Below, in pieces: positions 1 to 64,000 of a DNA stretch of 64,000 nucleotides. The position numbers and the translations under genes are program-made. How positions within the stretch are numbered: the first letter of the stretch is position 1; each line of letters begins with the position of its first letter. Under the pieces are notes generated by a model that saw only the letters and a program-made list of their open reading frames with translations, was not told the DNA's origin and ran no database searches. Source of the DNA: Tethya wilhelma (Eukaryota; Porifera; Demospongiae; Tethyida; Tethyidae); the NCBI GenBank assembly GCA_964030475.1, contig CAXIPT010000001.1, positions 23,427,532 to 23,491,531 of the forward strand, written 5' to 3'.

Positions 1-61
1 CCTGCATAACTTGTACAGTTTATGACTGTAGCATCGATTGGTTGTATGTGATGTCATTCAG

Positions 62-3000
62 GTGTTGGTTTTCATCTCAATGGTACACACTATGGTAACA
101 ACAGTATTGTGACACTGGATGAGATTGGTGAAAATTGTACTGCTCTGTTCTGTCTTACTAACAATACTGTCTGTTGTAGAAGATCAGACACTCCAGGAGA
201 TCATGGCGTTGGAGAATGGTTCTTCCCCAATGGAACTTCAGTCAACAATGCTGCCTCTGGTGATTCCATTTACAGAGGTAGAGGTCCCAGCTATGTTCAT
301 CTTCAACGTAGTAACAATGCTGTAGCAACTGGAGTCTTCCACTGTGAGATACCTGATGCAAGTGGAACTAACCAAAAACTCTATGTTGGAGTGTACCCTG
401 TGACCTCTGGCTCTCCCTCCATCACTGGCCTAGTCTATGATCGATCCAGCCTCACTCTGACCTGTACACCTCTACTGGTGGTCCTGCTACCACTGTCTCT
501 TGGACCAAGAATGGCCAACCAGTGGAGATTGATGGAATTACCTACCATCAGAGTCAGAGGGTTGTGGATGCCAGCACAGCTACTTATGAGAACACTCTGA
601 CAAGTAACAATGCTTCTAACTTAGAAGGCAACTTTACATGCAGTGTCAGAAACACAAGAGGAAGTGAAGACCAAACTACACTTCTAGCCGGTATACATGC
701 ATGCATGCAGATTCTAATTCATTTTCTATAATTATTATGTATATATAGGCTCATGCAATGTGTTTCATATGTTTTCCATGGATGCAGGTATAATAGTCCA
801 AAATGATCAGTTTATTGTTGGAATGTCAGCGGAACTTACCTGTACTAGTGATATATCAGTGGATCGAATCGAGTGGCTGGACAGTGAGAGATTTGTTGTA
901 GCCACAGCAACATCAACAAACCACCTTGAATTAACATTCAACCTAGTCAATGACAGTATCCACAGTTCAGTGTATACCTGCCAAGTCACTAAAGATGGAT
1001 CAATAAACGAAGACAGTACCAGAATCACTGTCATTGGTAAGAATACTGTGATAAAACTAACAATTATTGTTGTATGTATTACTTATTGCATGGGCTTGAG
1101 TGCCACACGGATCTTTTGGCACAGTAGTAACATAGTGCCCGAGGGTTGTACGTCACTACTGTGCCAATAAATTCGTGTGGCACGAGAGAAGCCCATGCAA
1201 TAAGCAATTTGTTGCATGAAGAAAGGTTGAATTGTGTACTACAATGGCTAGCGAACTAATTTCTGTCTAGATGATCCACCAAAGAACACAGAGAAAGTTT
1301 GCCATCTCAAGAACCTTGAAACGATAACATATTAACCTTCCGACTCAAATTGACAAGTTTTCGGGTAACATGGAAAGTTTTCTGGCAAAAAAGAATTAAG
1401 TTTTCTGACAACATAGAAAGTTTTCTGGCAACAAAGAAACATTTTTCGGGCACAACTACTAGCTGCACGCTCTTTCTCTCACTGGTTTTTCAACAAATGA
1501 ATCCAAATTGATGTCACGTTACTATAGAGCATGCAACCGCCTGTTCCTAGGAAAGTGACGTATTGCGGGCTTGTTTCCTTGTTTCTTAAGTAGCACATGA
1601 AAAGAATCAGCTGTTACTATCAACACAATTCCCATGCCATATGGCATATATTGGCATACCAACACCTTTGATATTATGTGGCTTCATGCAACAACACAAT
1701 GTTGTTTTAGTTTGAGGTGTAAGTTGATCTGTCTAGAATTGTTTTCGGAAAGCTGGAAGCAGGTCAATTTGTGTAACAATTAAAATGATCCTTTCACTGG
1801 AATCTGTTCCAAAATCATGCCAGTTATAATGCTATGATAATGACCATTTTCACTAAATTTGTCCAAGTTTGAAGCAATCATAATATAGCTCGAATATCAT
1901 ATATACCTCCTATGATCTTGAAACTTGTTCTGTATGTACAGAATCTTGAGTACTGTGCAATCAGATTAATTTTTTCATAAAGGGGGGGCACAAGGAAAAA
2001 GGGAAGAAGTAACCCCTCTTTTTTTAAAAACACAATTTTTGAACAGATATAAGCACTGATTCAGTTTGGTACATAAATTGACTTACCGCCCCCTATGGCT
2101 TTCCGAAATCAATGGTCCTAAAAATTTTGACAAGGATATCACCTTAAAAGTTTTATTTTGTTTGTTTTACAGTGCCAAACAATGCCATCACTACTAATGC
2201 CAGTTCCTCAGGCTCTGCTGTTGCTGGAGAGTCTTACACTTTGACCTGTACCATCATACAACTGCCTGGTCTGACCAACACCCCTTCTGCTAGCTGGATC
2301 TACCCCAATAGCAGTGAGTCCACCACCTCTACCATCACATTTAACCCTTTGAGGACATCACATGCTGGAGAGTACATCTGTAGAGGGAGAGTAACATCAC
2401 CAGCATCACTGGTTCCCCTTACGAACATGACTGTGTCCACTGTTGAAGTTCAGAGTAAGTTTGCATGGCTTGATTTCTCTACTCTGATAATGCACGATGA
2501 CATACTGAATGTACCTATGTCTTCATTTCATTGCAGTACCCATTCCAAATTTGACTGTGGAATTCAATGACACTGGTCTATTGTATGCTGGTACCTCTTC
2601 AGTAGCTTTGAACTGTACAATGTTACTCAGTGATGATGTTGACACTGATGTCATGATGGAGGTGACCTGGCTCAGTACAACTGACAGTGTTATTTTATCA
2701 AACAGCACTGATAGTCGAGTCTCCATCTCTCCATTGTCTCAGTCAGGGAACACATTCACTAGTATCCTCACTCTGGCTCCATTGAGTACACGGGATAACA
2801 CCACATTCATTTGCAGTGCTGTAGCACGACCTTCTCTTCCAAAGTCAAGTTTTGTGCTTCCAAGTAACAAGACAGACTCCATATTTGAGGTAGTGATACA
2901 GCTCCAGCTGATATTCCGAGGTGTCTCCTACCCCAACAACACTGTACTATCACTGAATGATGTTGGAGACTTCTCCACTGACAGTGTACTACAAATTTAA

Positions 3001-5913
3001 GTTCATGTTGTCAAGGTCCAAATCGTGGAGAATGGTACTATCCTGATGGATCAATAGTACCTAATGCTGCTACTGGTGAAGATTTCTTTAGAGGTAGAAG
3101 AGACAATCAAACTATAATATTGAATCGTAGGAACTATGCCCAGTCTCCAAGTGGAACCTTTTGTTGTGAATTACCAGATAGCAGTCATGTGAACCAAACA
3201 CACTGTGTAACATTAGGTATATAATTACAATTTTGCTAACATTATCAAAAAAATTATTGTCTGCATGCATGATATTATTGCTATTATTTATGCATGTCTT
3301 TCTGTACAGTGTCTGTCTCCATCACTCCATCTGGTACCAATACTGCTGGTGATCGATTCAACCTCACATGCAGTGTACAAACAAATGGTATACCATGGTC
3401 TTTCTCCTGGACTGGTCCTCCCAATGATAGTCGTCTTCCCAGTGATACCAGGATGGTCTCTGCTCTGATGTCCAGAGGCTCTGATCACACCAACATTCTA
3501 CGATTTGATCCACTACAATCATCACATGAAGGAAGCTACACATGTACAGTAACAGTGGGGACTGTGACAGAAATGAGATCTATTCAAGTTTGTGTGGAGG
3601 GTAAGTCTTGACATGCTCAGTGTTGATCATGTTGCTCACTTCCTACTCTCTTCTCCAGCACCTGTCATCATTGCCATGGTCAGTGGTGGTACTCCATCTG
3701 TAGGAGAGAGCTACTCCCTCACCTGCACTGTCACTGGAGCTGACCAACTCAACCCCACCATAACCTACCAGTGGTTTAAGGACAACACTTTGATCTCAGA
3801 TGAAACGCAATCAAGATTCTTCTTCTCTTCTCTCAGTCTCTCTGATGCTGGACAGTACAGATGTGATATCACTGTTAGCTCTACCTATCTGAGTCAGTCC
3901 ATTGCTAACATGAGCAACACTCACAATCTCAATCTTAGAAGTAAGTAATATTGAATGTATACTATAGCATTGCCATTTTTGTTTGTTTACTATGTTTATT
4001 TGCTTGTCTGTTTTTTTTGTTTCTTTACATGTAAGATCTTTTTTGATATAAATACATTAATACATGCATTATAGCTTTTTCCCCCTTTCAGCTCCCCCTC
4101 CTACTGCTGTGGTTGTCACCTGTTCTCCTAGTGATGAAGGTGACTCAAGAGACTCCTCTATCACTCTGACCTGTTCCGTTGAGTTGAGTGAATCAGTGGA
4201 CATTCCAGTGAGTGTGAACACAATGTTAAGTGGACCATCAGGGATGCATTTCAACTCCATTGCTAAGAAGACTAACACTGGTTGTACTGAGGCATGCACC
4301 TACAATAGCTCAGCTAGCTTCAGTTCATCAGTGTCCACTGACTTTGGAGAGTTCACTTGTACAGTCACTGTCTCTTCAACAGCCTCATTTGTAGAGACCA
4401 GCCCCGAGGCCAAAGGGAAGAAGAGGGTTAAAGGTAATATCTCATCAACAGATGAAACAAAATATCTGCGATATTATAATTTACATTCAATGATTCTCTT
4501 CTCTAGATGTTCTCCAGAGGATTCAACTGAAGATGATGCGAACTGAGGATTGCATTGCCTGGAACGTAAGTTTACATGATATTAATTTTAATTATGCAGT
4601 TTTTATTTAACACAATTAGTAAAAATTTTATAAAAATAACTGTAGGAATGGACAGTGCCATAATAAGCAATGAAACAAGCCAAGACTCTAAATTTTGGCA
4701 CATGCATGACTACTTCATTTTCAGTACCATAGTATACAGGCTCCTTTGTCTCCTGATTGTATATCATGCAGGCAATCTATGTGAGATGGTAGCTTGGTAA
4801 GTCTTTGGTACAAAAAAATGAAGTAGTCATGTGCCGAAATTCTGAGTTTTGGCTTGTTTCATTGCTTTTTATGGCACTGCCCATTCCTACACTGTTTTTT
4901 TTATAAAAATTTTTACTACTTGTTCATGCACTTTTTTCAACACTAAGGTGACTGACTGATTTTGCAAGAGACTGATCAGTCTCTGCAAAAAGTAGAAGTG
5001 CTTGCTACATTGGATGTGCATGCGCATTTGATGCATGCAAACCACGTGGTCAAGTTTGCTATATTTTAAGTGTGACGACCTTTACTAACATCAAGATGGC
5101 TCGAAGTAAGAAGGACAAAATTGCATTAGTGTGGCTTCATGCTAAGTGACATCGTACAGTGTTCTGGGGACTTTCATTCGGTTTTCTAACTGCATGCATT
5201 AGGAAAAGTCTTTGAGAAAGCTTCTTAGCTGGTTTAAAAGCCTTACCAATTCTTTACTAAACGTTTGTAATCCTAGACATTTTGTATTGTATCAATGAGG
5301 GTGGCGGTTCATTCCTACTACAGTACGTATAATGCAGTCACTGTATATATTCTATGCAAACATATTTGTAGCTTCATTCTTACCTCTGATTCCATAGCTT
5401 GCCAATAATACTTGCTAATTTAATTGTCCATGGGAATCAAATGGAATAACCTTAAGATCTATAGTTTGACTCAAACCTACACCATTCAAATTGTAGTCAA
5501 ATGCTTTCACCACTGCATGAGCTATACTAGAACTGATGGACATTGGAACAGAGATACCTACAGTGATCAAGATCTCTTGCCACTTGTAGGTCAACAAGGC
5601 AAATGAGATTCGTTCCTACATCTTTGGTGAGCTGCAACAAGCCATCTCTTCAAGGTGCCATTATGAGCTGTACAAAGAGAACCTCTTCAATGGAGTGTTC
5701 AGTTGCCTTGGCTCCCATGAGGAGACCACCTACAGGAGCACCATCATTGGCACACAGACAGCCACCGCTACACAGCTGGAACAGTGCCTCCAAGACTGGG
5801 TGACCTCTGACCCCACTCTCACCATCCAATGGTATGCAGTGAAACTGGACCCTAAGTGCCCAGTCAGCATTTCCTCTCTGGGAGACCCAGAGTGTGCAGA
5901 GGAGGGGGATTGA
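62..5913 (+). CDS. Ig-repeat secreted protein, 3' part (5' end outside window)
   Basis: Exons read at 62-690, 788-1036, 2173-2454, 2537-3216, 3310-3600, 3659-3940, 4092-4433, 4507-4565 and 5590-5913; all have GT-AG ends and the Ig exons are phase 1. The order is a Cys-Cys-containing Ig-like module (62 to about 400), an Ig domain, two more Ig exons, an Ig domain fused to a second Cys-Cys-type module (2537-3216), three Ig exons with the usual C...W...YxC pattern, then a Cys-containing C-terminal domain without Ig features ending at TGA 5913. No transmembrane helix is visible, so the product looks secreted or is truncated. The first exon visible here begins with a split codon, so upstream exons, including any signal peptide, lie outside the window. 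Frame breaks lie near 469-471 and 2992-2998. These could be mutations or draft-assembly errors, so the gene may be a pseudogene. The role is probably cell-surface or extracellular recognition (inference). Confidence 0.75.
1083..1203. mobile_element. Small palindromic MITE in intron of the Ig gene
   Basis: Sequence starting TTATTGCATGGGCTTG and its inverted complement ending at about 1203 form arms of about 45 bp around a short loop. It lies in the long intron 1037-2172. No coding capacity. Confidence 0.6.
1345..1450. repeat. Short degenerate tandem repeat
   Basis: About four degenerate copies of a unit close to AAGTTTTCTGGCAACATAGAA, inside the same intron. Copies differ by substitutions and small indels. 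Confidence 0.6.
4617..5335 (+). mobile_element. GGAATGGGC-family non-autonomous element in the last intron
   Basis: The left part (4617-4925) is an inverted pair built on GTAGGAATGGACAGTGCC and the outward motif GCACATG..ACTACTTCATTTT. The remainder continues to a right end with CATTCCTACTACAGTACGT. Other copies occur at 26.8-27.9, 28.8-29.8, 31.2-31.8, 52.9-53.7 and 62.3-63.9 kb. No open frame of its own was seen. It occupies most of intron 4566-5589 of the Ig gene and is a repeat, not an exon. Confidence 0.6.
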
Positions 5914-6580
5914 ACAAAAAAAATTGAGATTATTGACTTCTTATAGACTTAAGTGTCCTTTAGCTACTCCATAACTTACAGTTGTGTTGGGAGTTAGTTA
6001 TCAGTGTTAGAAAACTTAGTATAATTATATATCACCCGGTAGTTTGAACATTATTATGGAAAACATCCCATAAGCATTTAAGTAATAATTATTATTGAGG
6101 AGCAGTAGTGTAATTTGGCAATGTTTCTGCATGGCCAGATTGCCAAATCACCCTATTAATTTTAATACCTGTGTCCAATATTTTCATGAAAATGTTTGTT
6201 TTGTCTGTTTCTATAAGTATAGTAAGGTCAACTGAAACCCTATGTAGCTAGACTAAGTATTGTTTATTGAAATAAACAACCCTATATAACTCACATTGTA
6301 TGTTGTCTGTCATGGTTGTTGAATGTATTTTCCTTAAAATGTTTGTTTTGTCTGTTCCTATAAGTATATAACTAATATCAGCCAAAACCCTATTAAATAA
6401 ACTACATTAGCTATATGCATCACATTGATTGAAGAGTTACGTAACAGTTCCTTTTTTCTTAGTGCTGCTCAGTATTATCAACTAAATGTTTGAGGTGAGT
6501 GTATATTAATATCAGAATAATAAAATCATGTGACTAAACTTTCACATGCACATAACTAAGGGTAATATTGTTGTTGGGAG
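5914..6580. other. 3' flank of Ig gene
   Basis: AT-rich sequence with AATAAA-like signals around 6265-6275 that could polyadenylate the upstream gene. Two related stretches containing AAAATGTTTGTTTTGTCTG (near 6190 and 6340) show a local duplication of about 150 bp. No gene seen. Confidence 0.4.
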
Positions 6581-6920
6581 GTGTGTCCTATTATGACGGT
6601 GATACTGTCCTCAGTGATATCAGAGACACCCATTATGCCTCTATAGTTAGGGATGCTCTCATTTGTTTATAGGACTACACAGACTGACTGTTGTGGAAAT
6701 ACTAGTACTATTGGCTCTGTACATAGAGGAGACTTATCCTGATGGAATAACCACAGAGAGGTACTGTTATGATGGATGGTCATGATGGACTTTTCAGAGG
6801 AAGAGTAGTAGGTAGTTTGTTCTCCAACGATCCTCTGGACCCTCTACTATTCTCCCACCCTCTGGAGCCTATCGCTGTGTGATCCCTGATGCTAGTGGAA
6901 ACCCATTTATAGTGGGGCAG
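6581..6920 (+). pseudogene. Fragment of the Cys-Cys-type Ig-like module
   Basis: After an AG acceptor the sequence reads as a relative of the first module of the two Ig genes (GVSYYDGDTVLSD... and, further on, YRCVIPDASGNP). The reading frame is broken several times and the conserved Cys pair is not in frame with both ends. It lies 0.7 kb downstream of the complete Ig gene in the same orientation, so it is probably the remnant of a tandem copy. Confidence 0.6.
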
Positions 6921-7004
6921 GTTAGAAATAAAAGCCTGTTCTCCTAGGCTTTTCCCTGTGAATATTGCATGCTGAATAATAGCAAGGAAGGGAGACAGCC
7001 AGAC

Positions 7005-7171
7005 TGAGGAGGTTTGAAAAAGTTGATAACTTTTGCTTGACCTTAACTTTTGCAACTAAGGTCCTCCACCTCCCCTGTGCTAGGCCACATGTTCAATACA
7101 TTTATACATGTGTGTGAAGGACTTTAATTACAACAAGTCAAGCAAAGGTCAATCATGTCGAACCTCCTCTG
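7005..7171. mobile_element. MITE with GAGGAGGTT terminal inverted repeats
   Basis: GAGGAGGTT at the left and AACCTCCTC at the right, with inner inverted TTGACCTTTGCTTGAC-like blocks. A second copy lies at 55491-55634. No coding capacity. Confidence 0.65.
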
Positions 7172-7269
7172 AGAGAGAGTTTGGTACGCGAAATCACTTG
7201 AATGACATAGCGTGTAGAGAAACAATTCAAACTCTCTCTATAGGTAATGTCATTCACATGATTTTATGT

Positions 7270-7345
7270 ACCAGGCTCTCTCCCTTCCTATTTTTCAACG
7301 TGTAATATTCACAGGGGGAGAGCCTGGGAGTGAGGCTAGGGCTGG
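7270..7345. mobile_element. Short copy of the GCCTC...CCAGGC MITE family
   Basis: CCAGGCTCTCTCCC and GGGAGAGCCTGG face each other around a 40-bp loop and end in GAGGCTA. This matches the ends of the larger element at 24494-24882 and the hairpin at 40971-41037. Confidence 0.5.
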
Positions 7346-8109
7346 TAAGTTTATCATAGATTCCTCCTCTATAGTTCCACTGTAGTGTGGTGGTACAGTC
7401 TGTACCCTGCATTAGCTATACTTGTTCGAGCAACTGGCTACACTAGAAATAGGAGGTTTGGAAATGCATGGTAGTACTCCTTTTTTGCCTCCACTTTCCC
7501 TGAACAAAGGTAGAATGAATATGGTAGATCCAGGCGAAAGACTTAGTATAAGCTCCCTAATACAGAAATCTTGGAATTTGGGTTGGGCATATGTGATATG
7601 GTTGTGGATGAGAGATTGAATGAAGGGCAGGGCTGAGCCAATCAATAAGGCCCGCTTGGGCTCTAAAGAAGAACATGTATGCATGTTCTATGTCTTTTAG
7701 AGGAGAGTGAGAGTTTGCAACTAGCATCACCTCAATTGGAATTCAGTGAAATCTGGAGCAGTCTTCCCCGAAGCCACAACGAAATCCAACTCAGAAATTG
7801 GACTTCCTAGGCATCCCAGATCTGTAACACACAAGTTCACACTTAGTGATCTTGCAGGAAGTTCAGATAGGACTGAATGGACAACAGCTTCCTGATGAAC
7901 TGCTTCCAAGCCTTCTTCTAGTGATTTTGCACCGAAGATGTGAGCCTCTTTTCTATCCCACATATGCTTGTTGCCTCAAGGACTCTCCTAGCAATCGAGT
8001 CCTTCAGAATTCAAAGATTGGCTATCAAGGCAGTAAAGTTAGGCTCGTGTTGGGTGATAATTAATAAAATTTAATAATATATATATATCATTAAAGTGTG
8101 GAGAGAAAT

Positions 8110-8501
8110 GGAAGGGCACCTTATCAGAAAACCCTTTATGGTGCATAATATGTTTTCAACGTACTTTTTCCAGCGTCAGGATTTCCATCTTAGTAGGGTA
8201 CCAGAGTTCCACACCATGCAATGAGATTGGGACAACAATAAAGTTGTAGATCGAGGCGATGTAAGGTAATTGGATGTAGGTAACTAAATCTAGAACCAAC
8301 AGTATTTGCAAAGGTGCACCTGTTAGCAGTCCGATGGATGAAAGAGTTGCACACTGATCTCAGGATACCAAGGTGCTTTGTCTTATCAACCTCTTCACTG
8401 GTGGAGCTAACTAGCTGCCATTTTTTGGAACTCCTGTGCGCAATTTGGAAGGCTGCATACATAACACGTGTGTCTGGCCCTTTTGCTAAATAACTCAGCA
8501 A
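8110..8501 (-). pseudogene. LINE reverse-transcriptase 3' remnant
   Basis: Read on the minus strand, the frame contains a segment like the region after the RT domain of CR1/L2-type LINEs (HGVELWYPTKMEILTLEKV), preceded by a Cys/His-poor stretch (TKHLGILRSVCNSFI). It is uninterrupted for about 100 codons but has no complete RT core, so it is a decayed fragment. Confidence 0.45.
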
Positions 8502-8517
8502 GTAAGCATAACTATAT

Positions 8518-8766
8518 TTGTGCCAGTCACAGGTAGAAAAGGAACATTATTCCGTTTTTGATTAATATTAATTAAATGCTTATTAGTTCTAAATGGTTAA
8601 TTAATTTCTTTTAAATTTTAAGGATAACTTAAGGAATAGTAGTACTACTAGGTGACCAGGTTTTATAGCCTAAGGATACACCATTAGAGAGATATAAAGC
8701 TGCAAACTCAAAAAAGTGGGCAAAATTTAGAAGGAATAATGTTCCATTTCTACCTGTGACTGCCAC
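8518..8766. mobile_element. Palindromic MITE, TIR about 33 bp
   Basis: CCAGTCACAGGTAGAA...GGAACATTATTCC at the left is mirrored by GGAATAATGTTCC...TTCTACCTGTGACTG at the right. The interior of about 180 bp is AT-rich and non-coding. Confidence 0.7.
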
Positions 8767-8999
8767 ATTTATAAACACAATGATGGTACTATAAGCAGTT
8801 ACATATTGTCAACAAGGCAGCCTCATTTTTGCTGAAGCAGATGTAAAGTCGAAAAGCAGGCTTTTAGTTATCACAGAAAAGAACCTCTGTTGACAAGAAT
8901 GTGTGAAACTCTCAACAAGGGGATGCAATGAACAACACTTCACAATGTAAACCTGAAGAAGATTATAATATTATCAAAAATTTATTGGTAAGGGATAAC

Positions 9000-9890
9000 A
9001 AAGATATAGGAATGCAATGCTAAGCAATGTTGAGATACACGCCTTCCTCTCAGCGTACTAGGTAGTAGGCTTTCATGCAAGAGCACTTGTCTTTATCCCC
9101 TGGTCCAAACACATGGTCTGCTAGCCGCTGAATAATTTACTTGAAAATGAGCGACAATAACTCACCATCCATTTGACAAGTACTTGGTGGTAAAAGAAGC
9201 ACTCCTAAAGATCCTGAATGAGATCCCATCCATAAGACCCCTACTAGCAACCAGGAGTAACACAGAGAGTGTCCCCGCGACCAGGCAACGTCAATTAACT
9301 TCCCCAAGACCAGGAGAGGAAGCAGCAGCAAGAGATGGAGTCCCAACATCAATCACACGAGCAAGACGATCAACCCTCGATCGACCAATGAGCTCAGTAC
9401 AATTAACGCACCATTTTTGTACACGTTGCACAACAGGTTGGGTGGTTCTAACATGCTGAGAGTCCAAAGCCACATGGCACCAGAGACAGGGATATGGCCA
9501 ATATATGCAGCCACCTAAGAGCATATGTAAGCAAGCTAAAGTACTGCAAAAGCCTTTATTCAATAATAGAAAAAGTAAATAAATTACTTGATTAATTAGT
9601 ATATCTAACTATATAAAAGCCGGTGGACTGATGGTATGTACACATGCCTAGTAGGGTAAATCACGAAGCTGCCGGCCAGTATGCATGGCTAAGCCAAGTT
9701 TTCGTTAACTTTTCTGGTCACAGTCACCCGTTTTCATGTTCTCCCTCCTTTTGCTCTGTCCAACACCGTCAGTGACCCCACGGCATTATGAGCCCTACAG
9801 TCCATCAATACAGAGGCAAACTCAACACAGTTTTGTTCAGACTCCACACTCCTACCCAACCAAGACTCTACAAAGAAGGCAGTACTATTT
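9000..9890. other. Unassigned interval
   Basis: Open frames of about 90 codons occur on both strands (around 9184-9563), but none shows a recognisable domain, splice context or start context. I see no supportable gene here. Confidence 0.3.
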
Positions 9891-9894
9891 GATC

Positions 9895-10460
9895 TTTTTG
9901 TCAGCTGCATGGCCACATCCAGGACATTTTGGAGTGCATGTTTTCTGGGACCCAGGACAAAGTTCACAAATTCGGGACTGTCCCAGAGATTCCAGAACAG
10001 TTGGAGCGTATGATTTATCCCCATAGACATGCACCCTTTAAACCCCTGTAATGGACTTAGCTATATGTAACAAAAAGTTAATAGTATTATGCGGATTAGC
10101 CTAATGCGTATTGAAGCCACATTGAACCTAGCTAGCTACATTGATTGTCTTTTATTATTGCCATTCTTTCAAGGTTAATTACCACCACCTTAGTTTGGTT
10201 TCAAGAACTATATCTGGCATATTTTTGTACATAAAAAATTCTCCACTGCAATGATCTGTCAAAAACAGATGACCTTTGACCTACAAACTGCTTGTGGTTG
10301 TTTATAAAAGCTGTTTTAGTATTCTAGGGGTAGACACTTGTATGTAGCTACATAGCGGTAATTTTTATTAGCGCTAATTCTTGGGGTCTAGCCGCGCAAA
10401 ATTGTGGGTGTGGCTTCCGCTTTGTCATTCGGTCCTGAAAACCTTTCGGAGCCTGTGATA
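9895..10460. mobile_element. Two halves of the GGCTCCAAC-type MITE family
   Basis: 9895-10015 (minus sense) carries GGGACTGTCCCAGAGATTCC and ends in CAGTTGGAGC. 10255-10460 (plus sense) resembles the right half of the copy at 13945-14280, including a TGTGGCTTCCGCTTTGTC-like block. It looks like a disrupted or rearranged copy. Confidence 0.5.
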
Positions 10461-11269
10461 AAATATATTGATATGATAAAAATATATCCCCTTTTATGTA
10501 TCAAAAATTTCAAGTTAATTAGTGGCTGTGGCAACCACACATTTACAAGAGATTTCCAGTCCATTAGTACAATGCAAATATTGATGCAAATAACAGGAAA
10601 AAATAAGCATTTGGGCTGGTCGGACACATCCACACACAGTGTTGCTAAGGAAATTTCGACCTTGCAAAAGACACATGTTTACACAAATAGGTAGTACTAA
10701 TGAATATCTAGCTATTTATCCTGAGCACACCCAAAAAAAAAACGATATTTAGCAGCTTTTGCATGGACTTCTGGTCTTCTGCCTATCTCATCTATTTCTA
10801 AATAAACTAGAATGATTGAAGAACCAAGGATGTATACATACTTATTTTTAGCTGCTAAACACTTCTATGTACCATTTTTTGCGCTATTTCTTGGCTGCTT
10901 CCTTTTAACACACCCACTGATCTAACCAATCAGGGGCAAATAAATAGAAAAAGAATACGTACTTCGAAAGACTTGCTGTGAGGAAGTTTGTGTTCTAACT
11001 CTTGTGGTGATCACAAAGAGAGTTTTTACAAAATGTGGCAGAAGCTCCCTCTTTGAAGTAGATTGTCTGCATGAGTACGCAGTTATTTTTGTATTGAATG
11101 CAAGTACAAAATTATTAGTCACACGTGGCAGATTAGAGTGAAATCTTTTGGGATTGTGGTATCTGCTACAGAACTGCCAGCTGGGGTGAAATATAATTGA
11201 TGACAAGGAGCAGGTATATATTACTGAATGTCAGAATGGTCAACTTAAAGCTGCTTACTTCACCTCAAT

Positions 11270-11493
11270 TTAACTGACTGAAGTCTCTCTATGGACCACC
11301 TGGGACACAGTTCACTACCTCCAGCTCAGTTGCTACCATGGTAACTGCTACAACCTACACCAGTACAGCAATAATCAATTTTGTTGCAATTGATGATTCT
11401 GGAGAATACACATGCAGTGCTAGTATCACTTCATCATCTCCATTTCTCTCTGGGAGTATTGCAGTTGCTTCAATAAGTACACTTTTAGTAGGT
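11270..11493 (+). pseudogene. Stray Ig-domain exon (3' half)
   Basis: An open stretch encodes the second half of an Ig domain (DDSGEYTCSASITSS) and ends at a GTATGC donor-like site. No first-half Cys/Trp region and no neighbouring exons are present. It resembles the phase-1 Ig exons of the genes at both window ends, so it is probably relic Ig-gene material. Confidence 0.55.
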
Positions 11494-11923
11494 ATGCTAT
11501 GAGTAGTGACACTTATACGCATGTATTTATGCAAAACAGCAAGAGAAACAGATTTGAATTAGTATTCTTGCTCTTTTACAATTAATAATCATAGAATATC
11601 CCATAATTAATACTCAACTGTCTGGATCAAGTCAAACTTTAATCTTTGGACAAAGCTACTCCCNATGTCTGTAGGTGACTTGCTCCAAGGATTTTGAACA
11701 TAAAATTTTGTTGTGATGTGTACATGTCAAAGTGCCTGTGTGATTTTTGTTCTACTAGTATTGTCATTTTCTCATATGCTACAATATATTAACATGACTA
11801 AAAAATATTATTTCTACAAAAACATTTATTTACATATTAAATTTTTTAGGCAAAAAAACCTAGTGTTCATTCATCCATTTCATAAACTTTTCCCTGTTTA
11901 AGGTCAGTTCACAATATATCTTC

Positions 11924-12415
11924 TCACATTAGATGATCGGAGATAAGAAATATTTTTGTTGAGGTCTTTGTGTCCTGTCTTGGAACATTGTGTGTACCCT
12001 GCACACTCCCTATTGAGGTATTGCTGTCAAACTGTTGACAAATATGGTAAATTGGGCCTACACACTTTCCAATACATATTACATTATTGGGGGTAATATT
12101 CCCTGTTCTAGTACGATTCAGATATTCCATTTGAAGCTCATCTGGCTTGTTTGCACCAGGTCTTTCTATTGGATTTACGCATTGTGACCAAAGGAATTGT
12201 TGATGAGGAGATAGGAGACAGTGATACTGAACAATTACCATTAATGCCCTTTTCCCAGCTCTGAAATTTAGCAGCAAAAATCTCCATACTTGATCTAATT
12301 TAAAATCCTCTCACCATCACCTTCTTTGATATCATCAAACTCAGCATAGATAAGGCAGAGTGTTACCAATTCCTGACAATAGCTAAACACTTTGTCTTGT
12401 GACTGACAGCATCCT
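11924..12415 (-). pseudogene. DUF6589-like transposon-associated fragment
   Basis: Minus-strand frame with LLNFRAGKRAL, QYHCLLSP, W(S)QCVNPIERPG and DELQMEYLNR. These match the conserved order of DUF6589 proteins, which are abundant in sponges and cnidarians and linked to mobile elements. An upstream segment (LCLIYAEFDDIKEGDGERIL) is in a different register separated by stops. Single-domain remnant without the protein's beginning or end. Confidence 0.6.
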
Positions 12416-12429
12416 GGGACAATTAACAA

Positions 12430-13050
12430 TTATTGACAAAATTTACTGCCATAAGTGTTTTTTACTTTTGAGTCTTGTCAGAACATCCTTTCAATTCACT
12501 CACAAATGTAGGCAATCATCTTTGTCTTGCAGCTTGAATGTTTTCATCGCTGCTGTAATTATGTAGCCTTTCAAAACTATCTGCATGTATATGTCAGTTT
12601 GCACATGCTTAGATCATGAATGCACTTAGTCTGACAAAACATTCAAAAAATAATTGTAGTGCATGTGTGCTATAATATTAAATATTATATCTTACTTTAA
12701 GAAAACCTATTGCATGGACATTTTTCTTGGGGTCTGATGGGACATTAGATCTGTTGATCATGCTCTGGATTCATTGGAGTGTTCCTGGATCCTGCATGAT
12801 ATGCACCTGACTTCAATAATTAGTTCCAAATAATGTGCCAACAAGTACATAGCTATGGCTTATGAGTATCATTTTACTATGCGATATTCAAATCCTATGC
12901 TGCATAATTAGTGTATCGTAACATGCAGCTACATGAAAAGTCATTGGAAAAAAATCTTGAGTTCTAGCATTATGAGTGCTACGAGTGCATATATCAAGAA
13001 AATTAATCATCTACATGCAAGCACATGTACTCTGTTACTAAAAAGCAGCC
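12430..13050. other. Gene-free interval
   Basis: AT-rich, short open frames only, no recognised repeat boundaries. Confidence 0.3.
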
Positions 13051-13059
13051 ACATAACTA

Positions 13060-13580
13060 ACTACCACGAACCAGATGTGCAAATATGCTATGCATGATTA
13101 TACATGATGCACTGGAATATATTCTCAGATTCTATTGAGCAAACATATAAATCATTCAGTACTTGAACCATTCAGCTGGAACTGAGTTCACTGGTAAACA
13201 CACTGACACAACTAACTTGTAAGCTCAGATTTTTAGCTTGCAATCAATTGAGTTTCTTCTATGTAACTGGCTGAGCCAAGCACATCACATCCAGTCAGAG
13301 AGCTCTGTCATCTTTAGCACATCCAATCTAATTGTCTCTCTAGATAATGCAAACTATACATGGAGCATGATTGATGGGTGCAATTAATTTCGAAGTTAAG
13401 CGTTCAGAGAAGCACAATCTCATCGTCTTGTGAGATCCTACACAACCATTTTCAAGATTATTTCAATTCACGAATCTGTTTGGATCATGGAGCTGCCATT
13501 CTTCATATTATCCCATATCAGACACACAAAATCACTACTGTAATCCTCTGCATGAGCTATACAGGTGCTGAGGCTTAATA
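13060..13580. repeat. Diverged interspersed repeat ending GAGGCTTAATAAA
   Basis: Collinear with 22085-22615: shared blocks include TTGCAATCAATGAGTT-like, CTAGATAATGCA.ACTATACA, AGCGTTCAGAGAAGCACAA, GAGCTGCCATTCTTCA and the GCTGAGGCTTAATAAA end. Related blocks also flank the AC tract at 50.2-50.5 kb. Probably an old non-autonomous element. Confidence 0.55.
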
Positions 13581-13944
13581 AACGTAGTATCTTTGTCTTT
13601 AGTTGCTTTTATTGCTATCGGTTTTCATGTCTCGTGAGATCATGCATTATTCATAAACTACTTGGGAATTCAACTTGACAAAAGGCATGTGTGATATATT
13701 TGAACTCTCTACTAAGTGCTAAATTGCTACTATTGAGTACTCAACTGAGCACTGAAGGCAACTAAGTTTAGAGGGTGACCACTGTATAAAACCATTATAC
13801 AAAAAGAAGAGATAGCAAGACTGCACTTTTGGAAGCATATGACCATCCAAAGTTGGATGTATCAATTACCATCCATTATTGGATGTTGCTTACATTCATT
13901 TTTTGGATGAATTTTACTACACTATTGGATGTTTTTTATGTTCA

Positions 13945-14280
13945 CATAGGCTCCAACTGTCCCAGAATCTCCGGGACAGTCCCAGATTTGTGAACTTTGT
14001 CTCGGGTCCCAGAAAACACTCCAAAATGTCCCGGATGTGGCCATGCAGCAGTAAAAACTGTGCACCACAAAAACAGCTGACCTTACAAGCTACAAACTGT
14101 TTGTGGTTGCTGCATTGGAGGGGTCGCTTCAGTCCATACGCTTGCATGTAGCTACGCAGCGGTAAATTTTATTTGCGCTAATTTTTGGGCATGGTTACGA
14201 TGTGGTCACCAAAAATTGTGTGTGTGGCTTTGGCTTTGTGCTTTGGTCCCAGAAACTTTTTGAAAAAAGTTGGAGCCTAT
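13945..14280 (+). mobile_element. MITE with GGCTCCAAC termini
   Basis: Begins GGCTCCAACTGTCCCAG and ends AAAAAGTTGGAGCC, with about 320 bp of non-coding interior that includes an internal GTCTCGGGTCCCAG block. Related copies at 9895-10460 and 46985-47313. Confidence 0.7.
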
Positions 14281-14284
14281 GTGT

Positions 14285-16012
14285 CCACTTTTTGGATTAA
14301 TTAAGTTTACCACCACTGTTTGCTGTAATCACTTTTTGGATTAATTTTACCACCCACGATAAGTATTGAAAATTTACACAAGGAGATCAACTGAGTGAGT
14401 CTTCTGTCAGAACACAGCTACACTCAACGTGCATTACTGGAGTCCCTCACTCGCACACGGCAGTATATTTTGATGAAATAGCTCTACGGGCATACAATTG
14501 CTAAGATAACAGACATCACAAGAGTGGCCACAAAGTCCAATATCTTCAATAATGCAGGTCAGAATAATGATGATGCTCTTCTTTTGCCGCTTTCCAAGCG
14601 ACCATGCACTAGGAGTGTCTGGAAGAGTTAACTAGTGGCTCGATTACATGGATGTTTGCTGCAATCACTTTTTTTTACAAGGTAAAGAAAGTATCCTAAA
14701 TTGGATGGTTTATGTCTTAACTTTTGGGACTATTTTATCAGCTACAATCTAACCGCCCAAACAATTTTTTCCTTTGCTTTTTACTTATAGCTGCAGTTTG
14801 TTTTCAAGTTTTGTAAATGCAAAATATTAATGTAAACTATGATGCAGAAAAATAATATTGAAAATCAACGTAGATTAAATAAAACTCAGCCTGATGACAA
14901 TGATACTTTTTGTAAGTCTATTTTAGCTCTCTTGTAATGGCAAGAAAGAGTTTAACATGAAACATAAATTTTTCAGGTTTTATGTAAGCTATTTGTCCTT
15001 TGATTCTTTGCAATCCAGCATTAGCTTGCTCATTTACTAGGGAGTTTATCCTACAAATATCACGAGTAGTATACTTGTCAAGTGAGTAGCCACTAGAGTG
15101 TCCTCTCCAATATAATGAAATCTCCACAATAAAGCAAGTGTTCCTTAATGTGATGGCTCACGATTGAGAATGTACTGATGTAACTTGCAGCTATTGTCAT
15201 ATATGATAACATTTGGTGAAATCAAGTTAAAAAGATTTCAAATGGGTGCTTTGGTGATTCATGTAACCGCATTGCTTCAAATCCAAAGCAAGTACCATGG
15301 AGACAATAGATGGAAAAGATAGATAGATAAGCGTGAAAGTCGGATGTCATGATGAATATTTGTGGCTAGCATCTAGTGGATGGCGTGTGTGCTGATCAGC
15401 ATAGTAAGCTCATGTACCACGGACAACTGGAAGATCAGGCAAATGGGCTAAGTTCTTGTTTGTTTGGTGGTAGAGAGGGAAACGTTTGGCACCCACCATG
15501 AAATGGATTCAAAAGAAGGCTACAAAGCTCGTCAACAAGATCACACACATCTTCTGCAATAGGTTTACTGAATGGCAGCTTGAGAACAAAAAAGGCTAGC
15601 ACAGGTGATTTATCTTGCAATAGCTTCAACTCACAGTTGAACGGGGCAGAACGAATATCAACTCCAGATACAACCAATCATATTACCTTAGTTGCCTCTT
15701 CATCTCCAGCAACTTGCAATAGACCACAAATAGGGGAGTTTAGTGATAGTTCAGAAAAAAGTTCACAGTAGGGCTGGGGGGCTTCTTTGATTTTCTGACT
15801 CAATACAATTGATCACTCAAACCAAGGCTATGGTATTNGAGTTCCTCATGATCATGTTGCCCAATTCTTTACACACTTAAACAGCCATTCCATCTTGTTT
15901 GCTTTCTTTTTACGATTTGGCCATAATACATTCCATTGTTTTTTCTACCTGTTTGTTCTAATTTTTTCCATAATTTTACAAATCACATTAATTTTGAGTT
16001 TGTGTGTATATG
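14285..16012. other. Gene-free interval
   Basis: Short unrelated open frames (longest about 80 codons, e.g. minus 15435-15677) without domain signatures. A single N at 15838 probably marks an assembly join. No supportable gene. Confidence 0.3.
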
Positions 16013-17322
16013 CAGTGGCGGATCCAGGGGGGGTTCAAGGGTTCCATGGAACCCCCCTTTCAGCTGAGACCTCGCATTACTGTGCAGATTGGAAAAGGCC
16101 AAGATGGAACCCTCCTTTCAATACTGAAAGCAACTCAAAATCACGCTGAATATTAGTCTTTTGTGAAAAATATAGAGTTTCTGTCTCTTTCTTGCCATTT
16201 ATTTCTTCCATTCAGGCTTTTTTAGCAAAATTTTAGCTGCACAAGCACTAAAAAAAAAAATCAAAAAAAATAAATAAATAAATAAATAAAAATTAAAAAT
16301 GGCAGAAAGTTCCAGAATTAGAGTAGCTGTCCTTAAAAAAAAAATGGCAGATTGTTCCAGAATTAGAGTAGCTGCCCTTAAGAGCCAATATGCCAGTCTA
16401 TAGGACCATGGTGTCCCTCTCTCTGTTTGTATCCAAATGGATCAACTTGGACTGAAGCTATTGGATGCACAATGGACTGCTAGATTCTGGATTTTCTGTG
16501 TCTTTCTTTTGGATAGCAATAACCCAGTGAAGAAATCTAAGCCCAGGAGTAAGAAGTCTAAGAAAATACCCAACAAGAGAGTGCAACCTGACACACCTGA
16601 GAGCCCTGTCAGTGTATTGTCATCTCAGAGAGAAAGAACAGAGCCTGCTGACAAAGTTAAGATTCCAACAAATGCCCACCAGAGTCCATTATCCAAAATT
16701 GAAAAGCTAGCGACTCAAAATTCCTCCACTGACTGTTGTGCTATCTCTCTGCAAACACCAAATCTGTCTCTGTGCAAGGATGAGCAACGCGACAACACTC
16801 CTGGGGTGAAGTATCAAAAGCTAAACTCAAAAGATAGTGAATGGACACCTGTGGTTAGAAGGAAAAGCAGACCCAGGCTGAAAGAAACCAAGAATTCTAG
16901 TGAAAGTGATAGCAGTGATTCAGAAGTAGATATTTCTTGCTCTAGACTGGTACAATATGACACTTGCAATGGAGTACCCGGACTGCTGATCCATCGGAGA
17001 GGACCTCCTACCTGGACCCCAATCAAACCAACGATGAGCATATCTCCAGTTGCCTCCAGGACTAGATCGAAAACTCAAACTACATAATCACTTGCATAAA
17101 TTTGACTATTAGTTTTATCTGTATATTTTGTTCTGGCTGTCAGTTAACTCCGATAGACCATCAGTACACTGTTGTGTACTGTAAAGCATTAATAATAATA
17201 ATAATAATAATAAAGGGGCGGGGGCTGTTGTGACTGGAAGTGGGCGTGGCTACATAAAAATTTTTACGCGCTCCGCGCGCATTGATTAGAACCCCCTATT
17301 CAATTTCCTAGATCCGCCACTG
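16013..17322. mobile_element. hAT-like TIR element carrying an ORF
   Basis: Left end CAGTGGCGGATCCAGG and right end ending GATCCGCCACTG are inverted. The flanks carry a 5-bp direct repeat ATATG. The interior includes a duplicated block of about 55 bp at 16296-16382, an ORF at 16437-17087 and a TAA microsatellite near 17190. No transposase domain was seen, so it is non-autonomous; the ORF may be captured sequence. Confidence 0.7.
16437..17087 (+). CDS. 216-codon ORF inside the hAT-like element
   Basis: Continuous frame from ATG 16437 to TAA 17087. The product is basic and low in structure: Lys/Ser-rich (KKSKPRSKKSKKIPNKR), a Ser/Asp/Glu acidic run (SSESDSSDSEVD) and a C-terminus RTRSKTQTT. 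An acceptor-like TTTTGGATAG precedes codon 26, so this may be the terminal exon of a longer gene or of a retroelement polyprotein picked up by the transposon. The first 25 codons are then read-through intron. I recognise no domain. Its uninterrupted length in an otherwise decayed region is the main sign of possible coding. Confidence 0.45.
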   Translation: MDQLGLKLLDAQWTARFWIFCVFLLDSNNPVKKSKPRSKKSKKIPNKRVQPDTPESPVSVLSSQRERTEPADKVKIPTNAHQSPLSKIEKLATQNSSTDCCAISLQTPNLSLCKDEQRDNTPGVKYQKLNSKDSEWTPVVRRKSRPRLKETKNSSESDSSDSEVDISCSRLVQYDTCNGVPGLLIHRRGPPTWTPIKPTMSISPVASRTRSKTQTT

Positions 17323-17989
17323 ATATGGTAGTTACTTGTACACTATCAGCATGGATATTATAGCTTGTATAATATATATGTATGGATATTATAGCACTAT
17401 AAACGTTCAGTAATCAGGAGCCGGGCTGGAGCTGTTTCTTAGATTCTAACAAATTTACTGGCTTTTCTCATCTTCTTATAGTGACAACTACATATAAGTG
17501 TAACAAAGGATTCACCTCCTAAATATTGAAGACTGAAATGTTACAGAGAGTTCACTGAGCACAACCAGAAATCTTTAGGTATAAAAGCAGGAGGCAACAA
17601 ATATTTGGATTCCAAATAACACACACTTTTCTATCTGGAAAAGGGTCGTCATTTGAATTTTCAAGTAGCTTATGAATTTATGCATGAGTGTAGAAATGAA
17701 TGGCGGTTGTACAGAGAAGGCGCTCATAGGCCTTGTATCTAGCCACCCAATGAGAGACATGGAAAACTGATACCAAAAGCATGTGAAGACAAAGATAGAA
17801 GAAGAGTTTGGTACTTTAGTGATGGTTTTAGGCCCATGTTTTTGGAAAGAGAATAAGCTAAATAGTAATTTAAGAGGCCTTTTAGTGCCAAACACTCTCA
17901 GTTATTGCAGTTATTCGCGTGAATAATTGTATTGCGCTAATGGGCCATTCGTGCCATTCCTATGTACCCAGTACCATACTGGGAATAGC

Positions 17990-18270
17990 TAGCCTTGGTC
18001 AAGTACTTTCAGCCAATCGTCAACAACTTTGATAAGAGCTGAGACTGTGGATTGATTGCTCACAAAACCCCATTGCTTGGAGCACTTAGACTGAGGAAAT
18101 CCTCTATTCGAAGTTTGACGTGTCTTTCAAGCACTTTCTTATTACAGAAAGGACTGAAATTGGTCTGTAACCTGATGGGAGCAATTTATCAGATCCTTTC
18201 AGTATTGGAGTTACTCTGCCATGTTTCCAATCAGTTGGAAAGACACCAGTAGTAGTTGACTACTACTAAG
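17990..18270 (-). pseudogene. LINE reverse-transcriptase core fragment
   Basis: Minus-strand translation gives TGVFPTDWKHGRVTPI, then SGYRPISVLSV, then QWGFVSNQSTVSAL and VVDDWL: the conserved N-terminal part of a CR1/L2-like RT domain. Stops and a frame change interrupt it between SVLSV and QWGF. Confidence 0.7.
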
Positions 18271-18667
18271 GAGACAGACTGTTTTCCAAAAAGATTTGGT
18301 ATCTGGTTCTGGTTAAAAAAGGCTTTCTTGCTTTATCTGACTAGTTTGACAGTCTGATTCCTTTTGAGTCTATTTATCGAGTACTAATTTGAACCATTTG
18401 TGAACTTGATGAATATCATTAATTTTTTGTGAAGCCTTGAAATATCCCTAACAAAGATGGCTGCCTTTTCTTTACAACTGTAGCACTTACAGTAAAAACT
18501 GTAGAACAAGTATATAGGGCTATACCAGTTAGAGGACAGTACATTTGTGGTCACATGCTGTTTAAATTATATTTCATACAAACCTCAGACTGAGGCTCAG
18601 AATCAACACTACACTCCTGTTGTCAATGTTGTGTCCAAAAAAATCAACAAAAATACCTCCCCACTCC

Positions 18668-19064
18668 TCAATTGTGCTCTTGCAACCAACTACCTTTCCA
18701 AATTTTCTTCCTATCTTTGAAAGCAATCTGTTCTATTCGTAATTTCGTCTGTGCCATCATCTGCAAACTGAATAATTTGGTTTTTTCACCTAGCTCGACA
18801 ACTCTTGTTTTCAATGCCGACATCTTTTTCTTTAAATTGACAGTATGCAGATCGAGCACGTGCAGTTGCTCGTGGATCATAATTAATAACGAAATTCACG
18901 GCATTGCTCGAAGGTGGCGTGTACTTTGTCCAATCCTGCCTTTACACGGCTAGCGGGTGCGGTTGGATCCAGTTCACGAGCTAAATGTCGTAGTTTACTC
19001 TTTGAGTTGTTGAAAGAAGCGTAGTTAAATCGATTTGAAAAACAGCTGTGCTCATCCATTTTCC
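18668..19064 (-). pseudogene. Possible broken coiled-coil protein
   Basis: Two minus-strand frames follow each other: MDEHSCFSNRFNYASF... (to a stop at 18883) and, shifted in frame, a Lys/Leu-rich heptad-like segment (NLKKKMSALKTRVVELGEK). Together they look like one short coiled-coil protein with a frame break, but the family is unknown and chance cannot be excluded. Confidence 0.25.
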
Positions 19065-19129
19065 GGAAACAACAAAAGTAGCTAGACTCTGACAGTCTGA
19101 TTTGCTGACAACCCCTGATCATGATCTAT

Positions 19130-21780
19130 CTCCAAATTTCCACCAGGTCTGGGGGGTGATAGGCGCATAATTATTGAATATATACTAGGGTGATGCAAAG
19201 CATCATGGGGGCGAGCCTGCATGAGTAGCTCTGTGGTCTCAAGGGTAGAGATACGCATGTGCATGTTCTTATGTTGCATCTCATGATTCATGACTGCTGG
19301 AGCCTTGAGGTGTTTGAAGACGTAGATTCGGGAGAGCAGTTGAAGAATAAGCAAGACTGAGCAGTCACTCCAATGGTGGCTATATGACTATTACCAGTAC
19401 TGCTTGGTACCTCGTACACTTGCTGTATATCTGTATATATCTAGCTGTGTATATCTAGGGGACTTTACTTGCAAATTCTTCTCACTCTTGACACTCTAGC
19501 TAGGTCGTTAACTGTCAAGTATATAGGCATCTCCAGGGTGCTGGCAGTTGTAGATATGAAGCACTCTCCATCGCATATTTGTGTTGAGTGGCTTCCCTTT
19601 GGTGCCGCTGTACTACACCTTGAGAGTCTCCTTTCCAGTTGCTATATATACATCAAGTTGATTCTGTTTATCTATACCTAGATGCCGGGTATACTGAATG
19701 TCATGAAAGAAGAGCTCATGAGGCAGCTAATCAGCTAATTGACAATTTCACATTGACACTGACATTCTGACAGAGATATCGTCTTCTTCTCAATCAAGAA
19801 ATGCTGGAAGTTTTCTCAGTGTTGAAGAGCAATTTGGCCATCACCACTATGGGCGGAGCAAGTGTGCCGAGAGGCTTGGCCTTGCTACTAGCATGGTGTC
19901 ATAGTTGCTCAATATTAATTTGCTCCTGCATGAGGTGTAGTCTCTCTAGGTCTGCTTCAAGAGACGGTATCTCTCAGGAGTAGTGTCCCCATGGCAGTAT
20001 CTGCCGCTCAGATGCTTCCACAGCTCTAGACGAGGCTCTCTCAGCCTCAGGAGTGGTCTATAATTTGGTTTCAATTTGAGCTCTGACAGTCCGGCTCCTT
20101 ATCAGTGAATGGTTTGCGCAGCGTTGTCTCTGCATCAAGTCTCCTTTCTCTTTCGCTCTCTCAAGATCTATGCCTCTCTGAGTCTCCTAAGCAAGCTACA
20201 GTCTCTGCCGGCCACGTTTACGTGTATAATTATATAATTTGTGCAATTCCAAATTTCAATATTTTTGTGACGTAATCTGGACTGCATATTACCGTTCGAA
20301 TAATTTGAATATACGGAAAGTGTCCACCGTGTACAAACAAGCAAACCAACAGAAATTTTACCAGTTACAAAGACCATGTGGGGCTCACTCAGGCTCGCCC
20401 CAATTACTGTAGCTGTCTTGCCTAAAAGGAGGGAAAAAAGCCCTTTCGCGCCATATAGCACACAGTGGTGTGCATTATTTAGAATAATAATTATAAATTC
20501 TGTCAGTACCATGTACAGTAATTTCTGTGCTACGATCACAAGGGTCTTAGCTACTTCATTCACTGCGCACATGCATAAACCTACCTCTATCACATGATTT
20601 AATTGCATTTCTGTTTTAACACGAGTTTAAAGCTGTTGGTCACTAGCTCGAGTTAGAGCTCTTCTACCTACGGAGATGTGGGTCGTATTTGCTTTTGAGG
20701 TAAGGGCGTGCTGTAAGGCAATCTTGATAAACAAAAATATTTATACCTATGATGTGCTTTTGGATGGCTTCCAAACAGCTTCAATGTTAGCAGTGGTCAA
20801 AGGAAAACATGGTCTCAGGCACGGATATACCATGTCTACAAAATTGTTGAAAGTACTGGGAAAAGGCATCCGTTTAGAGAGGAATCTGCTGGTCGAGCCT
20901 GTTTTGAAGGGTTCATGTGTCGTCACCCAAAGCTGACCCTAAGATGAGCTCAATTGTTATCTTGTAGTCGTGTTTGTAATGCCAGTACTTTACTAAGAAA
21001 TTATAACAGATTTCTATGGTAAACTTGGCTCATTGAATGGGAACTGAAAAGTCATCACACAAATTGGATACCATAACATGTGCACTATCACATTAGCGTA
21101 AAACCCATATAATACTGGCTGTGTGTCAGCCTCGAGAAATGCCCTTCCACCATTAATGGTGTACCCATGGAAACAAAATCTCTGAAAGCCTGCTTGCACA
21201 AGTTTCACCTGTAATGATAGTGGGTGGTTTAGTTCAGAATTGTTTGTGATGTGGTTTGAAATTCAATCATCCAGACCAGTTTTCTAAATCGTCTATGCCT
21301 AAGCATTCATTATAAGCTTAGAGCTAGGGCTAGATTTGTCTTCTTGTGACATTGCAACACTGGACCAAGAAAAATAAGCTCACTTTTTGTTATGTACTTA
21401 TGAAGCTATAGGGTTAGTGAGGGTAACAGAATTCTCCAAGCTCAAAAGTTGCATCAATTTCAAATACGGAGAAGTGATTGGATTGAGAACAGTACGTTAA
21501 AATGTTCTCTAGTTGTAGTCAGAATAGCACATAGTCATTCATGGCAACTACATTCCTTTTTACTTGTTTTCATCATAAGAATGCTATGAATCATTCACCA
21601 TGCAATTAATGTAGCCATCTTCTTGACTTGTAGGTAGTTCCTAGCTTGTCATCTTCCATGTGGCATTTAAACTGCATACACGTTAGACTACTTCAGCTTT
21701 ATGTCGCTCCTTATCAAAGCTTTTTGTGGGGACTAAGTAATCTTTATAGGACAGTCACCATGCATACTCACAATGTAATG
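19130..21780. other. Largely unassigned interval
   Basis: Minus-strand 19900-20170 has broken heptad-rich segments (EAERASSRAVEASER, LEADLERLHLMQEQI) that could be a decayed coiled-coil exon. The 146-codon minus frame 20168-20608 lacks any domain or compositional support. Nothing else recognisable. Confidence 0.25.
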
Positions 21781-21799
21781 TTAAAACATTAATAAATAG

Positions 21800-22524
21800 C
21801 TAAGTAGCAAAAGTTTCATAAAAAACTTTTGCTACTTAGGAATGGACAGTACTACTAAAAGTAATGAAAGCACCAAGGTGCATAAGCCTCGGCGCACTCA
21901 ACTAGCATGCACATGCAACTAAACATGTATGCATGACCTATGACCAGTACGGTCCACTAAGAGGTCTCAGCCTGGGCTAGCAAATTCTTGCCTACTGCAC
22001 TGAGGATGTACAGTAAGCTGCGGTTAGCCTAGTTATAATATTTAAACCTCTGTTTAGAAATTCATTGATTATACTTTTGATGCTTGTAGTACTTGCAAAT
22101 TGAATGCTCAACTGTAGCTAGCTATCTGGCTGATGCTAGTCAGCCTGACAGGAATCAAAACACACACTGAACTAACTTACTATGATGCATGGATACTTCT
22201 ACACAAAGTATTATCTCGCTATATTCAATTTGCAATCAATGAGTTACTTACGTGTCCAAGCAGCTAAGCCAGCCAAACTCAAGTCCTTCTAGGAGTCCAT
22301 GATTCAAGCTCTACTGTTTCTAGATAACGCACACTATACAGGGCGGGATCAATGGGTGCGGTTTCGAAGCCAAGCGCTCAGAGAAGCACAAAAGCCTCAA
22401 ATCTCAGAAACTACAGCGTTTTCCAAGATGCTAGACAGAAAAATTCAAGATAACTTCGATTCATGAACGTAAGTACCTTCCGTTTGGACTATAGAGCTGC
22501 CGTTCTTCAGATTATCTAGTAACA

Positions 22525-22561
<37 letters not shown>

Positions 22562-22640
22562 CGACTACCGTAACCCTCTGCACGTGCTACGCACGCGCCG
22601 AGGCTTAATAAAAGCACCAAGGGTGCACAAGCCTCGGTGC
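21800..22640. repeat. Interspersed repeat with AC microsatellite
   Basis: Contains a near-perfect hairpin (AAGTAGCAAAAGTTT at 21803 facing AAACTTTTGCTACTT), a repeat body collinear with 13060-13580, an AC tract at 22525-22558, and a terminal AAAACGACTACCGTAACC block also present after the AC tract at 50.5 kb. The motif AAAGCACCAAGG-GTGCA flanks it at both ends (about 21870 and 22612), possibly a target duplication or element termini. Confidence 0.5.
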
Positions 22641-22649
22641 ACCAGTGGT

Positions 22650-23490
22650 ACTGTGCTTTTATTGTAGAAATAATAATGCTTGAGAGAGCCATAGTGGTCT
22701 AGCCACTGGCAGTGATATTAAATTCCAGACACATGCCATGCAAAGCTACAAATTTTTATTACATAGCACCTAAATATGTTAGCTAGTGGTGTTACTGGAA
22801 CACTATAACAACATTAAAAATCATTAAAATTTCAAGTTTAACAAAAAACAAGTAGTAATATTTATTACAACCATAATTACAATAACTCCAAAATAAGTAT
22901 AATTTGTAATAATATTATGCACTCATACAACATTGACAGCTTCAAGCCTTTTAATTGATTTAATTACTGAATGTTTGAGATACACTTTTTTATATCAATA
23001 AAGTAAAGCGATATTATTAGAATATAACAAATTCTATACAAAAAAGATAGTCATTACATAAAACACATGCAGTGGGAATGTTGAAGTTTGTAATGATATT
23101 TGTGGTAATGACTTTGCTGTTGAAAAGTGTTTATCTGGTAATGTGGTAGAGAGATGTGATTTAGTTGCTGAGAAGGTGATGAGTGAACAAGATTTGAATG
23201 ATTACTGTGTTTCTGAAAATAGAAAATCCATACAGTTTCAGTGCATGAGTTTTCTCTGAGGTAATGGTAATTGTGGTTATGACTTTGCTGCTGGAAAGCG
23301 TTTAGCTGGTAATGTGAGGTGATTGAGTTGCTGAGGTGGTGATCAGACAATTAAGCTTTAAACGGTGCTGTTTCTAAAAATAGAAGTCCCGGAAACTCCA
23401 GTTTTGTAGGAAACTGTTATGAGGAGACTCAGAGCTTCTCAGGTACATGCATTGCTGTATTGAGAAAAAGTTTCCTTCAAGTAACTACCT
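22650..23490. other. AT-rich interval upstream of RPA-like pseudogene
   Basis: 23080-23210 and 23255-23345 are imperfect direct repeats built on GTAATG.TG.TTATGACTTTGCTG. No gene seen. Confidence 0.35.
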
Positions 23491-23498
23491 GAGAAATC

Positions 23499-24358
23499 AT
23501 GGCATCAGACTTTGGTAATTCTGGTCGTAAGCGTCCAGCTGAGGAGATCGATGATTATTCAAGCATTGGAGATAGTAAACACGATACCGCTAACGTACAT
23601 GGAATGTAGAGGAACTTGTCTCCTGTGAAAAAGGGAAAGAAAGCCAATTACTTTGAAGGCCATATGGGTGACAAAACCAGTAAAATGCGGTTTGTTGGAT
23701 TCAAAGTTGACCAGCGTAAAAAGCTGTTTAAGTTGTCTGAAAGCGGCAAACCAGTCGTGTTGAGAGACTGTCAAATAAAGACTTCTAGACAAGGACATGA
23801 GATGGAGATTTTGTTGAAAAATTCCACAAAAATCACTGAATCTGACAAAGAAATCGAGATGTGTGATGAAAAACAAGTCACAGTTCTTGAGGTACACAAG
23901 ATGCCAGAATATACCAGAGTAATTGTAATTGTAAAGGTGCCAGTGAAACGAAAGTCTATCAAATTGGATGGTGGAAAACAAAGCAAGATGTTATAGTTGC
24001 TGGTGTGATTACAGTGAGATTGTGGGAGGAAATAGTTGATTCACTTGATGTTTCTGAAAGTTACAAGCTTTCACAATTCATGGTCTGTGAATTCAATATG
24101 AAGAAGAATTTATCATTGAGTAGACAAGGTTCTACTATTGAGAAAATTGACGACATTGCTGAGGTGGAACAAACTGACAAGGTTTTGGAGTCTGAAGTGA
24201 TGGACTATATCACTGAAGCTGAAATAGTTGCTGTTAAACAATTCGGAATCTTCAGTGCTTGCAAGGCAAGTGGAGCCACTTACACGCCTGTGTTACTTTC
24301 TAAACAAATTAACAGTGGGTTATTTTCTTTAGACTATCAGCTAGACCTAGGGATCTGA
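23499..24358 (+). pseudogene. RPA-like OB-fold protein, intronless and broken
   Basis: Reads from ATG 23499 with a basic leader (GRKRPAEEIDDY), then a TAG at 23610, then a long segment with KLSESGKPVVLRDCQI and VTVLEVHKMPEYTRVIVI. A frame change near 23988 leads to TVRLWEEIVDSLDVSESYKL and a second OB-like part. The pattern matches small replication-protein-A-like, single-strand-binding OB-fold proteins that recur in cnidarian and sponge repeats. No introns, one stop and one frameshift indicate a dead copy. Confidence 0.6.
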
Positions 24359-24493
24359 GGTAATTCATGACAACCCAGACAAATTAAAGGGGTTACGTGG
24401 TTGAGGGGGTCTTGAAACAAGCCTCGAACTAAATTGGTTGCTTTTCAATTCAGAAACTGTCAACACGGGATGGAAGACAGATAAAGCTGACTA

Positions 24494-24882
24494 GCCTCGT
24501 TCCCAGGCTCTCACCTTTGATCTTACACTCACGGTAAGGAAGGAGAGAGCCTGGTCGGAAATATCACGTGAATTTTGTCATTGATGACGCGAAGGTAGAG
24601 GTGACCTTTGACCTCTGCCGTGATAGTGCCATTTTACGAGCACCTAGCATAAACAACTTGAAAGTAAGTAATTTTACTGTACTTACCTTGCTTATTTTCA
24701 TGGTTTGGGCAGCTAATTTAAAAGTCAATTTAGTAGCAGCGTTAGTTCAGACTCGCTGCAGCTTGCAGAGGTCAAAGGACGTGTCTACCATAGTCCCACG
24801 TCATTCACGTGATATTTCCGACCAGGCTCTCTCCTTCCTTATCGTGAGTGTAAGGTCAAAGGTGAGAGCCTGGGAATGAGGC
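24494..24882. mobile_element. MITE with long TIRs and TA target duplication
   Basis: Both ends carry about 85 bp of inverted repeat (left GCCTCGTTCCCAGGCTCTC, right GAGAGCCTGGGAATGAGGC), flanked by TA on each side, as in Tc1/mariner-type elements. The interior is non-coding. Short relatives at 7270-7345 and 40971-41037. Confidence 0.75.
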
Positions 24883-25099
24883 TAAAAGCTGTACTCTATT
24901 GTTTGCCTTCAGAGAATTTCAAAGTCAGGAACTCCTCTACAATGGATTGGTAACCCACTAGCTATACCACAGGTTCCAGGCTGACTGAAAAGATATCGAT
25001 CTGGCTGTTCCTCTTCTCCAAGAGGTGCAGATAAGAGAAAGATCTGTCTGTGCAGGATCTCCTGACAAAGATCACGTGGTAAGTTGGAGGTGATGATTC

Positions 25100-26190
25100 A
25101 ATACCTGAGGGTGAGGGTCTCAAACATCCTGATGATCAGCTGATTGAATCAGGAATGATCCCTGCAAAGCTTCCGAATGTATCTTCCAAATGGGAGAAAG
25201 GCATATGGATCGTGATGAGTCCACTGTAGCATCCACTCCAATCAATTTTAGGTCTGGTTTCCAGCAGCTGCTGTAGAATGGAGGGATTTGGCAGTTTAAG
25301 GATGAAACAAAAAGGTCTACTGAGAAAGGCCTGAAAGATGCCTCCAGCAGGTTGAGGACGTGACTGCACGCTTGGTCTACTTGAATGTTGTCAATCCCTG
25401 GGAGGTGTTCAGCATTAAATTGTCAGGCTCATCCACTCCCAGAGACTCTTGGAGATACTGGCAGGACAAGGTCAGAAAATGAGTACCTCCCTTCTTGTTC
25501 AGGTATGCTATTGCCGTTCTATTGTCCATGAAGATCAGAAGGTGGCTGTCATTGAGGTTGTCAGCAAATAACTGTACAGCTAGTAAAGCTGCCTGAAGCT
25601 CCAGAATGTTGATTTGAAAATTCTGTTCTTGGTGAATCTACCAGCCTCTAATCTTTTGGTTTGAATTCATGCAAAATGCTCTGCAGCTGCTCAGGAAGCA
25701 TGGTTAGGACTACCTTTGTAAGGGTTGACCATTATGATGATGAAGGTCTGTCAGCCACCGATTCAGATCCACTTGCAAGTCAGGACTATAGAATTTACGG
25801 ACAACTGCCCGGAGCTTTTGATCAATCCTTCTAATAAGGCTCTGTAATAAAGGGGAGCTGGCATGACTGCGGGGCATCATAGTAATTACTTCCCGTTGCA
25901 CCTGATTGGGATAATAGTAATTACTTCCCGTGGCACCTGATTGGGATAATGACTAATGGTGGTGCCACAACTACTAGTTTCAACAGTTTCATGAAGATGA
26001 GAAACACAATGGAAAGGCCAAATGGGAGTGAGCAGAACTGGTATGAGTGGCCTTCCAATGTAAACCTGAGGTACTTCTGCAATTCTTCATGGATGAGGAG
26101 AGTTGGGTTGATGTTAGTGCACGGATGCTCTTTAGCATCTTTGCTAAGTTCTTCTGGTTAAACTTAAGTTTGTCAATCATAGCAGATCTG
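25100..26190 (-). pseudogene. DIRS-like (tyrosine-recombinase) retrotransposon pol remnant
   Basis: On the minus strand, in order: RT segment with LRFTLEGHSYQFCSLPFGLS (26100-26000), a linker with DLNRWLTDLHHHNGQPL (25900-25710), an RNase H segment INILELQAALLAVQLFADN...MDNRTAIAYLNKKGGTH (25620-25460), then VDLFVSSLNCQIPPF... (about 25310-25240), a segment common between RNase H and recombinase in DIRS/Ngaro elements. Multiple stops and frame changes. The recombinase domain itself was not found. Confidence 0.7.
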
Positions 26191-26821
26191 CAATTATAAG
26201 ACTGGAGATTTTGAACTAACTAGTTACTACATAACTATAGGCTGTGACCAGGTCTTCTGTAGTGGCTGATATCTGCTGCTCTTCATACTGTGCTCACAGG
26301 TTTGAGAGTGGGGCTGCAGATTTAAACAGTCAGCCCCATGAACCCCACAATTACATAATCTGCCTTGAGAAGTTTGATACTGTCAAGGCCAAGGATTTTT
26401 TTTCCCACAAGCCTGTTTTGACAAACAGGATTGAAAATATATGTCCACATAGTCTCGTCACTCCCCAAGTTACCTGGGTATTGTAGCTTCTTACTAGCTC
26501 CTGGGCCTGACTGGGACGTTTTCTGCTTATAGGCAGACTGACAAAACAATGTTCTGATGTTTTATCAGATTCAGAGACATTACTGATCTCATAACTTGGG
26601 TGCACCCCCCTCTAGCTCACTCCTGAATTTCCACCCCACTCAATGATCATTAGCCTAACTTGATAATCATAGTAAAAGGTATGTACCAATGTACTGTTGG
26701 TCTACTGTAATAACTTATGAGAGTTTGGTACAACAATGTAGTCATATACATGTCAAAATTCAGACTGAAATGAAAATGTGTATAATGTCATAGTCTGCAC
26801 TGGCCTTGCTGGTAAATTGTA

Positions 26822-27866
26822 TCATAGCGCGTATAGTAGGAATGGGCCACATGTCTCAGACCCAATACAAAATGTTTATCATAAAATCTAGCAACACAAA
26901 GTTAAGCCCTCAAACTTGCTCAAAGGCTCTCCCCAACATATTACCAACTGTATGCAAGGCCTGAAACTCACAGAAACTTCACTGGACACTCATAGAGAGC
27001 GCTAGTGGGAAGCCACAATTGTTTTTTTTTTGTGTGTGCGTATAGACACAATAATTCATTTAGCAAGTCAAAAAAACACGTACAAAAGGTAGGAGAAGTC
27101 TATAGAAACAAGCATTTTGTGACGGCACAAATAATAGGTGTTCAGATAGGGTTTAGTTCAGATGCGGCCAAGTCAGCAGCGGGGGTCGGTGTACTTGGCA
27201 GCATGTCTGCAGCATGATCGGGCACCCCTGATGGATTGAATGGCGGATTGGAGAAGTGAGAAAGTGAGTCTACTTCGTAACCACGACATGTAGGGTTGGT
27301 CTTGTTTCAATGGTAGTAGGGTGGCGAGCCTCTTGTAGAATGTTGTGGCTTGGTTGGCCAATTGTGCAATTTGTGTTCTAACGTACTTATGTACGTATGT
27401 ACTAACTGACTTACTTGAACACGGTTTCCAAAGAACCAAAAAGTGTTGAGCCAACTTTGACAACACACAGTAAGTCCTTTTCAAGGGAACTGAGTTCCTT
27501 GATACTTGTTTTCATCACAAATAAGTCTAAACAAAAACTAGAAAGCTTTGAACTTAGCATATAAATTCATGTACTTCAACGTAGCAATCCAGAGTAGGTA
27601 GAGTTCAAAGGTCATTATCTATCCACATGGCATTTAACGCCCATGCGAATTAGTTACAGTAGCATAGAAATGCATGACATTGTAGTAGGTACTCATGAAG
27701 GCAAGCTTTTTGTAGGGACTAACCAGCCTTCAATAGTCTCCACACTGTAGTGTTGGAAAAAGTGATTGAACAAGTAGCAAAAATTTCAAAAAATAAGCAG
27801 TGTAGGAATGGGCAGTGCGTTAAAAAGTATTGGAACAAAGCATGTCTCAATTTTGGCACATGAATA
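26822..27866 (-). mobile_element. GGAATGGGC-family element, inverted copy
   Basis: Left CGCGTATAGTAGGAATGGGCC and right AGTGTAGGAATGGGCAGTGC. The sequence runs antiparallel to 28801-29818 over most of its length (for example GAGAGCGCTAGTGGGAAGCCAC at 26995 against its complement at 29606). Non-coding. Together the two copies form a large inverted repeat around the 0.9-kb unit 27.9-28.8 kb. Confidence 0.65.
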
Positions 27867-27894
27867 CTGTATTATGTATAAGATTACACACATC

Positions 27895-30385
27895 AACCAT
27901 TAATTGAAGTTAATTAAATTTTAGCAATTATTTATCAATGTAAGTTGGTAAAATTATATATTGTTAAGTGGACTTGCTAGTTGGTGTATTGTTTGTTAAC
28001 CCTTCTGGCTAAGGGTACAGAGGTTACACTGAAGCTGCAGTTCAGAATATGAGGCCACACACAAGTTGAAAGTGAGGTTAGGAGGAACTTAGATAAAAAT
28101 GGTCAGGCAATTAATTGGTGGTCACAAATAACATGAGAAATACAATAATATTTGGAGAATAATGGAAATAAAGTCATGCATAGGCTTGACCATCTGTTCT
28201 TCCTAACCTCACTCAACCTGCATGTGAGCCTACGTGTAGTTACCTACGAAAGCTGCCAGAACATCCATGTGTGATACTGGAACCTAAATACCACATACTC
28301 ATACTGGACCCCAGAGGTTACAACTGTACAGCTGAAGGGTTCAGGACATTAGGCACACAGGTTAAAATGAGGTTAAGAGGAACGTAGTACAGATGGTCAA
28401 GCAACTTATGGTCACAAGTAACATGGGAAGGCCTAGGGATGCAAGCAAACGGGATAAAAAAAAGGAAATTGAGTCACCCACAAGCCTATACTACATGTGC
28501 AGCTATATACCTTGCTTCGCATAGTTCCTCTGAACCTTCTGGAAGAACATCTTTGTCAGTTAATTAATGACCTAAATAGTGGCTGATCAAGTCATGCTCT
28601 GTCAGTGCACTCGACCCCACACTATCCCTACTAATTATAGGCTCCCTCACCCCTCTTTATTATTTCTCCCATTACATGAATATTTCACTAAAATTTAATT
28701 TGGAATGGGCAGTGCTGTAAAAGAATTGAATTAAGACACATGACAACTTCAGTAATAAGTGGGCTAATAATTAACAGGCATGAGAGATAACCTTATACAT
28801 AGTAAAAATTTTAAAAAATAAGTAGTGTAGGAATGGGCAGTGCGGTAAAAAGTATTGGAACAAGGCAGGTCTCAATTTCGGCACATGACTACTTCATTTT
28901 TTTTTTTGATTCCTTCAAATGGATTCTTTAAAACAATGATCTGTACAATAGTATACTAGTCTATAGCTTATTTTATTGGTTCCAATTCCTACTAATCAGT
29001 TGGCTAAGCAGTGAAGTAAACTATAACAGAAAGGTAACTTAAACTGACTGCTGGGCAAAAGTTGAGTATAAAAAATGAAGTAGTCATGTGCCGAAATTGA
29101 GACCTGCCTTGTTCCAATACTTTTTACCGCACTGCCCATTCCTACACTACTTATTTTTTAAAATTTTTACTACTTGTTCATTCACTTTTTTTAACAATAC
29201 AGTGTGGAGACTATCAGAGACTGGTAACAACAATATAGTCCCTATAAAAAGCTTGAGTAGCAGCTACAACAATGTCATACTTAATTCTGCTGAAGAGGGC
29301 TAATGCGCATGCGCATAATAATGCCACGTGGATAGACAATTAATGACCTTTGAACTCTACCTACAAAGATGGCTGCATTGTAGTACGTGAATTTATACAC
29401 TAAGTTTCAAAGCTTTCTAGTTTTTGTTTAGGCCTATTTAAGATGAAAATGAGTCTCAAGGAATGTAGTACCCATGAAAAGAACTTACTTTGTGCTGTCA
29501 AAGTTGGCTCAACACATTCTGGTTCTCTGGAAATCCTTTTCAAGTAAGTCAGTTACAGTAAGTAAGTACGTACGTACGTACGTTAGCAGAACAAAAATGG
29601 CATTATTGTGGCTTCCCACTAGCGCTCTCTACGAGTGCTGAGGAAAGTTTTTGTGAGCTTTAGGCCTTGCATGCAGTTGATATTCTGTCAATGAGAGCCT
29701 CTGAGCAAGTATGAAGGTTTAATTTTGTGTGAGTAAATTTTTATGGTGGCCAACATTTTGTATTGTGTCTATGGGACAGTCGGCCCATTCCTACTATACG
29801 TACTACCGTACGTATGATAAGAGCACAAAAAATTAAGTAGTCATGCATGATTATACTGAAATTCTGAGACTTGCCTTCTCAACATTTGCAATACTAAGAT
29901 CGACTTGAGAATAATTGTTTTGGAATTTTGGCTTGTACCACTGCAGTTGCATAATGACCAAAATGAGAATCCAGACAATATGAATTAAGTGAATTTATCA
30001 TATTTTGTGTTTAATCATGAATACAATGTCATATTATGCAAGTGTATGCACCCTGTGACTCCTAAGCACTATAATACTGTTTTCAGAGACTGATAAGTGT
30101 TATGTAGATCTGATACTACTTCAGTCATATCACATGGCTTTGCAAGATTATAATTTGTAGGTGCATGATGTGTATACTGACATGCATGGGAGACATGAAG
30201 GGGATTAATTAAGCTCTAGATGAAGAAAGGGAACCCCTTAACCATATTGACCTCTCAAACCCCTTGACTCCATATGAACCCGCATACATGATGAATAACA
30301 AACCTATAGAGGACATGCTATCTTAACCCGTGTTGTAGTACAGTATACTTACAACTCTGGCACTGCAGCATGATCATGACTCTGA
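27895..30385 (+). repeat. Segmental duplication, copy 1 (interrupted)
   Basis: 27895-28800 plus 29819-30385 match 35180-36094 plus 36095-36507 in order and orientation (CCCTTCTGGCTAAGGGTACAG, GACCCCACACTATCC, AGAGCACAAAAA and others). Copy 1 is interrupted by the 1018-bp element at 28801-29818, absent from copy 2. Confidence 0.75.
28801..29818 (+). mobile_element. GGAATGGGC-family element with paralogous empty site
   Basis: Begins AGTAAAAATTTTAAAAAAT, contains two opposed ends (28801-28915 and 29068 onward), and ends TACGTACTACCGTACGTATGAT. Copy 2 of the duplication has the uninterrupted junction ...TTATACAT/AAGAGCAC... at 36094/36095, which dates this insertion after the duplication. No transposase frame. 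Confidence 0.7.
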
Positions 30386-30887
30386 TTCCTACAAGTAGTA
30401 AAAATTTCAAAAAAATAAGTAGAGTAGGAATGGGCAGTGCGGTAAAAAGCATTGGAACAAGGCATATCTCAATTTCGGCACATGACTACTGGGTAATTCC
30501 ATGCCAATTAAATCAACACGAAAAAATGAGCACCCTCACAGAATTCAACAAAACTTGAGGTATACATACCTTACCACAAGTTATTAAACCACACCTAATT
30601 TGGGTATCATATGTTGTATGGTTTCTCACTTATAAGCCTCTGAAATTGACCATTTTTCAATGACGTTGACCCATTTATTAGCAAATATCTAATGCTCTGA
30701 TTGTTTTCAGCTATCGAGGCTGGTACCATTGTACTCGGGATGAAATTTTGGTTCGGATGATACATTTGAAGTGGACAGTCACTCGTTAGCAGGTTAAAGG
30801 TCATTTTTTAAAGACTTAATTTAGCATCACTCAAAAATGGCCGCTTTTTTCCCGGTAATTTCACATTTGTGTGATCTCTAAAAATTC

Positions 30888-31073
30888 TTCTTTATGTTGT
30901 AAAAGTTTCGTGGTGCGATCTAAATGGGGTCAGAAGATACAGGCCTATACATACACCTGGCTACATCATTTGCAAATTAAAAATACTGAAATACTACACT
31001 CAGGTGTATGTATAGGCCTGTATCTTCCGATCCCATTTAGCTCCCACCACGAAACTTTTACAACATAAAGAAG
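30888..31073. repeat. Hairpin with arms of about 75 bp
   Basis: TTCTTCTTTATGTTGTAAAA at the left is mirrored by TTTTACAACATAAAGAAGAA at the right, and the arms remain complementary to GGTGTATGTATAGGCC. The loop is about 35 bp. Possibly a foldback MITE. Confidence 0.7.
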
Positions 31074-31076
31074 AAC

Positions 31077-31167
31077 GTACTAATCTTGTGACCATTACAT
31101 GTTTGAATACTGACACAATGGAAAGGGCTATGGTAGAACCCCAGAAGTTTGATCTGATCAGAAATCG
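31077..31167 (+). pseudogene. Copy of part of the glycyl-radical enzyme's last exon
   Basis: Open reading corresponds to exon 24 of the minus-strand gene (39783-39589), from TNLVTITCLNTDTME to QKFDLIRNR, at very high nucleotide identity. It stops exactly before the Met-Gly-Gly-Trp radical site, where a single N (31168) joins it to a GGAATGGGC-family end. No other exon of that gene lies nearby. Either a recent partial duplication or a mis-join. Confidence 0.8.
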
Positions 31168-31168
31168 N

Positions 31169-31815
31169 CACTGCCCATTCCTACACTGCTAATTTTTATG
31201 AAATTTTTACTATACTTGTTTGTTCACTTTTTTCAACACTAAGGTGCTCAATTGCAATGGAGTATAAGCTTTCAGAGACTGGTCAGTCTACAAAAAGCAT
31301 GATCGAGCTACTGCTTTCAAGTACAGTGGATGTGCATGCATGTGCATGTAAACCACGTGGTCTGTTCACGACCTTTACCTACATCAAGATGGCTACATTC
31401 AAGTACAGTAGTTTATACCAGAGTTCTAAAATGCCTAGATTTTGTTTGCTAAATAGCTTTTAGGCACCAAACGAGTATAAAAGGACGTAGTTCGGCTGAA
31501 GTCAAGTTGCACTGTACAGTTAAAACTGGCTGAATGCCTTTTGTTTGTCTGGAAATCGCGTTCAAGTTTGTCAGTTAGGAAGGAAGAAGAAGAAAACAAA
31601 ATTGCACTGTTCTGGCTTCCTGCCAGTACTCTCTTCAGAGTGCTCTAGAAAGTTTCTGTGAGTTTTGTTGATGCATGCAGTTAGAAAACTATCCAAGGGA
31701 GGCTTTAATCCATGTCTGAAGGCTTAGCTATCATTCTATGAAAGTTTATGAGCATAAACATTTTGTATTGTCTATGGGACAGTCGGCCCATTCCTACTAT
31801 ACGTACGGTTGGCAT
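31169..31815 (+). mobile_element. GGAATGGGC-family element
   Basis: Starts CACTGCCCATTCCTACACTG and ends CGGCCCATTCCTACTATACG, with internal ACCACGTGGTCTGTTC and GACCTTTACCTACATCAAGATGGC blocks shared with the copies at 4.6-5.3 and 28.8-29.8 kb. The ends are direct, not inverted, copies of GCCCATTCCTAC. Confidence 0.6.
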
Positions 31816-32310
31816 AACTGTGTCTGAGGAATGTTTCTCTCTTACTACCCTTGTGGATGACCAACTAACAGCACCAAGGTGCACCGTTTAGAAGGTTTAA
31901 TGAACAATATGTATGCAAATTTGTAGATAATTATATAGATAACTGTAGCTACAGATGATTTTGATTTTTTATGAATTTTATAATTATAGCAAGAGTACTC
32001 TTGATAATAGACAATGGAACTGATAATTGTTAAGTGTATCTGGTTAGTATTGTTATAGCCTTTGATTTATTTCTTTTTTAGTAGGTTGATCAGTTGTGAC
32101 AATATTAATATTATCATTTAACATGTGGACCAACAGTGGCATGCATGACACAGATGGCCTATATTCACATTAGTGAAAACTGATAAGTTGTACATAAATG
32201 AATATTGGAAATAAGGATTATTTTCCATGTCCTTGTTTCCTAAATGTCAACTGCATGACAGATGCCAAACCCAACTTAAACTCAATGACGAGGAACTGTG
32301 CTGTTTAATG
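31808..32310 (+). pseudogene. 3' remnant of the small secreted-protein gene
   Basis: From GGCATAACTGTGTCTGAGGAATG onward it follows 37612-38000, covering the last 30 codons and 3' flank of the secreted gene. A short insertion changes the frame near the end (ACCAACTAACAGCACC). The first exon and most of exon 2 are missing, replaced by repeats. This is the copy-1 partner of the duplication. Confidence 0.7.
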
Positions 32311-32528
32311 TGGTCCAAAGTCTCTGAAAAAAGTTATCTATGCCAAGTTTCAAAGCTTTCTATTTTTTGTTTAAAATTTAATAAGATGAAAATGACACAC
32401 ACTGCCCTCATATCTTGAAGCAAAATGGTATTATTCCACAAGTTATTAATGCCAGAAAGTAATGTGTCTTCAAATTAAACTGGCTAGTGTTTAGGAGTTT
32501 CGTTTTATTAATTATTACGATATTCCAT

Positions 32529-33571
32529 TCACCACTCTCTCAATGTCACGATTGACATCTCTAGAGCCAAATAGGTTTCCCTGAGTGTTTGATGTACCCG
32601 AGACTGCTCTTTAATTTCATTTCTTCCATCGATAGAGCACATTTGTGGTGATGGGATCGTAGAGCTTTGTTCAGCATAGAGTGGAACTCTTTGACATACT
32701 CTAGCTGGAGAATGCATGTTTGAGGTGTTGTCCAGTGGGTTGTTTCAGATGGCAAGAACATGATACCGCTCTAACACACAGCCAGATAACCCTAAGTAGA
32801 CAAGTACTTCAAGTTGAGAGCAAATTGTAGCACAAGTGGGTGCCACCTAATTTGTCATTTGTCAGCAAGCTTATAGTATGCCATTTGCTAATCCCAAAAA
32901 TTGAGTCTTTGAGCAGAATTGTCTGGAAATTTCTTTTATCCATGGGAATTATCTCCTTGACCAGATTTGACATACTTTCTTCATCACTAGATTGGAGTAA
33001 GATGGCTTCCTTTTCGATGATCTTCCTTAATCTAGTCTCCAAGTGTTTTAAGTGCTATTTCACAACCTTTAGAGATTGTTGTAGATTCTTCACTCTCAGA
33101 TTCTTTTCAGCATGAGTAAGGTGAGCCTAATTGGTGTAGCACTTTGCTTGTGTGCCATCAGTTCGGGAACTTCTCGATACAGCTGAATGTATAGTGTGGA
33201 TCTATAAGCTCGACAAGCCTTACAGTGAATCGGTTGACGCCCACTTCAGACACAAAGAAGATCGCACTCAACTCTCCTAACAGAACATAAATCAGTACCA
33301 ATGACTGGTGTGTTATCCAGCTGTGCAATGGTGGTCTCGCCTTTTTTATTGAACCTCCTTGCCATTCACAGAGAGGAATAAACTTTTCGTCTGGATTACC
33401 TGGACAAAGTGCAGCATGCTGGACACAGGTGATCACATTGGACACGAGAGCAATAGAAGGTATCGTTGAAGGAAATATGGAGAGGAGCTTGCAAGTGTTC
33501 GGCACTTGCTTTCCATGAACAGTCACTTTCCATGTGAGGTCATGCTTCAGCTGAACAGATATTATCATCAC
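32529..33571 (-). pseudogene. P-element/THAP9-like transposase remnant
   Basis: Minus-strand segments in order: ISVQLKHDLTWKVTVHGKQV (33560), SVNRFTVRLVE-like (33210), METRLRKIIEKEAILLQ...DKRNFQTILLKDS (33042-32900), KWHTISLL, and MEEMKLKSSLGYIKHSGKP (32650-32575). The last resembles the D-E-K-IK...KHTGE stretch of P/THAP9 transposases. Stops and frameshifts separate the segments and the catalytic core is incomplete. Confidence 0.55.
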
Positions 33572-33579
33572 TGGTATAA

Positions 33580-34490
33580 CTAGTCATTGAAGGTGCTAAA
33601 ATGACTAATGTTTGTAAGCCTACCATTTGTAGCCTCAACACATTCTTTCATAAAATGGGACAAACACACCAGGATGTATCTACACACTCAATCATATAAG
33701 CAAAGTCTGAGCTTTTGCTTGTACTTACTTTTACAAAAGAGTATACAATTCATCATTGTTTGATACTTCTGTTTACAGTAAATAATAAAAGAACAAGCAT
33801 GATCAGTGATGTCATCTATATTCTTAGTCATAAGAATCTTGTGATTTCAATATGCTGTGCTAACAAACTGGCTCTTAATTAGAGAATTAAACAAAGCTAC
33901 TAGCACAATTTATGCTGATAACCTAAGATCTTCTAGCTGTTAACAACACAAAGTAGTGGGCAACTTCTTCTTTTCGAAAAATGAAGTGCTGGTTCAGAAA
34001 TAGTATATATACTGTATTAGGAAAATTCTCACAAGTACAAATTGTCTGTTCAAATGTCAGTATAAATTTTCGGGATTAAAATTATTGTTTCTCTTCTCAA
34101 GAAATACAAGTTCTAGTGGGTGCATGTTACAAACATGAGGTAATGAACTGATATCACTTGAGCTATAGTGTTTTGTGCAGAGTGACTCTTCAAGATGTAG
34201 TAGAAAGGTATGTAAATTTTTAAGGGATACAGATGTAGTTGTTCAGTTATATTTCCAATTAAATGTTTATCAATAGCAATACACAACACATGCAAGAGAG
34301 AGAAAATTAGGTATTAAAATGGCACAACTTAAGATATAAAGTACGCTGCATACCGTAATGCCTGGAATAATGCCCAAACACATTCTACACTAAGACCCGG
34401 ATGAAGGTAGTTATGTTTATAATATGTCAAACAGCATGCTAACAGGATCTATATAGATAAGATCTGGAAAATTTTTTGTCCAGATTCTGA
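33580..34490. other. Gene-free interval
   Basis: AT-rich, only short open frames. No repeat family recognised. Confidence 0.3.
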
Positions 34491-34504
34491 AATTTTAAAG
34501 AGTT

Positions 34505-34720
34505 TAAAAGCTTAGACCTAAGCCGCTTGATTAGGCCTAGCTTAGATCTAAGCTTCATGATTAGGCCTAACTAAGCAGGTCTAAGCTTAGGCCTAAGCTT
34601 CAATGCATGATCATGATTAGGTCTAAGCTTAGGCCTAAGCTTCAAGATTAGGTCTAAACTTAGGCCTAAGCTCGAGTGATTAGGTCTAATCAAAGAGGCT
34701 TAGATCTAAGCCTTGAAAAG
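34505..34720. repeat. Array of palindromic TTAGGCCTAAGCTT units
   Basis: Five to six degenerate units of about 40-45 bp, each built from GATTAGGTCTAAGCTTAGGC-like palindromes. They are flanked by inverted TCCAGATTCTGA / AATCAGAATCCGGA and an AAATTTCCGG hairpin. Not coding. Confidence 0.7.
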
Positions 34721-34960
34721 TGTTTGAAAAATCAGAATCCGGAAAAAAAAATTTCCGGATCTTTATAATATTTGGATTCTGTTTGCTTAGTATCCTCAAA
34801 TTTACAGCTTCTTTCCTCAGTTTCATTTCTAATAAAAATGGGCATGACTACCAGGTGTGGCCTCGAAGCTTATAGGGCTCAAAGATGCTAAAAAGCCTTA
34901 GATCTCTGGAGCTAGTAAGAGTGCTATGAGTGAAGAGTATGTTAAACTCTTGCCTCTGAA

Positions 34961-34984
34961 TGTGTGTGTGTGTGTGTGTGCGTG
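34961..34984. repeat. TG dinucleotide microsatellite
   Basis: About 11 TG repeats, followed by CGTG. Confidence 0.9.
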
Positions 34985-35179
34985 TTTTGGACAAAATCAA
35001 TATGAAAACCTTAAGTTTGTCTCACAAACTATATATATAGAATTATAGATGTGTGTGACCTCTTAAACTGATGAGAGTCTAAGTATTAATGTATGCATGC
35101 AAATTAGATATGCGAGTCCATTAATTTAATTCACTACATGCCACACATAAGTTTCATGTATCATGTATACGATTAGCCA

Positions 35180-36507
35180 AAACAATCATTAGTTAAATTT
35201 GAGCAATTTTTATCGATGTAAGTTGGTAAAATTATTATCAAGTACACTTGTTTTGACTTGCTAGTTTAGTGTATTGTTGTTTATTAACCCTTCTGGCTAA
35301 GGGTACAGAGGTTACACTATGAAGCCGAAGAGTTCAGGATATGAGGCCACACACAAGTTGAAAGTGAGGTTAGGAGGAACTTAAGATACAAACGGTCAAG
35401 CAATTAATTGGTGGTCACAAATAACATGAGAAATAAAAAATAATGACATTATTTGGAGAATAATGGAAATCAAGTCATGCTTGGGCTTGACCACCTGTTC
35501 TTGCTAACCTCACTCGACCTGTGAGCCTACGTATAGCTACCTACGTAGCTGCCAGAACATCTGTGTGTGATATATACTGGGACCTAAATACCACATACTC
35601 ATACTGGACCCAAGAGGTTACAACTGTGCAGCTAAAGGGTTCAGGACGTTAGGCACACAAGTTGAAAATGAGGTTAAGAGGAACTTAGTACAGATGGTCA
35701 AAGCAGTTTATGGTCACAAAAGCGTGGAAAGGCCTAGGGATACGAGTAAACGGGATAAAAAAATAAAGGAAACTGAGTCAACCCTGAGCCTATGTTACAT
35801 ATGTTCAGGTATATACCTGGGTTCACATTGCTTTGAACCATCAGCTAGGTAGAAAATCTAAAATAGTGGAAGATCAAGTCATGCACTGTCAGCGCACTCG
35901 ACCCCACACTATCCCCACTAGTTATAGGCTCCCTCACCCCTCTATAATATTTCTCCCGTTACATAAAATTTTAATATTTCAGTGAAGTAATTATAAGGAA
36001 TGGGCAGTGCTGTAATAGAATTGAATTAAGACACATGACAACTTCAGTAATACGTGGGCTAATTTGGATGAATTGAAGCAAGGATGTTATACATAAGAGC
36101 ACAAAAAGTAAGTAGTCGTGCATAATCGTACAGAAACTCTGAGATTTGCCTTCTCAACATTTGCATGACTCCGATCGACTTAAGAATAATTGCTTTGGAA
36201 CTTTGGCCTATACCATGCACTGCAGTTGCATGATGACCAAAATGAGAATCCAGATGATATGAATTAAGTGAATTTATCGTGTTTGTGATTAATCAGGAAT
36301 ACAGCGTCATAATTATTATGCAAGTGCATGCACTCTGTGACTCCTAAGCACTATAATACTGTTTTCAGAGACTGATAAGTACTATGTAGATCTGATGCAT
36401 GTATACAGGATGAATAACAAACCTATAGAGGATATTATGTTATCTTAACCCTTATTGTAGTACAGTACGTATACAACTGTGGCACTGCATGAGAACCTGA
36501 TCGTGAC
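35180..36507 (+). repeat. Segmental duplication, copy 2 (uninterrupted)
   Basis: Partner of 27895-30385. Lies just upstream of the intact secreted gene, so the duplicated unit probably included that gene. Confidence 0.75.
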
Positions 36508-36670
36508 TCTGATTCCTAGACATTGTAAAAACCAAACTACTAGCTTCCAGGAATTTGTGATATCATGACATACAGTATGCCAATAAATGTTCCTGCATGT
36601 ATAATAATTAAGTTGAAAACAATTATATATTAATGATTGAGATCTATAGACTAATTGTATACTACCTGAG

Positions 36671-36694
36671 CCAATGTTTGATTCCCTATAAAAG
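36671..36694 (+). promoter_or_regulatory. CCAAT and TATA boxes of the secreted gene
   Basis: CCAAT at 36671-36675 and TATAAAAG at 36687-36694, about 130 bp before the ATG at 36820. This gives a predicted transcription start near 36720. Confidence 0.65.
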
Positions 36695-36819
36695 AGGGTT
36701 TTATAAGCTGCATGCTACAGAGCTTGATCGGACTTAATCATCAATCAGCAACATTAACTGAAGGTACAGCTAATTCTCATCATTGATCATCATTATACTT
36801 CACATCTAGATCAAGAAGA

Positions 36820-37696
36820 ATGAAAACCGATATTACAATTGTACTGCTCAGCCTTACTACTTCGCTGTTGGTCAGTGAAGTGTATGGAGCACCAGCTGAA
36901 ATCACAAGTGAACAACTTGGAAATGTTGTGCAGCAACTCCAACAACTAATGTTCCAAGCTGAAATCAGTGAAATGGACATGAATGGAGGCAAGCTTGCTG
37001 AAAATGAACATCATCTTATCCAATCTTCAACTAATACTAAGGTGATGCAACATCCACATAGAGGAGAGCAAGCCTCCATGCAAGTTCGAGGTGTCTCGAT
37101 TGTCAATTGCAATATAGCTGGAAATATACTTAACGATGCCCTATTGATTCTGAATCGATTTTTTCCTAATCAATTTGGTGTGCGTGTAGACTGCCAAGTT
37201 CCCAAGAGACCAGGATGTTGTCAGTGTTAGAGTGGATGTTCCAGCTGATAATCAAATTGTGAATGTTAGTGTTTGTGATGACCAAGGAGGTGAGTAATAA
37301 TATACAGATGACTTAATTTGAGCCAGTACCCACTCGCAGAGTGTGTATGTATATGTGTATGCCATAGTATTGTCATGATTATCATTTGCATGAGTATAAT
37401 CGATCCTATAGAGTGCATAATTATGTACATGTTCAATCATGCATACATGCACATTATATACAGGAACTAGACAGCCATGTGTTAATGTGTTAGTGGAGCC
37501 AACTAACCCTTGTACTCCAGGCCGCCTGGGACTTATTCCAATCAATATTCCAGTTCCTATTGGTAACAACCAACAAGTTCAAGTCAGGATTGATATTGGT
37601 CTCCCAATTAATATCTTTAGCATAACTGTGTCTGAGGAATGTTTTTCTCTTACTACCCTTGTGGATGACCAAACAGCACCAAGGTGCACCTTTTAG
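36820..37696 (+). CDS. Small secreted Cys-containing protein
   Basis: Exon 1 is 36820-37289 and exon 2 is 37464-37696 (GT-AG, phase 1). It begins with a signal peptide (MKTDITIVLLSLTTSLLV, likely cut after VYG). A helical Gln-rich stretch follows (EQLGNVVQQLQQLMFQ), then a beta-like repeat region with Pro-Cys pairs (VNVSVCDDQ, CVNVLVEPTNPCTP) ending APRCTF-stop. Exon 1 has a one-base frame break at 37213-37214 (after KRP): dropping one G of GG restores continuity with the distal half. This may be a sequencing error or inactivation. A remnant of a second copy lies at 31808. I recognise no family. Secretion is inferred from the leader only. Confidence 0.6.
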
Positions 37697-38349
37697 AAGG
37701 TTTATTGAACAATATGTATGCAACTTTGTAGATAGTTTTATAGATAACTTTAGCTGTAGATGATTTTGATTTTTGATGAATTTTACAACAGTTACTATAG
37801 CAAGAGTACTCTTGGTAATAGACAATGGAACTGATTATTGTTAAGTTTTATTTATTTACTATTGTTATAGGCTTTGAGATTGATCAATTGTGACAATAAT
37901 AATTATTAGTAATGCCATCATTTAACTGTTAAACATGTGGACCAACAGTGATGGCATGCATGACACAGCTGTATGGCTGTATAACTGATAAGTTGTGCAT
38001 AAATTAATACTGGAACCAAGGATCATTTTCTTGAGAAATATGGGTCATTTTCATCTTTTTTAAACAAAAAATAAACTTGGTATAACTTAGACTATCTTGT
38101 TCGGAGACTTAGAACCATGTTAAACAGCATGCACAGTTCCTTGTTGTTGAGTTAAAGTTCCAGGGCTTGGCATCCATCAGTTGAGTCCTAGTAATTTGAA
38201 AACAAGCACGTATATACTGCCCTCATATCTCGAAACTCCTATATATAAACACCAGCCAGTTTGATTTGTAGACACATTAATTTCTGGCATAAATAACTTG
38301 GGGAATAAAAAAAAAGTTGTTTTGTTTTATTAATTATTACGATACTCAC

Positions 38350-39588
38350 TGAACCACTGTTTATTAACATGTATAATAATTATAGAATGTTACTAACCAC
38401 TTCAGTCGATGGTTAACAGGCATCTTTAATAGTTGCAATGTGGTCCTGCCCATCTCTTTGTCTTTATTAATAGTGAGGCGAAGGACAACCTACGATGCAA
38501 GGGACCAGGTTTATAAAAAAAATTAGAACATACTTACAAGCTGCATGTCCTGGGTTACCTATTATAGTAAAAAATAGTTCCACAAGTATCCAAGATTCCT
38601 TCACCTAATAACTAGTTGATGGCTCAATACTTTCTCTATCCTAAACCCAGCCACAAATTAGGTCCTTCCACAACATGTATTAACTACGCCATTGCTAGAA
38701 GGTACATGAGTAACTGTTGTTTAGTGCAAACTTCTTACTTGTACTTAATTCTGAGAATATCATCAAGTCTGCTATAAGTTTTGCAAGCTTATTTGGTTTG
38801 AAAACAAACATTTCAGCATTATGTATAGCTACAACAAGTTGCTGCTGAGGGTGTATAAAAAGTAGTTTACTGCCTCTTTATAATTCTATCTGCTTGAATT
38901 TGGATTGAAATTAGCCTTCAAATTTTTTTGATTGAGACTCAAACTCTTTTCTCGAAGATAGAGACTTGTGAGAAGGGAAGGCTGAAAGAATACTACAAAA
39001 AAGACATAATATACACAATCATTAGGTTTTAACCCAGGTAGAATCACTTCATATGTCCCCGGCTGAACTTTCATGGAATTAATGCTAACCATATCAAATC
39101 ACCCAATATAATAGTTTGCACATTACAAGCTTGATCAGCTGAAAGTAAGTCTAACTCGATCAACTCTTTCATGGTAATAGACCCCATTTTATTTCCTGTG
39201 GCATGTATACGTGCACATAAAACCAAATCCAAGCCACAATCCAACACATGCAGGACTAATTTTGGAACAAAACCAAGATCAAATAAGTATGTTTATACTT
39301 CCTGTACTAACTTTGTTCTCTGCATGCATTGGGTACATAATTTATTCGTGATAACAAAAAACCAATACAACTAGCTATATATAAAGTTCACCAAAGCCAC
39401 GAGATCTAAGAATTAAACAAAATACATTTTTAAACAGAAGTTTAGAAGAAAAACACACACTGATATTATACAATTATCATAAAAGGTTCCGAAAACTATA
39501 TAACCTATAAACATTACTTTTACAATCATTATATATGATACACAGCCTATCATAATTCATTTTCTGTTTTATTGTAGTGACCGATTGG
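38350..39588. other. Intergenic interval between convergent genes
   Basis: AT-rich. Short frames only. Contains the likely polyadenylation region of the minus-strand gene (reverse-strand AATAAA near 39567-39572). Confidence 0.35.
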
Positions 39589-39873
39589 TTAGCAACTAGT
39601 GCTACCAAACATAGGTCTTCGAAGATGTTGCTTTTGGTGCTCATCAAACATAGCAACGAAAAAATTACTCCATCCTCCCATTCGATTTCTGATCAGATCA
39701 AACTTCTGAGGTTCTACTCTAGCCTTTTCCATTGTGTCAGTATTCAAACACGTAATGGTCACAAGATTAGTACCGGTTTCTCCCTAAAGGGATAACAATA
39801 AAGTATTCCTTTTTCATCAAAGTACAAGACACATGTAACCACTTAAGCACATGATTGCACACACACACACACA

Positions 39874-39915
<42 letters not shown>

Positions 39916-42900
39916 AACACACAGTAGTTACATGACCCTCACTTAAGGGCATGAAACTATTCCATACCTTTGCAAACTTTTCAATAAACTCAAGCAAAAT
40001 TTCAGGTGGAAAGTCTTCTGGGATATTGATATCAACCTCACATCCATTTTCAAAATATCTATTAACAATGAGGGGTAGCATATTAGTCACACTGTACGTA
40101 TATTAATTATTGCATTACAAGTATTAGTTAATTCACCGTCGTGGGTTTGCCTCTTGCTGCATGACCAATAATCAAACTTCCCCATACCCAGTAATTTACG
40201 TAGAGTACGATCATATACGGTGCATTAACTGGTTTGTAGTAAATGTACAGATCAAACCTTTCTTCGTTGTAATACTAAGAATGTTTGAGCAATTTGAGTA
40301 CAGTTCTGTGTTTTTAAGCAAAGTTTTGGAGTAGATTCTAGAAAATACTTCAGAATATGCTGATTTAACTTTAGAATAAGCTCAAGTTATCTCTACAAAA
40401 AAACAAAAGCAAGAGTGGACATTTAGATTTGTCGCTCCAGTTTTAGAGAAAGAGGCCTAGGCCAACAAAATGCTAGTTGCATGGTAGGTATATAGCATTC
40501 AGTCGTTGGTAAGCAAGTTGTCACCATTGCTTTGAGTGCAGTGCAGTATACCATAACATATCTATCTATGATACTTGCTGTTAATGACATTGAAGAAATA
40601 AATTTAAACTGAACAACATTTGCTGCAACTGTACTCTATTTATTCCTAGCCACGTTCACTACACAGCATAAGATTTAGTTTTTCCTATTGATGTCATAAG
40701 GCCTCATACTACAATAATTATTATACATGTAGTAAAAATTTCAAAAAATAAGCAGTGTAGGAATGGGCTATCAAATGCTCCATCCCTTATGATGGCAAGT
40801 GTTTCACTGTAGGCTAGCGCCTAGTATAGTATATAGAGGCTCAATCTACTATTGTACAACTGCGTGGGCACAAAAACCAATATTCTTAGGCAATACAGGT
40901 GATGTAATGGCTTCGCCCACGCTCACTAATTACTGTTCGACCACTGTTCGACCTCACGTGATTACATGTACCAGGCCCTCCCGATTTTTAGCGTGAAACA
41001 CTAAAAAGAGGGAGTGGCCTGGGTACGAGGCTAAGGCAGTATAGCTATCCATGCATGGCCACTCAAGCTGTATTATCTGTATTTTACATTCAGCAAAGGG
41101 GTAGGAGCATGTTGAAAAGTAGGGGGGCAAGCTTTCAAGGGAGAAAAGACTGCCTTTATAATGTGCCTGGCTCAAACTGGATATGTATAGGCTGAGTTTG
41201 AAAGTGGGGCGGCATTGGCCCCCCCTGCCCCCCTTTTCCTACCCCTCTGCATTCTCATAATTTCTTTGTAACTCACTTGTGTAATTTGTTTTCATTATAA
41301 GGTTTAAGAGTAGATATGATTTCCTTTGGATCTGAATATTTAGGACCAGGGGTCGGTACAGCACGATCCTGTATAGTTAGGAGATGTTATATAATACAAC
41401 TAGCAAGAGCACTTCAATGTCTATAGGGCAGGTAGTTGAAGATAAGGCTTAATTAAGTACACATGTGTAGTAAATGTAGTAAACCACATTTCATAGCAAA
41501 CTAGCAAGTACCACATTCTCTTAAGCTCAAAAACAAATGTAGCCCTTAATTTACAATTTGCTGTGTATACATGCATGCATGCAATTCTACTTGAGTTATT
41601 TGTCCTTGTATGTAAAGACAACTATATACTATAATTTCCACTATATCAGTTTGTGTGTTTATAAGACTTAGTACAATAGATTCACCTGAGCATAAGGCTG
41701 AGCACTCATATCTGATGCAGTGGGCTGATGATTCAGTCGACCATCAGGAGTTGCAGCACATGCTGCTCCAACAGAAACATAACTCTCAAATGTTCCACAG
41801 CCAGGCATTACCTATATCAACACAATCAAATCATTGCCAACGCATAAATTGACTATAAATCATGAGAATCAGTAAAAAAAAACTGGGCAATGATAAACTT
41901 GGGAATTGGATGTCTTGGAAGTACCTGAAATAAAAATGGTTTCCCTTGAGCGTTAAAATGTTTTCTTAGCTCATTGTACTTGTCATTAATGGGACCCTTA
42001 TCGTACAGTACACTGTAAGAAATCCTGTGCATTTCTTTAGCAAGCCACGTCGCAATGTCATTTACCTGAAAGGATAATATTATGATGAGATAATATATTA
42101 ATATTGGAGTATACGTATAATTATAGTATAGTGGTAGCAAATTAAAAGCTAACTTCTGAATTAGGATCTTTAGCAACTTCTGGTGTCCCAAACTTTGGCA
42201 GGGATAATGCATAATCTCAGAGGTCCTTAAATGTTTGTGAAGACATCTGGGTATGAATCACTCCTTCTCCAACCATATCATAGAAGGGTTCAACCATCCT
42301 ACACATCAACAGAATCAACCCTACACTTGTAATTTATGTTTTACTTAAGATACTAAACATACACTGATACAAGGGGTGGTTATACGACCATACCTGCTGT
42401 ACTAACACCTGCAACAGGGATCAAAATTTGATCTGTCCAATTTTTAGGCCTTGACTCTTGATCTCACCACTTTGGAAGGCTTTGATCGCTATGACGTACA
42501 GGTAGAATTTGACCTTTGACCAAACTAAAACATGCTATCTGCTGTAGCTAATGACCTTAGACCGCTGATCGAAACTGAGGTGAGCAGTTGAGCTATCTCG
42601 ACCCTTGATGGGGCTAATTATTTACCTTCGACCCCTTTATTGCATCTTGATCCCGTTTGCTAGTGTTAGTACAGCAAGTATGGTAGTGACCAGCCTTTGT
42701 AAGTGTGATGCAAGCTATTGAGACAGAAAAAAATTTCACTAGCTCATAACAGCCATTACATATGAAGCTAATAGCATTACACCATAATTATACTTAGTCG
42801 GGCTGCTGGTTAGTCAGCCTACTAATGTAGCTTGCTTGCATGGTGGCAAGCTGTCAGCTAGGTAGCATTGAAGTATACATGTTGACTAGCATGGACTATG

Positions 42901-45900
42901 ATCCTGGCATCATTGCTTGTGACAACACCATAAAGTTTACTATCAGTATAAGCTAAATAAGCCTGCTAGAGATACTCTTTCGAAGTTTAGGCTATCAAAA
43001 GAGACTGAGTATACGATCAAGTCAAACTGGACCAAAACTTTGCTAAAGCTTTGGAATGGCTGTCTCAGCTATCTCAAGCAACTCAAAAAGCATAGCTTTC
43101 ATTAGTAAACAGCAAGGTTGGAAGTTGCTTTCACAGTATATTATAGTAAAATAATTATTATATTTTCAATAACTATTAATTTTAATTACCCTTCTCCCCA
43201 GTTGTTCATTAGAGCCATTCGTAGCATTTCGAGTGATGTTACATTGTTTTCATCATACACCATTTTCTTAACATTGTAGAGGGAATTCACTGTGTTGGCA
43301 AATCCAACAAACATGGGAGTGAGAATGTGAAACCTGCATGATATTATATATGCATAATCATCACAATGATAATAATTACATTCTTTCTGTAATACCTATA
43401 CAACACATTTATATAGTTTCACTACTTAGGCTAGATCTAGATTAGTGAGCGAGTCCCACATAAATGTCTGAGACATAACATTTGAGATTCTACTTCCTGC
43501 TGTGGGATGTCTGTTCCAGGATTCCTATAAGTGCAGTGTGCACAGCTAGCTCCACTTATACTACATGACATCATGTGTTGTACAAAAATTTGTTAGATCA
43601 GGAAGCTGGAGCTGGTGCGAGCATGCTAGCTGATGTATGCAGCACAGCACAGATGGCAATAAAAACTAGGCAGAGTAAAGAGAGAGCAGCAGGTAGTATC
43701 AATGAAGAAAATCAACAATTGAAAGTAAGCAAAAGAGAGAGAACACCAAGATTGGCTGCGAAACACAATCACCATCTCACTAGCTAACCCCAGAACATAA
43801 TAATTATTATTAATAATTATAATATTATAGACTTGCTGCAGCATTTGAACTGGTACACATTTATTTATCAATATGATTATAATTATATAACCCACTAAAC
43901 AGCTGACAATTAATTTGTCCTTTCATTTGCAACGAACAAAGGTATTGAGACACCATTTCATTGTTAACTAATTATCACATTCCCATGTTCAACCACTGTT
44001 AACAAGCAAAATACGTAAATGACATCAGCAGTAAAACTTGCAGTGAGAGATGCAGAGATTTTTATTTAGTGTAACCTTTGCAATACAACATAACATGTAC
44101 AGCATCACTGTTAAATCCTTACCACCGAGCTAGAAATTGCATTTGGTACATGGATCGATGAGATTATATTTCTTAATCATTGCAAGTATAAAGACTAAAT
44201 CTCCATTATCATTATTTGCAAACTTGATTGATAGTATAATATTATAGAATAACAACCAGAAATTGCTTTGAATGAAAATTTATAATTAGTGAAGCTATAC
44301 CTGGAGCCACCATTGGTCATATCTTTGCCACTTTCAATACATCCTTCCAGCAGGCAGGAGAGTAAGGGTGATGGACTTATCTTCCATGGGTTTCCATATG
44401 CACCCAATACAAGATTGTACAGATTCTTCACCAAGAGTTCTAAGTGCCTCAAGAATATTCTCTACAAAAATCAATGTATGACCTTATATTAAACCAATTA
44501 TTCTTCTTCTTTATGATCAATCAGTAAACAAAATGCTCAGCTGATAATGCATGATGATTGGTACACCAAGCTTAATTACCTTGAATGCTTCAAAAGTTTT
44601 AATGTTTTGAGGAAGAGGAGTACGATAGGAAGAAACACCACCAGCTAAATTGAGAGTTCCAGCATTTTGATAGTCTGCCCCACAGTTGAGGGTATACACT
44701 ATTGCCTAAATGGACAAACAATAAATACAATTACAAACAGTAGTACATATGTACATGTTAGCAGCCATAGTGATCAGGTCTCTAGTGAGATATAGAAAAG
44801 GTGAATTCATACCCTGTGTTGCGTTGTGTAATAATACTTTTGAATGGCAATGCAGCAAAATGCGTCAATGCAATGCAATGCTGATGCAGACGAATTGCGT
44901 TGCTGCGTTCTTGTGCGCGAATAATTTTTACATGACGCAACGCAACACAATGGGAAGTTCTGTGAACCTAACAAAAATTAATTATAGGATGTATACATCA
45001 ATAGGGTGTAGTGGAGGTAGTATAAGAAGCTACTACATGAATTGTGTGCATTTGGGATTTGGTGAATTTGATTGCAAATTGTAATTTAAATCATCAATAC
45101 TCAGACATACTAAACTTCAATATCAATCACACTTACATAATAATATTATTATTATTATGAAGAACATACATGTAATGGGAATACATATCCAAACTTGAAT
45201 TCACTCCTTCCAGTAAACATTGGCTCATAGCAGCCATCACAAGAGTAATCACAGGCTACCTGCTTCAAATCATCAGGAACTTGAAGACCTGAGAGCTGAA
45301 AGGAACGTTCAAGCACATTGTACAGGCCTGAAACAGTGAATGGATGTCAAGGATAAAACAATGTAAAAGTCATTCATACATTCTCAGTCAATAGTGTTTC
45401 TTACCATCAACAAGTTTTTTATCATTGAACAATATAGGATGAGCTCCTCCACTGAGTATGGCTAAAGTAGCAAGCTTCATGACTTTAAGTGGTGTGTTCT
45501 CACTAAGACGAAGTGACACACAAGGTGCATTTAGAGGAAGACGGCGACTAGCTTTGAGACACATCCTGGTGACTTTGTTGCATAGGTCTTTGCCTTGGGC
45601 ATCACAGCCCCCCAGAGTGATCTAATGGTTTGACCAAACAAAATGAATGTTTGTATCCTTACAATAGGGATGTGTATGTGTACATATATATGTATGCAAA
45701 ATAAATACATTAATATTATTCATTACACAATAATAATTGTAGTAGCAGTGATTTACATTATTAAAATAATCTTAACCTGTTGGATCCATTGGTTCATTGA
45801 GTCACCAGTTGGAAAAGGTCCACCTCTTCCAGTGACACAAGTAGATCCATATGTTGTGTGACCAACAGGAATATTGTACCGATTAAGTACCACATGTTCA

Positions 45901-48900
45901 TCAAACTTGATAAAGAAGGCGTCAATTATGTCTTGAGCCTAAGTTTTACACAAGAAAAAAAAGTTTAACAATGCTTTATAATAATATGCATGTATACAGC
46001 ATCAAACTACCACAACGAGAATATTATTTCTACATGTATTGTTCATTAATTAATACTATAGCACCTTTTCCTTGGTAAGAATGCCATGCTTTTTGTCATG
46101 TTTGTAGTACTTGATCAGAAGCTGATCTAGCCTACCAACTGATACCGGCTGTCCAACCAGATGTAAACAGCAGTGCATGGAGAAAATTAGCTGTACAGCA
46201 TCACTGGGATACATTAAAACATTGTTGCATAAAGCTGGAGCTATTTACCATAAAGCTAATACAATTTACTCACTGAAATGAAAATTTTGTAGGATCACCA
46301 TAGGCAAGTCGCCACATTCGATCAGCAATTTCCCTCAAATTTTTTCGGTCCCTTAAGTGCAATGATAACCACATCTTCCAAAGTTAACTTAAGTGAGTAA
46401 ACTAGCTTAATTAACTTACATTTCTTCAGTTGTCTTCAGCTTCATCTTCTCTGCAGTTTCCATAGCTAGTTTAGAATACTTGGTCAAATAGAGTTGTACA
46501 CCCTATTATTATTAGAATTGTAATAACTATATCAAGCAAGTGAATCATTTTTTGAAATATGCATAAATAACTGTATTACTTCAATGTTTAGCATGTAGTT
46601 TTTACCTCATAAGCATATATTGCACTGCGGTAAAACAACAGTTGGTCTTCTGATAAGTTTTCCTTTATGGATTCCTTTTTAAGTTTATCAAGCATACCTG
46701 CTACACCCTGAAATCGAGACAGTCAATGAACAACACCCATGAGCCAAGGTATGATGATTACCACAAATAACATTCAATTAATCAAATAAAAAAGTATAGT
46801 GGATAAAAAATTAATCATGACACTTTAACAACCAGCAATAATTATTATTATTATAAGCAAAGTTTTGTGTGCCTGTGTGTTATGGTAGTTCCCCGGAAGT
46901 GATGCGACCTCAAACTAATAAAAAGCTGCCTGTTCAAGTAACACAAGTATGGCCAAACTGTTTTTGAGATCGCTGACAAGTCTTACCAGTGGCACGACAA
47001 AGCGGAAGCCGCACCGACAATTTTGCGTGGCCACACACTAAACACGCCCAAAATCAGCGCAAATACATGTAAAAAATTACCACAACTGGCTGCTCTGGAC
47101 TGAAGACACTTTTAGACCTCTACAAAGTTAAAACAGCTTTTATAAGCAACCATGAGTAGTTTGTAGCTTGTACAAGTCAAAGGTAGATGTTTTTGTGATG
47201 TGTTTGATCAATTTTTGTCAGTTTTTACTGCTGCATGGCCACATCTGGGGCATTTTGAAGTGTTTTCTGGGATGCCTCAGACAAAGTTCACAAATCCAGG
47301 ACAGTTGGAGCCTATGTAATACGGGAGCCAATCATTCACAAGTGAAGCGTAAAGATCGAGGTCAGAACACTCACTAATAGGAGTCTGCTTCTCTGTTGCT
47401 GTACACAAAAAAAAACAGCTAGCCAGATAGCGAGTTTCTTTGCCAACTGATTACAAAAATGGCGGAAGTCAGAAGAGGGTTGTCTGTGACGTCACGTAGA
47501 AAGTAAATATTGCTGAGCTGGCCTGGCAAAAAAGTACATAGCATGCAGTGCCTGCATGCACATGCTTTGCTTTCATTGAATTGCTTTATTATTCAGATGT
47601 CTGTGCACAGATCTAGCAGTAAAATTAATATCAGTATACTTCATACATGCATAAGCAAGGAATGTAGCAAGCGAAGCGAGCCACACTCCTTGTAATATAT
47701 TATGCTTATACTGGTGAACTTACATAATCCAAAATGTACTGATGTCCAGGAACAATATGACCCATGTTGCCAGCTTCAGTTATACCCAAGCCCAGTGATA
47801 GTGTTCTTTCAGCTCCCTCTTTAATGTATGGCATAACCTCCTTCCCACTGCCAAGGGAGAGCCGGTCAGTCACACCAACAATAAGTTCCTATTAATAAAC
47901 AAATTAATTACTGAGCAACTTGAAAAGCACTCATGGGTGGATTGTAACTTTACTATACTCTATCTGAGCTGAGCTATCCATTTGGTTGAGCATCAATTAG
48001 CCAGAAAAATGTGCAGCACAATAAGTAAAGTGCACGTGTCGTGTGAGCTTTTATGTGTGCATGCACTATAGGGAAATCTCACATGATACAAAGGTGAGAG
48101 CAAATGTTAACTAAGACTTTGCTTTGCTTTATAATTAAGCAGAGCACTTTATTTCAGTTTGGTTGGATACCTGGGTAGATTTGCATGTGTGATTTTGCAT
48201 TTTTCGTTCAAGTTATTGATGCAAAGTGAGTATCAACTCAACTCAGATAATACATATGAATATTGTACCTTGGGGAAAATTCGGTATGTATCAAAGTTTT
48301 TTGAATGTCCATATTTCTTGCCATCAGGACCAGGAAGGGGCCTATAAAATTATCATAACAAAGATAGAGATATATTTATAATGAGAGTAAAAGATCATAT
48401 TGTATATTATGTGTATCTACTTACTCATTGCTAGTGAACACTTCCCCAAGCATCTTCTTATAGCTGAATCCCTTCCTCACTTGTAAAGGTTCTCCCATTA
48501 TAGCTTTCTCATCTTCTTGAAGAAATGACTCCAAGTGTGGTAAGCGAGGAACATCAAACAACTGATACCTATTTAATAAAATCAATGTTCAATACAGCAT
48601 AATAAAATAATTCAATTTACTGACCATGTGGAATGCCAGCGTGAAAATACTTGACTCATCAGGTACAGGACTCTCTTTGAAGGAGGATCATTGCACGCTA
48701 TTCCACCGAGTAGTTGATCACAGCCATACTGGTTGGTTGTCATTGTGTACAGATACTCAATATGATTGTAAAACAAGAGTGGATTGGCGCTTTTGTAAGT
48801 CATCCAAAATGGAATTTCAGGATAAGCATCTTTATCAGTGAGAGTAAGAAGTGCCTCAAGCTCAGAAGCATTTGGACAGTAGTAAAGACCGCCAAATCTG

Positions 48901-50314
48901 TATTGAAATAATATTATAATTAGATAACCAGGCATGCAGTGTTTAAACATCATATCAATTTATAGAAGCTGAATCAGTGATTTAAAGTATACTATTAATT
49001 CAAAGTAGACCCACATCACTTAGAAAGGGACCCAGAAAAATCATTGGAAATATAATAATTGAAATTATACAGGGTGGGATTCAAACTGTGGCCGGGTCTT
49101 TCAAATTCCAGCTGAATGTTTATAACACTAAGCTACTAGACCTCACAGGCAGAGAATTATTAATAGTAGTATGCGCTACAATTCATAGACACTAGTCAAC
49201 TTCTGAACCAGATCCCGAGGCCTACATGTAATGGCATGACTGCATCATGCAAATAATAATTATATATATGACCAGCATGCACGGTGCATTCGTCAAAACA
49301 CACCTCCCCTGTACATGGGTGAGGAAAAGATCATCAACAAAGGAGGCATTTGGTTTCCCAAAAAGATGTTCCAGAATCTTGAATAATTCTTGAATACTGC
49401 TATCAAATCCAACAAAGAATAGACCATCATGTTTAGGTCCCACCACTCCCTTCATTGGAGTGTACGGAAGAGATTGCCTCAAGATCTCAGTGTTGGAACC
49501 ATCCACAGGGCTGATGATTCGTGCCCTCTTAATGTGAGACCTTTTGTCAAGAACAGCAAGGGTCTCACTGTAAGTGCTGTCACGACCAATCATATGCTCG
49601 GTGATTGGCTGGGCATTGTGCTCAATAGCAGTGCTGTCAAACTGGAAAAACTGTACAAAGGCAAAAGTTCCACCTTCAGGGTTGATTTCTCCTGTCATTG
49701 GTGGAATGAGTACCTCCCTAAATGATTGAAAAGGCTATAGTAAATGTAACGATAGAGATTTAAAGCATAAGATACATTGGATTTTGCATAGACACTTACT
49801 ATGGTCAAACAAAACACATAAATGTTTATGCCTGCATTGCATACTTAATAATCATTGTTACTTATTGTCACTGAATATTATGAGTTTAATTAAGGGGAAG
49901 GGAGTTTTTTTTAAGAATATTATAGCAGATATGCCTTATATTTCTGTGCAATAAACTATAAAGTACATTATAAAAAAATACAGCTACATCTTGTAGCTAC
50001 ACATTGTCAATGAAGATATAGTAAGTAGGATACATATAATATTAAGTACCATGAGGTAATAATCAAGAGTTAGACACTGTGTTGGAGATTTCTACTTGAT
50101 TTAAAAACCCAAAGGCTGTTATATAGAATGTCGAGCACAGGATGGGTGAGGCTTCAAAGCTTAGTGCTAGAAGAGATTGAAAGCTTCATATCTCAGGAAC
50201 TACAAACTTTTGTTGAATTCTTTGTGTAATTCTTTCAGATAATCTTGATTATTTTACCTTGGTATGCCGCTTTAATTTGAAGACTGGAACTGTTGTTCTT
50301 GAGATATAGTTGGA

Positions 50315-50369
<55 letters not shown>

Positions 50370-50414
50370 NACATACAAAAGTCACACATTTGGTACACTA
50401 GGACACAGTTGTGT

Positions 50415-50472
<58 letters not shown>

Positions 50473-52403
50473 TTATTACATAGATAAAACGACTACTGTA
50501 CTAACCCTAGGCGCACATGTGCACCATGGGTTAACTAGTTCAGCTAGATATCCAATATGAGGGTTATTCATATAGTATCTGTGTGGTCTAATAAGATATT
50601 AAGTGGGATAGTGTCCTGCAGTTGCCCTATCACATTTTTACAACCAAGTAGTATCTATAATATAGATAACTTACTAAGGTACTGAGTCTACTCAAAGAGT
50701 TTCTATACTTGCATGCTAGCTTGTGGCCATCCATTTTTTAATAATATTTTCTTGCAAAATTGCTGTATTCTATCTAGTATATTAAAGTTTTATGCATTCA
50801 AAGTTCTAAGAGCACTGTGAGTTTCCAAAGATATTTTGCCATACTGCCATACGACAGTTTAACACTTCGTAATAGATTTATTGATAAGGAGAACTATAGG
50901 CTAAGCTTTTTTGTTTACTATAATAATCACTAAGTTATGATTATAAGATCTGTGGTTTTACTAAATCTAATATGTGCAACTAACTAATGATTTCTGGCAT
51001 CTAACTTGATTTTATTATAATATTTTAATTGATTAGTATAAGTTATACATCTAATGGACCAATCTTACTTAATCAATGTATGAGTTTATACCGTATCATA
51101 GACATTACGTCAATAGCATTTGTGACACCATCCTGGAATTGGCCTCCAAAAAGTTTTCCATCATTCTTTTTGTATGTACTCGTTGACTTCAGCGAAACTG
51201 GTATTTTCTGTTGAGACACATAGTCCTGAACAAGCTGTAAGTAATAGTAATAAGGAAAACTCATCTACAGCAAACTGCAAGCTTGAGGATCTCAAGCATC
51301 ATAAAATTATTATACTTAATGTATTAATACCTACCATTAGCATGCTATTACAGCATTCTTTGGTGTCTGCTTTTAGATATAGCCACATGTTAGAATTTGT
51401 GTACCTCAGTTTGTGATGTTTAATGAGAAAATTCTTGTCAGGATCAACAAGTTCTACTGACAGATTAACAGGATGCGAAACTTCCCTGTTCAACAACTCG
51501 CACCATTTAACCCAAGTATTTGGCTCAAATCCAATATTGAAACCTGCATGCGACTGTTTTTTACCAGTCACTTCATCTCCAGTTTGGCAATCTGAGCACA
51601 AACCTACAATTTAAAATAATTTGGCTCAATATACTTTTTATCAATAACCAAAGTAAAGTAAGAGTCTTCTGTTGGTATTTTATTTCTTTACTAATAGTTA
51701 TTTTTGAGTCACTTCTCAGCATAAAGCACACAAGAAAAGCATTTCACAAACTGTATACAACTATCTTTTACTGAACATACTGTTGAGTTGATGAATAAGC
51801 CCAATCAACTTTTCTTGAATCTCGGTAGTGAGACTAACACCCTCATCCAGCACCATTGTTACTTGGCTTCCAAAGTTAGGAAAATATGGCAATGCCTTTT
51901 GAAATGGAGGATACTCAAATTCTTTCGGTTTCACTGTCAGTGGTACTCGCTCCTCTAACTGATTGAATAACTGAACTGCAAGTGATTGCAGAAAGTTATC
52001 CATAGGATACTTTTTGGATAATTCTTGAATGTCCTTCTTGGCCTTAGGTGGAAGTGATGTAATCTTATACTTAGAGACAAGCAACTGTGCAGCCAGAAAA
52101 TTTTCATTAACAAATGACAATGATTCATTTTCTGGACTTTTGGTTATCCTTTGAAGCACATTTGTAGCAATAGTAGTCGCTTGGCTTAGACTAAGCTCTT
52201 GAGCACATTCTGCACAATCAGATCCTTGTTTGACCAGCTGGCTTACAAGATGACCGAGTTCCTGTTTCCAACCTGGATCGGTAAATGTTTCCTTTCCTGA
52301 CAAAATATTATATTCTTGAGGTGTAGGACCCTGCACGGAGTACACAGTAGCATATGAATCATTATAAGGAGCCTGACTTTTTGTATCCGGCAGCTGCTCA
52401 CTA
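39589..52403 (-). CDS. DyP peroxidase-glycyl radical enzyme fusion
   Basis: Coding exons in transcription order: 52403/52393-51772, 51603-51335, 51234-51092, 49717-49304, 48897-48625, 48568-48425, 48341-48269, 47888-47724, 46707-46606, 46502-46420, 46351-46274, 46203-46065, 45938-45777, 45621-45405, 45327-45170, 44705-44580, 44461-44301, 43333-43190, 42298-42154, 42065-41925, 41811-41686, 41368-41277, 40058-39968, 39783-39589. Every join is GT-AG with matching phase, giving about 1420 codons. The N-terminal 110-150 residues are unassigned, with CAEC and, later, CSDC pairs. Next come the two halves of a DyP-type heme peroxidase, then a glycyl-radical enzyme (PFL-like plus Gly-radical domains) to the stop. 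The ATG was not found: the first exon is open to 52408 without Met, so a short upstream exon is likely. One in-frame TGA lies at 42217-42219. No signal or peroxisomal targeting peptide was seen. Expected in cytosol; substrate unknown. Confidence 0.85.
39858..39912. repeat. AC microsatellite in intron 23
   Basis: About 26 AC repeats with one interrupting T, between exons 39783 and 39968 of the fusion gene. Confidence 0.9.
40733..40770 (+). repeat. End fragment of the GGAATGGGC family
   Basis: AGTAAAAATTTCAAAAAATA followed by AGCAGTGTAGGAATGGGC, the same terminus as at 27.8, 28.8 and 30.4 kb. It lies in intron 22. Confidence 0.6.
40971..41037. mobile_element. Hairpin MITE in intron 22
   Basis: CCAGGCCCTCCCGATTTTTA faces a GGGAGTGGCCTGG block and ends in GAGGCTA. 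It belongs with the family at 24494-24882. Confidence 0.55.
44812..44954. mobile_element. Short TIR element in intron 15
   Basis: CCCTGTGTTGCGTTGTGT at the left is mirrored by ACGCAACGCAACACAATGGG at the right. The interior carries repeated GCAATGC words. Confidence 0.55.
46985..47313 (-). mobile_element. GGCTCCAAC-family MITE in intron 8
   Basis: Minus-sense relative of 13945-14280: GACAAAGCGGAAGCC near the left, CCAGGACAGTTGGAGCC at the right. It explains most of the long intron 46708-47723. Confidence 0.6.
48825..51900 (-). other. DyP-type peroxidase domain of the fusion
   Basis: Spans the end of exon 1 to the start of exon 5. The N half has FNIGFEPNTWVKW and WLYLKAD. The signature GxxDG region reads GGQFQDGVTN (51145-51115), so Asp and the final Gly are kept but the first Gly is Gln. 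The C half has GGTFAFVQFFQF, GRDSTYSE, KRSHIKRARI with the expected heme-ligating His at 49534-49536, and EILRQSLPY with the distal Arg at 49477-49479. It then closes with GLFFVGFD and FLTHVQGRFGGLYYCPN, the usual DyP ending. All heme-pocket residues expected from YfeX-type DyPs are present, so it is probably active. Confidence 0.85.
50120..50530. repeat. Repeat with two AC tracts in intron 3
   Basis: AC tracts at about 50316-50369 and 50414-50470, separated by a short unique stretch with an N at 50370. Flanks (CTCAGGAACTACAAAC, AAAACGACTACTGTACTAACC) match the 22.4-22.6 kb repeat. It sits between exons 49717 and 51092 of the fusion gene. Confidence 0.7.
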
Positions 52404-52890
52404 CTAAGTCACTAGCTATATAAGCAAATGAAAAGTGATACTGAATGCTATTAGGTTAAGTCCATTTTTATTCTTTTGATTGCAAGCTAACAAGACAATT
52501 TGGAAAATAATAATAATGCTCCCAAAATAATGTTAGTTCAGCTTGTTGGTGAACACAGATCAAGCTTTCAAGTTTAGGATATCAATATGCTAGCTGGCTA
52601 GTTGTTTTTTAGCCAAGCAAACGGTCCGAAACTGCTTTCCAATTTTTATCTGTTTACAACTTTCAGGGTTTTGCAATTATTTCATAGTTAAATGGCATGA
52701 CATGTGGTTAGTTTGAAACAATTATATAGAATGTAGATCACTGCCTTGCATGCATTTAGCAGAATGCCATACACTGAAGGACTGAGAAGTGTTTATGTAA
52801 AGATAGGCAGTGCACTTGTGAAAAGCTATATATTACTCCAGGTGGCAAAAACTTACATGGCCAGCTATTTCAGATAAAACAGATATCAAA

Positions 52891-53710
52891 AAACGTAGTT
52901 CCTTTAAAAAGGAACTACGTTGTGGTGTCAAAGTTGGCTCAATACTTTCTAATTCTCTTGAAACTGTGTTCAAAAGTAATTAAATAAGCGCTTACGTACG
53001 TTAGGAGGAAACAATGGCCCAATTACTCAGGGCTCTCGGACCTTCATTATTATTGTATGGAATTTTGTCCAGAGGCATCTGTAGCTCATTTTACGAGGTA
53101 CACAAAGCCTGATTAGTGGGAGATGAAGCATGCATGCAAGATACATCATAGCCTTGATTTTTATATAGAGGACTAAGGAGCTATTAGACGAATTAAATGT
53201 ACGTCTTAGAAGACCAAGCTTTTTGTAGACCTTGGATGTGATGTGCTCAGACCAGCTGAGATTGGAGGTGCAAGTAAAATGCCAAAATCTTTATGCGAGG
53301 AGCAAGAAGAAATAGTAGATTATTATTAATTGAATAGAAGCGATGGCAACTCTATATAATCTCCTACTCACGATCATAAATAAAAGATGGTGTAATCAAT
53401 AATGCGGCGGTAGTGATTTGTATTATGCATATGTAATACAATGTTTAACAAGGTGTACACTGTACACGTTTTGCTGGGACCTATAGCTTCCTTAACCGCC
53501 CAGAGTACGAGTGCATAGGGAAGTTTCTCTGAGTTTCAGGCCTTGCATTTATTTGATAGTCTGTTCCATATATCGGGAGAGCCTTTGAGCATGATATGCC
53601 AGTTTGAAGGCTTAACTTTGGTTTGCTAGATTTTTTTTGTTAAATATTCTGTATTGCCGCCAGGCTCTATGAGACATGCGGCCCATTCCTACTAAGTGTA
53701 CTACCATAAT
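52891..53710 (+). mobile_element. GGAATGGGC-family copy with LINE insert
   Basis: Begins in a short perfect palindrome CGTAGTTCCTTTAAAAAGG plus its mirror, then follows the 29.5 kb copy (TGTGGTGTCAAAGTTGGCTC) and ends GCGGCCCATTCCTACTAAG. It is interrupted around 53100-53450 by unrelated sequence, including an RT fragment. Confidence 0.5.
53180..53290 (-). pseudogene. LINE RT fragment
   Basis: Minus-strand frame CTSNLSWSEHITSKVYKKLG then LLRRTFNSSN. This matches the conserved 'dL.W..Hi......A....G.irR.f' stretch C-terminal to CR1/L2 RT domains. Only about 35 codons remain. Confidence 0.6.
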
Positions 53711-53786
53711 ATGTACAATGTATAGTGTATTATGTTAGAACATGCATGCTTANTATATCAATATATTATATGTTACTAATGTATAG

Positions 53787-54199
53787 GTTCGTTTTGTCAC
53801 TGATCTTCAAGAGCGGAAGAAAATTCTAAAAGCATGCCATAAGGATGCCACGTTAGGCCATATGGGGACCAAGCGGACACTTGCCAGAATCACAGAACGT
53901 TTCATGTGGCCTGGGGTGACAAAAGACGTCAACAAGCAATGAGGAGTCATCTACTGAAATGCCTGCAAAGTGGTCAGATGACAATGTTCCCAACAGTGAG
54001 AATGCGGCATCAAGGTGCACACATTGTTTCTGAAGACTATATAGACATATATTGCTCATGCCGAATGCCCGAGATTCTACCAATGGTACAGTGTTCAACA
54101 TGTCTGGAGTGGTTTCATGTGGCTTGTGAATTGCATGAGGCTATGAACAATTGTAATGTTGAGTGGTCTTGCTGTACATGTACTTGCACATCAAATTAA
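53787..54199 (+). pseudogene. Integrase H2C2 zinc-binding fragment and PHD finger
   Basis: After an AG acceptor, frame 1 gives the His-His half of an integrase-type zinc-binding domain (ACHKDATLGHMGTKRTLARI then FMWPGVTKDV) and stops at TGA 53940. A different frame then encodes a PHD finger (IYCSCRMPEI, VQCSTCLEWFHVACE, WSCCTC), ending TAA 54199. Integrase-type transposases and genes derived from them pair such modules. The missing integrase core and the frame change suggest a decayed or partly mis-sequenced gene; an unseen intron is possible. Confidence 0.55.
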
Positions 54200-54324
54200 T
54201 GTCATTGTATTTTAACAAGAGTATACGTCATGATTTTATGCAGTTGTATATCTATACTCATGCCATGTTCATGCACTTCGAAAGATTTTATAGCAGAACC
54301 ACTGTCAGTAACCACCTATAATAA

Positions 54325-54480
54325 TAATAGAGGGGGGGGACCGTTTACAGTTAAGGGGGACAATGTGTAGCGCTGCAAATGGTCCTATGGGGGACTGTAT
54401 GCAGCACAATAGTTGGTCCGGGGGGACTAAGTATTGCACTGTATATGGTCCGGGGGGACCACGTGTAGGGGGGACGAAAT
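54325..54480. repeat. G-run repeat block
   Basis: Eight or so runs of 5-8 G spaced by 15-35 bases, several inside the small palindrome GGTCCGGGGGGACC. Potential G-quadruplex or transposon-end structure. Confidence 0.65.
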
Positions 54481-54502
54481 TTAGTGTGACAGGCCTGCAG
54501 CG

Positions 54503-54880
54503 CTAGGCCTGAGGCTGTTGAAAAACGATCATCCTGAGCAATGTGTTGGGCAATTTGCTGCTGCACCAATTCGGTAATGAGTTGTGAAAGATGAGGTGGT
54601 ACTGAGGGATTGTCTGTAGAGTCTGTGTTAGTTGTGGACTGCTCCGCAGATTGAGGGGGAGGGTGGAGAAACTCGTACTAGCAAGCGGGCTGCTCATACT
54701 GAGCGCGAACCCGTGAGGACGAGATAGTTCTGTTGCAGGTGTAGGTTCACCACATCTGGGGAGAGTTTCATCAGTTGGTCCATGGACATCTGTGACGGGT
54801 CCACCCTGGGGCACGTGGCCCGCATTCTGTGCTTGTGAAGTAGGTTTCTTAGCTCGTGATGTTTTCTTGGTCTTAGGCAT
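54503..54880 (-). pseudogene. Transposon-type ORF, N-terminal part
   Basis: Opens MPKTKKTSRAKKPTSQAQ, a basic leader, followed by a Ser/Thr/Pro-rich low-complexity region. A shifted frame afterwards gives a helical Gln-rich segment (ITELVQQQIAQHIAQ). The pattern is that of low-complexity N-termini of DIRS/Crypton-type proteins in sponges, but no catalytic domain follows. Low certainty of family. Confidence 0.35.
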
Positions 54881-54881
54881 A

Positions 54882-55000
54882 CTGATAGGCTATTGACGAG
54901 AACAGACTCACTGGCAACTGACAGGCTAGTGACAAGAACAGTCTCACTGGCGAAACACACAAATGACAGGCTATTGACAGGAAACAGACTCACTGCCAAA
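54882..55000. repeat. Three tandem units of about 40 bp
   Basis: GACAGGCTA.TGACA.GAA followed by ACAG.CTCACTGGC, repeated three times immediately upstream (minus sense) of the transposon-type ORF. Confidence 0.6.
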
Positions 55001-55490
55001 ATAAACGTAGAGAGAACGCACTTGACTGTTACGCATGCGTAGTGACCACGAGGTTTATCTAAGTACTGACCTCTGACCCAAGGCAGACAATTAGACCAGT
55101 CCCATGTTAACTGAGGTTTACTACCATAAACCACCATCACAAATAACTAGCAATGACTTCAATTTACTACTCTTGAAATTTGAGCCTGGACACCCTAAGC
55201 GTATTGTCTCAAAATCGCCCTAGAATGGCCCCCCTAGTGAGGCGTGTTCCTTTGAAACGTGCATGGGGGCTCTGCCCCTGGCCTGACCATGAGCTTGAAT
55301 TGGTGCATGCAGAAATGTCATGTTCAGCAAAGTCTTGACTACCGTAAATCGCTAAATTTTCGTGTTAAAAATTTTTCGTGCATTAAATTTTGGTGTTAAA
55401 TAATTTTCATAGTGTCGTCCCGTTAATAATATTATGTCATGCAGTAGTGAACATTTCATATTGAATGATAGGAATGCAGCAGATCCAGAC

Positions 55491-55634
55491 AGAGGAGGTT
55501 CAACACGGTTGACCTTAGCTTGACCTTTTGCAATAGTCCTCCACGTCCTCCATGTGTTCAATACATTATGCGTGCACGTGGAGGACTTTAATTACACAAG
55601 GTCAAGCAAAGGTCAACCGTGTCGAACCTCCTCT
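55491..55634. mobile_element. MITE with GAGGAGGTT termini, second copy
   Basis: AGAGGAGGTTCAACACGG at the left and GTCGAACCTCCTCT at the right, with internal CTCCACGT...ACGTGGAG palindrome. Same family as 7005-7171. Confidence 0.7.
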
Positions 55635-55639
55635 AAGAT

Positions 55640-56217
55640 CAAGATGACCTTAGTAAGAAAATTAAAACTGAATTATCTATAAGTTTAACATCTTGTGTGT
55701 CATTAACACAACTTCCAAGTGCTATACTTGCTCAGCTGAGGAGTCAAGTTCTATGTGTTGTCAAGCCATTTTGTTTGTGTGTGTTCATAATAAGGTATAT
55801 ATAATTTTTTTCCTACTGTGACATATGTAATCCTTTCCCATTTTACAGGGTATACATGCAGTGATCAACTGGTAGTTAGTGTGTTCTGTGTCAACTGACA
55901 GACTCTACTATTATGCAGTGTGTTAGTTTTATGTTAGCATAATTTGTAAATTGAGCAATTGACTGAATTTTTCATATCATGGCCTAACAGCTTTAGAGTA
56001 AACAGCCTGACCACAATGATTGTGACGTAGCTATACAAATAGGAAACTGTGATTACAACCTTAAATGTACTTTCATAATGAGTAGACATGTGGTTATGTA
56101 TAATATTATAACCTCTTATCAGAGTTGTTGGGAAAGTACTATGTTTTTGCAACAAAAAGGTTCAGAATCTATGTATTTTAACCTTTGCAAGAGCCAGACG
56201 TGTTACTGCACTCTAAG
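55640..56217. other. Upstream region of the adhesion GPCR
   Basis: AT-rich; no TATA box at an obvious distance. No gene. Confidence 0.3.
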
Positions 56218-59200
56218 ATGTCGACAATTTGTCAGAGTCTATGCTTGATACTAATAATTTTTCTAACTTTCACGACTTCAAATGGACAAGGCAAGTCAAT
56301 TCATTTATAAGTTACACAACTAATAATTACATTGATGCTTTCATAAACAAATAAATTTCGCATAAGGATATCTGGTAAGAAATAAAATTAATGACTTAAT
56401 AACAATATTAATTTCAGAATACTTTTGCATGATTTAGTGCTTAACATAATTATGCTTTTAATTGTCTGTTAGCAGCACAGATACAAACTGTATATACTAA
56501 GCTCAATACACTGAGACAAAATTATTACCAATGGATGTACATCTACATTATGTATGGATTGACTAAGTGACTATACAATGTCATGTATCTATGCATTATG
56601 ATCTCTATTGTATACAGGTCCAGGTTTCTCCTTGAATGGTGTGAGCTACCCCAACCATGGAGTAGTGCTCCTTGATGATGTGGGAGAAGGTTCGGGAAAT
56701 GCTTTGGAGTGCATATCTGATGACACCAACTGTTGTGATTCAAGTTCTCCTTTCCGTGGGGATTTTTACTTTCCTGAGTTTAGTGGTAATACTGTACCTG
56801 AACAGGATCAGATTGGAAGTAGTGGATACTACATAGATAGGACAGCCGACCGCATTCATCTTAACCGCAGAGGGGGAACTACAGTAAATGGTATCTTTCG
56901 TTGTCGAATAAGTACACTAGCTAATCCTAATGGAGAGGACTTGTACATTGGTGTGCTAGATGAGAGTTCAGGTAACTAATTTAGAAATGAAATGACCACA
57001 CATATAATTGTAAATGTATTATAATTTTTTGTCATAGGTACAGTATGGGAGTCATAATTATAGTTACGATTTAATCATTTTGTATTCCACTTAATTAGGC
57101 TTGCCCTCTGTAAACAGTGTGTTGTATAGTCATACTGAAAGACAATTCACCTGTGAATCTGTTGGTCCTGCTACCACTGTCACTTGGAGGAAGAACTGCA
57201 TGGTTTTACCAAGCAATGCAGACTATCTGCAATCGAAGGTAATCACTAGCACTTGGTGGAGAGGCACATATAGAAACACACTCACCCTTGGTAGTGGAGT
57301 CACTGACACAGACGGAGTCTATACCTGTGCTGTGACCAACAATAGAGGATTTCATTCGAAAATAGTTGGAGTTGGAGGTAATACTAAACCTTCAAGTTAA
57401 GTGATAGGGAAAAAAACATTATAGTATTCTCTCCATGTAGTTGATTACACCCCTGCACTTCTTATCACTGTCTCGATCACTCAAAGTGGCGCACCAGTTA
57501 TCGGTCAATCACACACACTTACATGTTATGCTAATGGAGTGACCACATCACCAGTGTCTTTCCAGTGGATTGGACCAGACAGCAGTACCCTTGGCAGTAC
57601 TACAAACACCCTCACTCTCAATCCTCTCAGTGGTAATGATAGAGGAGAGTACTCATGTATGGTCACTGTAGGAAGTGGAGCTAATACAAGAGTAGGCTGT
57701 GGTGTCCGGATGGTCGGTAAGCTTGCGTACATGTGATAAAGTGTCATAGTGAATGCATGCATAGACTAAGTGACTACTATATAGTACAATGTCATGTATG
57801 CTAGCTCCACAAAGTGTGATCGTTACTGGAGGTACTGTGGTGGCTGGTGGCTCTTTCACCCTTACTTGTTCAGTCCTTGGGGCTCCAGACAACAGTATGA
57901 TCTCCTACAGATGGACCAAAGGCAGAACTACACTCTCTTCATGCACAACAAATGAATGCACCATCTCTGGTGCTCAGGCCGAAGATGCTGGGAATGACTA
58001 TCAGTGCAAAGTTACTGTTAACAGTGCAGGAATGGCCACGTATGCAAGTACAGCAACAGGAACACTCAGAGTGATTTGTAAGAGGATTTAGGTTCACTAT
58101 TTTTATAGATAATAATTGAATGGGATCATGCATAATTTTAACAATAATTATTATAATACAGTATTATTGTTACAGTAACTGTAACAATAAAAATTCAATT
58201 TCATATTTTACTCAGTACCTACCCTAGAGATTACAGTGAGAAAGGATTTGATACAACCATATTATGTTGGACTTCATGGCTTCTCTTTGCATTGTGATGT
58301 TGAAAGGATTGGTGCTGTTGTCTCAGGAGTGACTACTGATATTGTATGGAACAGAGGTAGCAATGTAGTAACCAGTGACAGTCGTATTACTGTGGAAGAT
58401 TTGGAAGAGACTAGGTTGGGACGTGAGTGGAGAAGAGCAGTAACTTTTAACCCCTTGAGTTCCGTAGACAGTGGCTCATACACCTGCATTGCAATCTTTA
58501 GACCAACCACAGCCAATGTCTTTGTTACAAATGGAAGGAGTACAGAAATGACACAACTGAATATTGTCTGTGAGTAAATCTAAATAATGATTATTATTTC
58601 CAAAAACAATCTATTTGAAATTCTTTCAATATTCCTTACATATTGTAGCTCCCACTTTGGATGTTCGTGCATTCAAATCCAACTCAACATCGATTCCAAT
58701 GGACATATTATCTCTCACTTGCACTGCCACTAGTCTTGTGGATGGCGTAGCAACAGCTCTCACTAAAACTTTTGAATGGATAGGCTTTAATCAACCGATA
58801 ATCACCTCTAGTAACTCTAGACTTGGTCAAACTACCAGTACTAGTATAATCACCTTTCAAGCAAGCACAGCTGGCATCAACACTTACACTTGCCGAGTGT
58901 CATTGGATGTTAGGCCAGCTACAGATGTTATTAGTGGGCAGGCCAGTGTAATCATGCAAAGTAGGGAGAATACATGTGACTCCATATAGTGAATAATGTA
59001 TATCTTCTGACAACACATGCTATTTGTTTCCCTTTTAGATGTGTGTCCAATGCTATTCAATGAACAGATTGATTTACAGTTTCCGAACATTACAATTACT
59101 TGGCCAGAGACGGTGATTGGAGACAATGTTTCCTACACATGTCCATGCCAATACCTAACGAGTACAAAGGAGAATAGTTTCAACACAGGGTCCCGTATGT

Positions 59201-62081
59201 GTGCAGGAAACTATTCAAGTGGTGCCTTATGGGGTCCTGTGAACATCTTTGAAGACTGTGATCTCACGACCATCACACTGAAGCTTTGTCAAGCACAGAT
59301 GGTAAGAGATGTGGAAAAAGTTAGCCAATGATTTTTAATAACAAATATACATTACATTGTACAATAGACAGCTGCAAGTAATCTAAAGGTTCTTTCAGAA
59401 GTTTTGGCCAATGTTACAAGTAGTACTGAACAAATCCAAGCTGTCGATATTTCAGCAGCTACAACACTTATTGAAGAACTGACTGACGAAGCTACAAATG
59501 CAGAAAATGAACAGGTTGGCTAGCTTTATAGAGGGGGAAATACCATGCATTGAAATCGCAGTAATGTAAATGTTTGCATAATATGTATAACTTTTGGTAT
59601 GTAGATCAGAGAAAATTTCTTGAAGACTATTGACAATATCATTCAAGCTAATGGTGAAGAAGTAGTTCAAAGCCAGGACAACACAAACACTTCAGCAAGG
59701 TGATTACTATGTAGATTTGTATAGAACACATAATCATTCATAATAATTGCACACAGACTTCTCACAACCATTAACAGCTTTGTGGACAAAGTTGAAGTAT
59801 CCAATACAACTAACTCTACTACATTCATTCAACGCTCTTATGCAATTCATATAGCAAGTGTTGATGATACAAACGAATTCAACGGAGAAACCCTAAAGTT
59901 GGAACTAGGATCTATTGATGATATTTTGGGTGGAGAAAGTGAGATAAATCCCAATTCAATAAACGTAGTAGCTGGAACAGATGAAGATATTGAAGGAGAA
60001 GTCACAGCAGCTGTGAGGGTACCAAAAACCATCTTCCAAGAACTAGGTGTTAACAACAGTGAGGCTCAAAGGTTATCCTACTCAGTGTTCACTCAAGGAA
60101 GTCTATTTCAGTCTTCAGATGTAAATCAAAGTAACCTGACTCTTGGCTCAGTTGTGGTATCTGTTAGAGTAAGTGGTATAAGTGGCAGACAATCACTAGC
60201 ATCTCCTATTGAAGTACTCTTCCAACCAAGCCAGGTAGGCATCCAAAATTAATGGCTATAATGTACTTGTTTAAATGTGATATTACAATAATGATTATTA
60301 TTACATTGTATTACTTGCCAGCAAATTGACAATTCTACTGACACACTCTGTGCAATTTGGGATGCCACATACAATGGTAAGATAGGACAGAAATTTCTGC
60401 TGATCACTCTTGAAAGATTTTAGTCTTAATTTTAATTTTTGACAGAGGGACATGGAGCTTGGGCCACTGATACCTGTGTTCTTGTTGATGAGAAAAGCAC
60501 AATAACTCTCGTGGTTGATGAACCATCACCGATCAACAGTTCAAGTTGGGAAAAACCTAATCCAATGCTACCAGCTGATAAAAGTTCACCAGATTCAGAA
60601 ACGAATGTCAAGGTTCACTATGTACAACTGGGGCATTTTGGCTTACTTCTAGTATGTGATAATATTATATGTAACCTAATAATAACATATTTAATATTCT
60701 TTTAAACATAATATGCAGGATTTAACATATGGAGTTGTTGAACCACTTCCAGAAGAATTCTCATTTGCTTTGCAATTGATTTCATACATCGGACTCTGCA
60801 TATCTTTGATTTGTTTGACTGTTTTTCTCCTCACATATCTCACAGCAAAGTATATGATTATGATTAATCTAAATCTCTTAACTATATTGACTAATGCCAC
60901 CTCTAAACTATATTGACTAATGCCACCATGCATGCATGGCTTTTACTAAAATAACCACTCATTGTAATTTCTACAGACAACTTCGTACAAATGGACATGG
61001 ACAGATTCTCATCAACATGTCGATTGCTCTCATGTGTCTCTACATCATGTTTCTAATTGGAGTACATGCAGCACCAGAACCAGTCCTCTGTGCTGTTTCT
61101 GCTGTACTCCTTCAATACTTTATGCTAGTGTACTTTTCCTGGACGGTAGTGGAGGCTGTTTATCTCTACAGGAAACTTGTCAAAGTACTTGCAACACATA
61201 CCCCAAAGTTTGCACTGAAAGCTGGTCTGATTGCCTGGTGTAAGTGGTCATTCAGGATAAAATCGATGAAAAAATTAATTATTACTGACATATACTTTCA
61301 TATAGTGTCACCATGGATTATTGTGGTGGTTTCGGTTGGCCCTGGATACCAGAGCTACTACAGAGATAAATTATCTTCTGGATTGTAAGCAGTATACAGT
61401 GTATATATTAGTAGAGAAAATTTTTAATTTTCTTGTCACGAATTTCCTTCTTTTTTCAGCTGTCGTGTCATTGGTCTCCCCTTCTGGTTTGGAACAATAC
61501 TTCCATTCACAGTTGCTTATGTCTTCAATTGGATAGTGTTTGTATTCATTGTTTCCTCTCTTTGTCACAACACCCAAAGCAAGTTTAACAAGGAAGCAAA
61601 CAAGAAGAAGGTCAAGTCCATGAACTTTGTGAAGCAACAAGTAACAATCGCCTTTGGTCTTGCCACATTGTTTGGTCTTGGATGGGGGTTTGGACTGGCT
61701 GCCAGTGGTACTACTGTTCATGGTCTCACGCTAGCTTTTCAAATCATCTTCAGTATATTTGTGGGATCTCAAGGAGGCCTGTTTTTCATTCTTCACGGGA
61801 TAAAGAAGCAAGAAGCTCGCAACCAATGGAAGCTTTGGTGCTCAGCCATCATCAGTAAACCAATACAACTCTACTCTGGGAGTAATGCTATATCTACAGT
61901 AACTGGAACTAATTCTAACTTTGAAAGGTCAACTCTTACTAAAAGAGGAACACTTTCACACAAGCTCAATAAGGAGAAAGAGGAGGAGTCTGGAAACATA
62001 TCACCTGGCTATGTTCCTTCGGAAGAGAAGTATTTGCAAGAGAATAGAGATACAGAGAAACTTTCATTGGAGTCCATTTAG
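56218..62081 (+). CDS. Adhesion GPCR with six Ig-type domains
   Basis: Seventeen exons: 56218-56290, 56618-56971, 57099-57377, 57441-57716, 57805-58077, 58216-58569, 58649-58960, 59039-59301, 59368-59514, 59605-59699, 59757-60234, 60322-60376, 60446-60651, 60719-60849, 60977-61239, 61306-61384, 61460-62081. They sum to 4260 nt, an exact 1419-residue frame. Order: signal peptide (ATG 56218), Cys-Cys-type Ig-like module, five Ig domains, hormone-receptor-like Cys domain (TWPETVIGDNVSYTCPC...FEDC), GAIN domain (59368-60376), degenerate GPS, then seven helices. TM2-3 has QILINMSIAL and FSWTVVEAVYLY, TM6 GLGWGFGL, TM7 SQGGLFFILHGIKK. The tail is Lys/Glu-rich. Introns of the Ig exons are phase 1; the first intron has a GC donor. 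Predicted plasma-membrane adhesion and signalling receptor. Confidence 0.93.
60322..60720 (+). other. Degenerate GPS of the receptor
   Basis: CAIWDATYN...GAWATDTC keeps the first two GPS cysteines. The distal segment reads VKVHYVQLGHFGLLL in place of the usual xCxCxHL-T-FAxLM, so both distal cysteines, the His at -2 and the Ser/Thr at +1 are gone. Confidence 0.85.
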
Positions 62082-62340
62082 CCAGAGAAGAAGTAAAACT
62101 TTTCCGAAAAATAATGTTTTACAGATGTATGTGTAATGTACACAAAACTAATAGCTGTAAGTAGGATCATAAATGCACACACAGCATGCCTGGGCCTTTG
62201 GCAAGTTGACTGTACTAACTAAAGCCAATATATATATAGTCAATGACAAATACTTCAATTTATCACAAATTAACAATTGTAATCAGCATGATTGTGGACC
62301 ATACAATATAATTTCTATATACTATTGTAACAGCTGTATC

Positions 62341-62516
62341 TATCATACGTACGGTAGTACCTATAGTAGGAATGGGCCACATGTCTCATAGACACATGCA
62401 ATACAATGTCTCAATTCCACTGAGGCACATGACTACTTCATTTTTTTGTGTTCAAGTCATAACCAGTATAATCTAATCCTGCCTGCTACATTTTATCATA
62501 CGTACGGTAGTACGTA
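62341..62516. mobile_element. Internally deleted GGAATGGGC-family copies
   Basis: Outer end ATACGTACGGTAGTACC at 62345 is followed by TAGTAGGAATGGGCC, then jumps directly to the opposite end (GGCACATGACTACTTCATTT). A second outer end follows at 62496. Confidence 0.6.
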
Positions 62517-62518
62517 TA

Positions 62519-63671
62519 GAGTAAGCTGCCAATCCTCGGACAATTCTAATTTCGGACGCTATTTCTCACTTACCTGTGAGTGTTAATGCTTCGAGAGTGC
62601 TATTGCAAGATTGCCCATGAAAAGTTACCTTAGGGTAGACAAAATTCAAGCCCCACCCACGTACGTGCAAGGCTTCCTGACGTCATAAAGGTAGTGTCCG
62701 AATGAGCTCAAATGTCAGACAAAAGTGCCATACTTCGGACGGCAGCTCATATAAATCTAGAAACTTATGCCAGAGCTACTAAATTTGGAGATCAAAAAGC
62801 TTAGTCTTCCTACTATTGATATTCCAAGAGGGAAGCTGGTTGCATGTAGCACTGTCCCAAACAAAGCCGTGATGTCAGTGGGATCAAAGACGCCAAACGT
62901 CGGACATCAATTTTTGCTATTTTGAAGCACTTTCTCTGGATTTAGGCAGCTAATGTGGAATCAATCAGGTTTTGAGTAGACAGACATGTAGAACAGCTTA
63001 TTTTAAATTTCTGTACGTTGTTTGGAGTTGCTGTGGGCAACATCATGGCAGTTCTGCATTTATTTCAGAGTCACACTCATATCGTTATGCATGGTCTTGA
63101 CCTCCGCTAGGGTATGATTACAATAAATAAATGCAGAACTGCCATGATATTGCCCACAGCAACTCCAAACAACGTACAGAAATTTAAAATAAGCTGTTCT
63201 ACATGTCTGTCTACTCAAAACCTGATTGATTCCACATTAGCTGCCTAAATCCAGAGAAAATGCTTCAAAATAGCAAAAATTGATGTCCGACGTTTAGCGT
63301 CTTTGATCTCGCTGACAAAACGGCTTTGTTTGGGACAGTGCTACATGCAACCAGCTTCCCTCTTGGAATATCAATAGTAGGAAGACTAAGCTTCTTGATC
63401 TCCAGATTTAGTAGCTCTGGCATAAGTTTCTAGATTTATTTGAGCTGCCGTCCGAAGTATGGCACTTTTGTCTGACATTTGAGCTTATTCGGACACCTCC
63501 TTTATGACGTCAGGAAGCCTTACACGTACGTGGGTGGGGCTTGAATTTTGTCTACCCTGAGGTAACTTTTCATGGGCTATCTTGCTGTAGCACTCTCGAA
63601 GCACTAGCACTCACAGGCAAGTATGAAATAGCGTCCGTAATTAGATTTGTCCGAGGATTGGCAGCTTACTC
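62519..63671. mobile_element. 1153-bp foldback element, TA target duplication
   Basis: Arms 62519-63065 and 63125-63671 are near-perfect inverted copies (GAGTAAGCTGCCAATCC ... GGATTGGCAGCTTACTC) around a 59-bp centre. TA flanks both ends. The host sequence (TACG-rich end of the GGAATGGGC family) resumes at 63674. No coding frame; probably a Tc1/mariner-type foldback. Confidence 0.85.
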
Positions 63672-63918
63672 TACGTACGTTAGGAGAACAAAATTGCACC
63701 AGTATGGCTTCTAACCAAGCGACTTCTAGAAGTGCCCTGGAGACTGTTTCTGAGTTCTACTCTTGTATACAGTTGGAAATCTACCTGGATAAGTCTCAAA
63801 AGAAGGTTTAAAGGTTTAGTTTTCTTTTCTTGGAAATTTATAAGTATGAATATTTTGTATTGTGTATATGGGACATCCGGCCCATTCCTACTATACGTAC
63901 TACCGTACGTATGATTAT
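63672..63918 (+). mobile_element. Right part of a GGAATGGGC-family copy
   Basis: CGTACGTTAGGAGAACAAAATTG through CCGGCCCATTCCTACTATACG, collinear with 29570-29815. This is the element into which the foldback is inserted. Confidence 0.6.
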
Positions 63919-64000
63919 CATTGTTGCTTGTGCATGGTTATAATAATGGCATTTACTATACTGATAATGCGAATTAATAATGTCTATGCCCAGACTGCTT

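What the first reader, a model, noticed from the sequence alone, without database searches (positions are those of the whole stretch)
39589..52403. DyP peroxidase fused to a glycyl-radical enzyme in an animal genome
One spliced frame links a heme peroxidase (GGQFQDG, SHIKRARI, ILRQSLPY) to a complete glycyl-radical enzyme (GCYEP loop and RMGGW radical site). All 23 intron joins keep phase, and the DyP C-terminus runs through exon 5 into exon 6 without a break. Glycyl-radical enzymes are oxygen-inactivated and almost unknown in animals; pairing with a peroxide-consuming domain could protect or regenerate the radical, or feed a coupled reaction (inference). Twenty-three introns argue against bacterial contamination. 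I know of no described animal system of this kind.
Basis: partly seen in the sequence, partly recalled or inferred. Interest (0 to 1): 0.93.

Follow-up and report, generated by a model that had tools for sequence, protein, structure and literature searches.

The report
Peroxidase-primed glycyl radical enzyme in animals
One animal gene joins a heme peroxidase to a glycyl-radical-type enzyme, and in 43 examined bacterial genomes that carry only this kind of radical enzyme the usual activating enzyme was not found, so the peroxidase half likely makes the radical, which would be a new way to run this chemistry in air.

Summary
The fusion is real. Twenty-four exons (52408-39589, minus strand) join with 23 GT-AG, in-phase introns; one exon carries both the DyP end and the start of the glycyl-radical enzyme (GRE). 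Both domains score in Pfam.

The architecture is not new: DyP-PFL fusions were reported in fungi in 2016, function "elusive". New here: fused relatives in Hydra, Clytia and Acropora; a sister GRE without DyP that in 9 of 11 loci is followed by a separate, distantly related DyP gene (two loci run off the contig); and no dedicated GRE activase over a curated cut-off in 43 of 43 genomes whose only PFL-like enzyme is DyP-linked, against 7 of 7 with an ordinary GRE.

Best explanation: the DyP heme, oxidised by H2O2, makes the glycyl or thiyl radical in place of a radical-SAM activase (inferred; about 0.5). Substrate unknown; loop and fold point to eliminase chemistry. Against: a reported activase in one fungus, NrdG2 in some genomes, and a subfamily that lost the distal DyP residues.

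The parts
51781..52408 (-). exon 1 (codons 1-210): ~150-residue N-terminal extension of unknown kind, then the start of the DyP domain; first Met at codon 136; true 5' end not found
   Evidence: no Pfam match at E<=0.01 to the exon's frame alone
51335..51603 (-). exon 2, DyP
51092..51234 (-). exon 3, DyP; GGQFQDG, distal Asp334 codon 51132-51130
49304..49717 (-). exon 4, DyP; proximal heme-ligand His408 (49536-49534), distal Arg427 (49479-49477); roles of these residues recalled from known DyPs
48625..48897 (-). exon 5 (codons 485-576): DyP C-terminus, linker and start of the GRE fold in one exon
48425..48568 (-). exon 6, GRE N-terminal region
48269..48341 (-). exon 7, GRE
47724..47888 (-). 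exon 8, GRE; conserved His692 (47759-47757), aligned with His166 of diol dehydratase 5i2a
46606..46707 (-). exon 9, GRE
46420..46502 (-). exon 10, GRE
46274..46351 (-). exon 11, GRE
46065..46203 (-). exon 12, GRE
45777..45938 (-). exon 13, GRE
45405..45621 (-). exon 14, GRE
45170..45327 (-). exon 15, GRE thiyl loop DGCYEPM; catalytic Cys996 (45232-45230), Glu998
44580..44705 (-). exon 16, GRE
44301..44461 (-). exon 17, GRE
43190..43333 (-). exon 18, GRE
42154..42298 (-). exon 19, GRE; contains the in-frame TGA
42217..42219 (-). in-frame TGA (codon 1187), where 103 of 105 aligned relatives have Arg and 2 have Lys
41925..42065 (-). exon 20, GRE
41686..41811 (-). exon 21, GRE
41277..41368 (-). 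exon 22, GRE
39968..40058 (-). exon 23, GRE
39589..39783 (-). exon 24, glycyl-radical loop RNRMGGWSNFF (Gly1395, 39675-39673) and stop TAA 39591-39589

Best explanation
The gene encodes a B-type DyP heme peroxidase fused to a glycyl-radical-type enzyme, and the peroxidase half likely makes the glycyl (or thiyl) radical from hydrogen peroxide in place of the usual radical-SAM activase. Shown by sequence: the fusion; the heme-ligand His, distal Asp and Arg; the catalytic Cys and the radical Gly; the same fusion in bacteria, fungi and other animals; a separate operon-like pairing of a sister GRE with a different DyP; and no dedicated GRE activase over a curated cut-off in the 43 examined genomes that have only this kind of GRE. 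Inferred: H2O2 turns the DyP heme into a ferryl oxidant; a hole or hydrogen-atom relay through the protein takes the hydrogen from Gly1395 (directly or by way of Cys996); the Cys996 thiyl radical then starts an eliminase-type (dehydratase-like) reaction on a substrate that is still unknown. This would be to ordinary glycyl radical enzymes what oxygen-dependent class I ribonucleotide reductase is to class III (recalled analogy). In this assembly the only copy found carries one in-frame TGA, so whether this animal makes the full-length enzyme is open.
For: Fusion: in-phase exons and one exon across the junction. 43 of the 44 hits of the full-length search carry both domains in one protein. Fused animal relatives: Acropora, Clytia, Hydra, and a partial Mytilus model. 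Active sites, among 107 aligned relatives (4 of them ordinary GREs), counting those with a residue at the column: heme-ligand His 93 of 94, catalytic Cys 105 of 106, radical Gly 101 of 101. Second pairing: in 9 of 11 stand-alone GRE loci the next gene is of one family. Pfam was run on two of the nine and gives Dyp_perox_N and _C; all nine share 51-72% identity with their best partner in the group and show F-x-D-G. They have only weak matches to the fused DyP (24-34% over 88-251 residues), and the one searched against solved structures (L050) resembles EfeB/deferrochelatase best, whereas the fused one resembles the B type. The other two loci run off the contig. Activase: of 50 genomes searched (50 of 67 loci), the 7 with an ordinary GRE all have an activase over a curated cut-off, near that GRE; the 43 with only the DyP-linked GRE have none (Fisher p 1e-8). 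Sensitivity control: 27 of 29 further genomes with an ordinary GRE have one. All 43 match the heme-copper oxidase family PF00115; 47 of 48 DyP-linked genomes do. In this animal's genome the only PFL-like matches are exons of this gene, and no activase was found at exon-level sensitivity. A model of a bacterial relative (P0010) has pTM 0.92, with a full DyP fold and a full GRE fold. The fungal fusion gene is reported as induced 18.5-fold by peroxyacetic acid and 3-fold by H2O2 (PMC5041501, passages).
Against: No biochemistry, EPR or transcript. The TGA interrupts this copy. PMC5041501 reports a putative PFL activase in Chaetomium cochliodes, which also has the fusion. In a subfamily the distal Asp is His (13 of 89) and the distal Arg is lost (overall Arg 79 of 96), though the His ligand stays. 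The genomes' completeness is not told. One of the two ordinary-GRE controls also has PF00115, so oxygen respiration does not separate the two kinds. The distance between the heme and Gly1395 could not be measured, because no coordinates are returned.
Confidence: 0.5

Rival explanations
1. Shield: the DyP only removes peroxide near an oxygen-labile GRE, and an as yet unrecognised radical-SAM protein (such as NrdG2) makes the radical.
For: NrdG2 over its cut-off in 4 of the 8 genomes whose sub-threshold hits were named; putative PFL activase in Chaetomium (PMC5041501); general knowledge that O2 destroys glycyl radicals.
Against: 20 of 43 DyP-only genomes show no PFLA-like match at E 1e-8. Ordinary GREs have their activase nearby (3 of 3 loci; all 7 genomes) and this family does not. 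A DyP removes H2O2, not O2 (general knowledge).
Confidence: 0.25
2. Relay: the DyP half oxidises or makes the substrate that the GRE half then uses (two-step enzyme), with radical initiation unsolved.
For: Fusion and operon-like pairing fit any coupled steps. Phosphatase-like, phosphoesterase or PLD-like genes recur nearby (some labels by eye), hinting at a pathway.
Against: Does not explain why the activase is missing; two distant DyP types pair with the same GRE clade, which suggests a shared redox role more than a shared substrate.
Confidence: 0.15
3. About this copy only (compatible with the others): it is a decaying or variant allele; the in-frame TGA ends the protein before the radical glycine, leaving a DyP plus a dead GRE stub.
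For: TGA at 42219-42217 in the only copy found, at a position that is Arg in 103 of 105 relatives.
Against: One stop in 1422 codons, 23 GT-AG joins and every active-site residue kept; an assembly error or polymorphism remains possible.
Confidence: 0.4
4. Two neighbouring genes wrongly joined (separate DyP and GRE transcripts).
For: No transcript seen.
Against: Exon 5 encodes both the DyP end and the GRE start; intronless bacterial ORFs have the same order and similar length.
Confidence: 0.02

Closest known systems
DyP(B)-PFL fusion of Chaetomium and relatives (Ccochdyprx; PMC5041501, 2016; passages read)
   Same: Same domain order. Fungal fused proteins (for example Chaetomidium P0005) match this gene at 36% over about 88% of it. 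The paper calls the significance elusive and notes the fusion in other distantly related prokaryotic and eukaryotic genomes.
   Different: Fungal proteins sit beside betaproteobacterial ones in the tree, apart from the animal members. This gene has 23 introns and an extra ~150-residue N-terminus. The paper reports a putative activase; none was found here.
Eliminase-type glycyl radical enzymes (B12-independent glycerol/diol dehydratases, CutC, HypD)
   Different: About 20-25% identity in the structural alignments; no NCBIfam subfamily model reaches its cut-off; activase not found in DyP-only genomes.
B-type DyP peroxidases (YfeX, DtpB)
   Different: Fused to a GRE; some family members lose the distal residues.
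Class I versus class III ribonucleotide reductase (recalled analogy)
   Same: An oxygen-using radical generator in place of a radical-SAM one.
   Different: No sequence relation claimed; DyP heme instead of a di-metal site.

Membership tests
Glycyl radical enzyme superfamily (PFL-like fold) | PF02901 match over cut-off | tested here: met
   282.7 bits against a cut-off of 24.3
Glycyl radical enzyme superfamily (PFL-like fold) | catalytic Cys on the finger loop | tested here: met
   Cys996; 105 of 106 relatives
Glycyl radical enzyme superfamily (PFL-like fold) | radical Gly in the C-terminal loop | tested here: met
   Gly1395 in RMGGW; 101 of 101 relatives. PF01228 itself did not score at E<=1, and the codon lies behind the in-frame TGA
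Glycyl radical enzyme superfamily (PFL-like fold) | glycyl radical formed | not testable with these tools
   needs EPR
Canonical GRE plus radical-SAM activase system | dedicated activase in the genome | tested here: not met
   none over cut-off in 43 of 43 DyP-only genomes; own genome none, at exon-level sensitivity only
Formate C-acetyltransferase (PFL proper) | TIGR01255 over cut-off | tested here: not met
   19.6 bits against 994.2
CutC, HypD, sulfopropanediol dehydratase, HPAD, indoleacetate decarboxylase | equivalog model over cut-off | tested here: not met
   all far below cut-off, best 174.6 against 1000
DyP-type peroxidase | PF20628 match | tested here: met
   60.6 bits against 20; TIGR01413 89.3 bits is under its cut-off of 100.5
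DyP-type peroxidase | proximal His, GxxDG-type Asp, distal Arg | tested here: met
   His408, Asp334, Arg427; roles recalled
DyP-type peroxidase | heme binding and peroxidase activity | not testable with these tools
   none
DyP-PFL fusion family (fungi, bacteria) | both domains in one protein, DyP first, aligned end to end | tested here: met
   38% over 1278 columns to P0045, 36% over 1265 to fungal P0005

The most novel reading that the evidence does not exclude
An aerobic branch of the glycyl radical enzymes, spread through bacteria, fungi and animals, does without the radical-SAM activase: a DyP heme peroxidase, fused or encoded next door and recruited at least twice, writes the glycyl radical with hydrogen peroxide, so that animals and air-breathing microbes run thiyl-radical chemistry in the presence of oxygen.
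Probability: 0.45. Interest if true: 0.96.

Novelty: new variant of a known kind. Interest (0 to 1): 0.8.

Why it matters
Glycyl radical enzymes are thought to need a radical-SAM activase and absence of oxygen (general knowledge). Here a whole branch sits in genomes with heme-copper oxidase-family genes, shows no dedicated activase where it is the only GRE (43 of 43 examined), and in the loci seen with enough flanking sequence is fused to or followed by a heme peroxidase. If the peroxidase makes the radical, it is a new class of radical enzyme and explains a fusion whose meaning was called elusive in 2016. It also places this chemistry in animals. The claim is testable with one purified protein and EPR.

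Tried and rejected
Two-gene artefact: rejected by the exon that spans the junction and by the intronless bacterial orthologues. Bacterial contamination: rejected by 23 introns and by flanking Ig and secretin-type 7TM gene pieces. Splicing round the TGA: judged by eye only (no phase-compatible donor/acceptor pair seen in exon 19); residues on both sides match the conserved family sequence. A second genomic copy without the TGA: none found. Selenocysteine reading: not pursued, because the site is Arg in relatives. Hidden activase: TIGR02494's only match in the own genome (E 0.027) is a ferredoxin exon that reads like the C-terminus of dihydropyrimidine dehydrogenase (name by eye). The 7 Radical_SAM exon matches were identified by eye as MOCS1, ELP3, CDKAL1, CDK5RAP1, LIAS (two) and a B12-type radical SAM protein. 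TIGR02493 was not run on the own genome. Measuring the heme-glycine distance: no coordinates returned. Placing the gene precisely in the tree: long branch; joining it to the other animal-containing clade is not rejected (AU p 0.607). Paper searches: 10, judged by their listings; only PMC5041501 was opened (passages). No listing showed a paper on animal members or on peroxidase activation of a GRE; subscription journals are mostly not held.

Full report
What is in the window. On the minus strand, 24 exons between 52408 and 39589 join at 23 GT-AG introns without loss of phase and give 4269 nt. Pfam finds Dyp_perox_C (2e-16) and PFL-like (9.4e-84). NCBIfam finds the DyP superfamily model just below its cut-off and PFL2-type models far below theirs. 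Exon 5 codes residues 485-576; by alignment to the modelled relative P0010 the DyP fold ends near residue 500 and the GRE fold starts near 542, so one exon spans the junction. The window also holds Ig and secretin-type 7TM gene pieces, and the assembly has 124.6 Mb in 204 contigs, so I take this for an animal gene. The species was not identified.

Codon 1187 (42219-42217) is TGA. It lies before the radical glycine (codon 1395). In an alignment of 107 relatives that position is Arg in 103, Lys in 2 and a gap in 2. The exon was found once in the genome. The rest of the frame, all splice joins and all catalytic residues are intact, so this is a recent stop, an allele or an assembly error; the data do not say which. 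The 5' end is also open: exon 1 has no ATG before codon 136, and about 150 residues precede the point where relatives begin.

What it is. The full-length search gave 44 hits, 43 of them with both domains in one protein. The GRE-half search gave 124 (120 listed), including Acropora cervicornis, Clytia hemisphaerica, Hydra vulgaris and Mytilus coruscus with both domains. The Acropora, Clytia and Hydra sequences show the Asp-Gly of the GxxDG site, the His ligand, GCYEP and an RVRTGGW radical loop; the Mytilus model is partial and its radical loop is disrupted (read by eye). A scan of GTDB genomes with two peptide patterns gave 67 loci: 3 ordinary GREs (L065-L067), 11 stand-alone relatives of the GRE half, and 53 fused or fragments of fused genes. 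Three of the fused loci are interrupted or split (L004, L044, L062). The family is therefore established. PMC5041501 (passages read) had described the DyP-PFL fusion in Chaetomium, noted it in other genomes, and called its significance elusive.

Second pairing. Clustering of neighbouring ORFs showed that in 9 of 11 stand-alone loci the next gene on the same strand is one family. Pfam on two of the nine gives Dyp_perox_N and Dyp_perox_C; all nine share 51-72% identity with their best partner in the group and show an F-x-D-G motif. The two other loci run off the contig. Their best matches to the fused DyP domain are weak (E from 2e-8 to 4e-3, 88-251 residues). L050's best solved relatives are EfeB/deferrochelatases (the only one of the nine searched so), whereas the fused domain is B type. 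So the same GRE clade is tied to a DyP in two separate ways.

No activase. Ordinary GREs have the activase next door (3 of 3 loci). Among the 64 other loci, with flanks of up to 8 kb and often less, the same motif scan gave five hits, of which one reads as PflA-like (L043); that one lies beside a separate ordinary PFL on the contig. Whole genomes: I gave 50 of the 67 loci (40 fused, 8 stand-alone, 2 ordinary). TIGR02494 or TIGR02493 is over its cut-off in 7 of 50: G003, G006, G018, G024, G033, G049, G050. The same 7, and no others, carry an ordinary PFL-like gene, told by a PF02901 match that runs to the model's end. The remaining 43 have only DyP-linked GREs (one, G001, has two) and none has an activase over cut-off; Fisher p 1e-8, ignoring relatedness. 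Sensitivity: of 300 genomes of the order of G024, 31 carry a PFL-like gene. Setting G024 aside, 29 are ordinary by match range and 27 of these have an activase (misses: G080, a truncated gene; G195, a match of 165-647 of uncertain kind). The one DyP-like by size and range, G255, has none; its DyP half was not checked. With these added the counts are 34 of 36 against 0 of 44, p 1.4e-20.

Limits of that test. I named ten sub-threshold radical-SAM proteins from 8 of the 43 genomes: 4 NrdG2 over cut-off, 3 AmmeMemoSam, 3 NrdG-like below cut-off; the remaining sub-threshold hits were not named. NrdG2 could in principle serve as activase, but 20 of the 43 have no PFLA-like match at all at E 1e-8. 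Completeness of these genomes is not told. In this animal the search works exon by exon; it found several standard radical-SAM genes but nothing activase-like, and TIGR02493 was not run there. The Chaetomium paper reports a putative PFL activase.

Aerobic setting. The heme-copper oxidase family PF00115 is present in 47 of 48 DyP-linked genomes, including all 43 without an activase; the exception, G033, has two ordinary GREs. One of the two ordinary-GRE controls also has it, so this is not a contrast, only a description.

Evolution. In the 49-row tree the 6 fungal rows form one clade beside betaproteobacterial ones (compare the 180-row tree), as PMC5041501 inferred for its own set. Acropora, Clytia, Hydra and Mytilus fall in another clade with unnamed sequences. 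This gene has a long branch next to an unnamed sequence, P0116; joining it with the other animal-containing clade is not rejected (p 0.607).

Mechanism. The activase was not found where this GRE is alone, a DyP is fused or adjacent, the heme ligand and both radical residues are kept, and the hosts carry oxygen-respiration genes. The simplest reading is that the DyP replaces the activase by oxidising the protein with H2O2. That step is inferred. The substrate is open; phosphatase-like genes (C04 7 loci, C05 6, C06 6) or a phosphoesterase (C02 7) lie in the fetched flanks of 23 of 64 loci, and a PLD-like gene (C00) in 10 (the labels of C04 and C05 are by eye), a lead only.

Noticed in passing
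own genome C5:6102017-6102605 (L082, L083): A second DyP gene with GFVDG, AHVARM and MVRHSQPYG motifs, split by an intron; no GRE is seen in the stretch read.
   Followed up: partly
own genome C5:3807137-3807649 (L073): A 492-residue uninterrupted frame with a radical-SAM Cys motif that looks like a B12-binding radical SAM protein (by eye); odd for an intron-rich genome, possibly transferred or contaminant.
   Followed up: partly
relatives P0027, P0028, P0030, P0033, L021, L022, L024, L045: Subfamily with MLHGL instead of GxxDG: distal DyP Asp and Arg are lost but the heme-ligand His and the GRE residues are kept.
   Followed up: partly
L005, L008, L012-L014, L016-L019, L021-L023, L026, L035, L044, L045, L055, L058, L059, L063 and others: Genes reading as HAD-type, histidine-phosphatase-like (by eye), DUF2608 or phosphoesterase (PF04185), and PLD-like (PF13091), recur near both fused and stand-alone DyP-GREs; possibly a shared pathway on a phosphorylated compound or lipid.
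   Followed up: partly
L004, L044, L062: The DyP-GRE gene is interrupted by stops or split in these bacterial drafts.
   Followed up: no
G285 C9:92302-92667: A fragment of a PFL-like frame with an internal TGA beside a separate intact ordinary GRE elsewhere in the genome; possibly a remnant of a DyP-GRE.
   Followed up: no
window 60921-62078, 57425-57733 and 2148-2567: Pieces of secretin-type 7TM receptors and Ig-like domains on both sides of the gene.
   Followed up: no
window 25377-25637 (-): Short frame that reads like an RNase H piece of a retroelement (by eye; no Pfam match).
   Followed up: no
P0118 (Mytilus coruscus model): Gene model with part of DyP, a GRE whose radical loop is disrupted, and a C-type lectin tail; probably a mis-joined model.
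   Followed up: no
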